This document shows, one piece after another, positions 1-64,000 of a stretch of 64,000 bases of DNA (its first letter is position 1; each line of letters begins with the position of its first letter). The notes under the pieces were generated by a model that did no database searches, was not told the origin of the DNA, and saw nothing but the letters and a program-made list of their open reading frames with translations. Origin of the DNA: Deltaproteobacteria bacterium. GTDB taxonomy: Bacteria; Myxococcota_A; UBA796; GCA-2862545. The translations under genes were made by a program, and so were the position numbers. The stretch spans positions 124,001 to 188,000 of the forward strand of contig REDI01000043.1 of the NCBI GenBank assembly GCA_007693595.1. Reading direction: 5' to 3'.

Positions 1-84
1 GCCATCCTCGCGCTGGAGGCCGACGGCCGGCTCGTTCCTGGGTCGGGGACGAGCGGGGACCATCTTTTGTGGGTCGGGCGTTGA
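1..84 (+). CDS. Possible 3' end of an upstream gene (partial)
   Basis: Frame 1 is open from the window edge to a TGA at 82-84 and encodes about 27 residues, including ALEADGRLVPG. The start lies outside the window. The stretch is too short to assign to a family, and being open over only 27 codons in high-G+C DNA is weak evidence. It could equally be non-coding leader of the next gene. Confidence 0.25.
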   Translation, partial: AILALEADGRLVPGSGTSGDHLLWVGR

Positions 85-141
85 ATACCTGAAGGGCTGT
101 CGCGTCTGCAGGACGGTGACCCCTGACCTGGAGCTTGGCGC

Positions 142-1350
142 ATGACCCATCTCGAAGATCTGTTGATCCGTCTGCGGGACGGCGAGCTCGACGACGCCCT
201 CCTCGCCGAGGTTCGACGTGCCTTGCGCGCCGAGACTCGCTTGCCCGAAGAGCTTCGTGAGCTTGAGGATCTGGAGCAAGATCCCATCGGCGCGGCCGAG
301 GCGCTGCTCGGGGTGCTGGGCCATGAGCCGGACTGGCTCGGGGGCCTGATCAGCGAGGCGCTTCGGGTCGAGGCGGGGCTCGGAGCGCATGATGTGGCCC
401 CTGAGCGCTTCCCTCCCGAAGGCGTCGACGAAGCCATGCTCGACGAGCAGGAGCGAACCGGGTTGCCCCCGGTCGCCTCGGCCGTGCGATTCGAAGCGGG
501 TCGCGCGGAGATCGTCGTCGGGGTCCTCCGCACGATCGGGGTCACGGAGCCTCCGCTGCTCGATGCGGTCGCCTTCGAGGCGGGTAACGTCGATGTTGCG
601 GCGGCGGCCGTCACGCGGCTGGGTCATGTCCCCTTGCCGGTCGACGAAGCCGTCCGTGCCGAGGCGGGTGGGGTCGGCGTCGCGCAGGCCTGGGCAGGAC
701 AGGCCTTCCCTCTGCGGCAGGCGGTCGCCCTCGAGGCGGGTCGCATCCAGGTCCGTGGTCCATGGGACGCTCAAGACGTCTCGCTGGTCGAGGCGCTGGC
801 AGCCGAGGCTGGGGGGATCGAGCTGGGCGGCCTGTGGCCCGCCCTGCCCCTCGCCGAGGCGGTGCGTGCAGAGGCGGGAAGGGCCGGGATCCAGGGTCCT
901 TGGGTCGACGACCTGCCGATCCGCGAGGCCATCGCGGTGGAGGGAGGCTCCATCGAACTCGAAGGTCCCTGGACGTCGCTCCCGCTCGTCGAGGCGCTTC
1001 GGATCGAGGCGGGCACGATGGACGTGGTCGAGGCGGTCATGGCTCGCGTACAGCGAAGCTCCATCGCGCCGGATCCTCTCCCCGAGCGGTCGGCCGCCAA
1101 CCGTGGTGGATTCTGGACCTATGCGGGCCTGGCCCTCGCGGCGGTCGCGCTCTTCGCCCTCGTCATCGGGCGCCTGATGCCTCTGGGTGGGATGGGGCTC
1201 GTCGATCTTCCAGACTTTGCCAAGCTAGGTGAGGTCCAGGTCGAAGACTTGTCTTATGGCGAGCAAGCCAACGCAGCGGTTATCCCCTTTGAGGATGAAG
1301 AGGGCAATGGCGTGCTCGTCATCTGGGTCGAGGAGGAAACCGGAGCATGA
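142..1350 (+). CDS. Single-pass membrane protein with nine EAG-type repeats
   Basis: Unrecognised 402-residue protein. The first 45 residues are acidic and helical, reminiscent of the N-terminus of anti-sigma-like proteins but without a zinc-finger motif. From about residue 70 to 291 a short unit recurs nine times, ending at residues 79, 120, 148, 176, 200, 224, 246, 269 and 291, with core [ILV]xEA[VLI]xxEAG. The later units are separated by linkers resembling I-x-x-x-GPW. A membrane segment lies near 325-345, and an acidic C-terminal tail of about 55 residues follows. The ATG has GGAG about 8 bases upstream. The gene overlaps the next by ATGA, so the two are probably cotranscribed. Function unknown. 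Confidence 0.8.
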   Translation: MTHLEDLLIRLRDGELDDALLAEVRRALRAETRLPEELRELEDLEQDPIGAAEALLGVLGHEPDWLGGLISEALRVEAGLGAHDVAPERFPPEGVDEAMLDEQERTGLPPVASAVRFEAGRAEIVVGVLRTIGVTEPPLLDAVAFEAGNVDVAAAAVTRLGHVPLPVDEAVRAEAGGVGVAQAWAGQAFPLRQAVALEAGRIQVRGPWDAQDVSLVEALAAEAGGIELGGLWPALPLAEAVRAEAGRAGIQGPWVDDLPIREAIAVEGGSIELEGPWTSLPLVEALRIEAGTMDVVEAVMARVQRSSIAPDPLPERSAANRGGFWTYAGLALAAVALFALVIGRLMPLGGMGLVDLPDFAKLGEVQVEDLSYGEQANAAVIPFEDEEGNGVLVIWVEEETGA

Positions 1351-1877
1351 GCTATTCGCGCCCCCAGCGCCGCCCCGCGACGGCCGCCCTTCGGCGGAGC
1401 TGGGCGGGAGGGGCCCTCTTGCTTGGCCTGATGGGGGCGCCGGCGCCGGTCGTCGCGGGCCCTCCTGGTGCCTCTGGAACGACTCAGGCGGCCCCAGCCC
1501 CCATGAAGTCCAAGGTCGAGATCGAGGTCATGGTGGTGCACGCGACCAATGCGCACAGTCAGGTCGATCCTCGCCTCAAGCCCGTGCTCCAACACCTTAA
1601 GTTTCTTCAGTTTGAAGGCTTTCAGCTTATCTCTCTCGAAGAGAAGCACCTCGCCGTGGGCAGCGGCCACACCTTCGAGATCGTCGGGGATCGCCAGGTC
1701 AAGATCGACGTGATCGAGCGCAACGAGACCCAGGTCAAGCTCCGGGTGCGCATGTCGAACGCGCGGGGCATGTTCCTCGACACCACGATCCGTATCCATC
1801 GCAACAAGAGCTTCATGGTCGGCGGGCCGGATCACGATGGCGGCAAGCTGCTCTTGCCCATCACGGCCCACTACTGA
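1347..1877 (+). CDS. Small exported protein of unknown function
   Basis: 176 residues. An N-terminal Arg-rich stretch is followed by a hydrophobic segment (roughly residues 20-38, ending PVVAG), which fits a Sec signal peptide. The mature part, from about residue 53, is rich in alternating beta-type sequence (VEIEVMVVHAT, RQVKIDVIERNETQVKLRV) and has no cysteines. I do not recognise a family. Its ATG overlaps the TGA of the repeat protein upstream (ATGA), so the two are likely a translationally coupled pair and may work together at the envelope. Confidence 0.8.
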   Translation: MSYSRPQRRPATAALRRSWAGGALLLGLMGAPAPVVAGPPGASGTTQAAPAPMKSKVEIEVMVVHATNAHSQVDPRLKPVLQHLKFLQFEGFQLISLEEKHLAVGSGHTFEIVGDRQVKIDVIERNETQVKLRVRMSNARGMFLDTTIRIHRNKSFMVGGPDHDGGKLLLPITAHY

Positions 1878-1962
1878 CCTTCGCTTCGGATCGCGCCCGG
1901 CCGGCGTGTCCTTGGCTCACGCGTGTCGCTAGCCCGTTAGCCCTCTTTTCAGGGAGGTGAAC

Positions 1963-2277
1963 ATGGTGGTCGTGATCAGCAACGCGCCCGAGGCCGACGC
2001 CCCTCGGATCGCCGAAGCGCTGGTGAAGGAGCGTCGCGCGGCCTGCGTGAACCTGCTCGCGCCCGTGCGGTCCATCTATACGTGGAAGGGGGAGCTCTGC
2101 GACGATGCCGAGGTCCCGCTGCTCATCAAGGTCGCGGATTCGGGTGTGAGCGCCCTGGTCGAACGACTCTCGGAGCTTCACCCCTATGACGTGCCCGAGA
2201 TCGTGGTGCTTCCTGTCGATGTCGCGCGATCCCATCCGGGCTATGTCGCCTGGGTGCGGGCGCACAGTGGCGGTTAG
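1963..2277 (+). CDS. cutA: CutA family divalent-ion tolerance protein
   Basis: 104 residues, the normal CutA length. The family forms ferredoxin-like trimers. It is linked to divalent metal tolerance, but its exact role is unsettled. Diagnostic stretches are RRAACVNLL, SIYTWKGEL and ELHPYDVPEIVVLP, followed by YVAWV. A GTG at 1957 is also in frame, but it sits inside the AGGGAGG Shine-Dalgarno at 1951-1957. The ATG at 1963, five bases downstream of that site, is the better start. A HIT gene follows 25 bases later on the same strand. Confidence 0.93.
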   Translation: MVVVISNAPEADAPRIAEALVKERRAACVNLLAPVRSIYTWKGELCDDAEVPLLIKVADSGVSALVERLSELHPYDVPEIVVLPVDVARSHPGYVAWVRAHSGG

Positions 2278-2293
2278 TGCACGCTTCCTCTAA

Positions 2294-3561
<1,268 letters not shown>

Positions 3562-4081
3562 GTGCGCTCGACCTCGATGAGCGCTCGCTCCACGAGAGGC
3601 CGAAGGGAAGGGTGGTCGATGCACGTCATGGCGCTGCGCACGAACTCCGAGGTGTCGACCCCTTGAGATCGCGCGTACAGGACGGCCTGAAGCGCCATGT
3701 CGAGCCGGTCGAGCTGTTTGACGAAGCGAGACTCGGGGCACGCTTGGGCTTCATAGGCGATCCAGTCGGCGTAGAGCTCGCCTCCGCGGGGAAGATCGGC
3801 GGAGAGCTCCTCCATGGCCTGCCGCTCCATGGCGTGCTTCTGGGATGGGGCGACCGCGTCGTGAGGGGTCAGATCCCCGGTGCGGACCTCAGGGAGGTCG
3901 TGCAGGATCGCGAAGCGCAGCGCGCGGGCCTGGTCCAGCTCAGCCGGGAGCAGGCAGGCGGTGAGGAGGGCGACCCCGTAGCTGTGTCCGGCGACCGACT
4001 CCAAGGGATCGATGCCTCGGCGGACCCAGCCCTCCCGTGGGAGCGACTTGAGCGTGAGCGACTCGAGCAGCGCTTCGAGGG

Positions 4082-5137
4082 TCATCGGCTCGTCACGAGC
4101 TGTGCTCGCTGCTCCGCCAGACCGAACGAGAGCAGGACCGGGATGTCGCTGGCTTGCAGGGCGTGCCAAGTCTGAGGGTCACGGGCTCCGCGCCAGCCCT
4201 CTCGCTGCAAGGCGGCGGCGGTAGGCGCGCCCAGGCTGTTGCCCGGTCCCAGGACGATCACCACCTCGGGCCCACAGTAGTTCAGGGCGGTCCGCAACCC
4301 CTCGACGTAGCCGTAGGTCTGGGTGACCTGGGTGCTTAGGGTGTAGTGGTGGATCGCTCGAGGGTCCGCCCACCGAGGGCGGTAGATGGTGCCGTGTCCG
4401 TCGATAAGGGGCAGCCTTGGCGCTGTGAAGCGCAGGCTCGCGAGCTCTCGTAGGGCGCGGGCCGCGACCTCGTTCATGAGCGGTGTATGGAAGGCGGCGT
4501 GCATCGGGAGGCGAAGCGGGAAGGTGCGGGCGCCACGATCCTGTCTCTGGAGATTCTCTAAAAGGTAGGTCAGTCCTCGTTCATCCGCCCCCAAGACGGC
4601 ATGGGTGCCGAGATCGATCGACCACCACGCCCGCCCCCCGGCCTCGTGCGCGCCGCGCAGGACGTCTTGCACATGACGGTGGAGCTTGGACAAGGACCGG
4701 CCGTCGGTGTCGTGAAGGGGGTAAAGGATCTGCCCACCGAATAGGGCCTCGGCTTGGTATCCTCCCATGGTCTCGATTAGGGCGAGGGCATCCTCGAGGG
4801 GTAAGGCGCCAGACAGGGCCAGGGCGCTGTACCAGCCCATCGAGTTGCCACAGACTCCGACGATCTCGAAGCGCTCTTGATCGATCTCGGCGTAGTCACA
4901 CAGGCTGCACGCCGCTGTGAGAAGCGATGCGTGCTCCCCCGCGAGGTGCAGGCTCGCGCGAAAGCTGGGAGCATCGTCGAGCTCGTGTAGATCGGGGCGC
5001 CCCGATCGCTGGCGCACGTGGGCGCACGCCGACAGGATCTCGGAACAGCCGGGGCCCCGATCGCGGAGGTAGCCCAGGCTGTGCTTCCCATAGGAGCCTC
5101 GACCTGGCACGACGACCAGCGCGCGGACTCGACTCAT
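4082..5137 (-). CDS. Malonyl/acyl-CoA:ACP transacylase-like protein
   Basis: 351 residues. The fold signature of FabD-type acyltransferases is visible: a nucleophile motif GNSMGW at 97-102 (Ser99) and a later FHTPLM at 216-221 whose His217 fits the catalytic dyad. FabD enzymes normally have GHSxGE; here the His before the Ser is Asn and the Glu after the Gly is Trp. The acyl substrate may therefore differ from malonyl. It overlaps the dehydrogenase upstream and the HD gene downstream by ATGA, so all three are probably coexpressed. The dehydrogenase makes acyl-CoAs, so a role in transferring a branched or unusual acyl starter is possible but unproven. Confidence 0.75.
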   Translation of the reverse strand: MSRVRALVVVPGRGSYGKHSLGYLRDRGPGCSEILSACAHVRQRSGRPDLHELDDAPSFRASLHLAGEHASLLTAACSLCDYAEIDQERFEIVGVCGNSMGWYSALALSGALPLEDALALIETMGGYQAEALFGGQILYPLHDTDGRSLSKLHRHVQDVLRGAHEAGGRAWWSIDLGTHAVLGADERGLTYLLENLQRQDRGARTFPLRLPMHAAFHTPLMNEVAARALRELASLRFTAPRLPLIDGHGTIYRPRWADPRAIHHYTLSTQVTQTYGYVEGLRTALNYCGPEVVIVLGPGNSLGAPTAAALQREGWRGARDPQTWHALQASDIPVLLSFGLAEQRAQLVTSR

Positions 5138-7353
5138 GGGGCCTCCAGGAGCTCGATGGCAGCGGCCTCGATCTCAGCCTCGCTCACCAAGACGTGATCG
5201 GCGGCTCCTCCGAGCGGGATGTAGGTGTCGGGTGCGGTGACCCGACGGGTGCGGACCTTGCCGGGCAGTCGCTCTTGCAGGTGGGCTGCGAGGGTGTCGG
5301 CCACCCCCGACGACGCGCGGCACTCATCGACGATGAGGACCTTGCCGCACGCCTCGGCATGGGGCTCGAGGGCGCGAAGGGGGAGCGGCAGGAGCCAGCG
5401 CAGATCCAGCACGCGGCACGAGATCCCGCGCGCGCGCAGGCGATGCGCGACCCGCTCGCTCATGTACCGGCCGTTGGCGTAGCTGATCAGGCAGAGATCC
5501 TGGCCGTCTCCGTGGACACCCACCTCGTCGATCGGCAGATTCTCCTGTGGGGGAGGGTAGGTGGTGAGCCAACCGCCGTCGCCCTCTTCGTAGCGGTCCT
5601 TGGTGTGGTAGAGCGCGATGGGCTCCAGCATGACGCAGACCCGTCCGCAGGCTGAGGCGGCGCCGACCATCGTGCGCAGCATCCGGGCAGCGTCCGCGCC
5701 GGTCGACGGGCAGCCCAAGAGGATCCCTGGGATCTCGCGCAGGGCGGCGATCCCGTTGTCGTTGTGGAAGTGGCCTCCGAAGCCTCGCTGGTAGGCCAGG
5801 CCGGCGATCCGCACCACCATGGGGTTGCTGAACTGCCCTTGACTGAAGAACTGGAGGGACGCGGCTTCACCCCGGAGCTGATCGACCGCGTTCATGAGAT
5901 AGGCGAGGTACTGGATCTCGGCGATGGGAAGCATCCCAGCCATCGCCGCACCCTGGGCCAGACCCAAGATGCTGGTCTCGTCGAGCAAGGTGTTGAAGAC
6001 CCTCCCTACCCCGAAGGCCTTGGTCAGCCCGGCGGTTACATGGTAGACCCCCCCTTTTCTGGCGACGTCCTCGCCGAAGACCAGGGTGCGTGGCTCGGCT
6101 AAGAGGATGTCGTGCAGGGCTCGATTGAGCTGAAAGGCCAAGGGGCGAGGGCGGTCGCTCTCCTCGGGAAGCGGCTCGCCGAAGAGCTGTCGCCGGGCCT
6201 CGGGCGAGCCCACCGGGATCGCGCGGGCGATGGCCTCGCGGTCGTGGACGAACAGGGGCCTCATCACCTCAGCGCGGCTGCGCAGCCGCGGCCGTCGCGT
6301 CGCCTCTTCGGCCAGGGCCGAGAGGCGCTCTCGGGTGGTCTGGTAGTGGTCGAGGACCTCTTTTGGAGTGAGATAGCCCTGCTCGACGAGCAAGGTCGCG
6401 GTGGCGATCAGTGGATCGGTGGCTTCGGAAGACTCGATCTCGGCTTGACTACGGTAGAGCTGCTCGACGTCCGATCCGGCGTGTCCGAGCAGCCGTACCG
6501 TGCGGAGGTGCAGCACGGCGGGGGAGCGCCGCTGTCGTACCCACTGGACCGCGCGTCGCGCGTTGTCGTAGGCATCGGGAAGGTCGAGGCCGTCTCCAGA
6601 GAAGTAGCGCAGACCGGGTCGCTGCCGAAGGGCGGCCTCGATCCAGCCATCGGGCGTGCGTACGGAGATCCCCAGGCCGTTGTCTTCGCACACGAAGAGC
6701 ACCGGGCAGGGGAGCCGCTGCCAGGTGGTCCAGCCCGCCGCGTTGAAGGCGGTCGTCGCGGTGGCGTGGTTGGCCGACGCGTCGCCGAAGGTGCAGATCA
6801 CGATGCGTTCTTCAGTCCGCCCCTCGCGGCGCGCTCTGCGGTCGAGGGTGAGGGCGTAGCCCACCGCCTTGGGCAGATGCGAGGCGATCGTCGAGGTCTG
6901 CGGAGGGATCGCAAGCGGCACGGAGCCGAAGACCTTGTGTCTTCCCCCCGAGATGGGCTCATCAGCCGTGGCGCAACACCCGCGGAGCACGTCGAAGGCA
7001 CCAGCGGGCCCCGGCACTTGCTGGGCACGGGCGAGGAAGAAGGGCCCGGACCGATAGTGGAGCAGGGCTGGATCGCTCGGCCTTGCTGCGGCCGCGACCG
7101 CCGCGTTGCCCTCGTGTCCAGAGCTTCCGATCGTGTAAAAGCTCTGGCCGCGAGTCTTGAGCTCCCGGGCGAGGAGATCGAGCAGGCGGCTCTCGAGCTG
7201 AGCGTCGAACAAGGCGAGGGCCTGCCGCCCGCTGAGTCCCGAGCCCGGACGGACGGGCCCATCGAGATCGCCGCGTCGATCGGCGGGTCGGCGTAGCTGC
7301 CGCACGACCTCTTTGAATCGTGCGTCGACGATCGTGGCGCGCGAGACGGCCAT
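5134..7353 (-). CDS. Fused E1 alpha/beta 2-oxo acid dehydrogenase (branched-chain type)
   Basis: 739 residues. The N-terminal half is the E1 alpha subunit with a thiamine-diphosphate motif GDASANH (190-196) ... EDNGLGIS (223-230). From about residue 400 (AFQLNRALHDILLAEP, FGEDVARKGGVY) it is E1 beta, ending with the transketolase C-terminal domain (SYANGRYMSERVAHRL, VLIVDECRASSG). Such enzymes decarboxylate 2-oxo acids and pass the acyl group to a lipoyl E2; the resemblance is closest to branched-chain or generic 2-oxo acid E1. Fused E1 subunits are known in several phyla. No E2 or E3 gene lies in this window. GGAG precedes the ATG. Confidence 0.9.
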   Translation of the reverse strand: MAVSRATIVDARFKEVVRQLRRPADRRGDLDGPVRPGSGLSGRQALALFDAQLESRLLDLLARELKTRGQSFYTIGSSGHEGNAAVAAAARPSDPALLHYRSGPFFLARAQQVPGPAGAFDVLRGCCATADEPISGGRHKVFGSVPLAIPPQTSTIASHLPKAVGYALTLDRRARREGRTEERIVICTFGDASANHATATTAFNAAGWTTWQRLPCPVLFVCEDNGLGISVRTPDGWIEAALRQRPGLRYFSGDGLDLPDAYDNARRAVQWVRQRRSPAVLHLRTVRLLGHAGSDVEQLYRSQAEIESSEATDPLIATATLLVEQGYLTPKEVLDHYQTTRERLSALAEEATRRPRLRSRAEVMRPLFVHDREAIARAIPVGSPEARRQLFGEPLPEESDRPRPLAFQLNRALHDILLAEPRTLVFGEDVARKGGVYHVTAGLTKAFGVGRVFNTLLDETSILGLAQGAAMAGMLPIAEIQYLAYLMNAVDQLRGEAASLQFFSQGQFSNPMVVRIAGLAYQRGFGGHFHNDNGIAALREIPGILLGCPSTGADAARMLRTMVGAASACGRVCVMLEPIALYHTKDRYEEGDGGWLTTYPPPQENLPIDEVGVHGDGQDLCLISYANGRYMSERVAHRLRARGISCRVLDLRWLLPLPLRALEPHAEACGKVLIVDECRASSGVADTLAAHLQERLPGKVRTRRVTAPDTYIPLGGAADHVLVSEAEIEAAAIELLEAP

Positions 7354-7503
7354 CGTTACTCCAGGCTCCTTCGAAGGGGGCGAGTCCGCTGTCGGGAGTC
7401 AACCTGTCGAGCGGCTCGCCCGAGAGATCTCCAGCGCTGACTCCTCTCCGGTTTGGGACGTTGGCTGCTCAGTCGTAGGCTCCCGACCCGAGAGGGGGCT
7501 CGA

Positions 7504-8811
7504 TCAGCCCTGGATGGGCAGGAAGGGGTGCGCCGACCATGCCCGGTCGGGATCGAGGAAGGTGATCTCGACCTTGGCGCCTTGCTGCTTGATGTCGACG
7601 GTGTCGGGAAAGTACGGCTCCATGGCTGACATCACGCTGCGATAGAAGCTTCGGTCGAGATGCACGACGCTACGCAGCTCGATGCGGGCACGCTTGGGGG
7701 TTGCGATGCTCGCCAGAAACGAGACGAACTCGACCATGGCTCGCACGGTCATTGCAGGGGTGGCGCGCTCGATCACCAAGGTGAAGGGTAGATCGGGTTC
7801 GACGCTGTACTCGATGAAGGCCTGTACGGGGTAGCGGCGCACCAGCTCTTCGGCCTTGCGAATCGCGTCGAGCAGCCAGGGTTCAGCGATCTCGCCCCAG
7901 ACCGGGGAGCGCCAGGAAGCGGCGGCACGCTCGGCTTCATCGTAGGCGGAGCTGTCGGTGTTCACTCCGATCACGTAGCCATCAAGGGGCCGACGCGTAT
8001 CGGGACGGGGCTGGGTGGCGGCCGCCGAAGGCGTGCCGGTCTGTCCGGGGCCGGCGTAGGAGAGGTCAGGCTGGCGCCTGGGCACCCCTGCAGGGGTCCC
8101 GGAGGGCGCAGGAGCGGGTGTGGCGTAAGCGGGAGGTGCGGGTGTCGCGGCTCGATTCGCTGGCGCGGGGGTGCGCGCGCCGATGCTGGGCTTGGGCATG
8201 GACCCGAACCCTTGGGGCTTAGACTGATATTGGAGGGTCCCACCGGGCGTGTCGGCAGGTTGGGGGGGCCAGCCGGCTCCTCCCGCGGCGTTGCCATAGG
8301 CGGGCTCCGTGGCGCCTGGGATGCTCGATTGAGGCATGTAGAGCGGGGGCGGGGCGGGCTCCTCGTGGAAGGGTGCGATGACTTCATCCCCGCCGCCGTG
8401 GAGCTGTAGTTGCTCTTGAAGTCTGCGGTAGCGCTTGTCTTCGTCGGGGAGGAGCGGGCTATCGTAGGCCATGGCGATCACGGCCTGACCCGCGGTGACC
8501 CAGGCGACGGCGAAGCACAGGGTGAGGACCAGTAGGAGCACGGGGGAGGGCAGGGGAAGTGATCCATCGATGTCGCGCATGAACAGCGCCATTTCGACAT
8601 GGACCAGGGGACCGATGAAGGCCACCAGCGTGACGAGGAAGGAGAGGATCGCCAGCCCGAGAAAGAGGAAGGTGGCGAGGCGGGTGTAGTGCCAGGGACT
8701 TGCCCTTGCAAGCCTCGCTCTGAGGACGGCGTTGCTGGGGTTCTGCATCTCTTGGAGCTGCCGTTGAAGCTCGGCGAGCTGTTGTCCTGAGGGGTCATTG
8801 GGTTCGAACAC
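7504..8811 (-). CDS. Two-TM protein with Pro/Ala-rich linker and C-terminal globular domain
   Basis: 435 residues, GTG start with AGGAG upstream. A short helical N-terminus (LAELQRQLQEMQNPS) precedes two membrane segments near 46-69 and 90-115. Residues about 145-285 are Pro/Ala/Gly-rich and probably disordered. A folded C-terminal domain of about 150 residues follows (from GYVIGVNTD to the end), with alternating helix and strand. No catalytic motif is visible and no family is recognised. It is flanked by Ppx/GppA upstream and the E1 operon downstream, with about 150-base gaps on each side, so it may be monocistronic. Confidence 0.75.
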   Translation of the reverse strand: MFEPNDPSGQQLAELQRQLQEMQNPSNAVLRARLARASPWHYTRLATFLFLGLAILSFLVTLVAFIGPLVHVEMALFMRDIDGSLPLPSPVLLLVLTLCFAVAWVTAGQAVIAMAYDSPLLPDEDKRYRRLQEQLQLHGGGDEVIAPFHEEPAPPPLYMPQSSIPGATEPAYGNAAGGAGWPPQPADTPGGTLQYQSKPQGFGSMPKPSIGARTPAPANRAATPAPPAYATPAPAPSGTPAGVPRRQPDLSYAGPGQTGTPSAAATQPRPDTRRPLDGYVIGVNTDSSAYDEAERAAASWRSPVWGEIAEPWLLDAIRKAEELVRRYPVQAFIEYSVEPDLPFTLVIERATPAMTVRAMVEFVSFLASIATPKRARIELRSVVHLDRSFYRSVMSAMEPYFPDTVDIKQQGAKVEITFLDPDRAWSAHPFLPIQG

Positions 8812-8959
8812 CGGCTCTGCTCCTAAAACGCTCCTTCGTAGGGTAGCGTGGGATCATGCGTCTCGCTCGGTTCTCCACAGCTCTATCGTGTTGCACGAGG
8901 ATCGCTAACCTGCCTGGCGCGCATGGTCCTTGAAGGAGGTGCCCCTGGCGAGGGCTGGT

Positions 8960-10507
8960 TCACGAACTACTGAGGACGGCCGGGCCCTGCTCGACCTCGA
9001 CGACAACTTTGATAGCGAGCGCTTTTTCGAGCGCAGTCTTTCGCTGGAGGACGGCCCACCGCTCCAGGTGGGCGGGGCCCAGGGTGGTCGCGCGAAGATG
9101 CAGCGTGCGATCCTCGAGCGTGGCTTGAAGGGAGCGCGTGTTGTCATCATGGCCGCGGTCGAAGCCGTCGGCGATGGCGATCATGCCAGCCAGCACCCGT
9201 ATCCGATGCGCTGACTCCTCGCCGAATCGGGCGAGGTCCCTTTTTTTGGGGACTTTGCCCCGATGGTGGTGAACGATCATGGCCATCACATCGAGCTCAG
9301 GGGCGGTAAAGCCGCTCATTCTGGTGTGCCGCAAGAGGTAGGCCCCGTGCTTGTGGTGATCTTCGCCCGCGATGTGGTGCCCGACGTCGTGTAGCAGCGC
9401 CGCGAACTCGAGCAGTCGTCGGTCGTCGATCCGCAGGCGGTGCAGCTCCGCGGTGGCGTCGAAGATCGCGAGCGCCGTCTTGGCCGTCACCTGAGCATGG
9501 GAGGCATCGACCCCATACCGCTCCATGACGGAGAGGACGGACCTCCGACGTGGATCGGCCTCGAGTCTGGACTGTTCGAGCTCGGGTCGATGGCGCTGGA
9601 TCCAATCGACGATCAGGCCATCTCGGAGGGCGTAGGCCGAGGTGACCAGATGGTCGACTTGGGCGAAGCGGAGGATCTCAGAGATCACCACCGCGCCGGC
9701 TGGCAGGGTGTGCTTTCGCTTGCTGTCCATGCCGGGGAGCTCGCACAGTTTGTCCTGGCTCAGGCTTGGCAGGCGCTCGATCAGCGCCTCGAGCTCCTCT
9801 CGATGTAAGACCAGTCCATCGTCGGACTCGGTGGGGAGCTCGCCGCGCGAGAGGGTCGCCATGCGAGCCAAGGTGCGAAAGGTTCCGCTCGTTCCCACCA
9901 TGCGGGCGACGTCGGTCGGATGGATCCGCGCCCTTAGGGGCTCGAGGGCCTCACGGCTCCACTCGCGGATCCGTGCGACGTCCTCGGCGGAGACCCGATC
10001 GCCGTCGTGGATGGTCGAGGCCCGGAGGTGTCCGATCGGAAGGCTGGCTCGAACGTAGGCGGTCTCGGCGTCACATACGATGAACTCGGTGCTGCCCCCG
10101 CCGAGATCTACCAGCAGGACGCGCCCGCGGCTAAAGTCGAGGTGAGGTCGTGCGCCCAGGTAGATCAGGCGGGCCTCGTCCAAGCCCGAGATCACCCGGA
10201 CATGGATCCCCGTCTCGGCCTTGACCTTGCGACAGAAGGCCACGCCGTTCTCGGCCTCGCGCACCGCGGAGGTCGCCGCGCAGTGAACGGCCTCGACCCC
10301 GAGGGAGTCACATGCGGTCTTGAAGGTTCGAAGAGCCTCGAGCCCGCGATCGATCGCGTCATCGGTCAGGCCGTTGACCAAGCCGCCTTCGCCGAGCTCG
10401 ACCTGATGGCGCTGCTTCTCGATGACGCTGACGTCACCGTCGGGGGAGACGTCGGCGATCACCAGATGGACGGAGTTGGTGCCAATATCGATTGCGCCTA
10501 CGCGCAT
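8960..10507 (-). CDS. ppx: Ppx/GppA exopolyphosphatase / pppGpp phosphatase
   Basis: 515 residues. The N-terminal ASKHA ATPase-like domain opens with GAIDIGTNSVHLVI and contains LVDLGGGSTEF. The C-terminal HD-type domain has LLHDVGHHI near residue 375. This two-domain length matches full exopolyphosphatases, which release phosphate from polyphosphate and in some cases hydrolyse pppGpp. The frame is open 38 codons further upstream, but the ATG at 10507 starts exactly at the conserved N-terminus and sits 13 bases after the TPR gene's stop. Polyphosphatase versus GppA activity cannot be separated by reading. Confidence 0.92.
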   Translation of the reverse strand: MRVGAIDIGTNSVHLVIADVSPDGDVSVIEKQRHQVELGEGGLVNGLTDDAIDRGLEALRTFKTACDSLGVEAVHCAATSAVREAENGVAFCRKVKAETGIHVRVISGLDEARLIYLGARPHLDFSRGRVLLVDLGGGSTEFIVCDAETAYVRASLPIGHLRASTIHDGDRVSAEDVARIREWSREALEPLRARIHPTDVARMVGTSGTFRTLARMATLSRGELPTESDDGLVLHREELEALIERLPSLSQDKLCELPGMDSKRKHTLPAGAVVISEILRFAQVDHLVTSAYALRDGLIVDWIQRHRPELEQSRLEADPRRRSVLSVMERYGVDASHAQVTAKTALAIFDATAELHRLRIDDRRLLEFAALLHDVGHHIAGEDHHKHGAYLLRHTRMSGFTAPELDVMAMIVHHHRGKVPKKRDLARFGEESAHRIRVLAGMIAIADGFDRGHDDNTRSLQATLEDRTLHLRATTLGPAHLERWAVLQRKTALEKALAIKVVVEVEQGPAVLSSS

Positions 10508-10520
10508 GGGGACATCCGGG

Positions 10521-11219
10521 TCATGCTGGGTCGGACAGGGGGTCGGGGATCGGGAGCTGCACCCCTGCTTGCTCCGCCGCGCGGGCGACGGCGCCGACGA
10601 GGTTGAAGTCGTCCGCGCCATCGGCGCAGGAGCGGGCGGCCTCGAGGTGGGCCGAGGCGCGCTCTGGCTCGGCGCTTGCCAGGGCGATGTGGGCGAGGAC
10701 CTGGTGTTTTACGTCTCCGCGGCTCGCGGCTTCGGCGACGGCGCGGGTTGCCGCGTCGATCGCCTGGTCTGCTCGACCGTCAGCGAGGGCGCCCAGGCTC
10801 CACTTCACCATGGCCTCGGCCCGAGGGGCGTGAGCGGGGAGCTCGGCCAAGACCTCGCTCAGGGAGCGTCTGGACAACGCGATCTGCTCGCGGCGCCGGG
10901 CCATGGCGGCGAAGTCCTCGGCCATCGCTTCGCCGACCTCGCGCTCTAGCTCCCTGACCTTTCGTAGTCCCTCTTCGTCGTGAAGGGCCTCGAGCAGGTC
11001 GAGCGCGACCCGGAGGGGCTTTCGCGCCTTCGAGGGCTGGCCTGCGAGGAGCAGGGCTTGGGCTTGCAGGGAACAGGCTCGGGCGTAGAGGTCACGGACC
11101 TCAGGGGCGGTCGCGAAGTCGGGGTCGGCGCATGCCTCGGCGAGCAGGCGGGCGGCCTCGGTGGCCCGGCCATCGCGGAGCGCTTGCACCCCTTGGGCGA
11201 GGGTCTCGGTGGTCGTCAA
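10521..11219 (-). CDS. TPR-like helical protein
   Basis: 232 residues, all helical, with TPR-like spacing of small and aromatic residues (LRDGRATEAARLLAEA, LLLAGQPSKARKPLRVAL, ALADGRADQAIDAATRAV). There is no signal peptide or membrane segment, so it is probably a cytoplasmic scaffold. The best start is a TTG immediately after the adenosylhomocysteinase-like gene's stop, since no in-frame ATG lies close. It sits between that gene and ppx in a collinear run. Specific role unknown. Confidence 0.75.
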   Translation of the reverse strand: MTTTETLAQGVQALRDGRATEAARLLAEACADPDFATAPEVRDLYARACSLQAQALLLAGQPSKARKPLRVALDLLEALHDEEGLRKVRELEREVGEAMAEDFAAMARRREQIALSRRSLSEVLAELPAHAPRAEAMVKWSLGALADGRADQAIDAATRAVAEAASRGDVKHQVLAHIALASAEPERASAHLEAARSCADGADDFNLVGAVARAAEQAGVQLPIPDPLSDPA

Positions 11220-11222
11220 GTC

Positions 11223-12383
11223 TCAGCCCCCGCACTGTTCGAGCGCTTGAAGCGCGAGACTGGCGGCTTGATCTTCTAGCGCTGCGGGCACGACGGACTC
11301 GCCTGGGCTGAGCTCGGTGTGGGCGACCCAGTCCAGCGCGAGCCCCACCAAGGCGAAGTGGAGCAGGACCGGCTCGGGGGACCCGGAGTTGAGCACGATA
11401 TTCAGCGGATGACCGTCGCCCAGCACGGTGATCCGGGGGCCGCCGTGCAGGCGGTAGCGGACCACCCGATCGGCGACGTGATCGACCTGAGCCGATCCCT
11501 GGCGCAGGCCCTTGATGTCCAGCTCGTCGCCTCCATGGCCGGCGTTGAGGAGCACGAGGCCGTCGCGAGCGCGCCCGAGCTGCTCCATGGTGACGGCTCC
11601 GCTCCGCCCGGTCGCGGTGACGAGGATCCCGACCCGCTGAACCGCGTCCTCGAGCGAGGGGGTGGGGAAGCCATCGTAGTGGGCGAGCAGCCGCTTGACG
11701 GGATCGCGCTCGACGACCTCGACGTTCATTCCCGCCGCGCGCGCGTAGGCCGCGATGCCCGTTCCGACCGGCCCGTACCCCACCACCGCGACGCGTCGTC
11801 CCGAGAGGTGGACCCCCGTGAGCCGCTGGACCGCCTGCCAGATCGCCTCGCCGACCCCATGACGGTTCTCGACCGCCGTCTTGAGCCGGCCATCGTTGAG
11901 GTTGACGACCGGGAAGGGCAGGTCGCTTCGCTCTCGTAGTCGCACCACGCCGGAGCGGGTGATCTCGATGGCGGCGCGCAGCGTGCCGTGCAGATCCGGG
12001 CGGCGGTCGAGAGCCGCAGCGATCAGCTCGAAGCCGACATCGATCAGGAAGTCCGGGTTGTGGGAGAGGGCCTGCTGGTGCCGGTCGGCGTCATCGCCGC
12101 CGGTATACACCTCGATGCCGGCGCTTCGAAGCATCGCGACCGTGTTTGGATCGGTGGTCGCGCGGTTGGCGGCGCTGACGATGAAGGTCCCCCCGCCCAA
12201 GCTGAGCTCTCTGACCAGCGCGCCGGTCAGGGTGGTCAGGTGCATGTTTAGGGCGATCGTCGATCCTTGCCAGGGCCTCGAGGCAGCCCAGCGGTTCCCA
12301 AGGGTAGGAAGGATGGGGAAAAAAGCGTTGATACGGCCTATCTCCCGCTCGGCCTTGAAGGCACGATCCTCGGTGCTGCTCAT
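11223..12383 (-). CDS. S-adenosyl-L-homocysteine hydrolase-like NAD-binding protein
   Basis: 386 residues. The N-terminal catalytic-like part contains LNMHLTTLTGALV and NLNDGRLKTAVENRHG; the latter corresponds to the family's NDxxxKxxxDN active-site block, with Glu where Asp is usual. The NAD-binding segment is VVGYGPVGTGIAAYARAAG. The LNAGH motif and a C-terminal tail follow. It is shorter than standard AhcY (about 430-470) and the usual glycine-rich DDGGDL stretch reads IDVGFEL. It may therefore be a paralogue with altered substrate rather than the housekeeping enzyme. Chosen ATG has GGAG upstream; the frame upstream of it is low-complexity and unlikely to be coding. Confidence 0.78.
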   Translation of the reverse strand: MSSTEDRAFKAEREIGRINAFFPILPTLGNRWAASRPWQGSTIALNMHLTTLTGALVRELSLGGGTFIVSAANRATTDPNTVAMLRSAGIEVYTGGDDADRHQQALSHNPDFLIDVGFELIAAALDRRPDLHGTLRAAIEITRSGVVRLRERSDLPFPVVNLNDGRLKTAVENRHGVGEAIWQAVQRLTGVHLSGRRVAVVGYGPVGTGIAAYARAAGMNVEVVERDPVKRLLAHYDGFPTPSLEDAVQRVGILVTATGRSGAVTMEQLGRARDGLVLLNAGHGGDELDIKGLRQGSAQVDHVADRVVRYRLHGGPRITVLGDGHPLNIVLNSGSPEPVLLHFALVGLALDWVAHTELSPGESVVPAALEDQAASLALQALEQCGG

Positions 12384-12451
12384 GAGGGCTCCATGGGTGT
12401 TGCGGGTGCGTAACGGGACGGACAGCGGTGAGCGATCGAGGGTCGAGTGGG

Positions 12452-13147
12452 TCAGGGCTTGGGCATCATGGTGGCGCTCTCGGGGCGGCGCGAGAGCGAC
12501 TGGCCTGGCCTGGAGGGGGAGTGGAAGAAGACCTCGATGTGCTCCCCAGCCCGAGTGGTCAGGGGCGATCGAGAGTGCGCCTTCTCGCCGCGGAACTCGA
12601 TCATGTGGGATCCGACGGGGACCTTTAGGTTCTCGACCGGGACCTCGCCTACCAGCTCTCCGTTGAGCCATACCTCTCCCTTGCCCCATGACCAGAACAC
12701 GACGTTTGCGGCATTCTTCTCGGCGAGACTGTTCGTGCACCAAACCATCGTCTCCTCGGCGTCGAGGGCGCACTGAACCTCGTCGCCGCGGTAGATCGGG
12801 GTGAAGGGCGTGGGGCTCCCCTTTCCGAGGGACAACTCACAGGCGATGGGAGGGATCTCTTGGAAGGTGGCGCGACCCTCTCGGATGGTACGCTGGAGCT
12901 TGAGCCCATCGCAGTTCATCGAGGCCACGAGGCCTTCTTTGGCGTAGACGGTCACCGGCCCTGAGGGGTTCAGATCGGTACCCCCGTGGCGGTAGAGCTC
13001 AGGAGGAGCCTCCATGACATCGTCTTGGGCCGCCTCGATGCGCTCCGGCTGAAGGAGAGGAAGACCGAAGACAACGCCTATCGCTGCCAAGACCAACAGG
13101 ATGGTGACGACGAGCAGCGCCGTCATCGCGTGTTTGTTTTGGAGCAT
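12452..13147 (-). CDS. Membrane-anchored PEGA-like protein
   Basis: 231 residues. An N-terminal signal anchor spans about 8-30. After a linker, a beta-rich domain contains four cysteines. A PEGA-like repeat near 158-207 has the typical form GEVWLNGELVGEVPVENL, then VPVGSHMIEF. PEGA domains are short envelope-associated beta modules common in deltaproteobacteria-like genomes. ATG at 13147 was preferred because the hydrophobic anchor starts right after it; 11 extra in-frame codons lie upstream and overlap cysC. The last about 20 residues are polar and low-complexity. Confidence 0.75.
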   Translation of the reverse strand: MLQNKHAMTALLVVTILLVLAAIGVVFGLPLLQPERIEAAQDDVMEAPPELYRHGGTDLNPSGPVTVYAKEGLVASMNCDGLKLQRTIREGRATFQEIPPIACELSLGKGSPTPFTPIYRGDEVQCALDAEETMVWCTNSLAEKNAANVVFWSWGKGEVWLNGELVGEVPVENLKVPVGSHMIEFRGEKAHSRSPLTTRAGEHIEVFFHSPSRPGQSLSRRPESATMMPKP

Positions 13148-13160
13148 GACTGACCTCGAC

Positions 13161-13766
13161 TCAGGCAGGTGGGAGGACACGCAGGGAGCCTAGCGCGTCG
13201 AGGAGTTGGCGTGCGCTCTCTTCGGGGGTCTGGTCGCGGGTGTGTAGGTGAACCTCGGGGTTCTCTGGGGCTTCGTAGGGGGAGCTGATCCCCGTGAAGT
13301 GTGCTATTTCGCCCGCGCGGGCGCGACGGTAGAGCCCCTTGGGGTCGCGCGCCTCGCACAGCGCGAGGGGCGTGTCGACGAAGACCTCGATGAAGCGGCC
13401 CTCGTCGACCAAGGCGCGAGCTTGTGCGCGATCCTCGCGAAACGGACTGATGAAGGCTGTGATGCACAGGACGCCGGCATCGGAAAAGAGCTGGGCGACC
13501 GAGCCGACCCGTCGGATGTTCTCGCTCCGATCCTGGGTGGAGAAACCGAGATCTGCGTTGAGACCGTGTCTGAGGTTGTCTCCATCGAGCACGTAGGCAA
13601 AGCACCGGGACTGCACCAGAAGGAGCTCGAGGTGACGCGCGATGGTAGACTTCCCTGCGCCCGATAGTCCGGTAAGCCAGATCACCGCGCCGCGTTGACC
13701 CAGGAGTGATTCCCGTTCTTCGGGGCGAACCAAGCCGTGATGCCACGTAATATTGGGGGCGCTCAT
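13161..13766 (-). CDS. cysC: Adenylylsulfate kinase
   Basis: 201 residues. Phosphorylates APS to PAPS for sulfate assimilation or sulfation. Walker A is GLSGAGKST. Further APS-kinase motifs are LDGDNLRHGLNADLGFS, followed by RSENIRRVG, then FISPFREDR and EVFVDTPLALCEARDPKGLYRRAR. The ATG with upstream GGAG gives the standard family length; the open frame beyond it is antisense to plsX. It is divergent from plsX with a 75-base intergenic region that must hold both promoters. No ATP sulfurylase is nearby. Confidence 0.95.
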   Translation of the reverse strand: MSAPNITWHHGLVRPEERESLLGQRGAVIWLTGLSGAGKSTIARHLELLLVQSRCFAYVLDGDNLRHGLNADLGFSTQDRSENIRRVGSVAQLFSDAGVLCITAFISPFREDRAQARALVDEGRFIEVFVDTPLALCEARDPKGLYRRARAGEIAHFTGISSPYEAPENPEVHLHTRDQTPEESARQLLDALGSLRVLPPA

Positions 13767-13841
13767 AGAGACTCCAAGCGTTCTCGGGGTATCGTGTCCG
13801 CTCTGGCGGGTCCATAGCCCCCCGCCCGGCTCGGAGGCAGC

Positions 13842-14855
13842 ATGAATCGTATTGCAGTGGACGCCATGGGCAGCGATCTTGGGCCCGAGGTCATGGTGGC
13901 GGGCGCGGCGTCGTGTTCGATCGAGCGCGCCGACATCCACACGACCCTGGTGGGGGACCTCGACGCGATGCGCCGCGCCCTCGACGCCCGGCCCCACAAC
14001 TCGAGCCGTCTGCGCCTCGTCTCTTGCGAGGGCTTCATCAGCCAAGACGACGACCCCCGCTCCGTTCGCGAGCGACCTCACTGTTCGGTGTGCACGGCGG
14101 CCTCTCTGGTCGCGCAGGGCGAAGCCGACGCCTTGGTCTCGGCCGGCAACACGGGAGCGTTGATCCTGGCGGCGTCTCTGCATCTTCCGCGCATCGAGGG
14201 GATCCGGCGCGCCGCCCTCGCTGCGGTCCATCCAACCGAGCGTCGACACGGTCCCAAGAGAGATCCCTTCGCGCTGATCCTCGACGTCGGGGCGACCTCC
14301 GGGGCCGACGCCGAGGCGCTGCGGGGTTTTGCGGCGATGGGGGTCGCGTATTCCTCCATCGTCTCCGAGATCGAAGCGCCCCGGGTCGCCTTGCTCTCTA
14401 ACGGCTCCGAGCCCCAGAAGGGCACTCCCGAGATCGTGCAGGCCCACCAGCTTCTCGCGCAGGGGCCGCTCAACTTTGCTGGGAACGTCGAGGGGCTCGA
14501 CATTCCGCGCGGCACCGTCGATGTGGTCGTCTGCGATGGCTTCTTGGGAAACGTCGTGCTCAAGATGCTTGAGGGGGTCGGAGACAGCCTGACCCACATG
14601 GCGCGGCAGGCGGCGGCACGCCGGCTGGAGTGGCGGATCGGGATGCAGCTTCTGGGCGACGGACTCAAGCAGCTGCGCCGCATGACCGATTGGAAGGCCT
14701 ATGGCGGGGCTCCACTGCTCGGGCTCGAAGGCGTAGTCATCAAGGCGCATGGTCGCTCAGAGGGTCGAGCGGTTCGAAATGCGATAAAGGTCGCGGCGAA
14801 GAACGTCCGCGGAGATCTCATCGGGCGCATTAGTGAGCAGATCGCGAGGGCCTAG
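13842..14855 (+). CDS. plsX: Phosphate acyltransferase PlsX
   Basis: 337 residues. Converts acyl-ACP to acyl-phosphate for phospholipid synthesis with PlsY. Diagnostic segments are IAVDAMGSDLGPEVMV at the N-terminus, DALVSAGNTGAL, LSNGSEPQKGTPE, GNVEGLDIPRG and VCDGFLGNVVLK. GGAGG lies just upstream of the ATG. It is not next to rpmF or fabH as in many bacteria. A transporter gene follows 20 bases downstream on the same strand. Confidence 0.96.
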   Translation: MNRIAVDAMGSDLGPEVMVAGAASCSIERADIHTTLVGDLDAMRRALDARPHNSSRLRLVSCEGFISQDDDPRSVRERPHCSVCTAASLVAQGEADALVSAGNTGALILAASLHLPRIEGIRRAALAAVHPTERRHGPKRDPFALILDVGATSGADAEALRGFAAMGVAYSSIVSEIEAPRVALLSNGSEPQKGTPEIVQAHQLLAQGPLNFAGNVEGLDIPRGTVDVVVCDGFLGNVVLKMLEGVGDSLTHMARQAAARRLEWRIGMQLLGDGLKQLRRMTDWKAYGGAPLLGLEGVVIKAHGRSEGRAVRNAIKVAAKNVRGDLIGRISEQIARA

Positions 14856-14875
14856 GCTCTCGAACCGAGGTTGAC

Positions 14876-16513
14876 GTGAGCGGCGGATACTGGTCGAAAG
14901 GCACGAAGGACGTTTGGTTCTACCTGCTCCTCGGCGCGAGCGGACTCGCCGTAGCGTGGGTCTTCTGGGCCTACCTCTATGTGTTGCTCTATGCCGGTGT
15001 GACGGTCGTCTGTTGCTGGCCCGCCTACAAGCTGCTGCTCCGTCTCACGCGCGGCCGAGCGTGGACCTCGAGCGGGCTCACCACCCTGCTGTTGGCGCTG
15101 CTCGTCTTCGTGCCCCTCGGCATCGTCCTTTGGCTCTTTGCCCTCGAGGTTCAAGAGGTCAGCCAGGTCCTGATCGAGATGGTCCAGTCGGGCGAGCTCT
15201 CCAAGCAGCTCGACGAGTTCCTCGAGAGCTTCGAGATCCCCCCGTGGATCGAAGGCTTCGTCCCCGAGCTGCCCGAGATCCTCAACGGCTCCTCGGCCCA
15301 ACCTCCCCCCGAGCCTCCTCCCGAGGGCCTCGCCGAAGCGGCCCGTTGGGTGACCCGTGAGGTGGTCGGGCTCGCCTCCGAGCCGCTGTTCGCGGCTCCC
15401 TACGCGGAGGCTATGCATCAGGTGACCGCGTCTTGGGCCGAAGAGCAGGCCGTGCGGGCCGCCGAAGCGGAACCTCTCGATGGCTTCGCTGAGCTCTTCA
15501 GCCGCCTCTCTGTCGTCGAAGAAGAGCTCACGGCCGGCCTTCAGGACGCCACGCTGACGGTCCTTCGCTTCGCAGGTGCAGAGCTCCCAGGCATTGTCTC
15601 CACCGTCGTCAGCCTCTCGATCGACACCCTGATCTACGTCTTCGCCGTCTTGGTGCTCTTCGTCGAGGGGCCGCGCCTGCTCACGGTCTTTCAGCGCTTG
15701 TTGCCCATCGAAGAGCGCTACTCTCAAGATCTCTTCGATGTGTTCAGTGAGTTTTCGCGCAACATGGTGGTGGGCTCCATCGCCACCTCGGCGATCCAGG
15801 GCATCATCGCCGGGTTGGGCTTCGCCATCGTCGGGCTCGAGAAGGTCATCTTCTTGGCGATCCTTGTCTTCTTCGGATCGTTCATCCCCGTGATTGGAAC
15901 CCCCGTCGTCTGGGTGCCGGTGGTCATCTATATGTTGGGGGTCGGCGACTACGGACAGGCCATCTTCCTCACGCTCTGGTGCTTGATCCTGGTGGGTACC
16001 ATCGACAACGTCCTCCGCCCGCTCTTCATGCGCGGAAACTCCGAGATGCACGCGCTGCTCATCTTCCTCGCGGTCTTCGGGGGCATGTATTGGATGGGGT
16101 TGGCGGGCGTGCTCGTCGGCCCGGTCCTCGTCGCGATCTTCATGTCGTTGTACCGGATCTACGTCAGGGACTATCTCGGCATTGCCCCGCCCCAAGAGAG
16201 CGGCGAGCCCGGCTGGACCTCGCGCTTGGCGGGGCGCGTCTTGGCTTGGGCCGGAGAGCGCCTTCTTCAGATGGGCAAGGAGCGGAGCGGCGAGGCCATC
16301 TCGGGCTGGGGAGAGCTGCTCCAGACCGGCGAGTCTGCGAGGTTCAACGAGTTAGGTAGCCGCGAATCGACGGGCCGAGAGGATGCGGAGGCGCTGACCT
16401 CATCTTCGGCTTGGTCGGGTCAGGACCAAGCCGAGGCGAGCGCCGAAGGCCCGTCTGACGACGAGGATCGGGACGCTTCGGGTCGCGCATCGGACGAGCA
16501 AGCGAAGGCTTGA
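14876..16513 (+). CDS. AI-2E family transporter (PerM-like)
   Basis: 545 residues, GTG start. About eight hydrophobic segments, with a long soluble insertion between the third and fourth. The C-terminal half carries the family hallmark run VGSIATSAIQGIIAGLGF, then FGSFIPVIGTPVVWVPV and GTIDNVLRPLF. The last about 100 residues are polar and probably cytoplasmic. The family includes the TqsA and PerM exporters, and substrate is not predictable. It follows plsX by 20 bases, so the two may be cotranscribed. Confidence 0.9.
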   Translation: MSGGYWSKGTKDVWFYLLLGASGLAVAWVFWAYLYVLLYAGVTVVCCWPAYKLLLRLTRGRAWTSSGLTTLLLALLVFVPLGIVLWLFALEVQEVSQVLIEMVQSGELSKQLDEFLESFEIPPWIEGFVPELPEILNGSSAQPPPEPPPEGLAEAARWVTREVVGLASEPLFAAPYAEAMHQVTASWAEEQAVRAAEAEPLDGFAELFSRLSVVEEELTAGLQDATLTVLRFAGAELPGIVSTVVSLSIDTLIYVFAVLVLFVEGPRLLTVFQRLLPIEERYSQDLFDVFSEFSRNMVVGSIATSAIQGIIAGLGFAIVGLEKVIFLAILVFFGSFIPVIGTPVVWVPVVIYMLGVGDYGQAIFLTLWCLILVGTIDNVLRPLFMRGNSEMHALLIFLAVFGGMYWMGLAGVLVGPVLVAIFMSLYRIYVRDYLGIAPPQESGEPGWTSRLAGRVLAWAGERLLQMGKERSGEAISGWGELLQTGESARFNELGSRESTGREDAEALTSSSAWSGQDQAEASAEGPSDDEDRDASGRASDEQAKA

Positions 16514-16523
16514 CGCGTCGGAC

Positions 16524-17135
16524 TCACTCGTCGAGATCGTCGTAGTCTCGCCAGGTTCGACCGCTACTCCGCCGGTTCTTGGACCGAGGAGCTCGGGGGG
16601 CGCCGCGCTCAGGATCGCGCTCTTTCTTCGGTTTCTTGCTTCGATTCCGCCTTGGCCGCTCCTCAAAGTCGCGCTGGAAGGCTTCGTCGACCTCGGGGGG
16701 AGGAGCCCAGGACGCAGGGTTGGGAGCCGGAGGCCCGTCTCCCTGGGGTGCGGACCGCCCACGGGTGACGAAGTCCGGCCCGCCGCCTCGGGGGGGAGCG
16801 CCGCGCCCAGCTCCACCGCCGCCAAAGCGGGCTCCCGGCCCGGACCGGGGGCCGTCGGGGCGACCGCGAGGCGGCCCGTCTCGACGAGCCCTGTCCTGGG
16901 CTTCGTTGACTCGGATCGTGCGACCATCGACGAAGGCGCCGTCCATCTTCGCGATGGCCTCTTGCGCTTCGGAGTCGTTGGCGAAAGTGACGAAGCCGAA
17001 GCCGCGGCTGCGGTTCGACTCTCGATCGACGATGACCTTGGCGTCGGTGACCTCTCCGAGTGGTTCGAACGCGGCGCGTAGCGCTGCGTCGTCGGTAGAG
17101 AAAGAAAGACCCCCTACAAATAGCCTGGTCCCCAT
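16524..17135 (-). CDS. RRM-type RNA-binding protein
   Basis: 203 residues. A single RNA-recognition motif occupies residues 1-82, with RNP2 LFVGGL and RNP1 RGFGFVTF. It is followed by an Arg/Gly/Pro-rich tail and a basic stretch (RRNRSKKPKKERDPERG). Bacterial RRM proteins are often small cold-shock or stress-related RNA binders; this one is longer than the usual 80-130 residues because of the RGG-like tail. The ATG at 17135 matches the start of the RRM. It converges on the AI-2E gene and is divergent from the signalling operon. Confidence 0.93.
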   Translation of the reverse strand: MGTRLFVGGLSFSTDDAALRAAFEPLGEVTDAKVIVDRESNRSRGFGFVTFANDSEAQEAIAKMDGAFVDGRTIRVNEAQDRARRDGPPRGRPDGPRSGPGARFGGGGAGRGAPPRGGGPDFVTRGRSAPQGDGPPAPNPASWAPPPEVDEAFQRDFEERPRRNRSKKPKKERDPERGAPRAPRSKNRRSSGRTWRDYDDLDE

Positions 17136-17390
17136 GGCTCCGTCTCGATTTACACGATGTCGTGTGGGCTGGTGCCCTGGTTTGCGTGGGTGACGATCCG
17201 GCTCGATCCGAACTCGCCTCAGGCCTAGTATAGCAGATCGCGCGTTGGGGTGTGTTCGTTCTGCGCGCAATCCGTGCCAGGGCTACGCCGCTGCGCGGCG
17301 AAGGCCGGGTGACCTCCGCCGCGCAAGTGACGGATGTTCGTGTCCTGAATGGGCGAGGCGTGCCAGACACGCGCGGGTTAGGTGGTCCCC

Positions 17391-17846
17391 ATGGCGCGCC
17401 CAGAAGCATCGTCCCTCGACCCCGTCCCGCCCCTCCGAGCGCTCTCCGAACGGCTCCAGCACGATCTCTCGCGCTATCTGGCCTTTCAGTCCCGGTGCGT
17501 CGAGTCCCACGCGCCACCCGAGCTCCTGCGCGAGGTCCTCGCCGACGATCTGCTCCGTACTCGGCGTGGACCCGATGGCGAGCTGGACGCGGCCCAGATC
17601 TGGGCTCCCCTCCGCGATGCGCTCGCGCCTCTGCGAGCCCGTGGGGGCCTGGGTGAGGCCGAGCGAGCGCTCTCCGACCTCCAGGCGGCCATGGCCGTCA
17701 TCGAGGGTCTGGTGACCGCGCTCCGTGCCGGCACGCTCCCCGACGAGGAGCTGCCTGAAGCCCATCGCTGCGCGATCCGTGCCTCGGACGCAGCGCGGGT
17801 GGCCTCTCGAGCGCTTCGCAACCTCCCGGAGGCCGCGCGTGGCTGA
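17391..17846 (+). CDS. Small helical protein opening the signalling operon
   Basis: 151 residues, predicted all-helical with heptad-like spacing (LSERLQHDLSRYLAFQSRC, LGEAERALSDLQAAMAVIEG). No signal peptide or membrane segment. It precedes and overlaps the sigma54 response-regulator gene by 8 bases. A role as a regulatory partner, such as a four-helix phosphotransfer-like module, is conceivable, but no clear HPt motif is visible. The ATG at 17391 has a weak GGTGG site upstream; a GTG three codons earlier is possible. Confidence 0.65.
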   Translation: MARPEASSLDPVPPLRALSERLQHDLSRYLAFQSRCVESHAPPELLREVLADDLLRTRRGPDGELDAAQIWAPLRDALAPLRARGGLGEAERALSDLQAAMAVIEGLVTALRAGTLPDEELPEAHRCAIRASDAARVASRALRNLPEAARG

Positions 17847-19437
17847 CATCCTTATCATCGACGACCAAGACCGCCTCATGGACCTCTTGGCCCGCTTCGT
17901 ACCCGAGCATCGCTACCTGGGCCCCGCGCGGTCCTACGCCGAAGCGGTCGAGATCCTCGAGGGGTCGAGGCGAAGCCTGGATCTCGTGCTCCTCGACGTG
18001 CACTTCGACCGCCCAGCCGACGAGCTCCTGGGGGTCGAGCCCTCCATGAGCGATCGCGAGGTGGAGGGCTTGCGGCGTCGTCAAGGCTTGCTGATCCTTC
18101 GGCAGCTCCGGCGACGCGTCAAGGATCTACCTGTCATCCTGACCACCGCTCGGGACGAGATCTCCATCGAGGACCTCGCCGAGGCGGAGGGCGCGGACGA
18201 GACGACCTACTTCCTAGAAGATGACCACATCGACGTGCGATCGCTCAAGGCGCAGATCGCGCGGATCCTCGATGCCCGGCAAGGGCATGTCTTCGAGGGG
18301 CCGATCTATTGGGGGCGGCACCTCTCGATGCAGCGCCTGCGTCAGCGTCTCTCCATCCTGGCTCGCGGCCGACTGCCGATCATGCTCCTCGGACCCACGG
18401 GCACGGGGAAGAGCATGTTGGCGCGTCACTTCGTCCATCCACGCACCGGGCGGTCTGGACGTTTCGTCTCGGTCGACTTGTCGACGGTGCCCAGGGATCT
18501 GGCGGCGGCTCACCTCTTTGGCGCGGTTCGCGGCGCCTACACCGGGGCGGTCGGTGACCGTATGGGTGCCTTCGAGAGCGCCAATGGCGGCACGCTCTTC
18601 CTCGACGAGATCGGGAACCTACCCTCCGATGGGCAGAAGCTCCTGCTCTCGGTGCTCCAAGAGGGCACGATTACAAGGATCGGGGATCTCAAGGAGCGGC
18701 CGGTCGATGTCAAGCTGGTGGTCGCCACCTGCGAGGACCTTCCCGCGAAGGTCGCCCAGGGGGAGTTTCGAGCAGATCTCTACATGCGCTTGAACCCGGC
18801 CGCCGCGGTGCGGCTCCCTCCACTCTCCGAGAGAGGGCTCGATCTGGGCGCGCTCCTTCGACACAGTCTCGGTCAGGCCCTCAAGGGGGCAGGCCTGACC
18901 GAGCTGGTCCGCGAGGTCCGCGCCATGTCCAGGCTTGGGGAGGGCTCGGTCAAGATCCATAGCGGCGGTGGGGTCCCCGACCCCGAGCGCGGCACGTTGT
19001 GGCTGCTCTGGCCCGAGCGCACGATGCGGCTGTTGCGAGGGCACGCCTGGCCGGGAAATCTCCGAGAGTTTGCGATGGTCACCGAGAACGCGGCGCTCGT
19101 CGCCCTGGCCGAGGCCGCATCGGTCGAGGGCGGGCAGCGAGCGGACGTGGTGCAGGTTCGGCCCAAGCTCGTTCAAGAGCTTCTCCACGTCGCGCGTCCA
19201 CCAACCACCCGATCAGGGAAGGTCGTGCCCGTCACGCTGAGCCCCGCGGAGTCTCTGAATCAGGTCTCGCAAGACTGTGAACGTCAGTATTTCCGAAGGT
19301 TGTGGTTCGAGAACGAAGGCGACTTCTCGGCGATGGCTGCGCTGCTCCTGGGCGATCCCGACGCGGGCCGCAAGGTCCAGCTCCGCTTCAACCAGCTCGG
19401 TCTCAAGGTGCGAGATCTCAAGGCCGAGCTCGCGTGA
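17839..19437 (+). CDS. Sigma54-dependent response regulator with atypical receiver
   Basis: 532 residues. Order: receiver (1-150), AAA+ sigma54-activator domain (about 160-400), and a Fis-like C-terminus. Acidic D8/D9 and acceptor D53 (LLDVHFD) are present, but about 30 extra residues follow D53 and the canonical Lys after strand 5 is missing. Walker A is GPTGTGKS (185-192), the sigma54-contact loop is GAYTGA (232-237), Walker B is GTLFLDEIGN (251-260), and RADLYMRL follows. The AAA+ domain has an insertion near VREVRAMSRLGEG. GTG at 17839 overlaps the previous gene; the stop overlaps the kinase gene (GTGA). It probably activates sigma54 promoters on command of the adjacent kinase. Confidence 0.9.
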   Translation: MADILIIDDQDRLMDLLARFVPEHRYLGPARSYAEAVEILEGSRRSLDLVLLDVHFDRPADELLGVEPSMSDREVEGLRRRQGLLILRQLRRRVKDLPVILTTARDEISIEDLAEAEGADETTYFLEDDHIDVRSLKAQIARILDARQGHVFEGPIYWGRHLSMQRLRQRLSILARGRLPIMLLGPTGTGKSMLARHFVHPRTGRSGRFVSVDLSTVPRDLAAAHLFGAVRGAYTGAVGDRMGAFESANGGTLFLDEIGNLPSDGQKLLLSVLQEGTITRIGDLKERPVDVKLVVATCEDLPAKVAQGEFRADLYMRLNPAAAVRLPPLSERGLDLGALLRHSLGQALKGAGLTELVREVRAMSRLGEGSVKIHSGGGVPDPERGTLWLLWPERTMRLLRGHAWPGNLREFAMVTENAALVALAEAASVEGGQRADVVQVRPKLVQELLHVARPPTTRSGKVVPVTLSPAESLNQVSQDCERQYFRRLWFENEGDFSAMAALLLGDPDAGRKVQLRFNQLGLKVRDLKAELA

Positions 19438-22112
19438 TCTTGCTACTGCTCGCGCTCTGCTCGGCGCAGGCAGCCCCCCCGCCGGGGCTGCCCGAGATCG
19501 CTCAGAGGGCTTGGATCAGGGCGGAACGCGCAGAAGCCGAGGGCGACCCCCTCGAAGCGGCGCGCATCTACCGCTCGGTGTGGAAGATCCAGGGGCGTAT
19601 CGAGGGTCTCCTCGCTCGTGCCGCGGCCCTCGCGCGTGCCGGAGAGCTGGAGCGGGCCCTCGAAGAGCTGCAGGAGGCGGGACCGGATCGGGATGCGCGG
19701 GTCGCGCGTGCCAGGCTGCTGATCGAGGCGGATCGATCGCGCGAGGCGGCGAAGATCCTGCGAGGGCTAACCGCGGGCTGGGGAGCAGACCCCGAGATCG
19801 CGCAGCTTCGGGTACAGGCGGAGCTCGGCGTCGATCCGAGCGGGGCCATGGAGCCCTTCGCGCTCTGGTTGACCCTGCACGAACAGGAGCTGTTCGAGGA
19901 CGAAGAGGTGGTTCGGCTCGCTGCTTCGCTCGCCCACGCATGGATCGAGCGTGGCGAGTTCGAGCGCTCGCGGGCGGTCCTGGACGCCGCCTCTCAGACG
20001 AGCTCGACGGTCCGAGAGGCGCTCCGCTCCCTCTACGACGAGCTCGATCTGCGCCAGCGAGCTCAACTCCTCGCGGCGCGCCCGTCCCTTCGACTGACTG
20101 CCGAGGCCTCGGCTGGGATCCGAAGCGCGACCGAGGCGCTGCGGCAGGGCGAGGTCCGCAGGGCCCAGCGCGCGCTCTCGGCCCTGCCCGATGCGCAGCT
20201 CCTGCACCCCGAGGTCCTCGCGGTCCGTGCGCGGGTGGCGCTCGCCTCGGGCTCCCCCGAGCAGGCCGAGGCGGATCTTCGCCTCGCCGAGACGCTCGAC
20301 CCCCTCGATCCTCGGTGGCCTGTCGAGCGCGCCACGATCCTCGACACGCACTTCGGGCAACGCTTCGACGCCGAGGTCTTCGAGGCCTTAGGTCGTGCAC
20401 TGCGTCTTCGTCCCGAGAACGAAGAGTGGAGGCTACAGCGAGTCCGGGTTGGAGCGCGGCTCGGCCAAGATCAGGTCGTTCGTGAGGATCTAGACTGGCT
20501 CTCGGAGCGATCCGCCAGCGCCGAGGTGCACAGGCTCGCAGAGGATCTCGCGCGTCCGCGGATCGAGCCGGCGCCGATCCCACCTGGGAACGCGTGTCCG
20601 ACGGGCGTCGAACCCGAGGCTTGTGCGTACTTCTTTCTGGCCTTTGTCTTGGCGCAGCGGGACTGGCCGGCCACGGTGGGGGCCGAGCAGTCCGATCGCG
20701 ATCGCGCGGTCCGCTTGATCGAGCAGGCCCGGACCTCCGCTCCAGGCTGGGTACGGCCGCTCAACCTTCAGGCGAGCCTCGCCCTGGGGGCCCCGAGACC
20801 GGACGCGGTCACCGAAGCGGTCGCACTGCTTCGTGAAAGCCTTCGGATCGAGCCCGATCAACCCGACGTCTATGTGTTCCTTGGACGTCTCCTGCGCCAA
20901 GGAGGGGACCGCGAGGGGGCCTTGGAGGCCTGGACTCGCGCGGTCTCCTCGCCCAGCGTCGGGGGAGCTGTCGCCCATCTCTACCTCGCCGAGGACGCGT
21001 GGGGCCGCTGGCAGATCGTCGCGGCCCAGAGGCACCTCGACGCGTACCGGGCGGCGGCGCCCTCGACGACCGCCTCCCTGGAGGCGCGCGCCGACCGCCT
21101 CGCCGCACGCCTGAGCGGGCTGCGGGGCGGGGCGCTCGCGGGAGGTGTGTTCGGAGCGCTCGGCTTGCTGGTCCTCGCGACCGTGCTGCTCGGACGTCTC
21201 CGCCGACGCCCGGGGGTCGCAGAGCTCCTCGAGCGAGAGCCCGGCGCGTGGCGCGAGCTCGCAGCGCTCGCCTCGTCGACGCGGCACGAAGTGCTTCGGC
21301 ACCATCTGGGTGCGCTCGGGCCCATCGCCGAGTCCCTCGAGCGCGGCGACGATCGGCCGGCGCGCTGGCTCGCGGAGCGGCTCGATCACCCTCAGGGGCC
21401 GCTCCATCGAGCGCGCGAGCGTCTCGCGGCGGTGTCGTCGATCGCGTCCGCGCGAGGATACCCGATCGATGTCGCGGCAGATCCCACGTTCGGCCCCCTC
21501 GTTCGCCTGCTGGATGGCCTCGACGTGCTTCGGCCGTCGCTCCGACGGGGTCGAGGCGACATCGCCTGGAAGCTCCACGCCCTCGCGCTGCTGCTCGAGG
21601 ATGAGGTCGAGCCAAAGTTGGCAGCTTTCGTCCGGAGCGCTGGGAGAGTCGTGTTCGACGAAGGCGTGATCGATCGCGCGATCCGCGCGGTGCGAGCCGA
21701 GCCGACCGCGAGCTGGTCGGAGCACGTCCGGTTCATGATCGAGCCCCTCCCCAACGATCTCACCCTCCGAGCGGAGCCCGAGGATGTCCACGAGATCCTC
21801 TGCAATGTCCTCCGGAACGCGGCTGCGGCGAGCGCTGCCGCCAGAGAGGACGAGATCCGGGTCCGCGTCGAGATCGAAGAGGATCCGATCACCGCCGAGG
21901 AGCAGATCGTGGTCCGGATCGCTGACCGCGCGCCACAGCCACTCACCACGAGCGCGATCCGCAGCCGACCCATGGAGCATGGCTTGGGGCTCACCTTCGA
22001 CCGCGTTCGTCGCTGTGGTGGCTCGATCGCCGTCGAAGACGAACCCGGCTTCGCCAAGGCCGTCGTAGTGCGGCTTCCGAGGGTAGACCCCCTCACTCAG
22101 GAGGAAGGATGA
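19434..22112 (+). CDS. Membrane histidine kinase with large periplasmic TPR region
   Basis: 892 residues, GTG start overlapping the upstream stop. A signal peptide (ILLLLALCSAQA) leads into about 550 residues of TPR-like helical repeats (for example QPDVYVFLGRLLRQGGDREG). One membrane segment lies near 566-588. The cytoplasmic part has a candidate H-box STRHEVLRHHL (His near 617). A HATPase_c domain follows, with N-box EILCNVLRNAAAAS (about 785-798) and G2 HGLGLTFDRV (about 849). The G1 box, usually DxGxG, reads IADRAPQPL, which is unusual. TPRs likely sense a protein or peptide outside the cell membrane. Genes for two receivers flank it. Confidence 0.85.
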   Translation: MILLLLALCSAQAAPPPGLPEIAQRAWIRAERAEAEGDPLEAARIYRSVWKIQGRIEGLLARAAALARAGELERALEELQEAGPDRDARVARARLLIEADRSREAAKILRGLTAGWGADPEIAQLRVQAELGVDPSGAMEPFALWLTLHEQELFEDEEVVRLAASLAHAWIERGEFERSRAVLDAASQTSSTVREALRSLYDELDLRQRAQLLAARPSLRLTAEASAGIRSATEALRQGEVRRAQRALSALPDAQLLHPEVLAVRARVALASGSPEQAEADLRLAETLDPLDPRWPVERATILDTHFGQRFDAEVFEALGRALRLRPENEEWRLQRVRVGARLGQDQVVREDLDWLSERSASAEVHRLAEDLARPRIEPAPIPPGNACPTGVEPEACAYFFLAFVLAQRDWPATVGAEQSDRDRAVRLIEQARTSAPGWVRPLNLQASLALGAPRPDAVTEAVALLRESLRIEPDQPDVYVFLGRLLRQGGDREGALEAWTRAVSSPSVGGAVAHLYLAEDAWGRWQIVAAQRHLDAYRAAAPSTTASLEARADRLAARLSGLRGGALAGGVFGALGLLVLATVLLGRLRRRPGVAELLEREPGAWRELAALASSTRHEVLRHHLGALGPIAESLERGDDRPARWLAERLDHPQGPLHRARERLAAVSSIASARGYPIDVAADPTFGPLVRLLDGLDVLRPSLRRGRGDIAWKLHALALLLEDEVEPKLAAFVRSAGRVVFDEGVIDRAIRAVRAEPTASWSEHVRFMIEPLPNDLTLRAEPEDVHEILCNVLRNAAAASAAAREDEIRVRVEIEEDPITAEEQIVVRIADRAPQPLTTSAIRSRPMEHGLGLTFDRVRRCGGSIAVEDEPGFAKAVVVRLPRVDPLTQEEG

Positions 22113-22567
22113 AGGTCCTCATCATCGAAGATGGCTACGAGTATCACGAGTTGTTTCAGCGGTTTTTACCCGACGTAACCTGGATCCGTCAGGGCTCGGG
22201 CCCCGAGGCGCTGCGCTGGCTCGAACGGCACGACGTCGAGGCCATCTTTCTCGACCTCTGCTTCGATCGAATCCCCACGGAGGCGCTCCTCGGAGACGAG
22301 GAAGCGCTCACCCATCGCTTCAACGGGGATCCGGTCCAAGCTCGGAGCTACCTCCAGGAGCAGCAGGGCCTCTTCGTGCTCGCTGCGCTCAGGGCAGCGG
22401 GCTGCACCTTGCCGGTCATCCTGGCCTTGGAGGCACGGGATGAGCCGGCGCGTTGGCAACGGCTGCAAGCGCGCTACGCGCCTGTGGACCCACTGCCGGA
22501 TCTCCATCGCCCCGATATCCTGCGGCGGCGGCTTGCGGAGCTGGTCGAAGAGAGTCCCCCCTCGTGA
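22109..22567 (+). CDS. Stand-alone receiver protein with the same insertion
   Basis: 152 residues, one receiver and nothing else. It has acidic E7/D8 and acceptor D49 in FLDLCFD. About 35 extra residues follow D49, containing FDRIPTEALLG and later QGLFVLAALR. Both stretches have counterparts in the receiver of the sigma54 regulator two genes upstream (FDRPADELLG, QGLLILRQLR). The Thr/Ser after strand 4 is Ala and the strand-5 Lys is absent. ATG overlaps the kinase stop (ATGA). A single-domain receiver could relay or drain phosphate. Confidence 0.82.
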   Translation: MKVLIIEDGYEYHELFQRFLPDVTWIRQGSGPEALRWLERHDVEAIFLDLCFDRIPTEALLGDEEALTHRFNGDPVQARSYLQEQQGLFVLAALRAAGCTLPVILALEARDEPARWQRLQARYAPVDPLPDLHRPDILRRRLAELVEESPPS

Positions 22568-22645
22568 GCCTGATCAGGTCGGTGGGCGACGCCAATCCTC
22601 GGGGGGCGCGGGCCCTCCTGTGGACCGGCGCGTTACCTCGCGGCT

Positions 22646-23242
22646 GTGTCTTGTACGAGGTGTCCCATCGACCTCAGCGATCTCCACCAGCGCCTCGCCG
22701 TTCACCGCGCGTCCGATCGCCAGCAGGCCGACTGCCTGAGCCAGATCCGTGCGCTCTTGTCCACGTCGCGGCCCTGGGATCGCGCTCAGTATGAGCCTGG
22801 TCACCTCACCGTCTCAGCCTTCGTGCTGAGCCCCGACAGCGCCGAGCTGCTCCTGATCGACCATCCCTCGCTGGGGTTGTGGCTTCAGCCCGGGGGCCAC
22901 CTGGAGCCCAGCGATCGGTCTATCGAAGCTGCGGTACGGCGGGAGCTCGCCGAAGAGGCCGGACTGGTCGAGATCGACCTCCTACCGGGGTCCCCGTGGC
23001 TGCTCGACCTCGACGTGCACGCCATCCCAGCGCGCCCCAAGCGAGGCGAGCCGGCCCACCAACACTACGATCTTCGGCTTGGCTTTCGAGCCCGAAGCTA
23101 CCCGATCGCCGCGGGCTCCGAGGTGGTCGAGGCGAGGTGGGTGGCGCTCACCGATCTCGATCGGATCCACACGGATGCTTCGGTTCGTCGAGCGGCCAAG
23201 ATCCTTTCTACCCTGAGTGCCAGCGAAGAGCGACGGAGATGA
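22646..23242 (+). CDS. Nudix hydrolase
   Basis: 198 residues. The Nudix box runs from GGHLEPSDRS to RRELAEEAGLVEI (GX5EX7REUXEEXGU satisfied). An N-terminal helical part of about 50 residues precedes the fold (TVSAFVLSPDSAELLLI, LWLQPGG). Nudix enzymes hydrolyse nucleoside diphosphates linked to another group, and the substrate is not inferable here. The start is uncertain: the GTG at 22646 is the best in-frame candidate, although its ribosome-binding site is weak. The methylase gene begins one base after its stop. Confidence 0.88.
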   Translation: MSCTRCPIDLSDLHQRLAVHRASDRQQADCLSQIRALLSTSRPWDRAQYEPGHLTVSAFVLSPDSAELLLIDHPSLGLWLQPGGHLEPSDRSIEAAVRRELAEEAGLVEIDLLPGSPWLLDLDVHAIPARPKRGEPAHQHYDLRLGFRARSYPIAAGSEVVEARWVALTDLDRIHTDASVRRAAKILSTLSASEERRR

Positions 23243-23243
23243 C

Positions 23244-24416
23244 GTGAGCAAGAAACCTAAGATGGACGCCCGAGACACCACGGGCAAGCCCTCGTACGAG
23301 TCGGTACTCAAAGGGGAGCCTGCGCTGGCCGAGAAGCTGGCGATCGCCCTCGCACACGACGAACGAAGCCCCCGCTATACCCATGGCTTTCATACCTACC
23401 CTGCCGGGCTTCACCCCGACGCCGCGCGGGATCTTCTCGCGGCCTTCCCAGGTCAAGCGGTGCTCGACCCCTTCTGTGGTGGTGGTACGGTGTTGGTCGA
23501 GGCCCGGGCGGCTGGCCGCACGACCTTCGGCCGTGACCTGAGCTCCGTCGCGATGCGCGTGAGTCGAGCTCGAACCATGACGCCCACCGACGAAGACCTC
23601 ACCGTTATGCGCTCTACCGCCCGAAAGCTCACCGCCGAGGCGCGGGCCTGCCGTGATCTTCCTCCTCAGCCCATCCTCGAGGCCGCAGGGGACTGGTATG
23701 CGCAGCATGTCTTGCAGGAGCTCTGGGGTCTTCTTCGTGGGATCCGGCAGGTCGAGGACCTCCTCCTTCGGCGTCAGCTCGAAGCGATCTTTTCGAGTAT
23801 CCTGGTCAAGGTGAGCTGGCGCCGTAGCGACACCTCCGCCAAGCGGGTCAAGCACGATCGCCCGGCGGGCACGACCGCGATCCTCTTTCACAAGAAGGCG
23901 CGGGAGCTCGCGCGGATGCAGATCGCCCTGCGCGAGGTCGTACCCTCGGGCACGCCTCCGGTCGATCTCGCGCTGCAAGACGCGCGCGAGGTCAAGCTGA
24001 AGGGGCCGGTCGATCTTGTGCTGACTTCCCCTCCTTACCCTGCGGTCTACGACTATCTTCCCCTTCAACACCTTCGTCGGATCTGGCTTGGGGAAGGGGA
24101 GGGTGAGGAACCTGGGCGTGAGATCGGGGCGCGAAGATTTTGGCGTAAGTCTTCGAAGAAGGCACGATCACGCTGGGCTGACGACACGGCGCTCTGGACG
24201 GCCGCGTGCGCGCGCGCTCTGCGCCAGGGCGGTCATCTGGTCGTGGTGGTGGGGGATGGGCTCACCCCTACCGGCCCCGTAGATACGCTCGGAGCTTCGA
24301 GTGCGGCGGCCCAGGCGGCCGGTCTTGAGAAGCTGGCTCGCGCCAGCCTGCTCCGCCCCGATCACGCACGCGAGAGCGCGCGGTGGGAGCATGTGCTCGT
24401 CTGGCGAAAGCCTTAG
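23244..24416 (+). CDS. Orphan DNA methyltransferase (N4-cytosine/N6-adenine type)
   Basis: 390 residues. The AdoMet-binding motif LDPFCGGGTVLVEA lies near 74-87. The catalytic motif TSPPYP lies at 261-266 and is followed by YDYLPLQHLRRIWLG, a pattern seen in amino-methylating DNA methylases. Motif order (AdoMet site before the TSPPY site) is clear. No restriction endonuclease gene is adjacent, so it is an orphan, or possibly an RNA-directed relative. The GTG at 23244 has GGAG upstream; a GTG at 23217 inside the Nudix gene is less likely. It converges on the MazG-like gene, with stops only 5 bases apart. Confidence 0.85.
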   Translation: MSKKPKMDARDTTGKPSYESVLKGEPALAEKLAIALAHDERSPRYTHGFHTYPAGLHPDAARDLLAAFPGQAVLDPFCGGGTVLVEARAAGRTTFGRDLSSVAMRVSRARTMTPTDEDLTVMRSTARKLTAEARACRDLPPQPILEAAGDWYAQHVLQELWGLLRGIRQVEDLLLRRQLEAIFSSILVKVSWRRSDTSAKRVKHDRPAGTTAILFHKKARELARMQIALREVVPSGTPPVDLALQDAREVKLKGPVDLVLTSPPYPAVYDYLPLQHLRRIWLGEGEGEEPGREIGARRFWRKSSKKARSRWADDTALWTAACARALRQGGHLVVVVGDGLTPTGPVDTLGASSAAAQAAGLEKLARASLLRPDHARESARWEHVLVWRKP

Positions 24417-24421
24417 GGCGC

Positions 24422-24796
24422 TCATGGGTCGTCCGAGGGGTACTCGTCGTACTTGAGCGCCGACCCGCGAACCCGCTCGGCGGGGTACTTCTTGCGCGCG
24501 ACCTGGAGCTTGTCGTGAAAGGCCTGGGTGAGGTCGATCTGGGCGCGATCGCAGAAGTTGAGCAGGCAGAGGAGCACATCGGCAGCCTCCCCTGCGACCT
24601 CTGCCCGACGCGCTTCGGTGATCGGCTGTGGTCCCTCATCGGTGGTCCACAGATAGAGCTCGAGGAGCTCCGAGGCCTCCACCGAGAGCGCCATCGCCAG
24701 GTTGCGGGGGTTGTGGAACTGCCCCCAGTCCCGCTCCTCGACGAAGGCGCGCGCGAGGGCTTGAAGCTGGGGAAGTCGGTCGATGGGCGAGGTCAT
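24422..24796 (-). CDS. MazG-like / dCTPase-type nucleotide pyrophosphohydrolase
   Basis: 124 residues, matching the small MazG-like (RS21-C6/DCTPP1) proteins that hydrolyse non-canonical or excess (d)NTPs. Metal-binding motifs are EASELLELYLW and EAADVLLCLLNF. The N-terminal RDWGQFHNPRNLA and the closing KLQVARKKYPAERVRGSA are also typical. ATG overlaps the stop of the Tim44-like gene (ATGA), so it belongs to that operon. Confidence 0.92.
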   Translation of the reverse strand: MTSPIDRLPQLQALARAFVEERDWGQFHNPRNLAMALSVEASELLELYLWTTDEGPQPITEARRAEVAGEAADVLLCLLNFCDRAQIDLTQAFHDKLQVARKKYPAERVRGSALKYDEYPSDDP

Positions 24797-26322
24797 CCCT
24801 TGTAGACCTGGGGTTGGTCGATGCGCGAGAGCACCCAGTCGAACTTTCCGGTGGTGATTTTGCTGTCGCAGTAGCCGCAGACGCCCGCCTGACTGACGTT
24901 GTCGAGTGGGGCGCCGCAGCTCGGGCAGCGATCGGCGGCGTGCACTTGGTCACCGCTACCGATGGCTCGGAGGAAGGTCCAGTATTCGCTGAACTGTCTC
25001 TCGATGTCGCGGTTCCCGCTGACCACCTTGCCGGTCGGATCTTCGACCCAGTCACGCGCCGAGCCCCAGATCCGCACGGTGATCGACTCGTACCAGGCGT
25101 CGACCTCGACCTTCACGACCTCCTGCTTGATAAAGTCGATGTCCGCCAGGCGGTTATTTAGGTTGTTCTCTTTATATTGTTCAACGTGAAAGCGCAGGGT
25201 CTGGTAGAGGGTGTCGGTGACGTAGGGGCGGCCATCGTGAAAGCGGCCCTCGGACCAGGCGGTCTGGAGCGCCAAGAAGGTGGAGCGGACCTTCTCCTGG
25301 AAGACGGACGGCTCGAAACCGGGGTGACGTGCCCGGAAGGCCCGCCACTGTTGCCCGAGGTCGGACTGGATGACAGTCGGGGCGTAGACCGAGTCCTCTA
25401 CAGCACCGCTGCTCAAGGTGAGCCGCGGGGGTTGAAGCTTGCGACGGAAGTGCAGCTCGGTGGACTCCACGCGCCACTCCAGCAGGCCCTCGACGATGGG
25501 GGTGCCACAGGCCTGGCAGGCTCCCGAGCGATCGGTGTCGATGGCTGCTCCGCACGAGGGGCAGCCCAGCCGCATGACCGCCTCGGGCTCGCGGGTCCGG
25601 GCGTCGAGCTTGCGGGCGTAGGTCCAGGTTTCCTCGATGTAGTGACGGTTCGCCTTGCTGCTAGATCCCCGCTCGAGTCGGGTGCCTCGGTAGACGATGG
25701 TAAGCACGAAGCGCTGCTCGCGTCGGACGATCGACTGGACCTCGATGCTACCCGCGACGACCTCTTCGATGGCGTTCACCCCGGCATGCTGGGTCTTGAG
25801 CTGCTCGCGGGCCTGTTTGGCCACGAAGGGGCTCAGGGGCTCCCAGCGGTCGGTGAGGGTCGCTTCGAGGGCGCGGCGGTGCACGAGCTGCAGGTAGTCC
25901 AGCAAGACGGGCATCGAGAAGCCGGGGTCGCGCTGCCGGAGCTCCGTCAGGCCGGACCTGTCGCGGCGTTGACCGTGCAGAGGATCTCTCCATACGTCGG
26001 TCTCGGGGGGAGCGATGCTCGGGGCGCGACCCTTGGTCATCAGCGCGCGCACGATGAAGACCGTCACCGCGATGAGCAACAGGGGCACCCCGATCGCGGG
26101 ATATTCGATCGCGAGAAAGATGAGGAAGAAGAGGATGTCGGCCTCTCCTCCTCCGCCTCCGCTGGAGCCCCCCCCTCGGGAGCCGCCGGTCGAGAAGGTC
26201 TGACCGCCGCCCACGCGCGCCAAGGCCTCATCGGGGGTGAGCGCGAGGGCGATCAAGAGCAGCGCGAACCCGAGAAGGAGCCAGGGTACGGCGCGTCGGA
26301 GGCGGTTTGTCAGAGGAGTCAT
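24793..26322 (-). CDS. Membrane protein with two Tim44-like domains and two zinc ribbons
   Basis: 509 residues. It starts with a hydrophobic segment (about 13-28), then a Gly/Ser-rich stretch (38-59) and a membrane segment (61-94). Two similar units follow: a Tim44-like helical/beta region (about 132-250) ending in a four-Cys zinc ribbon (CPSCG, then CQACG at 269-273), and a second (about 333-460) ending in CPSCG (467-471), then CGYC. Both units open with a PGF motif. Tim44-like domains bind lipid or protein surfaces. The gene overlaps its TPM-domain neighbour by ATGA, suggesting a joint envelope role. Confidence 0.83.
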   Translation of the reverse strand: MTPLTNRLRRAVPWLLLGFALLLIALALTPDEALARVGGGQTFSTGGSRGGGSSGGGGGEADILFFLIFLAIEYPAIGVPLLLIAVTVFIVRALMTKGRAPSIAPPETDVWRDPLHGQRRDRSGLTELRQRDPGFSMPVLLDYLQLVHRRALEATLTDRWEPLSPFVAKQAREQLKTQHAGVNAIEEVVAGSIEVQSIVRREQRFVLTIVYRGTRLERGSSSKANRHYIEETWTYARKLDARTREPEAVMRLGCPSCGAAIDTDRSGACQACGTPIVEGLLEWRVESTELHFRRKLQPPRLTLSSGAVEDSVYAPTVIQSDLGQQWRAFRARHPGFEPSVFQEKVRSTFLALQTAWSEGRFHDGRPYVTDTLYQTLRFHVEQYKENNLNNRLADIDFIKQEVVKVEVDAWYESITVRIWGSARDWVEDPTGKVVSGNRDIERQFSEYWTFLRAIGSGDQVHAADRCPSCGAPLDNVSQAGVCGYCDSKITTGKFDWVLSRIDQPQVYKG

Positions 26323-26924
26323 GAGCGTACTCTAGGAGCGTTGGGCAGGTCCACGATGTCTTCGTCGCGCTCTGGCACGAACTCGGCCAAGAGCTCGCCC
26401 AGGGTGTAGAGGCCCGCGAGGAAGTGGTCGAGGTCGTCTTGCCGGAACTCGTCGATGGCCTCGCTCCAACGCGCGGGGGGCACCTTACCCTGGATCCCGA
26501 GGTCTGGCAGGACCTCGACCACGCCCTCAAGGGCGCTGACGTAGACCAGGACCCCGATCCTGCGAGGGGTGGCGTGGACCCCTTCGCGATGAAACTCGGC
26601 GTGAGCGGCCTCGAGCACCTGTGCGGTGCGACGGCTCTTGGGCACGAGGAGGCGCAAGAACCAGGCCCCGTCCAAGACCCAGGCGGCGAGCAGCCAGGTC
26701 AGGCTGACCTCGATCACCAGCATGTATTCGTGCACGGGGGTAGGGATCAGGATCAGCACCAGCATCGCGAACAGCGCCAAGACGCTCGCGCCGACGAAGG
26801 AGATGTCGCGATAGGTGCCGGACCGGCCGGCCGCGACCACCACGATCTCGGCGCCTGTCTGTTCCTCGAGACGGGCGACCGCCTCTTCGACGGATCGGGA
26901 GAAGCGCGCGTCAGCATGAATCAT
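26319..26924 (-). CDS. TPM-domain membrane protein
   Basis: 201 residues. The N-terminal VEEAVARLEEQTGAEIVVV fits the start of the TPM (YgcG/TPM phosphatase) fold. Two membrane segments lie near 41-60 and 67-92. The C-terminal half continues the fold (IGVLVYVSALEGVVEVLPD). Some TPM proteins have weak phosphatase activity; others act in photosystem or respiratory-complex assembly. Here it pairs with the Tim44-like gene it overlaps. Specific role unknown. Confidence 0.8.
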   Translation of the reverse strand: MIHADARFSRSVEEAVARLEEQTGAEIVVVAAGRSGTYRDISFVGASVLALFAMLVLILIPTPVHEYMLVIEVSLTWLLAAWVLDGAWFLRLLVPKSRRTAQVLEAAHAEFHREGVHATPRRIGVLVYVSALEGVVEVLPDLGIQGKVPPARWSEAIDEFRQDDLDHFLAGLYTLGELLAEFVPERDEDIVDLPNAPRVRS

Positions 26925-26936
26925 GAAAGCTCCTGG

Positions 26937-27767
26937 CTAATCGGGCAGGACGTCGTGAGCGGTGGTCAGGATGCGAAACGCCGCGCCCCGGAGGTAACCC
27001 GCCCTCTCATAGCAACGCACCGCGGGTCGGTTCTGCTCGTTGACGTGCAGGGTCACCAAGGAGTGTTCCCGCAGGAGTCGGCGGGTGAGGGCGCGCATGC
27101 CCAGAGTCGCCAGACCTCTCCCGCGCAGATGGGGGGGCACATAGGTCCCTCCTACCTGACAGCCAGTCGCGGTCTGGGTGCCGACGTTCACGGTGAAGCC
27201 GATCTCGCCGGCATGGTCGAGGACCCAGGTCTTCCCGGCACCGATGCGTTCCTTGACCACCCGCGCGTGCAGCTCTGGATCGACCGAGCAGGGGTCTCGA
27301 CCGAGGTCTTCGAGCTCCATCGAACGCGCGTACTCAGCGAGGGTGGGCCACTCCTCGGGGCGCGCGCGGCGTATGGCTTCGGGGTGTGCTTCCCCCCTGA
27401 TCTCTCGGCAGACGTAGAGCCGTTGATCGATGCGTCGAAGAGGCTCCAGATCGGGGGCCCAGTTCCGCCACACGAGGTCGCAGGCCGAGCGGGGCCCGAC
27501 CATCATACAGGGCCGGTGCTGCTCTCGAAGAAGGTCGCCCAGCGCCAGGGCTGCCTCGTCGCTTAAGGTGAAGGGAACGGCCAAGGTCCGAGGAAAGATC
27601 AGCGCCACTCCGATGGCGACTTCCTGGTCCATCACGAGGTACCAGTAGGTGCTCTCGATCGGTTGGGAGGCGAGGACCCCGAGCAGGAAGAGGTTCTGGA
27701 TCGGATCCCGATCGAGGAGCTCCTCGATGGCGTGCTCAAGAGTCTGGCTCGCGCGCTCGGCCTTCAA
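26937..27767 (-). CDS. GNAT family N-acetyltransferase
   Basis: 276 residues. The C-terminal half is a GNAT domain with the acetyl-CoA loop VPPHRLRGRG-like segment PHLRGRGLATLGMRAL and the end motif NRPAVRCYERAGY. The N-terminal half (about 1-125) is a second, diverged GNAT-like module, as in two-domain acetyltransferases. The chosen start is TTG, with GGAGG five bases before it. Substrate not predictable. It lies 12 bases upstream of the TPM gene and likely belongs to the same transcript. Confidence 0.87.
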   Translation of the reverse strand: MKAERASQTLEHAIEELLDRDPIQNLFLLGVLASQPIESTYWYLVMDQEVAIGVALIFPRTLAVPFTLSDEAALALGDLLREQHRPCMMVGPRSACDLVWRNWAPDLEPLRRIDQRLYVCREIRGEAHPEAIRRARPEEWPTLAEYARSMELEDLGRDPCSVDPELHARVVKERIGAGKTWVLDHAGEIGFTVNVGTQTATGCQVGGTYVPPHLRGRGLATLGMRALTRRLLREHSLVTLHVNEQNRPAVRCYERAGYLRGAAFRILTTAHDVLPD

Positions 27768-27829
27768 GGATCCTCCAGGGACGGCGCCCGGTGAGGACGG
27801 GACCGCTCCGGGAGGTTAGCAGGTCGGGC

Positions 27830-28375
27830 ATGAAGATCCGTAGCGAGTCCATCCTCCAGCACCCGCTGGAACGCGTCTATCGCGCCTATCGCGACGAGAT
27901 GCCCGCTATCGCGTCCACCATCCCCGACATCGCCGAGGTGCGCGCGTTGCGGGTCGAGGAGCGCGAGGGCGGGGTGAGCATTCACAACGAGTGGATCAGC
28001 GCCGCCAAGCTTCCCCCAGGTTTGTCCAAGGTGGTGCGCCCCGAACACCTCCGCTGGGACGACTTCGCGGAGTGGAACGACACCACTCACGAGGTTGGCT
28101 GGAAGATCAAGACCCGCGTCTTCACCGACCAGATCCGCTGTGGGGGCACGAACCGCTTCGTCGCGCACGGGTCCGAGGCGACCAAGATCATCCTCGACGG
28201 CGAGCTCCGGATCGACATCCGCTCCCTCCCCGGGGTGCCGTCCTTCGTGGCTCGTAAGCTCGGCCCCCGCCTCGAGTCCTTCTTCGTCGGCCTCATCACG
28301 CCGAACCTCAAGCAGGTCAACACCTACCTCGAGCGCTACCTGGACGAGCGCGTCGCCAAAGGGGAGCTGACATGA
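27830..28375 (+). CDS. SRPBCC/DUF2505-like protein
   Basis: 181 residues. The pattern of an N-terminal strand followed by helices (SESILQHPLERVYRAYRDEMPAIA), several strands, and a long C-terminal helix (TPNLKQVNTYLERYL) resembles START/SRPBCC ligand-binding folds, especially the DUF2505 group. No signal peptide. ATG at 27830 starts exactly at the fold; upstream in-frame codons overlap the promoter region. It overlaps the next gene by ATGA. Ligand unknown. Confidence 0.72.
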   Translation: MKIRSESILQHPLERVYRAYRDEMPAIASTIPDIAEVRALRVEEREGGVSIHNEWISAAKLPPGLSKVVRPEHLRWDDFAEWNDTTHEVGWKIKTRVFTDQIRCGGTNRFVAHGSEATKIILDGELRIDIRSLPGVPSFVARKLGPRLESFFVGLITPNLKQVNTYLERYLDERVAKGELT

Positions 28376-28968
28376 ACCTCTCGGGTCCAAAGGCCACATC
28401 AGTCACCGAGCAGGGCGCCGAAGATGGCTTCCAGATCGGACTGGGCTGGGAGCGGCAGGTCGGAAACGCGGGCGATACTCGACTCCTCGTCAGTGTGCCG
28501 ACCGAGCGGGTGGCCGAGGTTCACCTGGGGCTGCTCGAAGCCCTCCAGCCCCCGCTGGCCCTGCTGTACCGGCGCTGCGTCGATCGCCTGGATCCCAAGC
28601 CCAACGGCACCCCGCCCGAAGACTTCCTGGCCCACGAGCTCACCCTGGCCGAGATTACCGCTGCGCTGCGGCGAGCGGGCGATCTCATCTGGCACGACGC
28701 CCGGTGCGAGGTCTGGGTGCGAGGTCTGATGGGCGAACAGGTGATCTTGGATCAAGATGGCCTGCTCTATGCTTACCCCGACGACCCCTCCTTTCGGGGT
28801 GTGCTCGATCAGCTCGGCGTGCCGGAGCAGCACGTCGAGGTCATGCTCGATCGCGACTACGTCAAGCACCACTACCACGCGACCTGCGATCCGCTTGAGC
28901 AGGCCCTCCTACGCGAGCTCTATCTGGTGCCGGTGGCTCCGCAGGGTCCCAGCGCTGCCGATGCCTGA
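28372..28968 (+). CDS. Conserved-looking protein of unknown function
   Basis: 198 residues, mixed alpha/beta and cytoplasmic by composition. No motif is recognised; notable stretches are LIWHDARCEVWVRG, LDQDGLLYAYPDDPSFRG and YVKHHYHATCDPLEQALLREL. It overlaps the SRPBCC-like gene (ATGA) and the following Dus gene (8 bases), so it sits in the middle of a coupled three-gene operon. Coding is supported by these overlaps and by consistent codon bias. Confidence 0.75.
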   Translation: MNLSGPKATSVTEQGAEDGFQIGLGWERQVGNAGDTRLLVSVPTERVAEVHLGLLEALQPPLALLYRRCVDRLDPKPNGTPPEDFLAHELTLAEITAALRRAGDLIWHDARCEVWVRGLMGEQVILDQDGLLYAYPDDPSFRGVLDQLGVPEQHVEVMLDRDYVKHHYHATCDPLEQALLRELYLVPVAPQGPSAADA

Positions 28969-30010
28969 GGCCCTTCCAACCTCCTACCGCGTCCGCGACG
29001 ATCTGGTCATTTCGCCCAACCTCGTGCTCGCGCCGATGGAGGGGGTGACCGACATCACCTTTCGGCGCCTGATCCGGCAGATCGGTGGGTGCGGTATGAC
29101 GTTTACCGAGTTCATCCCGGCGGCAGGGCTCTCGCGAGGGGGGGCACGAGAGCTGCTTCTCGCCACTTTCGACGAGGCGGAGCGACCGATCACGATCCAG
29201 GTCTTTGGCAATGACCCCACCGTCCTGGCCGAGGGGGCCCGCGTGGCGCAAGATCTGGGGGCCTCGGCCGTCGACCTGAACATGGGCTGCCCCAGCAAGC
29301 GGGTCTGTGCCCACTCGGGAGGATCGGCTCTGCTCAAGGAGCCCCTGCTGGTCGCGCGGATCGTTCGCGCCATGCGGGCGGCCGTCTCGATCCCCTTTAC
29401 CGTCAAGATGCGGTCGGGGTGGGAGCCGGAGCGAGAGAACGCGGTCGAGATCGCGCGCATCGCCGAGGCCGAAGGCGCCGAGGCCATCGCGGTGCACTGG
29501 CGGACCCGGTCCGAGAAGTATGGTGGGCAGCGTCGTCTCGACACCATCGCGGCCGTCCGTCAGGCGGTTGGGGTGCCGGTCCTCGCCAACGGGGACATCG
29601 TCGATGCGCCGAGCGCGCTGCACACGCTTCGGCAGACGGGGGTCCACGGCCTGATGATCGGCCGGGGCGCGATCAAGAACCCCTGGGTCTTTCGCGAGAT
29701 CGAAGCCGCGCTGCACGGTCTCGCGGCACCCATCGTCGATGAGGCCGAGAAAGAGAGGGTCTTGCTCGCCTACTTCGATGCGATCCGCGAGACCTTTCGG
29801 CACGAGAAGGCGGCGCTCGGGCGGTTCAAGAAGATCTCCAAGTATTTTATCGACGGCATCCGCGACGGTGAATCTCTCAAGGTCCAGATTCTCCGTTCTC
29901 AGACCCCCGACGAGGCCATCGGGCATATCCACGAGCACTTCGAGGGCCTGAAGGTCCGCGCTGTCAGGGCTCCGGCCATGCCCCCCAGGGCCGAGCGGGC
30001 ACGGTCTTGA
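28961..30010 (+). CDS. dus: tRNA-dihydrouridine synthase (DusB-like)
   Basis: 349 residues. Reduces specific uridines in tRNA to dihydrouridine using FMN and NADPH. The TIM-barrel hallmarks are LAPMEGVTDITFR, then IQVFGNDP and DLNMGCPSKRV (with the conserved Cys), followed by TVKMRSGWEPER, VHWRTRSEKY, VLANGDI and LMIGRGAIKNPW. The ATG at 28961 overlaps the previous gene. The last 47 bases overlap the convergent lipoprotein gene. Confidence 0.94.
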   Translation: MPEALPTSYRVRDDLVISPNLVLAPMEGVTDITFRRLIRQIGGCGMTFTEFIPAAGLSRGGARELLLATFDEAERPITIQVFGNDPTVLAEGARVAQDLGASAVDLNMGCPSKRVCAHSGGSALLKEPLLVARIVRAMRAAVSIPFTVKMRSGWEPERENAVEIARIAEAEGAEAIAVHWRTRSEKYGGQRRLDTIAAVRQAVGVPVLANGDIVDAPSALHTLRQTGVHGLMIGRGAIKNPWVFREIEAALHGLAAPIVDEAEKERVLLAYFDAIRETFRHEKAALGRFKKISKYFIDGIRDGESLKVQILRSQTPDEAIGHIHEHFEGLKVRAVRAPAMPPRAERARS

Positions 30011-30587
30011 AGCTGAAGGGAGCCCCCGCTCGTGGATCTTCGGAGTGAAGGAGCTGACCGGACGGGAAGGGGACGCGCTCTCCGTCGTGCTCGACCCACC
30101 AGTCGGGATCGGTGGGCCCAGGCTCGACCTGACCGAGTCCACCGAGGGAGGTGAAGTCCTCAGGGAGCTGGATCTCGGTGCCTGTCTCGCCGCGTCGTAG
30201 CTTCGTGACTCCGCTGTCGAAGACGGTCCGTATCGTGTCGTCTTCGGTGGAGGGGCCGGGCACGACCCGGACATTGAAGAGACCGGCGTCGCCGTTGAGC
30301 CCGGCGTTCGGAGCGGTCGTGTCCCACCACGAGATCACCAGGGCCTCCTCGGGTCCCTCAGGGTCGAGGTGGGGCATCCTCGCCGCTTGAAAGGGCGGGG
30401 TCACCGTGACTCGCAGCCCATGGCCGACGATCTGAATCGCGACGCTGTCGGGGTGGGGTCGACCTTGAGGGAGAGGTCTGGGCGCCTGGACCACCTCGGA
30501 GCGCTCGACCATGGTGGATGGGACGGGCGCTGGCTCGGACGCGGTGAGGGCGCACCCCAGCAGGGTGAGTGGCGGAAGAAGTCTCAA
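29964..30587 (-). CDS. Lipoprotein of unknown function
   Basis: 207 residues. A short hydrophobic start ends in the lipobox LLGC (Cys12), so it is a predicted lipoprotein. The mature region is Pro-rich then beta-rich (IQIVGHGLRVTVTPPF, ALVISWWDTT, GTEIQLPEDFTSLGG). No family recognised. It lies 7 bases downstream of the Ser/Thr kinase gene on the same strand and overlaps dus tail-to-tail. Confidence 0.72.
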   Translation of the reverse strand: MRLLPPLTLLGCALTASEPAPVPSTMVERSEVVQAPRPLPQGRPHPDSVAIQIVGHGLRVTVTPPFQAARMPHLDPEGPEEALVISWWDTTAPNAGLNGDAGLFNVRVVPGPSTEDDTIRTVFDSGVTKLRRGETGTEIQLPEDFTSLGGLGQVEPGPTDPDWWVEHDGERVPFPSGQLLHSEDPRAGAPFSFKTVPARPWGAWPEP

Positions 30588-30594
30588 GGGAGTC

Positions 30595-32331
30595 CTACGT
30601 CATGGACGTGAGGTAGATCACGACGCCTAGCAGGGTCAGGGTGATGAGCACGATCAGGAGGAGCACGGCCCCGAGGACCAGTGCTGGGAGGAGCCAGCCC
30701 TGCTCGGCCGCTCCAACCTCGTCCTGAGTCGTCCGAACGGTTCTGGCCGACACATCGAAGGGGAGGGGGCCCTCTTCGGTCGAGGCATCAGCCAGCGGCA
30801 GGGCGTCTTCGGTGGGGGTCTCGGGTTCTTCGGAGAGATCTTCGGTGACCTCGACGTCGACCCGGGGAGGAGACTCTGCCAAGGAAGGGTCGACGAAGAC
30901 CTCGCGCACCTTAGGAGCGCCGGGCTCTGGGAGCGAGGTGAGCCGGGCCTCGCTCGGGCGAGGCGTGGCCGCTCGCGGGGTGCTGTCGAGCAGGCCCGCC
31001 GGCGGCGTGGAGGGGGGAGTGGCGGGCTCGCGCGCGGTGGCTGTACGGACGGGCGGGGGGCTGTCGTCGATGGGTTCAGCAGCCGCTGCGCGGTCTCTCT
31101 CGGCGCGCTCGGCCTCGAGCTGGAGCACGATGTCTTGGGTCGTCAGGCGGGGCAGGGGCTCGGTGGGATCTTGCTCACGTGGGGGAGCGGTTCGATCCGA
31201 TCCGCGTCGGAGGCGTGGATCTGTGACCTCGTCATAGGGATATTCCCCGGTATCGCCCGCCGAGTCGTCGAGCTGGAGGTCGTAGCGATCCGGGAGAGTG
31301 ACCACCGAGAGCCCCCCTCCAGCGGGAGGCAGCGGTCGACCACGCTCGACGATCACGGCCTCGGCGTTGACGAGGCGCTCCTCGGCCTCCCTGGGCGGAG
31401 GCTCTAGCCATGGAACGGCGTGGGCCGTGGCGAAGGCCTCGAGAGAGGGCCCCTCGATCCGATCGCCGAGGGTACGAAAGGTGGAGACGACCTCGGTGAT
31501 CTCCGGGCGCGCCTCTTCGTCGAAGGCCACCATGCGCAAGAGCAGGTTTCGCATGGCGCGGTCGTCCGAGTCGCTCCGAAGCTGGAGGTCTTCGAGCCGC
31601 GCGATCACGTCGGCGAGCTGTCGATCGTGTGCAGGGTTGCGGTTTCGAAGCCGCTTGAGCCAACGACCGCGGAAGAGCTCGATCGCGAGGACGCCCAGGG
31701 CGTAGGCGTCGGACGCCTCGGTGGCGCGATGGCCCTCTCGGCGCTCCGGGGCGAGGTAGCGGACCAGCCCCTTCTTGAGCGCCCCTGCGCGGGCGGTTCT
31801 GCCTGCGAGTGCTGTGAAGCCGGTGCCGAAGTCCGTGATCCTCAGGGAGCCATCCCGAGCGATGATGACGTTCGAGGGCTTGAGGTCGCGATGCACCATG
31901 CTACAGGGCTGCCCTGTGCTTGGAAGATTCCAGTGAAGCGCCGCGTCGAGCGCGGCTGCGATACCCCCTAAGATCTCGCACGCGACCCTCCGAGGGAGCA
32001 TCTTTCCGGTCTCGGCCAGCACGTCCATCCAGTCGAGCAGGTCGATCCCATCGACGTAGCTGGAGATCAGGGCGAAACGCTCATCGACCCGCGCGACGTC
32101 GAGGGCGGGTGCGTGGTGCCGGTGCTCCAGCTCGGTGAGTCTCCGGGCGCGGTCTCGGAGGTCGAGCAGACGGTCGACGCCGCCGTCGGGAAGCTGACGA
32201 AGGAGCTTGATCGCGACCCTTCGAGGCCCGTATCGGGAGGGCTGCTCTCCGACGAAGACCGCGCTCATCGGGCCGGCGGCCATCTCGCGGAGCAGTCGGA
32301 TACGAACGGGAGTTCCGGAGGAGTCTTCCAT
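30595..32331 (-). CDS. Hanks-type Ser/Thr protein kinase with C-terminal membrane anchor
   Basis: 578 residues. Kinase domain about 10-285: ATP Lys42 in VAIKLLR, catalytic HRDLKPSN (147-154), Mg-binding DFGTG (167-171), APE (194-196). The Gly-rich loop is degenerate (EMAAGPMSAVFVG). Residues about 300-545 form a long Pro/Glu/Ser-rich linker. A single hydrophobic segment at about 547-572 ends six residues from the C-terminus. This gives a tail-anchored cytoplasmic kinase rather than the commoner PknB layout with extracellular PASTA domains. It is divergent from the envelope ABC operon. Confidence 0.92.
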   Translation of the reverse strand: MEDSSGTPVRIRLLREMAAGPMSAVFVGEQPSRYGPRRVAIKLLRQLPDGGVDRLLDLRDRARRLTELEHRHHAPALDVARVDERFALISSYVDGIDLLDWMDVLAETGKMLPRRVACEILGGIAAALDAALHWNLPSTGQPCSMVHRDLKPSNVIIARDGSLRITDFGTGFTALAGRTARAGALKKGLVRYLAPERREGHRATEASDAYALGVLAIELFRGRWLKRLRNRNPAHDRQLADVIARLEDLQLRSDSDDRAMRNLLLRMVAFDEEARPEITEVVSTFRTLGDRIEGPSLEAFATAHAVPWLEPPPREAEERLVNAEAVIVERGRPLPPAGGGLSVVTLPDRYDLQLDDSAGDTGEYPYDEVTDPRLRRGSDRTAPPREQDPTEPLPRLTTQDIVLQLEAERAERDRAAAAEPIDDSPPPVRTATAREPATPPSTPPAGLLDSTPRAATPRPSEARLTSLPEPGAPKVREVFVDPSLAESPPRVDVEVTEDLSEEPETPTEDALPLADASTEEGPLPFDVSARTVRTTQDEVGAAEQGWLLPALVLGAVLLLIVLITLTLLGVVIYLTSMT

Positions 32332-32531
32332 ATCGCGGGCTCATCGCGTGCCCCGGACGGAAGTGTCTTAGGGACGATCTGCACGGTAGCACGTCGGTGC
32401 CGATTGCGCGCGACGGCCACGACATCGCCCCCGTCGGGTGCCATCTCGTCTTGCTGTGTTGCATCATGCGAGCGCCTGTGGCAGAACAGGAACCGCTCGT
32501 AGGTGGGGCTTACTCCCGCTGGAGGAACTGG

Positions 32532-33587
32532 ATGTCCACACTTCGAAACCTGCTGCTGCTAGCGGGCCTCACATTGGTCACGGGTTGTGATCAGATCACT
32601 GAACTGCTTGGGGGCGCGTCCGACCCCGAGTCCATCCTCGCGCCAGCGCGCCAGTCGCTCGATGCAGGGGACCTCCCCGATGCACTGGTGAAGTTCCGCG
32701 AGATAGAACAAGCGAACCCGAACCTCGTTGAAGCGAAGGTGGGCCTGTCCTACGCCCTGCTGTTGGCCGGGGACCTCGATCAGGCAGATCGTACGCTGGA
32801 GCAAGCCATGGGGCTCGACAGCGCCACGGATCTTCAGAAGAGCGAGATCAATCTTCGTCGCGCCATTATCGCGCTCCGTAAGGGTGATCTCGCAAGTACC
32901 CAGAAGTACGGCGAGGCGTCTACATTGCCCGCAGGGCTCGTGCTCGCCGCCGAGGTTTACCTGGCCGACGCCGAGACCGGCGCAGCCATTCCTCTCTTTG
33001 AACGCGCCGCGGCCTCGGGCACGGGTGAGGTCCGCAAGACCGCCAAGACCTACCTTGACTACCTCAACGACCAGGCCTCGGGTCGAGCGCAGCTGGCCGA
33101 GGCGACCGCGCTGTGGGCCCTCGGTCAGCGCGAAGAGGCCTGTGAGGCGGCGGAAGAACTGCTTCGCTTCCTCCCCCCGACCTTTGAGGCACGCGATGAG
33201 CTGCTCTTGCTCTGGGCCGGCCGTGCGGTCGCGGCGGGGCGGGCGGGCGTCGCCGAAGGTCTGCTCGATGAGATGGCCGGCTCTCCGCCGGATCAGGTCT
33301 GGCGAGTCCAGGCGACCCGCGCGCTCGTCGCGGTGGCGAACCAGGACTTCGAGTCCGCTGAGAGCACGTTCGCTAACCTCAAGGCGGGTGGAGCTCCGAT
33401 CGACGGCCTCACCGACGCCATCGCCACCGCCGCAGCGATCTCGAAGGACCGTGCCTTTGCGCGGAAGATCTCTGAGGGCATGGAATCGGACGCGGTGGCG
33501 AGGGGTCTACACGAGGCCGGAGCGAGTGTCGCGGCAAAGAACGCGGGCGCTTCCGGTACCTTCTCAAGATTCCTGGAGAGTAACTGA
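32532..33587 (+). CDS. TPR lipoprotein, first gene of the envelope ABC operon
   Basis: 351 residues. The lipobox region LVTGCDQ places the lipidated Cys at 19. TPR-like units follow (LDAGDLPDALVKFREIEQA, VGLSYALLLAGDLDQADRTL). ATG at 32532 has GGAGG six bases upstream; an upstream in-frame extension without a signal peptide is rejected. Stop and next start overlap as TGATG. It probably scaffolds protein contacts at the outer or inner membrane of the transport system encoded downstream. Confidence 0.85.
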   Translation: MSTLRNLLLLAGLTLVTGCDQITELLGGASDPESILAPARQSLDAGDLPDALVKFREIEQANPNLVEAKVGLSYALLLAGDLDQADRTLEQAMGLDSATDLQKSEINLRRAIIALRKGDLASTQKYGEASTLPAGLVLAAEVYLADAETGAAIPLFERAAASGTGEVRKTAKTYLDYLNDQASGRAQLAEATALWALGQREEACEAAEELLRFLPPTFEARDELLLLWAGRAVAAGRAGVAEGLLDEMAGSPPDQVWRVQATRALVAVANQDFESAESTFANLKAGGAPIDGLTDAIATAAAISKDRAFARKISEGMESDAVARGLHEAGASVAAKNAGASGTFSRFLESN

Positions 33588-34039
33588 TGCATTCCTCACT
33601 CATCAAAGGAGCGTGTGTCGCGCTCGTCGTCGCTGGCCCCACCCTCGCCTTCGCCAAGAAGGGCAAGCAAGAAGGTATCGAGCTCGTGATCGCCGTCGTC
33701 GACGCGGAGTCCGAAGAGCCGGTGCGCACCGCCAAGGTGCGCAACCCCCAAGAAAAAGAGACCCAGTCGGTGAACACCGACACGGGGGAGTGGCGGGGCC
33801 GTGTGCTCTATTTGCCCGACGGAACCGAGGTCTTCTTCGATCGCGGGATGGAGCTCACCTTCGAGGTCTCCGCTCCAAACTACAAGCTTCAGAAAGTGGT
33901 CTACACGATGCGTAAGCGGCGCAACCGTATCGTCGTTCCCCTCGAGAGGATGTCCCTCGACCTAGATGACCTCGACGACGACGAGCCCGTGATCCAATTT
34001 GGACGTGACAGACCCATTGGTGGCCGTCCCATCGATTAG
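33587..34039 (+). CDS. Exported beta-sandwich (CarboxypepD_reg-like) protein
   Basis: 150 residues. Signal peptide with cleavage likely after AFA (about residue 22). The mature domain (IELVIAVVDAESEEPVRTAKV, GEWRGRVLYLPDGTEV, ELTFEVSAPNY) looks like a carboxypeptidase-regulatory or Cna-B type beta-sandwich. The C-terminus is acidic (LDLDDLDDDEP) and then basic. Coupled to the upstream TPR lipoprotein by a one-base overlap. Confidence 0.75.
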   Translation: MHSSLIKGACVALVVAGPTLAFAKKGKQEGIELVIAVVDAESEEPVRTAKVRNPQEKETQSVNTDTGEWRGRVLYLPDGTEVFFDRGMELTFEVSAPNYKLQKVVYTMRKRRNRIVVPLERMSLDLDDLDDDEPVIQFGRDRPIGGRPID

Positions 34040-34077
34040 CCCGCGCCTGGCTGACGCCTGGCACTCTGGAGAACTCC

Positions 34078-35400
34078 ATGCGCACTACCGCTGCACTCAC
34101 GACCTTCTTGGCGCTGACCTTCGGCTCGACCCCCGCGTTCGCGGGTGGGTGGGCGGACTTCGCGTCGGCCTTCCCTCTCTCACCCTGCCAGGATGGCTGG
34201 CTTGGGTGCATCGTCAACGGCGAGGCGGTCGGACCGAACCTCGCGAAAGACAGCACGGGTGCCCCCACGCCGTCCGATCTCCGGGTCGGGTGGTTCGATC
34301 TTGAGGGCACGGCCTCCTTCTCTCCTTTCCCGGAGCTCTCAGCATACCGCGGCGAGCTGGCGCGTGAGCCCGCCCCCGAGCCGGAGGTCGCCGACGCGGA
34401 TCCAGAGCCCGAGCCGGCGAGGGCCACCCCTCAGCCCCGCGCCCAGCCTGAGCGCCAGGCCACGCCGCAGCCTCGCACTCCAGATCCAGAGCCTCGGACC
34501 ACCACGCGCTCGGCCCCCGATCGGTCGACCCCTCCCCCAGCCGAACAGCCGACCGAGACGCGAACGGCGACCCGAGGCTCTGGCGATCAGCGTGGTACGG
34601 GCCGTGCCGAGCCCGAGCCCGAGCCTCCTCCCCCCGCGCCGCCTGAGCCGGAGCCCGAGGAGCGTGCGAGCTCGACCCCCGAGGCCCAGCCCACCTCGCT
34701 CAAGTCCGAGAGCGACGACGGAACCGCCAGCGCAGGTGACGCCGACGAAGGAAAGTCCGAAGCGGTCATCAAAGAGACGCCTAAGCCTTCGGAGCCCGAG
34801 GATGTCGACTGCAGCAACGTCAAGCGGCTCGAGCCCATGGCGATGCTCGGGCGGCTCTCCGACGCGCAGAAGGAGTGCATCGAGCAGGAGCTGGCCTCGT
34901 CTCCTCGGCAGACCGACAAAGACAAGTTCTCCCGTGTGCTCATGTCAAACGCTTGGGCATCGAACGATCGAGCTGGCTGGGAGAAGCTCGTCAAGCGTCA
35001 CCTCAACGAGATCGATCGCTCCGACCCCGATCTCTGCTACAAGTACGCGGTTCATCTGTCGAGGAAGGGCGCCGGTTCTGCGAATGCGGTCATTCGGTGG
35101 GCCGATGTCGCACTCGAGAACAAGACGGTTTGGACTGGCCAGACCTACACCAACCGGGTGTACGCGCTGTTGCGCTTGCGCGCCGCGGCGGCTCAGAGCC
35201 TCTGGAAGGCCTCCGAGACCAAGTACGCCTCCGATGCTTCCGATGCAAACCGTTCGAATCGCGACAACGCCAGGAATCGAACCAAGGTCCTCGCCCGCGA
35301 GTGGTATGAATACGCTAAGTCGGCGGGCAAGAGTGCCGACCAGGCTCGTGCGCTCTGTATGGCCGCAGCCGGCACCGAGGACTACTGCGAGGGGTCATGA
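34078..35400 (+). CDS. Exported protein with Pro/Glu-rich spacer and helical C-terminal domain
   Basis: 440 residues. Signal peptide to about residue 22 (TPAFA). A small folded N-terminal part has paired cysteines (SPCQDGWLGC). Residues about 96-215 are a Pro/Glu/Arg/Thr-rich spacer, likely extended across the periplasm. The C-terminal about 195 residues are helical with conserved-looking Cys (DVDCSNVKRL, KECIEQEL, CYKYAVHLSRKG, ALCMAA). GGAGAA precedes the ATG. It overlaps the next gene by ATGA. No family assigned. Confidence 0.77.
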   Translation: MRTTAALTTFLALTFGSTPAFAGGWADFASAFPLSPCQDGWLGCIVNGEAVGPNLAKDSTGAPTPSDLRVGWFDLEGTASFSPFPELSAYRGELAREPAPEPEVADADPEPEPARATPQPRAQPERQATPQPRTPDPEPRTTTRSAPDRSTPPPAEQPTETRTATRGSGDQRGTGRAEPEPEPPPPAPPEPEPEERASSTPEAQPTSLKSESDDGTASAGDADEGKSEAVIKETPKPSEPEDVDCSNVKRLEPMAMLGRLSDAQKECIEQELASSPRQTDKDKFSRVLMSNAWASNDRAGWEKLVKRHLNEIDRSDPDLCYKYAVHLSRKGAGSANAVIRWADVALENKTVWTGQTYTNRVYALLRLRAAAAQSLWKASETKYASDASDANRSNRDNARNRTKVLAREWYEYAKSAGKSADQARALCMAAAGTEDYCEGS

Positions 35401-36785
35401 GTCAGCCTGTGCGAGCCACCTTCAGCACCACCGTAGGGCCCCTCCTGCTCGTTGGAGTCTTGGGCCTCGCGACCGCTTGCCCCGGTGGGCAGGCCGCGAA
35501 GGAGCCAGCGCTCAGCCAAGTGGGGATCGATCGGGCCCTCTTCGACAAGACCTGGCCGATGCTCGTGGTCGACGAAGAGGTCCGCGCTCCCTATCAGGAG
35601 GGTCTGTGGGTCAAGCTGGTCAAGGATCGTGACTACGCGCGGGCGATTAAGCTGAGCCAAGGCGGTCTGGCCTCTGCTCGCTTCCATGCCGACGCGGCTG
35701 CGTTGTATCGGCAGGGTGCACAGGCGACGGCCAACGCCTACGTTCAGTATTTCGACGCGCCGCTCGGCCAGGCCTACGATCCGCCCGAGAAGGCTCACTT
35801 GCTCATGGTGGGCAAGACCCTTCGCGGGGATCTCGACGGGGCCCGAGCCCAGGTCGACGCCGTTGGACAGCTTCCCGAAGACAGCCCGGTGCAGCCTTGG
35901 GCTAAGCCCTGGTCGACCTGGCTTGCGGGCGACGCCACATGGCCTCCGGACCTCTCGGGCTTCCCCACCTCGCTCCCCGACGTCGAGGTCGGCACTTGGC
36001 CCGAGGTCGACAAGCGCCCTAGCTATACGCTCAAGGAGGCGGAACCGGGCGATAACGAGCTGTCGATCGACGACCCCTCCCTCCTGCTCGGGCTCGCGCT
36101 CTGGCACGAGTCCGCCGCGCGCGACGCCGCGGGCGACCAGGCGAAGCTCGTCGAGGTCTACGGTGCCCGGTACCGACTCAAGGTGGAGCCGGCGGTCGAA
36201 GAGCGCGTCGAGATGCCCCTCGAGTTCCTCTTCGGGAGCGACTACCTCTCGGCCCTCGACGCCTCCTTCATGGCGGCGGCTCACGGACCGAAGGGGCTCG
36301 CAGCGGTCGACGACTATCAGGGCGAGTCCTTCACCGCCGCCGCGGTGGTTGCGGTGCGTGGAGACGATGGAAAGATCGACGCGGTCAAGGCGATCGACCT
36401 GGCGAATGATCTTCGGCGAGCCTGGAAGGAAGAACAGGGTCTCGCCGCGGGTCTGAACGAGGGACACCATCCCATCTTCGCGGACGTCGCCGTGGCCGGA
36501 CTCTATCGAAATCTCGCGTACATCGCCGAGCTCGAAGGCAACCGTGAGACCTCGGGCAAGCTTCGTATCGCCGCACGCGACGTGGAACGTGACGCGGCGG
36601 CGGCGCCCGAAGGACTCCTCGCCCTCGCGGCGTGGGATGCAGACAATCAGTACACAATTCGCGGTTCAGAAATCATTCACCAGCTCGCGCGCCGAGCGCC
36701 CTCCCTCGAGGTCGTTCGTACCGCCTTCGATCTGATCGGTATTCGAGTCAGTCGGAGTCGGGGCGGCGGCACTCCTGGCATGTAG
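35397..36785 (+). CDS. Large helical lipoprotein in the ABC operon
   Basis: 462 residues. Lipobox LATAC (Cys28) after a long hydrophobic segment. The mature protein is mainly helical with scattered aromatic residues. TPR-like stretches include DYARAIKLSQGGLASARFHADAA-type helices, and a second half begins near DDPSLLLGLALWHESAARDAAG. No enzyme motif recognised. It overlaps the upstream gene by ATGA and is followed 12 bases later by the solute-binding protein, suggesting it is an accessory component of the same transporter. Confidence 0.77.
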   Translation: MSQPVRATFSTTVGPLLLVGVLGLATACPGGQAAKEPALSQVGIDRALFDKTWPMLVVDEEVRAPYQEGLWVKLVKDRDYARAIKLSQGGLASARFHADAAALYRQGAQATANAYVQYFDAPLGQAYDPPEKAHLLMVGKTLRGDLDGARAQVDAVGQLPEDSPVQPWAKPWSTWLAGDATWPPDLSGFPTSLPDVEVGTWPEVDKRPSYTLKEAEPGDNELSIDDPSLLLGLALWHESAARDAAGDQAKLVEVYGARYRLKVEPAVEERVEMPLEFLFGSDYLSALDASFMAAAHGPKGLAAVDDYQGESFTAAAVVAVRGDDGKIDAVKAIDLANDLRRAWKEEQGLAAGLNEGHHPIFADVAVAGLYRNLAYIAELEGNRETSGKLRIAARDVERDAAAAPEGLLALAAWDADNQYTIRGSEIIHQLARRAPSLEVVRTAFDLIGIRVSRSRGGGTPGM

Positions 36786-36797
36786 GAGATTCCTCTC

Positions 36798-38366
36798 ATG
36801 GGTCGACTTCGACACCTCCTTGTTGGCGTGGGTCTGGTCAGCGCTGTCTTTCTCACCGGAAGCAACGTTGACTACTTCGAAGAGCAGCTTCCATCCACGA
36901 TGATTCCGATCTATGCGCGGACCATGGTCGATCGCAGGGCGCACGAGCTGGTCTTCGACCGTATGTTCTACCGCTCCGCGATCACCAATGAGCTGCGTAG
37001 TCGCTTGGTCGAGCGCTATCAGGTTCTCGAAGGCGGAAAGAAGATCAAGCTCGTCCTCCGCAGCGGGGTGAAGTGGCACGACGGCAAGGATCTCACGCCC
37101 GATGACGTTTGCTTCACGGTCGATGCCCTTCTCAACGAGAAAAACCCGTCGAACGACGCCAAGGACTACCGCGAGGCCCTCGCGGGCTGCGAGTCCCAGC
37201 CCAAGGAGAACAGCGCGGTTATCGCCTTCCGAAAGATCTATCATAACCCTCGCGAGCGCGTCGCCTTTCATGTGCTTCCAAAGCATAAGTTCGACAGCAG
37301 CCAGATCAGCCCCGATGACGACTTCGCCCTCCGCCCGATCGGCACGGGTCCCGTCAAGGGCTCCAAGGGCCGCCGCGAGGTTTCATTCTCGTCGGTCCCG
37401 AATGCGCATCGGCGGGCGAACGTCGCGCAGCTTCAGCTCAAGGAAGGTGGTGACCCCTTCGTTCAGGTTCGAACCCTCATCAACGCGGGTGTTCAGGGCG
37501 TGATCGCGGTCGCGCCGCCCCTTCGTCCCGAGGTCGCCGCCTCCGACGATGTGGCCCTTAAGAGCTACGATCTTCGCTCTTGGTGGTTCATCGCGGTCAA
37601 CACGGCGAGCGGTGCGCTCAAGCACCAGAAGGTGCGTCAAGCCCTCGACTTGACCATCGATCGCTCGGAGCTTCGTGAGCTCACGATCGGTGTCGACAAG
37701 GACGACCCCAACCCGCCTTGTGAGTTCATCTCCGGGCCCTTCGTTCAGTCCTCCCCCTACTACAACCGTCAGGTCAAGGTGGCGGAGCGTTCGGATCGGG
37801 CACGCGCGGGTACTCTCATGGAGCAGGCGGGCGCGACCAAAGCGGCCGGGCGCTGGACCATGGATGGCGCGCCGGTCAACCTTCGGATCGGCATGAACGC
37901 CCCTCTCGACACCGAAGCGCGCGATCTGCTCAACCAGATCGGTAACCAGCTCCAGGCAGGCGGCTTTGACCGTCAGGTCTACCGCGTGACCGCCGATGAC
38001 TGGAACCGCAAGGCGGTCGCTGGTCAACTCAAGGACTTTGACCTTCTCATCGGCAAATGGTCTTTCGGCATGGTCGAGTACGTCAACCCGCTCTTCCACA
38101 GCCGCAAGGGCGGCAAGGGCTCCATGAACATCTTCAACTACAGCAACCCTGAGGTCGACAAGATCCTCACGCGCTTTGATGCCGCTCGCACCGACACCGA
38201 AGCACGCGATGCGTACCACGACCTCCACTCGCTCCTCGCCAAGGATCTGCCTTACATCTTCCTCTGGAAGCTCGATACCAAGTCTGCCTGGCGCAACGAG
38301 GTTCGGAACAACACCATCGCCCCCTACTACTACTTCACCGAGTTCGACGGCTGGACCATCCAGTAG
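36798..38366 (+). CDS. ABC transporter family-5 (oligopeptide/dipeptide) solute-binding protein
   Basis: 522 residues. A hydrophobic signal (LLVGVGLVSAVFLTG) is followed by the SBP_bac_5 fold: LVFDRMFYRS, LRSGVKWHDGKDLTPDDVCFTVDAL, VRQALDLTIDRSEL, FNYSNPEVDKILTRFDAA and DLPYIFLWKL. The family captures peptides, nickel complexes, opines or sugars outside the inner membrane. There is no lipobox Cys, so it is probably periplasmic and soluble or held by an uncleaved anchor. The transporter components follow after a hairpin and 216-base gap. Confidence 0.9.
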   Translation: MGRLRHLLVGVGLVSAVFLTGSNVDYFEEQLPSTMIPIYARTMVDRRAHELVFDRMFYRSAITNELRSRLVERYQVLEGGKKIKLVLRSGVKWHDGKDLTPDDVCFTVDALLNEKNPSNDAKDYREALAGCESQPKENSAVIAFRKIYHNPRERVAFHVLPKHKFDSSQISPDDDFALRPIGTGPVKGSKGRREVSFSSVPNAHRRANVAQLQLKEGGDPFVQVRTLINAGVQGVIAVAPPLRPEVAASDDVALKSYDLRSWWFIAVNTASGALKHQKVRQALDLTIDRSELRELTIGVDKDDPNPPCEFISGPFVQSSPYYNRQVKVAERSDRARAGTLMEQAGATKAAGRWTMDGAPVNLRIGMNAPLDTEARDLLNQIGNQLQAGGFDRQVYRVTADDWNRKAVAGQLKDFDLLIGKWSFGMVEYVNPLFHSRKGGKGSMNIFNYSNPEVDKILTRFDAARTDTEARDAYHDLHSLLAKDLPYIFLWKLDTKSAWRNEVRNNTIAPYYYFTEFDGWTIQ

Positions 38367-38390
38367 GTGCAAGGGCTTCATGGTCTCGAC

Positions 38391-38413
38391 CCGGCCCGCA
38401 GGGGTCGGGCCGT
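38391..38413 (+). terminator. Hairpin after the solute-binding protein gene
   Basis: Seven G/C base pairs (38392-38398 with 38406-38412) enclose a 7-base loop. A run rich in T (TTGCGTTT) follows but no long T-tract. It could be a weak terminator or a processing/attenuation site that keeps binding-protein mRNA more abundant than permease mRNA, as is common in Opp/Dpp operons. Confidence 0.45.
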
Positions 38414-38582
38414 TGCGTTTGGACCTCGGGGTCGAGGGCTAGCGTGTAGGCGCGCCGCATGCCCTATCCGACGTAGACCCCATCCACGTTGATTCTCAGC
38501 GGGCGAAGCTGTGTTCAGATCGACGCGCCGCAGGGCTCTTCGCGGCTGTTAGGCTCCGGTTGTTAAGCAGAGGGTACACAAC

Positions 38583-39533
38583 GTGGCTTGGTGGATAAGA
38601 CCGATGGTTCGCGGTGCAGCGGGGATCCTTCTCCCCCTCATCGTTCCTGCCATCATCGCGATGATCATCTGGGGCCTTCCTGGCGACCCCGCAACGACGA
38701 TCTGCCCGCAGGGGACTTGTGGAGAGACGGCGCGGCAGGCCTTGATTGAGCGGTACAGCCTGACCAGCCCCTACGCCTTCCTCTATTCTTGGTTGTCTCG
38801 GGCGATCTTCTTAGACTTTGGTATCAGCCCCGTGACCATCGCGGGCAAGGAAGTCTGGGCCCTCGTCGCGACGAGTGTGCCCAACACCGCGTTGGTCATG
38901 CTGCTCGCCTTGGGGCCCATTACGGTCGGCACTTTTGGGGCCGCCTTGGGCTGGTTCCCACGTCAACTCGACGCGGTCTTTCAAGGGATCGGGGTGGTGC
39001 CCGCCGTCATCTTCGCGCTCTTCTGTGTGGCGTTCATCACCATCTTTGACCTTGGGGGGATCGGAGCCTTTGGGATCCCGATGTTCGAGTACGACAACTG
39101 GGAGGTCTCACCCATGAAGCTGCTCGCTGGGGGGCTGGTCCTCGGACTGGCTGACGGCGCGCTCTCGGGGGCGGTGAGCGGCACCCGCTCCGTCTTCGAC
39201 ACCGAGTTCAAGCAGCGGTACATCGGCATCGCGATCCTGCGTGGTGAGCGGCCCATGGTCAATGCCGCCCCGAACGTGCTCCCGACGCTCATCGGCCAGT
39301 TCCGTTCCCGGGTGCTCCACCTTCTCTCGGGCACGGTCATCATCGAGGTGATCCTCGGCATTGAGGGTCTAGGGGATCTGCTCTGGAGGGCAACCCTCGA
39401 CAACGACTACTTCGTCGTGCTCGGAGCAGCGTGGGGCTTTGCGCTTATTTCTTCGTTCCTGCTGATTTTTCAGGCCATTAGTGGTGTGGTCGTCGAGCTC
39501 ATGATCCGTCGTAGCCCCTCGGTGCCCACATGA
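38583..39533 (+). CDS. ABC permease, DppB/OppB type
   Basis: 316 residues, GTG start. Six or so membrane segments with the DppB layout: an N-terminal helix, then WGLPGDPATTIC..., an extracytoplasmic stretch, and the transmembrane core from VATSVPNTALVMLLALGPI on. The cytoplasmic loop that should contact the ATPase reads IAILRGERPMVNAAPNVLPTL, a diverged EAA motif. C-terminal VIIEVILGIEGLGDLLWRA is typical. Overlaps the second permease by ATGA. Confidence 0.88.
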   Translation: MAWWIRPMVRGAAGILLPLIVPAIIAMIIWGLPGDPATTICPQGTCGETARQALIERYSLTSPYAFLYSWLSRAIFLDFGISPVTIAGKEVWALVATSVPNTALVMLLALGPITVGTFGAALGWFPRQLDAVFQGIGVVPAVIFALFCVAFITIFDLGGIGAFGIPMFEYDNWEVSPMKLLAGGLVLGLADGALSGAVSGTRSVFDTEFKQRYIGIAILRGERPMVNAAPNVLPTLIGQFRSRVLHLLSGTVIIEVILGIEGLGDLLWRATLDNDYFVVLGAAWGFALISSFLLIFQAISGVVVELMIRRSPSVPT

Positions 39534-40384
39534 AGCCTCGCGTCCATGTGATTCGGTGGGTCGGGCTCTCGGTGGGTTTGGTTCTTCTACTTTCGCTCGC
39601 GCTCATGGCCTACTTCGCTCCCGACACGCTCGGACAGGCCGACATCACCCGCCGAGTCGCCAGCCCCTTCGATCTCCCGCCCTTTGGCGCCGACCGAATG
39701 GGGCGTCCGCTGCTCTATTATGCGCTTCAGGGAGCGGCGATCGTTCTCTGGCCTTCGCTGATCGCCGGTGCGATCGTGGCGGCTTTTGCCATCATCGCGG
39801 GCCTCGCGCGGTGCGCCGGGCTCGCTTGGTTCGATACGTTGCTCCAGATCTTCTCTGAGCTGATGGGTGCCTTGCCGCGGATGGTGGTGGTGCTCGTCGT
39901 CGCCTTGGCCATGCCGCGCGACTACACCAGCCTCCTTCCTGTGGCGATCGCTTGGGCCTTCTTGGCGGCTCCTGGGGCGATGGACGAAGCGGCGACGGCC
40001 GCGGGTCGCCTCGGGGGCTCTCGTTTCGTGGAAGCTTTGCGGGCGCACGGCTTCTCGGCTCCTCGGATCTATCTGTACCACATCATCACCCTCAACCTGC
40101 GATCCGTGGTGATCCGACAGGCCGCTGAGGTGGTGATGCAGGTGATCTTCCTTGAGATCGCGCTGTCCTACCTAGTGCAGGTACCCCCGGTGCAGCCCGC
40201 CCTTACCCACTCCGAAGAGTTCAAGTCCTGGGCCGATATTCTCTACCTCGGTTTCCAAACCGCCACCGGCGGCAACTGGTTCGGGGCTGGCTCGTTGATC
40301 CACGCTTTGGTCCTCGGGCTCGTTCTGGTGGCGATGCCCGCCGTCATGGCTCACGCCTTCCGTCTGGCAGCGAGGGAGCGATGA
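39530..40384 (+). CDS. ABC permease, DppC/OppC type
   Basis: 284 residues. An N-terminal membrane helix (VGLSVGLVLLLSLALMAYF) precedes the DppC signature SPFDLPPFGADRMGRPLL. The EAA-type coupling loop is FVEALRAHGFSAPRIYLYHI. A final helix (IHALVLGLVLVAMPAVMAHAF) follows. Pairs with the preceding DppB-like permease to form the membrane channel. Overlaps its neighbours at both ends by ATGA. Confidence 0.88.
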   Translation: MKPRVHVIRWVGLSVGLVLLLSLALMAYFAPDTLGQADITRRVASPFDLPPFGADRMGRPLLYYALQGAAIVLWPSLIAGAIVAAFAIIAGLARCAGLAWFDTLLQIFSELMGALPRMVVVLVVALAMPRDYTSLLPVAIAWAFLAAPGAMDEAATAAGRLGGSRFVEALRAHGFSAPRIYLYHIITLNLRSVVIRQAAEVVMQVIFLEIALSYLVQVPPVQPALTHSEEFKSWADILYLGFQTATGGNWFGAGSLIHALVLGLVLVAMPAVMAHAFRLAARER

Positions 40385-41277
40385 TCGACCCAGACCTTCT
40401 CCTCGACATGCAAGATCTGACGATCCGTACGCCGAGTCGGGTTCTGGTCGACGGGGTCTCGATCCAGGTGCGCTCCGGCCGCTGCGTCGCCGTCATCGGG
40501 CACTCTGGCTCCGGCAAGAGCCTCTCCGCTCGGGCGGCGATGGGCGTGATCGACGTCTTTCCAGGTTTGGTCCGTGGATCCCTACGCTACCCCGCCTACA
40601 CTGGCGAGAAGGACTGGTTCGCCTCGGTGCGTCTCGGGGTTGTGTCGTCGCAGAGAGCTCTGCTCCGAGACACCCGCGCACTTCGGGGCGGCTATATGAC
40701 CTACTCGCCACAGTCGGCCTCCTCGGCGCTCAACCCGGGTCGTACCTTGGGAAGGCAGCTTCAGATTGCGATTGGGCGTCGCGAGAGACCACCCGAAGAC
40801 CTCGGCCTCGAGATCAAGGGCATCCTCGAAGAGGTCGGTCTGCCACCGCGGGCGGCAGCCTCGCTGCCTGGGGAGCTCTCCGGTGGCATGGCACAGCGCG
40901 CGGCGCTGGCCATCGCGATCGCTCCCAACCCTCCCCTGTTGATCGCAGACGAGCCTGAGACGGGCCTGGATCCCGTCCTTCGGAGGGTCGTGACCGAGCT
41001 GATGATCAACGTCGCAAAGAAGACGAAGGTGGCCCTCATGTTGATCTCGCACAACATGGAGACGGTCGAGCGGGTCGCCGACGACGTCGTCCGGCTTCAG
41101 ATCCCTACCGTAAGTCACGACTCGTTGGGGCGGGAGCGCGAGCCCGACCCCAGGCTCTTGCCGTTCCTCGCGCCCGCTGCGTCCCCGTCGCACCACGCCA
41201 CCGAGCCAGGGTCGGCCTCAACACCGCATCCGCCCCCGACTCCGGAGCAGGCCGAGCTCCCTCAGGAGGAAGCATGA
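40381..41277 (+). CDS. ABC ATPase, DppD/OppD type
   Basis: 298 residues. Walker A GHSGSGKS (40-47), Q-loop in YMTYSPQSASSALNPG, ABC signature LSGGMAQR, Walker B LLIADEPETGLD, and switch His in LISHNMETVE. The C-terminal about 60 residues are Pro/Ser-rich and replace the usual oligopeptide-transporter C-terminal domain. In most DppD proteins DEPT follows; here it is DEPE. Overlaps the permease before and ATPase after by ATGA. Confidence 0.93.
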   Translation: MIDPDLLLDMQDLTIRTPSRVLVDGVSIQVRSGRCVAVIGHSGSGKSLSARAAMGVIDVFPGLVRGSLRYPAYTGEKDWFASVRLGVVSSQRALLRDTRALRGGYMTYSPQSASSALNPGRTLGRQLQIAIGRRERPPEDLGLEIKGILEEVGLPPRAAASLPGELSGGMAQRAALAIAIAPNPPLLIADEPETGLDPVLRRVVTELMINVAKKTKVALMLISHNMETVERVADDVVRLQIPTVSHDSLGREREPDPRLLPFLAPAASPSHHATEPGSASTPHPPPTPEQAELPQEEA

Positions 41278-42074
41278 AGCAGGTGGTGGTTAGCGCGGTG
41301 GGGGTGCACAAGACCTACACCCTTCCTGGTGCGTGGCCCTGGAGCCCCAAGAGCGAAGTGAAGGCGGTACGTGGCATCGACCTGACGCTCCACGAGAGCG
41401 AGGTCGTCGCGCTCGTCGGGCAGTCGGGCTCAGGGAAGACCACCTTGGCTCGCTGTATTCTCGCGCTCGAACCTATCACCGAGGGGAGCATTCGGCTCGA
41501 AGAGGAGCCCTGGCACGAGCTCTCCGAGAAGGCTCGGCGGCCGAAGCGGGTGAAGTTCCAATATGTCCCGCAGGATGCCCTGTCCGCCCTCGATCCGCAG
41601 CAGACGGCGATCGAGAGCGTCGTGGAGTCCCTCACGGTCCTCGGGAAGGAGAGCCGCGAAGACGCCACCAAGCGCGCCGAGGCCATGCTCCACGACCTTG
41701 GGCTCTCGCACCGGCTCCACGCGCTCCCGCGCGAGATGTCGGGCGGCGAGCAACGCAGGGTTACGCTCGCGAGGGTCTTCGCGCTGCAGCCAAGGCTTGT
41801 TGTGGCCGATGAACCTACGAGTGGGCTGGATCCCGATCGTCAGGATTCCGTGCTCGAGGCGTTGATCAACAACCTCCCTGACCGCGCAGGCTGTATACTG
41901 GTGACCCACGATATGGCTCAGGCCCGCGCTTGGTGTCATCGTGCTTTGGTGATGCTCGAAGGCCAAGTGGTCGAAGAGATCACCTTCCCCGATGGACAGC
42001 CTACCCACCCCTACGCCAAAATGCTATTCGACCCTTGGGGAGACCACGATCTCTCCCAGTCCACCGCTCAGTAG
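41274..42074 (+). CDS. ABC ATPase, DppF/OppF type
   Basis: 266 residues. Walker A GQSGSGKTT (49-57), Q-loop FQYVPQDALSALDPQ, signature MSGGEQRR, Walker B LVVADEPTSGLD, switch His ILVTHDMAQ. With the DppD-like ATPase it should form the heterodimeric motor of the importer. An outer-membrane protein gene starts 12 bases downstream, an unusual continuation for a Dpp operon. Confidence 0.94.
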   Translation: MKQVVVSAVGVHKTYTLPGAWPWSPKSEVKAVRGIDLTLHESEVVALVGQSGSGKTTLARCILALEPITEGSIRLEEEPWHELSEKARRPKRVKFQYVPQDALSALDPQQTAIESVVESLTVLGKESREDATKRAEAMLHDLGLSHRLHALPREMSGGEQRRVTLARVFALQPRLVVADEPTSGLDPDRQDSVLEALINNLPDRAGCILVTHDMAQARAWCHRALVMLEGQVVEEITFPDGQPTHPYAKMLFDPWGDHDLSQSTAQ

Positions 42075-42086
42075 AGAGAGTTCGTC

Positions 42087-43400
42087 ATGCAGCCTGTCCG
42101 CACATTGATGCTGTGTTCGGTGCTGGCCCTCGCGGGAGCCGCCTCCGTAGATCTGCTCCTGCCGTCGAGAGCTCAGGCGCAAGACAACCGGGCAGAGCGC
42201 CTTCGGATCTCCGAAGAGATGAAGAAGCTGGCCCAGCGGAACGCTTGGTCGGGGGTTGAGCGCAAGTACGCGGAGCTGCGTGCCTTGCGCATGGACCTTC
42301 CCGCCGACGATCACCTGACCGGCGCGCAGTCTGCGCGTTTTTTGGGAAAGACCTTCGAGGTCTACAATCGACTCTCCCGCGCGTATCAGATCACCGAAGA
42401 CTCCGACACATTCCAAGAGATGCAGACTATCGACGCCCAATATGGGCGTATTGAACTCAAGGGTAGCGAGCGTTTCCTGCCGCGCATCGAGCCCAAGGTC
42501 ATGCCTTTCGCTCCCGACGCTCGAAAGAGCATCGAGTGGGCCAACGAGGTCCTGACCAATACAGGCTCGTTCAAGGGCATGCTGCCTGCGGGTGAGTACC
42601 GCGTGGCCTGCCAGGAGTTTACGGTCGCTCCGGGACCGAACTTCTTGGTCGACGACATCATCAAGCCCAAGAAACGTGAGCTACTGGAGTGTCTTGGCCA
42701 AGAAGAAGGCGATGAGCCCTCGGTCACTTATGAAGGTCTCATCGGCTACAACGGGCCCGTCGCCATGGTGGGCTACAACTTTATGGCGAACTTTGCCCCG
42801 AATTCCCCCGCGTTCTCATCGTCGGATCCCGGCCTGCATCAGGTTCAGGGCCAGACCGCCACCGGCTCGGGGATCTCAGCCCAAGTCGGTTACGAGATCG
42901 GGTTCAATGGGTTCGACAAGATGTTCGGCTTGGCGCTCACCGGCGCCTACACCGGAATGTACGGTGGCCGCACCCAGTACGCTCGGCGCCCAAGCAGCTT
43001 CAACGGGGGCTCGATCTGGCTCGCCGGCACAGCTCGACCCGGCGACTTCCGCTTCGCCTTCGGTCCGACTTGGAGCATGGTCTACGGTAGCGGTACCGGG
43101 GCGGCCTGCTGGTTTGAACTCGCGCCCGGCGAAGACTGGGCTCCTCCGGCAACCGGCACCACCGAGACCAGCTGTCGACGGCCGAGTGAGCCGCGATACG
43201 AGCCTAACAACCTCCAATGGAGAGGTTTGAGCTTGGCTCCTGGCGCATCTTTATCGGCAGGATACGGTTTCATGGAAGTAGGATCCTTCCAGGGGGTTGT
43301 AGAACTGGGTGGCTCCTGGGCCACCGATGGACAGCGCCACATCGTCAACGCGGCCGTCCGCGTGGGATTTGTCCCGGCGATCAAGAGATTCCAGGAATAA
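42087..43400 (+). CDS. Probable outer-membrane protein of the ABC operon
   Basis: 437 residues. Signal peptide to about residue 32 (SRAQAQ). A helical N-terminal part (RISEEMKKLAQRNAWSGVERKYAELRAL) precedes a domain with beta character. The C-terminal half has Gly/aromatic alternating strands (GISAQVGYEIGFNGF, DFRFAFGPTWSMVYG, GASLSAGYGFMEVGSF) as in a small beta-barrel. The last residue is Glu, not aromatic, so barrel assignment is tentative. GAG-rich site precedes the ATG. Could dock the transporter to the outer membrane. Confidence 0.77.
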   Translation: MQPVRTLMLCSVLALAGAASVDLLLPSRAQAQDNRAERLRISEEMKKLAQRNAWSGVERKYAELRALRMDLPADDHLTGAQSARFLGKTFEVYNRLSRAYQITEDSDTFQEMQTIDAQYGRIELKGSERFLPRIEPKVMPFAPDARKSIEWANEVLTNTGSFKGMLPAGEYRVACQEFTVAPGPNFLVDDIIKPKKRELLECLGQEEGDEPSVTYEGLIGYNGPVAMVGYNFMANFAPNSPAFSSSDPGLHQVQGQTATGSGISAQVGYEIGFNGFDKMFGLALTGAYTGMYGGRTQYARRPSSFNGGSIWLAGTARPGDFRFAFGPTWSMVYGSGTGAACWFELAPGEDWAPPATGTTETSCRRPSEPRYEPNNLQWRGLSLAPGASLSAGYGFMEVGSFQGVVELGGSWATDGQRHIVNAAVRVGFVPAIKRFQE

Positions 43401-43440
43401 CCTTATTTTTTCGTACACGTTTTCGTTCTGGAGCAGACGC

Positions 43441-44526
43441 ATGAAAACCACCACACGGTTTTGGGTACGAGGTATCGCTATCGCGGGCGTTGTCCTGTCC
43501 TTAGGGTTCTCTTCGTTCGCAGATGCCGGGCAGGTCAAGTTCGGGACCGACGGTCACGCGATCAACCCGGTGTGGTCGCTCGATGGCAAGCACCTCGCCT
43601 TCGAGGTCAACACCTACGGCGGCGATGGAATCTCGATGTATTTCGCCGAGATCGCCGGCGTGAACGCCAAGAACATCCAGCGGGTCAAGCTGCCTGGGGG
43701 CGGGGGCGCGTACAGTAGCCAGCAGGTCGTCATGAACGCGGCCTGGCATCCAGATGGGTTGGCAGTCTTCGAAGGTTCGAACTCCGGCGGAAAGTTCCGA
43801 CTTTACTTCGGGCAACCCGGCGGAGCGATGGCGGCCGAGATGCTTCCGACCCAGAAGGCGCCCGGTAACCTTCAGTTCCCGGTGGTTGCTCCGAACGGCG
43901 GCCTGCTTGGTTACATCTCGGATCAGTTTGGTCGCGGCGACGTGATGATCTGGGACCGCAACTCCGAGAAGATCTCGCAGGTCACCAAGACGCCCGGTAC
44001 GTCCGAGGTCTTTCCTACGTTCAACGCCAATGGAACCAAGTTGCTCTTCGTGCGCAAGGGCACGGATGCGAGCGTTCACGAGGTCGACATCGCTTCGGGC
44101 GATGAGGTCAAGATCGTCGCGGATAACGGCGACCAGACCCGCCCGGTCTATGCGGGGGACAAGATCCTCTACTTCAGCTCAGAGCGGGGCGAGGGCAAGT
44201 GGGACCTCATGGTGGTCAACTCCGACGGAACCGGCAAGAAGGTGATCGCCAAAGAGGTCAAGCTTCCCGAGCGCTCTCGTCCGGCGGTCACGGCCGATGG
44301 TAAGTACGTGTCTTACGTCTACGCTGACCCCACCAAAGACACGTCGCTCTACATCAAGCCCATCGCCGGCGGCGATGAGATCGTGGTCACGACCGAGTTC
44401 ACCGCTTGTAGTGAGCCGGCCATCGGAATGAATGGCTCTCGCTATCTGCTCGCCTTCACGGCGTTGCCGAGCAACGATAGCGACTGGCGTTTCCTCTACG
44501 TGCAGGACGTGAGCGACAAGCTCTGA
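43441..44526 (+). CDS. Periplasmic TolB/WD40-like beta-propeller protein
   Basis: 361 residues. Signal peptide ending ADAG (about residue 27). The mature protein consists of repeated blades of the TolB/PD40 type: HAINPVWSLDGKHLAFE, MNAAWHPDGLAVF, FPVVAPNGGLLGYISD, VFPTFNANGTKLLFV, SRPAVTADGKYVSYV, CSEPAIGMNGSRYLL. Such propellers mediate protein contacts in the periplasm. ATG at 43441 is the first residue of the signal peptide; upstream in-frame codons overlap the outer-membrane gene. Last gene of the collinear block. Confidence 0.88.
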   Translation: MKTTTRFWVRGIAIAGVVLSLGFSSFADAGQVKFGTDGHAINPVWSLDGKHLAFEVNTYGGDGISMYFAEIAGVNAKNIQRVKLPGGGGAYSSQQVVMNAAWHPDGLAVFEGSNSGGKFRLYFGQPGGAMAAEMLPTQKAPGNLQFPVVAPNGGLLGYISDQFGRGDVMIWDRNSEKISQVTKTPGTSEVFPTFNANGTKLLFVRKGTDASVHEVDIASGDEVKIVADNGDQTRPVYAGDKILYFSSERGEGKWDLMVVNSDGTGKKVIAKEVKLPERSRPAVTADGKYVSYVYADPTKDTSLYIKPIAGGDEIVVTTEFTACSEPAIGMNGSRYLLAFTALPSNDSDWRFLYVQDVSDKL

Positions 44527-44624
44527 GTCAGGCCCCCTGTGCCCCTCGCCGCCCTGCCCCTCACCGTGGGGGCGTGTCACAGACCCAAGGGTGACGGAAG
44601 AGCACGAAGGGCGTTCGCCTGACT

Positions 44625-45284
44625 CTAGGTGCACTCACCGGAGCCGTACCATTCGCAGCTCAAGTTGCTCCAGAGCGAGACGCCACCGTTGTAGTGCTCA
44701 CCGTTTGGGGCCCAGGCTCGTGCGGTGTCATAGCCGATCGCGGTGCCGTCGCTGCGGCGATCGACCCCCCAGTAGGCGTCGCTGATCCCGACGGCGTCGT
44801 TCGCGACGTCGTTGACGTAGTCTTGGGGACAAGTGGTCATGCTGACGTCTACGTTGCCGATGTTGTAGGTCAAGGTCAGGTCGCATGCGCCACAAGCATC
44901 GCCTCCACCGTCGCGCCGGGTTCCGGTGAGCGAGAAGGCGACCACACACATCTCATCGTCGGCAGCATCGCTGTTCTGCCAGTCGGACGTCTCGCGCCAG
45001 GCTGCGTTCGCGAAGAGCACGACATAGAACCGACCGCCGATCTCGTCATCGTCCAAGAAGTTGACGTCGGCAGCGAAATAGCGCTCAGCCCCTTCGATGT
45101 CGCGGCAGATAAGCCCTTCGCTCGTCTCGAACTCGACGCAGGCGTCGAGGTCGGGCTCGATGAGATCGAGGACCGAGGTACGGTTCGAGTCGAAGCCGTT
45201 GTCGCTGCTATCGCTGTCGCTTCCATTGTCTTCTCCTCCGCACGCGAACATCGCGGTCGCGGAGATCAGTATCCATTTCTTCAT
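44625..45284 (-). CDS. Small Cys-containing lipoprotein
   Basis: 219 residues. Signal MKKWILISATAMFACGGE with lipobox Cys15, then an Asp/Ser/Asn-rich spacer, a layout common in deltaproteobacterial lipoproteins. The mature domain has eight or so Cys (CVEFETSEGLICRD, GACDLTLTYNIG, LSCEWYGSGEC) and probably disulfides. No family recognised. Monocistronic, convergent with the propeller gene; a weak G/C hairpin (44556-44573) lies between them. Confidence 0.8.
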   Translation of the reverse strand: MKKWILISATAMFACGGEDNGSDSDSSDNGFDSNRTSVLDLIEPDLDACVEFETSEGLICRDIEGAERYFAADVNFLDDDEIGGRFYVVLFANAAWRETSDWQNSDAADDEMCVVAFSLTGTRRDGGGDACGACDLTLTYNIGNVDVSMTTCPQDYVNDVANDAVGISDAYWGVDRRSDGTAIGYDTARAWAPNGEHYNGGVSLWSNLSCEWYGSGECT

Positions 45285-45402
45285 CTGCTCCTCCTGTAGC
45301 GCTAGTGTGCCTCAAGTTGGGTCGGACCGAAAGGGTGACGTCGCGCTTTCTTCGGTATCCCCTGACACGGGTAAGGAATGCGTCGGTTCAGCGGCGATCG
45401 GC

Positions 45403-47892
45403 TCAATCGAACCGCAGCGCCACGCCGATCCTTAGCTCCCCTCCTAGCTGGGTGAGGCGTATTCGGGCGTCGAGGTCTTCGGCGGGTCGACGATGGTGAC
45501 GGGCGTCTCCGCCGAGGGCGACGGTGAGCGCGAGCTCGTCGGCCACGGGCAGGTCGGAGCGGAGCTCCAGCCGGGCGACGGAGGGCCCCGGAGTCCAGAC
45601 GGTCTGGGCGTCGAGCTCGATCAACAGCGGCCCTGGGCTGTAGCGCAGCCCGCCTCCGATGCGAGGGCCGAGGACGCCGAAGCGGTCGAAGGACGCGGTC
45701 GCCCGGCCGGGATCGGCGTAGCGGATCACGCCCCCGTGAAGCCTCGACAGACCCAGCCCCGCATAGGCGGACCAGGGGCCCTCGACCCAAGCGCGGTAGC
45801 GCGCCCCGACCTCGACCTCGATCGGGGCGGCACCCGAGCGGTCGGTGCCGACCGCGACGCGATAGACGCCAGCTCGGGCGCGGAGATCGAGCCCGACCCT
45901 TCGGTCTGGATCGGGCCAGATCTCCCCGTCGAGATGGGCGAAGGTCTGCCCGAAGAGGGCGGCGGTGCTGAAGCTGGAGGCCGGGGCATACTGGTTGGCT
46001 TGATCCCCGTCGACCCGCGCTGTGTACCGAAAGGGAGCGTTCACCAGGGCGCCGCGAAGCCGGGCTAGGGGCGGAGCAACCGAGGTGGAGGCCGCTCGCT
46101 TGGGCGCGACCTTGGGCACGACGGCGCCGATGGGAACCTGACGGATCCCGGATGGAGTTAGGGTGAGGGTCGGGAGTCTGCTGCGCCAGCGCGCTAGGAG
46201 TTCGAGCTCATCGGCGCTGCCTGAAGGGGGGAGGGGTGGCCCTGGCTCGGCCTGACCGCGCCCTTGGGGGACGGTCTGCCACATCGACACGAGGACCTCG
46301 CGCCCTGCGCCTTGGACCTCGACGCTGCTGTGACCGGGGCTACGTCCACTTCGTATCTGGACCGAGGCGAGACCGTGGCGGTCGGTCCGCGCCTTCTCAG
46401 GCACGGCCAGATCTCCGTCGACGACGCGCAGGTCGAGGGAGGTCTCGGGAACGGGCATGCCCAGGGCGTCGACCGCTAGGATCAGAAGGGTGGTGGTCGA
46501 GCTACCATCCGCGGGAAGATCAGGGGTGATCGGCCAGGCGAGGAGGTGTCGTGCGGGCTGGCCGGTGGGCTGCGGTGGGACCCAGCCGAAGATCTCGACG
46601 ATACCGGCGTCGCGCATGGCTTGAAAGGTGGTGACGTACGAGCCGTCGGCCTGGCGGGAGGGGCGGCGGGTGGTCCTAGCGCCTTGGGCGACGATCGAAG
46701 GGTGTCGCCCTGCGCTTAGGGGATCGTCGGGGTTGGCCACTTGGGCGGTGATCCGAAGGGTGCCACCGGGGGACAGGGACGCGGGCTCGATCTCGAGATC
46801 GAGCGGTGGAGCGTCGGGCACGATCCGCAGGCGCGCCGAGGCGCGCTCGTCGAAGGCCGTGACGGTGATCGCGGGGGTACCGGCCGCAGGTAGGCTCCAA
46901 GGAATGAAGAGCACGCTACCCTCTGTGGTGATGGGGCCGATCGACCCTTCGCTCACCTCGACTTGGACCTGGTCGGGCTCGCACCAGACCCCGGCGGGCG
47001 TGACGCACCCGACCGGCACGAGGAGCTCATGCTTGGCTGGGACTCGCTCGGGGAGGGGAGCGAGCACGACCCCACCGTTCGGCGAGAGCGGGAGGTCGCG
47101 GGGTTCGCTCGAGGGAGTGGGCCCGCTGAATGAGAGGGTCCCCCGGCGCTGATCGGGATGGACCTCGACGCGAAAGGAGACGTCGCCCGCGCGGCTGACC
47201 GGGGTCGGGCCGTAGGTTCGATCCCCGATCTCCAGCGTCGCTTCGTGACCAGGCGGGCCTTCGAAGGAGAGGGCGCGCTCCGCGGTCAAGGGCAGGACGA
47301 GGGCGCTCGCGCGCTCGGTCGGTGCCGCCGGATCGATCACCAAGGCGACGGCGTAACCTGGCTGGGTCAGGCGGCCTGGAGCGGTAAAGCGGGTCAGGTA
47401 GCTCCCATCGGGGGACGGGACGACCTTGCCGACGGTGCCGGTGCTCGTCACGGCACGCAGCGTGGGCGGCGCGGTGGCGGGGCCCTCCGCAGGACGCAGG
47501 GTCAGGGTCGTGCTGCGGCCCGAGGGCACGGGGAGGGGGTCGGCGTTCAGCTCGATCTTCGAGCCCCATCCCGGATGAAGCCGGAGGGGGAGCTCGAGAT
47601 CTTCGTGGACGGTGCCGCCTCGTAGGCGGAGGTGCAGGGTGGTGGTGGTGGAGCTGGGGACGGCAGGGGGGAGATAGACGATCTGATAGCCGCCCTCGAC
47701 GGGCTCGATCGCGCGGACCTCGCCCAGGGGTGCGCGGGCACGGATCCGAAGACCGGGGGGCGCGATCACATGCAGCAGCGCAGGAGTCTCGCCATCGGCC
47801 ACCAAGGGAGGGGCGGGGAGCCCTTGAGGTGCGCCGAGGGCTGGGCTCCCGAGCAACATGATGGCGAGCAGCAGTAGGGTGAGCGAACGCAT
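45403..47892 (-). CDS. Large exported Ig-domain protein with C-terminal barrel-like domain
   Basis: 829 residues. Signal peptide (MRSLTLLLLAIMLLGSPALG). A chain of beta-sandwich domains follows, the clearest being Big_1/invasin-like with LLILAVDALGMPVPETSLDL and ARTDRHGLASVQIRSG near residue 500. The last about 190 residues look like a small outer-membrane beta-barrel (RVGLDLRARAGVYRVAVG, RIGGGLRYSPGPLLIELDAQ, ending ELRIGVALRFD). Probably surface-exposed or periplasm-spanning. ATG at 47892 is at the signal peptide; 29 upstream codons are antisense-like and rejected. Confidence 0.82.
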   Translation of the reverse strand: MRSLTLLLLAIMLLGSPALGAPQGLPAPPLVADGETPALLHVIAPPGLRIRARAPLGEVRAIEPVEGGYQIVYLPPAVPSSTTTTLHLRLRGGTVHEDLELPLRLHPGWGSKIELNADPLPVPSGRSTTLTLRPAEGPATAPPTLRAVTSTGTVGKVVPSPDGSYLTRFTAPGRLTQPGYAVALVIDPAAPTERASALVLPLTAERALSFEGPPGHEATLEIGDRTYGPTPVSRAGDVSFRVEVHPDQRRGTLSFSGPTPSSEPRDLPLSPNGGVVLAPLPERVPAKHELLVPVGCVTPAGVWCEPDQVQVEVSEGSIGPITTEGSVLFIPWSLPAAGTPAITVTAFDERASARLRIVPDAPPLDLEIEPASLSPGGTLRITAQVANPDDPLSAGRHPSIVAQGARTTRRPSRQADGSYVTTFQAMRDAGIVEIFGWVPPQPTGQPARHLLAWPITPDLPADGSSTTTLLILAVDALGMPVPETSLDLRVVDGDLAVPEKARTDRHGLASVQIRSGRSPGHSSVEVQGAGREVLVSMWQTVPQGRGQAEPGPPLPPSGSADELELLARWRSRLPTLTLTPSGIRQVPIGAVVPKVAPKRAASTSVAPPLARLRGALVNAPFRYTARVDGDQANQYAPASSFSTAALFGQTFAHLDGEIWPDPDRRVGLDLRARAGVYRVAVGTDRSGAAPIEVEVGARYRAWVEGPWSAYAGLGLSRLHGGVIRYADPGRATASFDRFGVLGPRIGGGLRYSPGPLLIELDAQTVWTPGPSVARLELRSDLPVADELALTVALGGDARHHRRPAEDLDARIRLTQLGGELRIGVALRFD

Positions 47893-47948
47893 GGGGGTGA
47901 ACCTCAACGGAGGTCTACCGCGGTGGCCCGGACCGGGTGGAAGCCTGA

Positions 47949-49007
47949 TCAGTCCTTTGACACCTCGGCAGCGCCCCACAGCCCGAACGTGCGGTGGAGC
48001 CCCTTCAGCTCCCGGTGAGCATCACCCGGTGGGTTCGAGGGTTCAAAGCGTATCTGAGCGGCCAATCGCTGCTGCAGCGCGTCGGCACGCCACTCTGGCC
48101 CGAGGGTGCTGGCGTTGGCCAAGTCCTGGGCTTGCTGGAGCTTCGTGATCGAGGTGGGTCTCTCTGCGACCAGGTCCATCAGTCCCTCGGCCAGGGTGCG
48201 ATGGAAGCTCGCTCTGGGATGGTTCAGGGTGCGAAGGGTGCGGAGCCACGGCCGTCCCCACCGGCTCACGAACTCGGTCAGCTCGTTGGCGAGCGCGGCG
48301 CGCATGGCGGCGTCGAGGTTCCACGCCGAAGTCTCAAGATCGATCTCGGCGGCATCCGTAGCGTCGAGCAGGGCTTCGATGAGCTCCTCGGCGCGGCGTC
48401 GTCGGGGCTGCCACGCGACGTTCCACAAGGCGGGCCGGAGCAGTGTGAGCTGTGCCCACCACAGCGAGGTTGGCGTGTCGGGGGCGTCGGGGTGGCGATG
48501 CGGGCCCTCCCCGAAGCGCCGAGGCTCCAGGTGCAGGTAGTGGTCGACCAACTCATCGAGAGTGTCCAGGTCCCCCGAGCAAGAGAGGTGCCACGCGCGC
48601 TGGGCCTGCCCGGTGGCGGCGAGCCACGGGTCGCCCGCCGCCTGGGCGCTCTCGCTGAAGCGGCGCCAAAGCTCGGCGGGGCGCTTGTCGTGATAGCCCC
48701 TTCGGTCCCACCATCTCTGGGTGAGGGGAGGAAGCGCCTTGAGCGCGACCGGGCCACCGAGGGCGTCTTCGCTGTCGAGCAGGTGGTCGAAGGCGAGGTC
48801 CAAGGCCTGGAAGTCGTCGTAGTCGTATGCGGCCTTTGCGAGCTTCCAGGCGGTGCGCTCGTGGTCTCGTGGTGCCTCTGAGCTCGCCAGGAGCTCGGTC
48901 GCCCGGGTCAGGAGCTCAAGCACCCGTGCTCCCTCGCCTCGGCGTCGGGCGTGGCGGGCCTCTTCGAGGCAGGCGTGGGCGAGGTCGTGTCGAGTGCGGG
49001 CGTCCAT
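47949..49007 (-). CDS. Helical repeat protein of unknown function
   Basis: 352 residues, nearly all helical, with TPR/HEAT-like character (ACLEEARHARRRGEGARVLELL, AWKLAKAAYDYDDFQALDLAF, WLAATGQAQRAWHLSCSGDLD). No signal peptide, metal site or catalytic motif. It precedes the Ig-domain gene by about 56 bases on the same strand and is divergent from a small barrel-like gene. Confidence 0.7.
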   Translation of the reverse strand: MDARTRHDLAHACLEEARHARRRGEGARVLELLTRATELLASSEAPRDHERTAWKLAKAAYDYDDFQALDLAFDHLLDSEDALGGPVALKALPPLTQRWWDRRGYHDKRPAELWRRFSESAQAAGDPWLAATGQAQRAWHLSCSGDLDTLDELVDHYLHLEPRRFGEGPHRHPDAPDTPTSLWWAQLTLLRPALWNVAWQPRRRRAEELIEALLDATDAAEIDLETSAWNLDAAMRAALANELTEFVSRWGRPWLRTLRTLNHPRASFHRTLAEGLMDLVAERPTSITKLQQAQDLANASTLGPEWRADALQQRLAAQIRFEPSNPPGDAHRELKGLHRTFGLWGAAEVSKD

Positions 49008-49047
49008 CTCTCAGGCGTAGTAGGTGAGGCGCGAGGAGGCCAACACG

Positions 49048-49722
49048 GTGTCGATGCTCCGAGCGCTGACTCTGTCGATCCTGGCGATGCCTGCGGCCAT
49101 GGCGGCCTCTCCGGCCCTCGAGGGGGGGATCGGGCTCGGCACCTGGACCTGGATCGGCCCTCTCGCCGCGGAGCAACCCGTCCATCCGGGCTTCGTGCTC
49201 ACCTTCGACGAGGTGGTGGACCGGCGGCTTCTCCTCAAGGATCCTACCGCGCTCCCGGCCTCCCTCCAAGATCGGGCAGGTTCGGTGCACGAGGTTCGGC
49301 TGCGCCGGTACCCTTGGATCCCTGAGAGCCTGATCCTCTCGCCCCGCTTTCAGCAGACCGGCATGGTCGGAGCCTCATGGCGCCCTCTCGTCATCGGTCG
49401 GCCGCTCGCGACCGGGCCGGTGTCCCTCTCGGCCGATGCAGGGCTTCGGGTCACGGCTTTGTATCTCTGGTCGAGCTCCTTGCCGGATCCCGCCGATGGC
49501 TCCAAGTCCTTCTTCTTGCGCCCGGGTGTCGATCTGTCTCTCGATCTAGGGTTTGCGCTCAGCGACCGTACGACCTTGCGGATCGGCGCCGAGGGGCACG
49601 CTTACCTGCCACAGGCCATCTCTGGCTTCGGTCTGGGGCGGGCCGGGGACCGTATGGCCCTGGTGGCGCGGGGCATCGCCGAGGTGCGGGTCCGCCTGCG
49701 GCGATCCCTCCCGTCTCCCTAG
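49048..49722 (+). CDS. Exported small beta-barrel-like protein
   Basis: 224 residues. Signal peptide LRALTLSILAMPAAMA. The mature part has strand-like alternation (IGLGTWTWIGPLAAEQ, PVSLSADAGLRVTALYLW, GVDLSLDLGFALSDRTTLRIGAEG) consistent with a small outer-membrane barrel or beta-sandwich. The GTG at 49048 was chosen because GAGGAGG at 49033-49039 is eight bases upstream; ATG at 49054 and GTG at 49024 are alternatives. Function unknown. Confidence 0.7.
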   Translation: MSMLRALTLSILAMPAAMAASPALEGGIGLGTWTWIGPLAAEQPVHPGFVLTFDEVVDRRLLLKDPTALPASLQDRAGSVHEVRLRRYPWIPESLILSPRFQQTGMVGASWRPLVIGRPLATGPVSLSADAGLRVTALYLWSSSLPDPADGSKSFFLRPGVDLSLDLGFALSDRTTLRIGAEGHAYLPQAISGFGLGRAGDRMALVARGIAEVRVRLRRSLPSP

Positions 49723-49748
49723 GAGGGTGGGTGGGGCGGTCGGGCGTT

Positions 49749-50873
49749 CTACGCGTCGCCCCTCGCTGCCCACCGTCGGAACCCTGCAGGATCCGTGGCG
49801 ATCCTCGACATGAGGTCGTCGGGGACGACCCCGGCCCGCAGCTGGACGATCTGCGGATCTTGGCCGAGTACCTGGGCCAGACGTACAAGCGCCTCGCACG
49901 AGAGCTGGCGCTCACCGGACTCCACCCGACTGATCCAAGACTTGGAGACCCCGAGTTGCTGCCCGAGCTCGGCCTGACTGAGCCGGAGTTCCCCCCTCCG
50001 CGCTCTCAGCCAGTCCGCGAAGGAGAGGGGTTCGACGGTCTGCTCGGCGCCGATCTGCGCAGGATCGATCGTGGACGTCGTGGGCCAACGCACCCGCGCG
50101 AAGGCGCTGTGGTTGTGGATGGACTCGGCGTTGTCGGCCTCGACCTCGACCGAGGTGACACCAGGCAGGCCCCGGAGCGCCAAGATCGACTCGCGCACCA
50201 GATCCTCGACGAAGCGGGGGTTGTCGTAGGCCAACTCGGTCACGTACTTCTCGTCCTCGCGCTTGAGCAGTGCGAAGAGGGGGGCGGACGCGACGGACTC
50301 GATGGCCTCGATGACATCTTCAATCCAGACCATCTGAGAGGAGATGACCTTGGCACGAACCAGGCTGCGCTGGTTGTGGGCGCCGTAGTCGCTGATCGCC
50401 TTGGAACAGGGACAGAGGCTGGTGACGGGGACCTCGACGTGCAGGGCGAACGAGACGGTGTCGCCGTGACGTTCTGCCTGGAAGGAGCACTGACTGTCGA
50501 GCCAGGAAGGGACGCCGCTCACAGGGGCCAGCTTGCGTACGAAGTATGGAAAGTCGGCCCGAAGCTGCACCGACTGGGCTTCGAGGCGGCGCTGCATGCT
50601 GGCGAGCAGGTCGGGCAGGGTGCGCAGCGAGAGCTCTCCGCCGTTGGCTTCGAGACACTCGACGAGGCGGCTCATGTGGGTGCCCTTCTGGGTCGCCGGA
50701 AGACGGACCGAGAGGCTCAGGGTCGCGACGGTCGACTGGCGTCTGCGGTCGCGGTCCATCACGACGACCGGCCAGCGCAGGTCGCGGATGCCTACCGCAT
50801 CGATGGGCAGACCGCGCTCATCGTGCTCGGCGGCGTGGTCGGGGAGCTGCTCTCGATCGGGTCGATGGTTCAT
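49749..50873 (-). CDS. folE2: GTP cyclohydrolase FolE2 fused to an XRE-type HTH domain
   Basis: 374 residues. The N-terminal about 270 residues are GTP cyclohydrolase IB (FolE2/MptA): KGTHMSRL, metal-ligand region SLCPCSKAIS (Cys154/Cys156), and ESIHNHSAFARV. The family makes dihydroneopterin triphosphate for folate or queuosine and can use metals other than zinc. About 100 extra residues follow, with a helix-turn-helix of the Cro/XRE type (LSQAELGQQLGVSKSWISR, about 298-316). Normal FolE2 ends near 260-300. No folate or queuosine gene is adjacent. The fusion is in one continuous frame. Confidence 0.92.
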   Translation of the reverse strand: MNHRPDREQLPDHAAEHDERGLPIDAVGIRDLRWPVVVMDRDRRRQSTVATLSLSVRLPATQKGTHMSRLVECLEANGGELSLRTLPDLLASMQRRLEAQSVQLRADFPYFVRKLAPVSGVPSWLDSQCSFQAERHGDTVSFALHVEVPVTSLCPCSKAISDYGAHNQRSLVRAKVISSQMVWIEDVIEAIESVASAPLFALLKREDEKYVTELAYDNPRFVEDLVRESILALRGLPGVTSVEVEADNAESIHNHSAFARVRWPTTSTIDPAQIGAEQTVEPLSFADWLRARRGELRLSQAELGQQLGVSKSWISRVESGERQLSCEALVRLAQVLGQDPQIVQLRAGVVPDDLMSRIATDPAGFRRWAARGDA

Positions 50874-50999
50874 GGCGGTCGTCTAGCCGGCCCTCACCAT
50901 CTGGTCAACTCATCGTTGTCTCGTTTGGAAACCACCCTGGGAGAGAGGCCGCTCCCCGAGGCTTGGCCCATGGAGCGACGGCAGGCTCCGCGGGCAAGG

Positions 51000-51650
51000 C
51001 TACGGCCCGCGGCGGTCGGGGGCGGAGCGCACCGTGGCTGTCGGGTCGGGGATCTCTGGACGGTAGCCCCGCGATTGCCACCGCTCGAGCCAGACCCGCT
51101 CCATGGAGACGGTGGAGATGTTGTGCCCATCCTGGGCTCGCCTGGGGTAGACCACCGTGGTCGGGGGTAGGGCGAGCACGGCGCCCGGGGTGGCGGCAGC
51201 GGGCCAGGTTCCCGGTGAGAAGAGCATGCGCTCGGTGAAGACCGAGTTGTCGATCCGCCAGCACACCTCGGCGGGGTCGGCCACGCAGGCGATCGCGTGA
51301 ACTTTGTGGTGGCCGACTCGGGTCACGAGCACCTGTGGCGGGGGATCGGGAGCCAGGGTCGCTTCGGTGACGTAGAGGGGTACGCGGGTGCCGCGATCTC
51401 CCGCGGAGACTTCGATGGAGGCACCGTCGTGCGGACGGGCGATCACCCTCACCGGGGCGAGCAGGGGAGCGCTCGGGGCACGGCCGAAGGTCAGCTCGGC
51501 CAGCAGGCCCCAGCCTCTCCGCTTGAGCGCTTCGCGGTAGGCCTTGCGGTCTTCGGCGAGCGGCCCGATGAGGACCGCTTGCCGCGACTGCACGCAGCCT
51601 ACGAGGTAGGCGCGCGTTCCGGTCTTGCCGACGATGGCGACGACCTCCAT
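51000..51650 (-). CDS. Protein of unknown function
   Basis: 216 residues, beta-rich, no signal peptide. Notable stretches are VAIVGKTGTRAYLVGCVQSR, DRKAYREALKRRGWG, HDGASIEVSAGDRGTRVPLY and VCWRIDNSVFTERM. GKTGTR is not a usable Walker A (no Ser/Thr after Gly-Lys in the right position). No family recognised. Isolated between folE2 and the metallophosphoesterase with roughly 115-125 base gaps on both sides. Confidence 0.65.
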   Translation of the reverse strand: MEVVAIVGKTGTRAYLVGCVQSRQAVLIGPLAEDRKAYREALKRRGWGLLAELTFGRAPSAPLLAPVRVIARPHDGASIEVSAGDRGTRVPLYVTEATLAPDPPPQVLVTRVGHHKVHAIACVADPAEVCWRIDNSVFTERMLFSPGTWPAAATPGAVLALPPTTVVYPRRAQDGHNISTVSMERVWLERWQSRGYRPEIPDPTATVRSAPDRRGP

Positions 51651-51764
51651 GGTCGCTCCTAGGCGGGGGGGAGGTCTTCATCCTAGCGCTTGAGCTTAGC
51701 GTTGGGGGGGGCGGTCCTCAGGAACCCCCAGGCGCGTAGCCTTTTCGACACTGACGAAAAACTT

Positions 51765-52775
51765 TCATCGGTCCACGTTCGGGGCGCCGGGCTGGGACAC
51801 GGTCCCCCCTCGAGTTTTATTGGCTTCATAAGCTGCCGAGCCTGTCTCGTCGTAGAAGGCGATGGTTGCGTCGTCGGGGCGAAGCTCGATCCAGACGAAG
51901 CCCGGGTGCTCGGCCTCGAAGAGGCTTTCGTTGCCCCGGTCGACCAAGGGGGTCGTCTTGGCGCCCGCGCCGCTCACGATCCAGGTCGTGCCGCAGGCCT
52001 CGTGCCATTGGAGGTTGTGATCGTGGCCGGTGAGCACGAGATCGAAGCGCCCGCAGACCGAGCCCTCGAAGAACCGCTGTAGGCCGGTGCCCGCCGCGTA
52101 GGGGACGCCCGGTAATCCTTCGTAGGAGCCTGCGTTCCCATGTTTTCCGTTCGAGAGGTAGGGGTGGTGGCCCAGGGCGATCCGCCAGCGAGAGGTGCTG
52201 TGCTGAACGGTGCGATCGAGCCAGCTCCGCTGGGCCGTGGCGTCGTCCCAGTAGAGCTCTTGGGTGTCGAGTCCCCACAGCCCGACCGGGCCGGCCTGGG
52301 TGAGCCAGGTCGTGGAGGGCATGTGGAAGCCTGAGGTCCGGTTGGCCCACCGGGCCTGCCAGATGGCGCGACGCCGGTCGTAGAGCTGCCCGTAGTCATG
52401 GTTCCCGAGCACCATATAGACGGGAAGCCCGAGAGGAGCGTAGACGTCGCCGACGATCTCGTCCATGCGAGGATCGTCCGGCGTCTCCATGCCGCTCGGG
52501 TAGAGGTTGTCGCCGAGGAGGACCAGGAAGTCGCAGCCTCGCGCTTTGCAGACCCTACCGACCGCGTCCCGCACCTGGCGCTGAGCTGGGCTGTCGTCGC
52601 CCACATCACCCAGCGCGATCAAGCGGACGCGCTCGGGATCAGAGACCTCGGGCGCGGGAGCGACCACCGGGTCGGGCCGCTTGGGACCCGAGTACCACCA
52701 CAGGCCGGCCCCGATGCCTGCCGAGAGGATCAGCACCAGCCCCAAGAAGGCGCGGAGGTAGGTCTTGGTCGTCAT
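51765..52775 (-). CDS. Membrane-anchored metallophosphoesterase (acid phosphatase-like)
   Basis: 336 residues. N-terminal anchor about 8-27. Calcineurin-like dimetal motifs in order: GDVGD (56-60), GDNLY (88-92), GNHDYG (124-129), GHHPYLS, and GHDHNLQW. This layout is closest to the purple-acid-phosphatase/tartrate-resistant type and predicts an extracytoplasmic phosphomonoesterase. It overlaps pheT by ATGA, an odd partner for a synthetase gene. Confidence 0.92.
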   Translation of the reverse strand: MTTKTYLRAFLGLVLILSAGIGAGLWWYSGPKRPDPVVAPAPEVSDPERVRLIALGDVGDDSPAQRQVRDAVGRVCKARGCDFLVLLGDNLYPSGMETPDDPRMDEIVGDVYAPLGLPVYMVLGNHDYGQLYDRRRAIWQARWANRTSGFHMPSTTWLTQAGPVGLWGLDTQELYWDDATAQRSWLDRTVQHSTSRWRIALGHHPYLSNGKHGNAGSYEGLPGVPYAAGTGLQRFFEGSVCGRFDLVLTGHDHNLQWHEACGTTWIVSGAGAKTTPLVDRGNESLFEAEHPGFVWIELRPDDATIAFYDETGSAAYEANKTRGGTVSQPGAPNVDR

Positions 52776-54937
52776 TCGCGAAGCCGGACGCCTCGATCAC
52801 CCCAGCGCTCCTGCACGGCGGCGATCAAGGCATCACAGGTCTGGTTGACCTCGTCGCCGGTTCGCGCGGCCTGGTCGGTGTCGAAGCGCAGCGCGAAGGT
52901 GATCGTTCGGAGAGGAGCGCCCTCTTCGTCACGGTGGGCGTAGAGATCGGTGACGTCGACCCGCGCCAGCCAGGAGGGCCCCGCGTGGGTGAGGGTCTGG
53001 GCGATCTCGCCCGCCCGCACGCGATGGGGAAGGGTAAAAGCCAGGCTACGCTCAATCGGCTGGTTCGTGCTCGGAGGTCGATAGGTGAGGCGCTCTGAAG
53101 GGGCACCGAGGAGGGGTTCGCTCTGGATCTCGAGGTAGACCGGACGGGCCCGCTTGATCCTGAAGGCGCCGAGCACTCCGGGGTGGACCTCGCCGAGGGC
53201 ACCGATGGGCACGCCACCCAGGCGAACCGACGCACTTCGGCCGGGGTGTAGCAGGGCGGCCACCGGGTAGTCGGGATCGGGAGGACCGACCGTGAGCGGC
53301 AGGTGCAGGTCGATCGCGAGGTTCTGGACGATCCCCTTCAGGGTCCAGGCGTCGACCGCTCGCCCCTTGTCCGCCCACCCAGGCTCTCGATCGGCTCCGC
53401 AGGCGATGGCCCAGAGCACGGGAGTCTCGCGGCAGACACCGTTCGGGGCGGTCTTGTCGGGGTGGAAGGTGCGCGTCCACTCGAAGGCCTTGATCTGCGA
53501 GAGGCGAAGGTTCAGGTTGGTGGCGACCCCTTCGAGGGCCTGGGGGAGCGGGCTGTTCTTGAGCAGGCCATAGCCTCGATCCAGGGCGTTGAGAGTCTGG
53601 ACGTGGGCGGCTAGGGGGTGGCCTAGGGGGAGGGGGAGGCGCTCGACGAGCTCGCGGGCGTGGAAGCCGTCGACGACGACCTCGTAGAAGCCGTGGCCGA
53701 CGAGGATCTGAGAGGTGAGGAGCTTTCTCTGCTCCGGTAGGCTCGGCAGGGAGCCCAACTCCACGGGTGGCAGGTGCTCCGGGGTCTCGTTGTAGCCGAT
53801 GCTGCGAGCCAGCTCTTCGTACAGATCGGCAGCGTCCTCGACGTCCCACAAGCGGTGGGGCGGCACCTCGACCAGGACGAGGTTGCGGAGCTTCTCGCGG
53901 GGGGCATCGTGGAGGGCGGCGGGGAGTGGCCAGCTCTCGTCGCCCTGCCAGTCTGGCCATTGACCCGAGACTCGAAAGCCGTAGCGGCCCAGTCGGTCGG
54001 CGATCTCTTGCGCGTGCAGCGGATACTCGAGGAAGGAGGCAGCAGCGGGGACCGAGAGAGGGATCTGCCGGCGGGGGTTGACCCAGCGGCCGACATCGCC
54101 GGTCGTGCCGCGCAGCGACCAGCCTGCCTCGTGGACGAGCAGCCAGGCGACCCGCCCCGCCCCGATCAGCGGTGCGCTCGGATCCGATCCGCGCTCGAAG
54201 CGGGCGGAGGCGTCGGTGTGCAGGTTGAGCGCGCGCGCCGCCTTGCGCACCCGGACGGGATCGAAGGCCGCGGACTCGAGGAGCACGCGGCGGGTCTGGT
54301 CGGTGGTCTTGCACTCCTCGCAGCCGATGACGCCCGCGATGCCGAGCACTTTGACGTCGTCGGCGATGATCAGGGTTCCGGTAGGAAGCTCGACGGGCTC
54401 TGGCGCGAAGAGGGGCCAGGCCTGCTCGCCGGGACGCGAGGAACGCACCCGGAGCGCGCCCTCGATCTTGTCGGCGTCGAAGGCGTGGGTGGGTTGCCCA
54501 AACTCGAGGTTCGAGAGGTTCGTCGCATCGACTGGCGCGCTGACGGGGCTCTGTTCGGCAGCGAGGATCGGGGCGAGACTCTGAGGGCTCAGGGTTCCCA
54601 GGCCCGGATCGGTCCGCTCGAAGAGGGTGGCGGTGTAGCGCAGGCAGCCGTCGGTCTCGACGTGAACTGGAACAGGGCTCTCGCCGACGGAGAGCGGCAG
54701 GATCGGCGGGAGCTGGACGGAGCCACCCAGCCGCCCGGCGAGCTCCCGGGCGATCCCGGCGTAGCAGTGGTGATCGCCCCGGTTCGCGAGCAACTCCAGG
54801 GCGAGGGCAAGGTCCCCGTCGGGGAGACGATCGAGGCGCTTGACCTCGAGGCCCGTGTCGTCGAGGAGATCTCGTAGCTGACGCGGATCGTCGGGGGCTT
54901 CGAGGTAGCGGCACAGGACGCTGTGGCGGATCTTCAT
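52772..54937 (-). CDS. pheT: Phenylalanine-tRNA ligase beta subunit lacking the N-terminal OB domain
   Basis: 721 residues. B3/B4 (DATNLSNLEFGQPTHAFD), B5 (FDPVRVRKAARALNLHTDAS, RFERGSDPS) and the C-terminal FDX-ACB anticodon-binding domain (from about residue 620, PPSTNQPIERSLAF) are present. But after the B1 start (LLDDTGLEVKRLDRLP, to about residue 40) the sequence passes almost directly to LALALELLANRGDHHCYAGIA, which corresponds to the segment after the tRNA-binding OB module. About 110 residues are missing relative to E. coli PheT. Overlaps pheS and the phosphoesterase by ATGA. Confidence 0.94.
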   Translation of the reverse strand: MKIRHSVLCRYLEAPDDPRQLRDLLDDTGLEVKRLDRLPDGDLALALELLANRGDHHCYAGIARELAGRLGGSVQLPPILPLSVGESPVPVHVETDGCLRYTATLFERTDPGLGTLSPQSLAPILAAEQSPVSAPVDATNLSNLEFGQPTHAFDADKIEGALRVRSSRPGEQAWPLFAPEPVELPTGTLIIADDVKVLGIAGVIGCEECKTTDQTRRVLLESAAFDPVRVRKAARALNLHTDASARFERGSDPSAPLIGAGRVAWLLVHEAGWSLRGTTGDVGRWVNPRRQIPLSVPAAASFLEYPLHAQEIADRLGRYGFRVSGQWPDWQGDESWPLPAALHDAPREKLRNLVLVEVPPHRLWDVEDAADLYEELARSIGYNETPEHLPPVELGSLPSLPEQRKLLTSQILVGHGFYEVVVDGFHARELVERLPLPLGHPLAAHVQTLNALDRGYGLLKNSPLPQALEGVATNLNLRLSQIKAFEWTRTFHPDKTAPNGVCRETPVLWAIACGADREPGWADKGRAVDAWTLKGIVQNLAIDLHLPLTVGPPDPDYPVAALLHPGRSASVRLGGVPIGALGEVHPGVLGAFRIKRARPVYLEIQSEPLLGAPSERLTYRPPSTNQPIERSLAFTLPHRVRAGEIAQTLTHAGPSWLARVDVTDLYAHRDEEGAPLRTITFALRFDTDQAARTGDEVNQTCDALIAAVQERWGDRGVRLRE

Positions 54938-55974
54938 GGCTCACCCCGGTGGATGGCGCGATGGACACGCAGGTCGAGCTCGTAGAGGCTGCGTACCCGA
55001 GTGATGCCGACCTCCTGCGCAGCTAGGCGAGTTGTGCCGATCCCAAAGGCGATCCCGGTCACCTCGTGAGGGTCATAACCGAACTCGCGAAAGACCTTGG
55101 GGTGGATCATGCCTGCCCCCAAGATGGTCACCCAGCCCGCCCCGTGGCATGCGGCGCAGCCCGGGCCCCCGCAGACCGCGCACGAGAGGTCGACGCCTAC
55201 CGAGGGCTCGGTGTAGGGGTAGAACTTAGGCTTGAAGCGGATTCTGTGCTGGTCCCCGTACAGCTCCCGAGCGATCAGGGCCAGGGTGCCCTTGAGGTGA
55301 GCGAAGGTGAGCCCCCGATCGACCCAGATCCCCTCGAACTGGTGGAACATGGCGAGGTGGGTCGCGTCGACCGCCTCGTTTCGGTAGACCCTTCCGGCCG
55401 AGACCACCCGGATGGGTAGCTCGGGCTGCTTCTGCAGCACCCGGGCTTGGACCGTGGTGGTGTGGCTGCGCAGCAGCAGCCGCCCGTCGACCCAGAACGT
55501 GTCTTGAAGGTCGCGCGCGGGGTGGTGCTCCGGGATGTTCAGGGCGTCGAAGTTGTAGTAGGGGTGCTCGATCTCGGGCCCGTCTACGAGCGAGAAGCCC
55601 AGACGGCGCATGAGGGCGAGCAGTCGCTCTTCGGTCTGGGTGACGGGGTGGCGCATGCCCCGCTCGGGCGCGACGCCAGGCAGCGTGAGGTCGTGCCACT
55701 CAGCGGCGAGCTGCGCTTCGACGGCGCGGCGCTCGAGGTGCTCTCGCCGCGCCTCGAACTCCTGTTCCATGAGGCTGCGCGCTTCGTTCAGGGCGCGGGC
55801 CGCCTCGGGGCGCTCTGCGGGCGCGAGGCGACCCAGGCTCTTGAGCGCGCCCTTCAGCGGGCTCTTCTTGCCGAGGTGCAGGCGGTTGACCTCGACGAGG
55901 TCGTCGGGGGTGCGCGCGCGTTCCAGCGCGTCGCGGAAGCTGTCGAGCAGCGCGGATGGTGATGGACGGTCCAT
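54934..55974 (-). CDS. pheS: Phenylalanine-tRNA ligase alpha subunit
   Basis: 346 residues. Catalytic subunit with the N-terminal coiled coil, motif 2 region (RVVSAGRVYRNEAVDATH, FHQFEG), Cys-rich loop (CAVCGGPGCAACHGAGWV) and motif 3 FGIGTTRLA. Motif 3 usually reads GxGxERLAM; here GTTRLAAQ, with Arg conserved. ATG at 55974 gives the usual start at DRPSPSALLDSFRDAL; 21 codons upstream are rejected. Overlaps pheT by ATGA. No infC/rpmI/rplT genes adjoin. Confidence 0.96.
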   Translation of the reverse strand: MDRPSPSALLDSFRDALERARTPDDLVEVNRLHLGKKSPLKGALKSLGRLAPAERPEAARALNEARSLMEQEFEARREHLERRAVEAQLAAEWHDLTLPGVAPERGMRHPVTQTEERLLALMRRLGFSLVDGPEIEHPYYNFDALNIPEHHPARDLQDTFWVDGRLLLRSHTTTVQARVLQKQPELPIRVVSAGRVYRNEAVDATHLAMFHQFEGIWVDRGLTFAHLKGTLALIARELYGDQHRIRFKPKFYPYTEPSVGVDLSCAVCGGPGCAACHGAGWVTILGAGMIHPKVFREFGYDPHEVTGIAFGIGTTRLAAQEVGITRVRSLYELDLRVHRAIHRGEP

Positions 55975-56072
55975 GGCCTCCCCGGATCTAGACGGGGCGG
56001 GGTAACACGACCGCCGCCGGGTGGACGCACGGGCCACGGGACTTAGCTTCCCCTCTCACCGGGGAGCTCCAA

Positions 56073-57308
56073 GTGCCGGTCCTCAAGCCCGATCCTCAAG
56101 CCGAAGCGCTGCTCCAGCCCTTGTCTACGGTCCTCGCTGCAGGGCTCGATTCGCTCCCGAACGCGCCCGACGCGAGAGTGCGGGTGTCCAAGACCGACGG
56201 GTTCTTCCGGATTGACCTAGGGGACCTGCCGGTGATCGTGCTCTCGGAAGCCCTGCTGGGCCCCGACATGCTGCATCCTGCTGAAGCGGGTCGCCCCTTC
56301 GCTCTGGATCGGTGGCGTCGGGCGGTGAGCGCCCTCTTGGAGGGGTTGGCGCTCTTGACGCTGGAGCGGGATCTCGGCGCCCCACTGGATCCTGCCGACT
56401 GGCGGGTCGCGGGGCTCGCGGGTCTCGCTGCCGATCTCGCCTGTCCCGATCTGCAGCTCGCCCTGCCGGATCTGGTTCGTGCAGCGGCCGCTCCCAGGCC
56501 GGGCTCCGAGCCCCGCGCCGGGGTGGCGGTCTACCGGGCTGCTTACGCGCTGGGGGAGGATCCCTGGGCGCTGGCCAAAGCCTGGCTCTCGGGTCCCGGA
56601 CCCACCGTCGAGGACTGGTTGCGCTATGGCCGTTGGGTGCTCGGGGCCGGCCTCCCGGCCCACGTCGGCGTCGCGGTCGATCCCGCACCGCTCGTCGACA
56701 TCCCCGTCGATCTGCCTGCGTGGTCCTGGGCCCGCCTCGAGGTCCCCGCCCACCCGCGTGGGGGGCGAATCCTCGTCTCAGGTGGGGCGGTCGTCGCCGA
56801 TCCGTGGGCACCGGGGGGCCAGGTCCACCGCACCCTCGCCGGCGCTCTGGCTGAGCCGGGCGCCCTTCGACCCGACGTGGGTGGGCCGGTCGGTTCCTGG
56901 GACTGCGTCTCGGCCCGGGGCTTTGGGCAGGTCTTCGGGGTGCGCGGCATGACCTTCTCGTTCCACGCCTCGGGTCGGATGGAGCTGGTCCTCGCCGACG
57001 CCTTCGCCGGCGGTCTCGATGCGCTCGAAGCGGCCGAAGAAGTCGGCACGAGCGGTCACGCACCCGGTACTTGGAAGGTCGAGGGGGAGCGTTTCATGCG
57101 CTTCTTCGGGCTGGAGCTTTCTGGGCTCTCGATGCACGGACGAAAGAATCGAAACTTCGTCGTTCCTGCAGGCCCGATGGGGCTCGGGCAGATCCTCCAG
57201 GCCATGCAGGCGACCCCGTGGCGCTGGGAGGTCCGCGAGCAGGATCTCTACCTGTCCGGCGACCTCATGGGGGGGCGTGTCGAGCTGCGCATGCGACCGT
57301 CCGCCTGA
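56073..57308 (+). CDS. Unknown protein, possibly surface or phage-tail-like scaffold
   Basis: 411 residues, GTG start with GGGGAG upstream. First half is helical and Ala/Leu-rich (RRAVSALLEGLALLTLERDLG). The second half contains beta stretches (RILVSGGAVVADPWAPGG, MTFSFHASGRMELVLADAF, WRWEVREQDLYLSGDLMGG). No signal peptide or known motif. Divergent from pheS with a 98-base gap. Coding potential is strong but function cannot be assigned; the tail-like reading is only impressionistic. Confidence 0.7.
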   Translation: MPVLKPDPQAEALLQPLSTVLAAGLDSLPNAPDARVRVSKTDGFFRIDLGDLPVIVLSEALLGPDMLHPAEAGRPFALDRWRRAVSALLEGLALLTLERDLGAPLDPADWRVAGLAGLAADLACPDLQLALPDLVRAAAAPRPGSEPRAGVAVYRAAYALGEDPWALAKAWLSGPGPTVEDWLRYGRWVLGAGLPAHVGVAVDPAPLVDIPVDLPAWSWARLEVPAHPRGGRILVSGGAVVADPWAPGGQVHRTLAGALAEPGALRPDVGGPVGSWDCVSARGFGQVFGVRGMTFSFHASGRMELVLADAFAGGLDALEAAEEVGTSGHAPGTWKVEGERFMRFFGLELSGLSMHGRKNRNFVVPAGPMGLGQILQAMQATPWRWEVREQDLYLSGDLMGGRVELRMRPSA

Positions 57309-57442
57309 TCTCACGACACGGCGCTGCGCCCCGCACCATCGAGTGCTGACAAAGGGTCTACAGCAGCTCGTTGCGATCGGGTGAAGGACCGGCTATCCTG
57401 CCGGGCCCCTACGTTCTGACATAGGCCCGCCTAGGAGTCTCC

Positions 57443-57739
57443 ATGCGTCTGGATCCCATCTCGGCAGCCATCGGGTTGCTCGGCTTGGCCCTACTCGGCC
57501 TGACATCGGGCTGTGCCGATCCCGTCCCGCCCGAAGTGGCGACATGCAACGCCTTGTGCGGCGAGCTCTTCACCGAGTGCCAATACCGAGCCTTCCCCAC
57601 AATGGAGTCCTGTCTCGATGGTTGCGGGTATTATGAGTCTCGGGGCGTCGACATCGAGTCCCACCGCGCCTGCGTCGAAGAAGCTGCTTGCGACACCTTT
57701 GCCATTGTGGAGTGCGAGAATGCACATGCCCCTCGATAG
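57443..57739 (+). CDS. Small Cys-rich lipoprotein
   Basis: 98 residues. Signal and lipobox LTSGC (Cys24). The mature about 75 residues carry paired cysteines (CNALCGELFTEC, SCLDGCGYY, ACVEEAACDTF, VECEN) in a helical, disulfide-stapled pattern seen in many secreted myxobacterial-type lipoproteins. The 3' end overlaps the following lipoprotein gene by about 20 bases in another frame, implying coupled translation. Confidence 0.82.
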   Translation: MRLDPISAAIGLLGLALLGLTSGCADPVPPEVATCNALCGELFTECQYRAFPTMESCLDGCGYYESRGVDIESHRACVEEAACDTFAIVECENAHAPR

Positions 57740-58853
57740 ATTCGTTCTTGGCGCCGCGGTGGCGGGCTTGGTCACCCTCACCATCGGCTGCCAGCAAGAG
57801 TACGGCCTCACGGGTCAAGCGCCGAATGTTCACCCCGACGACGTGACCGACTGCGGCTTCACCCCGATCTCGGGCACCAAGCTCTCGCGCTACGACTGCA
57901 ACCCCGTCTTCTCGGGAACGGACGAAGGGTGGGGATCTGGAGTTGGCTCCGTCGGTTTCCACGCCACCGAGGTCTTGGGGCACCCCTTCTATCAGATGTG
58001 GTACACCTCCCGCCCCGAAGGCGCGGGCTACGGCGAGTGGGCCCTTGGCTACGCCATCTCAGCCGAAGGCACCGACTGGCAAGCGCATGCTCAGAACCCC
58101 CTGATCCAGGCTCAGCCCGGCCAGTGGGACGAGGACTCCTTCGCGGGTCCGGTCGTCGTCTGGGATCCGCAGATCGACCAGTACGTCATGGCCTACCAAG
58201 GCTTCACCCTCGGACCCTCCGGTGTCTGGGGCCTGGGCATCGCCACCTCACCCAACGGGGTGAGCTGGTCCAAGCACCCGGGCAACCCCGTGGTGGACTT
58301 CGGCGACTTTGGCATGGACTTCTCTCCCTGCTGGCCGCTCACCATCACCCTGTCTGGCGGCGGCTACCGCGGCTACATCACCGCCGACGAGACCGACTTC
58401 CTCGACGAGCTCTTCGGGGCTGAGCCAAGCTGCAATATCTACGCGATGTCTGCGGTCGATCTTGGGGCATGGACGCTCGGGAGCCACCCGATCCTCGAAG
58501 GGGAACACTGGTACGAGGAGCGGGGGTTCACCAATGCCGCGGTGGTTGAGTTTGAAGGGGTAGAATACATGTTCTACCTCGGCTTCGAAGAGTGGGTCCG
58601 CGGCGATCAGGTCCTGAGCGCGGTCAACACCAACTTCGCGCTGGCCACCTCGGTCGATGGCGGGCACACCTGGCACAAGGATCCGGGCAACCCCTTCCCG
58701 GTGAACCTGACCAGTCCTGGGCGTCTGAGCGCGATCGGGGCGCAGGTCGTCGGGGAGCGGATCCACCTCTGGATCACCGATCACTACGAAGAGCTGGGTC
58801 GCTCCGCCGTGGGCTACTTCCTCTACGAGCCCAACATCGACGATCACCCCTGA
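57720..58853 (+). CDS. Lipoprotein with GH43/GH32-like five-bladed propeller
   Basis: 377 residues. Lipobox TIGC (Cys24 by the start used). Repeated blades of the furanosidase-like type: YQMWYTSRPEG, WALGYAISAEGTDWQAHAQN, WGLGIATSPNGVSWSKHPGN, NFALATSVDGGHTWHKDPGN. Fold relatives hydrolyse or bind glycans, but obvious catalytic carboxylates cannot be assigned by eye. ATG at 57720 lies inside the preceding gene; a second ATG at 57726 is possible. Confidence 0.85.
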   Translation: MHMPLDRFVLGAAVAGLVTLTIGCQQEYGLTGQAPNVHPDDVTDCGFTPISGTKLSRYDCNPVFSGTDEGWGSGVGSVGFHATEVLGHPFYQMWYTSRPEGAGYGEWALGYAISAEGTDWQAHAQNPLIQAQPGQWDEDSFAGPVVVWDPQIDQYVMAYQGFTLGPSGVWGLGIATSPNGVSWSKHPGNPVVDFGDFGMDFSPCWPLTITLSGGGYRGYITADETDFLDELFGAEPSCNIYAMSAVDLGAWTLGSHPILEGEHWYEERGFTNAAVVEFEGVEYMFYLGFEEWVRGDQVLSAVNTNFALATSVDGGHTWHKDPGNPFPVNLTSPGRLSAIGAQVVGERIHLWITDHYEELGRSAVGYFLYEPNIDDHP

Positions 58854-58931
58854 TCGCTCGGCGCGACGGCAATCCTATCTGCCTGGGGTCAGACGATCAG
58901 GGCTCCGCGATCAGCTCTCAGCGGTCCGCGA

Positions 58932-60116
58932 TCAGACTTGGTAGGGCGCGGCGTGGTAGAGCCGCTCGCTGATGTGGATCAGGCTCGGCATGTCATTGGC
59001 GCCGCCCGGCACGGTTGGGGTCGCCAAGGCGAAGCCGCTGTCGCCAGATTCTTCGGCGAGGGTGGCGAGCAGGTGGATGTCGCGCTCCATTTCGGAGCGC
59101 TCGACCTCGGCGAGCACCTGAAGCTTCTTGAGGGCGCTGCGCGCGACCGCGGTGGGCTCGGGTCCCAGCAGCTCGGTCGCGGGAAAAGTACGGTCGCCCG
59201 CGAGAGCCTGGCTGCGGTTCAAGACGAAGCCAGCGAAGGGAAGCCCCATCTCGCGGGTACGGTCGCGGAAGAAGTGCGCGTCGGAGACCGAGGCATCGGT
59301 GGGGGAGGTGACGAGCAAAAAACCGACGTCGTCGGGGTTACCCAGCAGCTCGATCATGCTGCCTGCGTTCTTGTTCAGCGTGGTAAGGATGCCCGAGAAA
59401 GACTGGAAAAACTCCTGAATATCACGGTAGGACTCTTCGCCGAAGACCATGGAGTTGACCCGATCGATCACCGCGCCCGCCGTGCGGCGGAAGAACCCGC
59501 CGCCACCCTCGCCGGCTGGGACGAAGAGCTGGAAGATCCGTCCATCGAGGAAGTTCGCCATGCGCTGTGGACCCTCGAGGAAGGCCAGCGCGTTGCGGGA
59601 CGGCGGCGTGTCGAGCACAACCAGATCGTACTTTCCTTCGAGGTGGAACTCGTGCAGGGCCTCCATGGCCATGTATTCCTGCATGCCCGCGACCATGCGC
59701 GAGAGGCCCTTGTAGATCCGGTTGTTCATGAGGCGCTCGATCTGCTCGGGATCCTTGGCGAGCTTGTGAACCACCCGGTCCGCGACGAGCTTGGGATCGA
59801 GCATCCAGGCATCGAGAGAGCCGGGGGGCTCGATACCGGCCTCGGCGAGGCGCTCGGGAGAGATCGAGACCGGGGTGTCGAGGTTGCGGTCGACGCCGAG
59901 GGTCTGGGCCAGGCGTCGGGAGGGATCGACGGTGAGGGCGAGCACTCGTCGCCCCTTGCGAGCGGCCGCGAGGGCCAAAGCGGTCGAGGTGGTGGTCTTG
60001 CCGACGCCGCCGGCACCACACACCACCAGGATCTTGCGGTGCAGGATCAGCTCCGCGATGGGTTGATCGGCGGCGCTCGGGGGAGTGTGCGCGGGAGCGG
60101 TCGTGTCGTCGCTCAT
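58932..60116 (-). CDS. Get3/ArsA-like ATPase, P-loop with substituted signature lysine
   Basis: 394 residues. P-loop GAGGVGKTT at 34-42: the second residue, Lys in deviant Walker A motifs of this family, is Ala35, while the P-loop Lys40 is kept. Switch-I-like TVDPSRRLAQTLGVD and switch-II-like VVLDTPPSRNALAF follow. The long helical segment 115-240 could form the client groove. Family members target tail-anchored proteins or pump oxyanions; no arsenite-binding Cys triad is visible. Overlaps the partner ATPase by ATGA. Confidence 0.9.
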   Translation of the reverse strand: MSDDTTAPAHTPPSAADQPIAELILHRKILVVCGAGGVGKTTTSTALALAAARKGRRVLALTVDPSRRLAQTLGVDRNLDTPVSISPERLAEAGIEPPGSLDAWMLDPKLVADRVVHKLAKDPEQIERLMNNRIYKGLSRMVAGMQEYMAMEALHEFHLEGKYDLVVLDTPPSRNALAFLEGPQRMANFLDGRIFQLFVPAGEGGGGFFRRTAGAVIDRVNSMVFGEESYRDIQEFFQSFSGILTTLNKNAGSMIELLGNPDDVGFLLVTSPTDASVSDAHFFRDRTREMGLPFAGFVLNRSQALAGDRTFPATELLGPEPTAVARSALKKLQVLAEVERSEMERDIHLLATLAEESGDSGFALATPTVPGGANDMPSLIHISERLYHAAPYQV

Positions 60117-61042
60117 TCGACGTCTCCAGAGTCATTGGAGGAGGCGAGCACGGCATCGGACAAGCCGTGGATCAGGCCGGGACCTTCGGTAGAGAGCTCG
60201 GGCAGCCGCCAGATCGGGGTGCCGGTGGACTCGCGCAGATGACGCAGGGAGCGCTCGACCATTCCGATGCCGAGAAAGCGGGTGGCCCCGAATAGATCGT
60301 GGTCGTTGACCAGGGGATCGAGGACGTCGCGCTCCGCTTCGGTGAACTCGTCGCCCACCACCTTGTTGACGATCACCCCACCGATGGGCATGTCGGTCTC
60401 GCGAAGGCCTTCGAGCAGCTCCAGGCACTCGGTCACGGGCAGGGTCTCGGGGAGGGTGACGACGAGCATCGCAGAATCTTCGGGGTCGAAGAAGACGTCT
60501 TTGCCCTCGTGGATGGCTCGGGCGATGGGGCCGTTGGGGAGGATCTGCAAGACGCGGTCGGGCAGGGTGGCCAGGCCGAGGGCATGGCCCGTGGCGGGAA
60601 GATCGATGATGATCAGGTCCCAGGCTGGACCTCCGCTCGGGCTCTCGGCCCGAGCCAGGGTGAGCATATGGTAGAACACCCCCAGCTCGTTGAGAGAGGG
60701 GGCGGCGTCGAGCATGCGGCGCAAGGCGCTTGATCGCAGCGCGGCGCGGACCAGGGCTGCGATGGGTAAGACCACGCTGATGAAGCGCTCGTGCCCCTTG
60801 CGCGACCAGAGCATGACGCCGTCGATGTTGCGCGCCAGGGGTACCGGATCGGCTGACAGGGTCTTGCGGCCGAACAGTCGCCCGAGGGCGGCGAGGTCTT
60901 CTTCGGGTTCGCCCATCTCGGCGATAAGGACGCGCTTGCCGCTGCGGGCGGCCGCCATGGCGAGTGCGGCGGTGGCGGTGGTGCGCCCGACACCACCCTT
61001 TCCGGTGATGAGCAGGGCGCGCTTTTCGAAGAGCTCTTTCAC
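60113..61042 (-). CDS. Get3/ArsA-like ATPase partner, P-loop Lys replaced by Arg
   Basis: 309 residues. P-loop GKGGVGRTT at 14-22: signature Lys15 is kept, but the core P-loop Lys is Arg20 (codon CGC). The switch-I Asp-Pro of the family is replaced by AEMGEPEEDL, while switch II (LIIIDLPATGHALGL) is conserved. It is therefore likely a poor ATPase on its own and a good candidate to form a heterodimer with the overlapping neighbour. ATG preceded by GGGATCCC-type sequence; start is consistent with family. Confidence 0.9.
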   Translation of the reverse strand: MKELFEKRALLITGKGGVGRTTATAALAMAAARSGKRVLIAEMGEPEEDLAALGRLFGRKTLSADPVPLARNIDGVMLWSRKGHERFISVVLPIAALVRAALRSSALRRMLDAAPSLNELGVFYHMLTLARAESPSGGPAWDLIIIDLPATGHALGLATLPDRVLQILPNGPIARAIHEGKDVFFDPEDSAMLVVTLPETLPVTECLELLEGLRETDMPIGGVIVNKVVGDEFTEAERDVLDPLVNDHDLFGATRFLGIGMVERSLRHLRESTGTPIWRLPELSTEGPGLIHGLSDAVLASSNDSGDVE

Positions 61043-61235
61043 GGGGATCCCAGGTTGAGGGGCAGAGGAGGAGCGGGTGGGTAGGCGATGAGGACTCCCG
61101 ATGGGTTGGCGCTACGGGGGGATCCGCGGGGACCTATGCAGGCTCGAACCTGGAACGCGGCTGCCTTGCGCATCTGGACGGGTCGTCGCCCCATCCACCT
61201 GCTCGCGGAAAGCTGTAACGACAGCGGCCTGGAGG

Positions 61236-63179
61236 TCAAGCCTGTACGAGGCGTTCCGCGAGGCGACTGCTCCGCTCGATGCGGCGCCGGAGCGCGGCCT
61301 CGAGGACTTCGGCGGAGCCCACGAGGGTGAGCTTCAGGCGCGCTCGGGTGAGTCCTGTGTAGATGAGCTCGCGACTGAGCAGGGGCGAGGGCTGACTCGG
61401 CAGCACGATCACGGTGTGGCGGAACTGGCTGCCCTGACTCTTGTGGATGGTCATGGCGAGGACCCGGCTGTGAGCGGGGAGCTGGGCTGCGGGGAGCATG
61501 CGCGGCCCCTCCGCGCTCAGGAAGGCGACCACGGGTCCATCCGATCCACGAAGTACGACGCCGACATCCCCGTTCATCAGATCGAGATCGTAGCGATTCT
61601 CAGTGATGATCACAGGCAAGCCCGGCACGAGGGTCGCGCTCAGGTCGAGCGGGAGCTGGGTGCTGAGTTGGCGGACGAGGGCTTGATTGAGCCCCGACAC
61701 CCCGCGCGGGCCGCGCCGGTGAGCACAGAGGATGCGCACGTCTTCGAAGGCGCGAACGATCGGCTCGACCGCCTCTCCGGGGCGCCATGCCAGGGCGGCC
61801 TGGATGGCGGGCCGCCAGACCTGGGCCAAGGCCTTCAGCGTGCGGGGTGATGGAGCGTCGCCAGGATCGGCGAGGTGGTGTAGATCGTCAAAGCGCGCAT
61901 GGACCTCGCCAGACGTTAGGATCGCCAGCGCGTCCGCGAGGCCTTCCTCGTCTCCACGGCTGATCGCCTGGGCTGCGACGCCGATCCCTGAGTCGGAGCC
62001 GAAGCGGAAGGGGGTGTCGTAGCGCACCACGCAGCTGCCCAAGGGGATGGGCTCGGATCGGGGCCTGGTCTGGATGTGAAGGGTGCGCTCGGGTCGGTGG
62101 GGATCGACGCGGGTGGCGAAGACTTCGGGATCGAGAGCGAGCACAGCCGTCAGCTCCTCGTCGGTGAGCGCGGGACCACCGTGCACGGTGAGGTCAGCGA
62201 ACACGCTGCCCGCCTCGACGCTGGCGAGCTGGTTGCGGTCGCCGAGCAGGATCAAGCGGGAGCTGGATCGCAGGGCCAGGAGCAGACGGCACATCATGGG
62301 CAGGTCGACCATGGAGGCTTCGTCGACGACGACCACGTCGTGCGGCAGCGGGTTGCGCGCGTGGTGGCGGAAGCGGGTGGTGTTGGACGGGTTGAAGCCC
62401 AGCAGCCGGTGCAGCGTGGTGGGCTGGAGCCCCTTGAGCCAGTCGCGCTCAGAAGGGGTGAAGCCCTGATCGAGGCCTTCACGCACCGCCTCGGCCATCC
62501 GCACCGCCGCCTTGCCCGTAGGCGCCGCGAGCGCGACCCGCGGAGGCTCGTCGGCTAGGTGGTGCAGCAGCGCCAGGGTGCGCTTGAGGGTGTAGGTCTT
62601 TCCGGTTCCGGGCCCTCCCGCGATCAGGGTGAGCCTGCGCCGCACCGCGACGAGCGCCCCGAGCCGCTGGAGCGGATCGGCCGTTGAGAAGAGCCTCTCG
62701 ACCACCTCAAGCGTCTCTTGGAGCGCGTCTGGCAGGGGGTCGAGGGGGGCGCGAGCCCGCGTGCGCAGGGCGGTGGCGAGGCGGTCTTGGTAGGTCCAGT
62801 AGCGTCGGCTGTGGAGCAGGCCCTCCCAGAGTACGAAGGGGCGCTCGGGCTGATCGAGGGTCGTATCGACGGCCGGACTCGCCGCGACCTTCGCGAGCCA
62901 GGCCTCGGGCTCGGGCCAGGACAGCTCGGGGGAGGAGGTGTCGCCGGTGCGGGCTGCCCGATCGATGGCCGTTTGGCTCACCGAACGCAGATCCACCCCC
63001 ACATGGCCGAAGCGAGGCGCGCGAACGGCGAAAGCGAGCCCGGTCTGGACCAGGGGGTCGTGCTCGCCGAGCAGCGGCGCGATGAGGGCGACGGTGTAGA
63101 GATCGGCCGCGTCAAGGACGTCGGCCTGAACGAAGGGTCCGGTGAGCTCGCGCAGCGGAGCGGGGAGGATGGCGCTCAT
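61236..63179 (-). CDS. recD: RecD subunit of exodeoxyribonuclease V
   Basis: 647 residues. SF1B helicase motifs: I GGPGTGKTYT, Ia ALAAPTGKAAVRMAEAV, II VVVVDEASMVDLPMM, III LGDRNQLASVEAG, then VLAMTIHKSQGSQF near the C-terminus and IYTGLTRAR. The N-terminal domain and overall length match RecD. It acts as the 5'-3' motor of RecBCD in double-strand break repair. The ATG overlaps the recB stop by ATGA; recB lies upstream. Confidence 0.95.
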   Translation of the reverse strand: MSAILPAPLRELTGPFVQADVLDAADLYTVALIAPLLGEHDPLVQTGLAFAVRAPRFGHVGVDLRSVSQTAIDRAARTGDTSSPELSWPEPEAWLAKVAASPAVDTTLDQPERPFVLWEGLLHSRRYWTYQDRLATALRTRARAPLDPLPDALQETLEVVERLFSTADPLQRLGALVAVRRRLTLIAGGPGTGKTYTLKRTLALLHHLADEPPRVALAAPTGKAAVRMAEAVREGLDQGFTPSERDWLKGLQPTTLHRLLGFNPSNTTRFRHHARNPLPHDVVVVDEASMVDLPMMCRLLLALRSSSRLILLGDRNQLASVEAGSVFADLTVHGGPALTDEELTAVLALDPEVFATRVDPHRPERTLHIQTRPRSEPIPLGSCVVRYDTPFRFGSDSGIGVAAQAISRGDEEGLADALAILTSGEVHARFDDLHHLADPGDAPSPRTLKALAQVWRPAIQAALAWRPGEAVEPIVRAFEDVRILCAHRRGPRGVSGLNQALVRQLSTQLPLDLSATLVPGLPVIITENRYDLDLMNGDVGVVLRGSDGPVVAFLSAEGPRMLPAAQLPAHSRVLAMTIHKSQGSQFRHTVIVLPSQPSPLLSRELIYTGLTRARLKLTLVGSAEVLEAALRRRIERSSRLAERLVQA

Positions 63180-64000
63180 GGAGCCCCCTCGTCGAGTAGG
63201 TCGGAGAGGTCGTGGATGACCTGGGCGGGGGGCGTATAGGCGAAGACGCCCGCGCCGGGCTCGCCGTTCATGCCCCGGATGAAGAGATAGGCGGCTCCTA
63301 GAACATGGGTCGAGTAGTGGTAGCGCGAACCGAGGCGGTAGCGCAGGAAGCGGTGCAGCCCCGTGAGGTAGAGGCTGGCCTGGAGGAGGTAGTGGTGCTC
63401 GACCATGGCGCCCGCCAAGCGCTCCGGGCGGTAGTCTCGCTGGGTCGACGCGCCGGTGGGGGCCCCTCGGTAGGGCGATCCCAGGCGGTTGGACTTATAG
63501 TCGGCGACGATCCAGCGCGGACCGTCGGGGGTGGTGATCCGCGCCGTGAGGTCGAGGCTCCCGGTGAGGAAGCCGGCGACCACCTCCCGCTGCATCGATG
63601 CGAGGCTCTGAATCCAGGCCTCGCCTTCGGGGAGGTCCTGCACGGCGGGGGCCAGGACCTCTGCCAGGGCAGCCCCGGTGAGACCCCGCTGCCCCTGCCA
63701 GCGGTACCCGCCGGCCACGGGGAGGTCGAACTCCAACTCATCGAGGCGGTCGTGGTGGGGGATGTCGCAGAGGCGTATCCCGTGAAAGGCAGGACCGAGG
63801 GGGGTCTGTAGGATCGAGGGCAGCGTGGCCTGCAAGGAAGCCAGGGCCGCTTCGTCGGTCAGGCCGAGTCGGGCGCCACACTGTTCGAGGAAGCTCGCGA
63901 GATCGGGCGCGCCGCTGCGAGGAAGGGGCTCGCCGGTGACGAAGTCGAGGTCCTCGAGCACACTGTGGATGGTAATCCCGGCCTCGCGGCCGCGGGGAAA
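63176..64000 (-). CDS. recB: RecB C-terminal nuclease domain (partial, runs off the window)
   Basis: Frame is open to the window edge; in-window residues start FPRGREAGITIHSVLEDLDF, which matches the FPRG...AG..LH...E block that opens the RecB nuclease domain. An internal GTG at 63961 is therefore not the start. Nuclease motifs GSLDLTARI, WIVADYKSNRLG and LLQASLYLTGLHRFLR (Asp, Asp-x-Lys, Gln/Tyr) are intact. Roughly the last 275 residues of a protein normally over 1000 are visible. Coupled to recD by ATGA. Confidence 0.95.
   Translation of the reverse strand, partial: FPRGREAGITIHSVLEDLDFVTGEPLPRSGAPDLASFLEQCGARLGLTDEAALASLQATLPSILQTPLGPAFHGIRLCDIPHHDRLDELEFDLPVAGGYRWQGQRGLTGAALAEVLAPAVQDLPEGEAWIQSLASMQREVVAGFLTGSLDLTARITTPDGPRWIVADYKSNRLGSPYRGAPTGASTQRDYRPERLAGAMVEHHYLLQASLYLTGLHRFLRYRLGSRYHYSTHVLGAAYLFIRGMNGEPGAGVFAYTPPAQVIHDLSDLLDEGAP

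Follow-up and report, generated by a model that had tools for sequence, protein, structure and literature searches.

An Overlapping Pair of Get3-Like Genes

The window, that is, the whole stretch of 64,000 nucleotides that was analyzed, carries on its minus strand two overlapping genes for Get3-like proteins, here called A and B. The pair and its neighbors are laid out as follows.

61236-63961, minus strand: RecD-like helicase gene, upstream of the pair (Pfam AAA_19, RecD_N)
60113..61042, minus strand: A gene (BagA-like), upstream member of the pair; 309 amino acids, GTG start at 61042
60977..61003, minus strand: P-loop of A, GKGGVGRTT; signature Lys kept (K15), core Lys replaced by Arg (R20)
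60113..60116, minus strand: ATGA holding the stop of A and the start of B, a 4-base overlap read in the sequence
58932..60116, minus strand: B gene (BagB-like), downstream member of the pair; 394 amino acids, ATG start at 60116
59991..60017, minus strand: P-loop of B, GAGGVGKTT; signature Lys replaced by Ala (A35), core Lys kept (K40)
59922..59927, minus strand: switch I of B, Asp64-Pro65; absent from A, invariant in 215 of 215 B proteins
57513-58853, plus strand: open reading frame of 446 amino acids converging on the pair, no Pfam match

An earlier note on this DNA had described both reading frames and both P-loops, with the signature lysine lost and the core lysine kept in the frame at 58932-60116 and the reverse in that at 60113-61042, and the letters and codons on the minus strand agree. 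The P-loop of A is encoded by ATC ACC GGA AAG GGT GGT GTC GGG CGC ACC ACC (ITGKGGVGRTT) and that of B by TGT GGT GCC GGC GGC GTC GGC AAG ACC ACC (CGAGGVGKTT). The note was also right that the genes overlap, but its numbering of first and second protein runs against transcription, in which the Arg-bearing protein A comes first and B follows. The ATGA overlap likely couples their translation. Turning the codon of R20 (CGC) or that of A35 (GCC) into a lysine codon takes two or more base changes, so one sequencing error would not account for either; such an origin is further ruled out by the recurrence of the arginine in many genomes, with a CGN codon in 35 of 36 Arg-bearing A proteins. The switch-I Asp-Pro is gone from A, as had been noted: its region reads ...LIAEMGEPEED..., in which an E-P sits one residue further on, and the same region of B reads ...LTVDPSRR. 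Both the adenine-binding Asn and the switch-II Asp are kept in the window's A.

Phenylalanyl-tRNA synthetase genes lie on the other side of the pair, and the locus also holds open reading frames without assignment. The RecD-like gene is preceded by a frame of 261 amino acids that has no Pfam match and by eye resembles the C-terminal nuclease of RecB. Inspection of these neighbors for a functional hint to the pair yielded none.

Relationship to BagA and BagB

Both proteins match Pfam ArsA_ATPase, in keeping with the Get3/ArsA-like identity first proposed for them. Among NCBIfam models the best for B is BagB (1.2e-74) and the best for A is BagA (2.8e-23), with scores that stay below the equivalog cut-offs (82.8 against 400 bits for BagA, NF053622; 251.6 against 521 bits for BagB, NF053621). 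The canonical Get3/TRC40/ArsA model TIGR00345, with a cut-off of 135, gives the two proteins 67.6 and 72.1 bits, and neither P-loop (GAGGVGKT, GKGGVGRT) fits the canonical GKGGxGK[ST] with both lysines in each subunit. When compared by sequence with solved structures, B is closest to chain B of 6bs3 (E 5.7e-57), and A matches chain A of the same entry, Rv3679 (7.9e-18), about as well as it matches ArsA1.

AlphaFold models of the single proteins (mean pLDDT 81.6 and 79.4) lead to the same chains. The top structural match of the A model (m7860697f1234) is 6bs3_A, with Z 26.9 and rmsd 4.6 over 289 aligned residues, followed by an archaeal Get3 at Z 25.6; that of the B model (m36f0f1e7b15a) is 6bs3_B, with Z 33.9 and rmsd 2.8 over 331 residues, the next match standing at Z 25.7. 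A and B thus each pick out their own chain in the BagA/BagB crystal structures (6bs3, 6bs4, 6bs5). The title of 6bs3 names bacterial Get3-like A and B from M. tuberculosis in the ADP-bound state, and the affinity to Rv3679/Rv3680 that had been suggested extends to the predicted folds.

The likeness to the M. tuberculosis pair is broad. Its genes are likewise adjacent, A then B, and its chains correspond one by one to those of the window in sequence and fold. Its B (6bs3_B, GAGGVGKT) also lacks the signature lysine and keeps Asp-Pro, and its A (6bs3_A, GKGGTGKS) also keeps the signature lysine without a switch-I Asp-Pro. Actinobacterial members are nonetheless only about 35% identical to the window pair in B and about 25% in A, and where the window's A has a core Arg, each of the 70 distinct A proteins sampled from Actinobacteria has Lys. 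With an adjacent Get3-fold pair, matching chains and the same division of residues between B and A, the window proteins are distant relatives of mycobacterial BagA and BagB and fit the BagA/BagB family in the broad sense.

Distribution of the Active-Site Residues

Of all P-loop residues, the core lysine usually varies least. In Get3, the nucleotide of a subunit is served by the core lysine and switch-I Asp of that subunit and by the signature lysine of the partner, which crosses the dimer to it (PMC10248533). These residues were surveyed across the window's phylum (160 A proteins from 145 genomes, 140 B proteins from 126 genomes) and the Actinobacteria (70 A and 75 B distinct proteins), each protein being assigned to A or B according to which of two profile HMMs scored it higher.

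The signature lysine is present in 230 of 230 A proteins and in none of the 215 B proteins, which carry Ser, Ala, Thr, Pro, Val, Cys, Leu, Asp, Asn or, once, Arg at that position. The core lysine and the switch-I Asp-Pro are both found in all 215 B proteins. Among A proteins of the phylum the core residue is Lys in 124 and Arg in 36, and the switch-I Asp is absent from 134 of 160 and present in 26; actinobacterial A proteins have a core Lys throughout (70 of 70) and Glu in place of the switch-I Asp. Every A and B surveyed keeps the switch-II Asp, the adenine-binding Asn is retained by 229 of 230 A and 210 of 215 B proteins, and A keeps the P-loop Ser/Thr. In each of 180 linked pairs, A has the signature lysine and B has the core lysine only. 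Because this split holds in every linked pair, whether or not the core lysine of A is normal, complementarity is a rule of the BagAB-type family; the sequences support well that it is general, at least across both phyla of the survey, and the census rules out a quirk of the source genome.

The complementarity of the lysines reported earlier therefore stands as a pattern, but not as one that rests on the Lys-to-Arg change, given that the losses of the signature lysine from B and of the switch-I Asp-Pro from A are family-wide. The strict form, K/R in A with x/K in B, occurs in 17 of 103 pairs of the phylum and in 0 of 77 actinobacterial pairs. No pair with both lysines in both proteins was found among the 180 linked BagAB-type pairs. 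Canonical tandem pairs keep everything: adjacent Get3/ArsA-like genes in three genomes (G060, G129, G187) have GKGGVGKT and a switch-I Asp in both members. Adjacency of Get3-like genes alone thus brings no division of residues, and the split is ruled out as a trait of such pairs generally.

Six B proteins of one family (f16; L286, L288, L289, L290, L292 and L293) have GDGGVGKT or GNGGVGKT and no adjacent A. The Asp at the signature position is an acidic residue that would not be expected near phosphates.

A Probable Composite Site in B

Homology, co-occurrence and the presence of both chains in 6bs3 suggest that A pairs with B. It is quite likely that the two form an asymmetric Get3-type heterodimer of the BagA/BagB kind, in which B is hydrolytic, the signature lysine of A completes the composite site of B, and the mirror site on A hydrolyzes little or nothing. 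B would supply the core P-loop Lys40, the switch-I Asp64 and the switch-II Asp169, and Lys15 of A would reach into this site, such that a nucleotide bound to B would meet the full set in one composite site. A nucleotide on A would find no trans lysine from B, no switch-I Asp and, in the source genome, no core lysine. The A site is therefore probably nucleotide-binding or structural, with little or no hydrolysis. The 26 of 160 A proteins of the phylum that still have the switch-I Asp, and the Glu of actinobacterial A proteins at that position, speak against this reading, as do the two genomes with B but no detected A. That the trans-acting signature lysine is invariant in A while the cis-acting core lysine is lax is the pattern that a composite site predicts, and hydrolysis at one site is what the distribution of residues points to.

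The complete composite site proposed earlier is consistent with the complementary retention of residues in all linked pairs, but the accompanying description of a dead site goes too far. Besides the adenine-binding Asn that A keeps, there is the case of NosGet3d, a slow ATPase (kcat 0.28/min) whose core residue is Arg and whose switch-I residue is Glu (PMC10248533). With its switch-II Asp and P-loop Ser/Thr also kept, A may bind nucleotide and could hydrolyze it slowly. These same observations favor an alternative in which both sites of the heterodimer work, the core Arg of A replacing Lys and another acidic residue replacing the switch-I Asp; the window's A places a Glu directly beside the missing Asp, and in actinobacterial A proteins Glu occupies that very position. 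This is unlikely, as the signature lysine of B is missing from the A site in all 215 cases, even where the core lysine of A is normal.

Co-occurrence and Genome Arrangement

Canonical ArsA hits, which occur in G129 and G187, were left out of the count. Of the 190 genomes of the phylum scored in this way, 170 carry A together with B and 17 carry no member of the pair; B stands alone in two (G113 and G137) and A in one (G060). A and B are thus together in 170 of the 173 genomes bearing either (Fisher 4e-21, a value that ignores relatedness). The G113 assembly is 82% complete. Some members of families f13, f16 and f17 lack A and B jointly, while other members have both. The B examined stands without a neighboring A in 34 genomes, of which 32 have an A elsewhere.

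These separated genes, together with the two genomes that have B without a detected A, are what could be expected if each protein formed homodimers, B being an ATPase independent of the signature lysine and A being inactive or regulatory. Such an arrangement is distinctly improbable: neither site of a B homodimer would contain a signature lysine, the M. tuberculosis pair was co-crystallized, and the near-constant co-occurrence also stands against it.

Where B lies away from A (L014, L018, L023, L030 and others), reading frames inspected by eye place a glmU-like gene directly after B in several loci and a hemC-like gene before it in some. Relatives of the pair also occur on plasmids, in three actinobacterial records.

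Recurrent Change of the Core Lysine in A

Of the two phyla covered, only the window's own has A proteins with the core arginine, and there eight family codes are represented among the Arg-bearing genomes. When the core residue is masked, a FastTree phylogeny requires at least eight swaps between Lys and Arg, against a mean of 33 for shuffled labels, so that the arginine is recurrent but heritable. The source genome has a second A-B pair (L009, G000:C61:33000-44000; 4757-5695 and 5692-6792, plus strand) that combines GKGGVGRTT with GTGGVGKTT. On the A tree the genome's two A proteins belong to different clades, both made up of Arg-bearing proteins. This repetition within one genome, along with the uniformity of the linked pairs, indicates that the pattern in the window is not due to chance. 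In raw counts, a residue other than Ser at the signature position of B accompanies Arg in A in 16 of 17 pairs as opposed to 36 of 86 (Fisher p 8e-5), but the tree holds only three independent pairs, so that a link is at most possible.

Judged from the sequences, the Lys-to-Arg change is repeated extra decay of an already defective A site. That A as a whole is a paralogue degenerating neutrally, its residues mechanistically meaningless, is highly improbable, for while the repeated core changes are such as relaxed constraint would give, the signature lysine, switch-II Asp and adenine-binding Asn of A are essentially invariant and A is retained alongside B in 170 genomes.

Comparison with Known Systems

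The prevailing picture of Get3 is that of a symmetric homodimer working with two ATPs. Eukaryotic and archaeal Get3/TRC40 proteins share with the window pair their fold (Z of about 20-26) and a deviant Walker A; they are homodimers in which every subunit has the complete set of two lysines and switch-I Asp, whereas the window pair divides this set between two proteins, and most BagAB-type members differ from them in having no CXXC motif. ArsA and the tandem canonical ArsA/Get3 pairs likewise consist of two Get3-like units, fused or adjacent, but both of their units have GKGGVGKT and the switch-I Asp. NosGet3d (All4481, 3igf/8egk) resembles the window's A in the change of the core Walker A lysine to Arg with the signature lysine kept, and is set apart for combining that signature lysine with a switch-I Glu, an alpha-crystallin domain and activity, albeit slow. 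Of the two composite ATP sites in asymmetric heterodimeric ABC exporters, one follows the consensus and the other is degenerate; the fold and mechanism of these exporters are unrelated to those of the window pair, and the likeness is one of analogy only.

Function and Significance

The phenotypes with which mycobacterial bagAB has been connected are tolerance of glycerol and nitric oxide, citrate killing and drug survival, in work that leaves its biochemical role unestablished (PMC10597346; PMC12216072). The BagAB papers reached by text search were all of this phenotype kind. By homology to Get3 and BagAB, the pair may serve as a membrane-linked chaperone for client proteins.

Extended to the whole BagAB-type family, the asymmetric reading is somewhat favored: the family would be an obligate asymmetric ATPase with its sole hydrolytic composite site in B, the A site would hold nucleotide without hydrolyzing it and would have lost its core lysine independently several times, and one nucleotide, not two, would control client binding. 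If this is true, a widespread bacterial branch whose catalytic residues are split over two subunits, with one site left complete, tells apart what each of the two nucleotides does and lends itself to a clean test, the signature lysine being removable from one subunit and the switch-I Asp from the other. The split would also provide a simple sequence rule to tell BagA-type from BagB-type partners where their genes are not adjacent.
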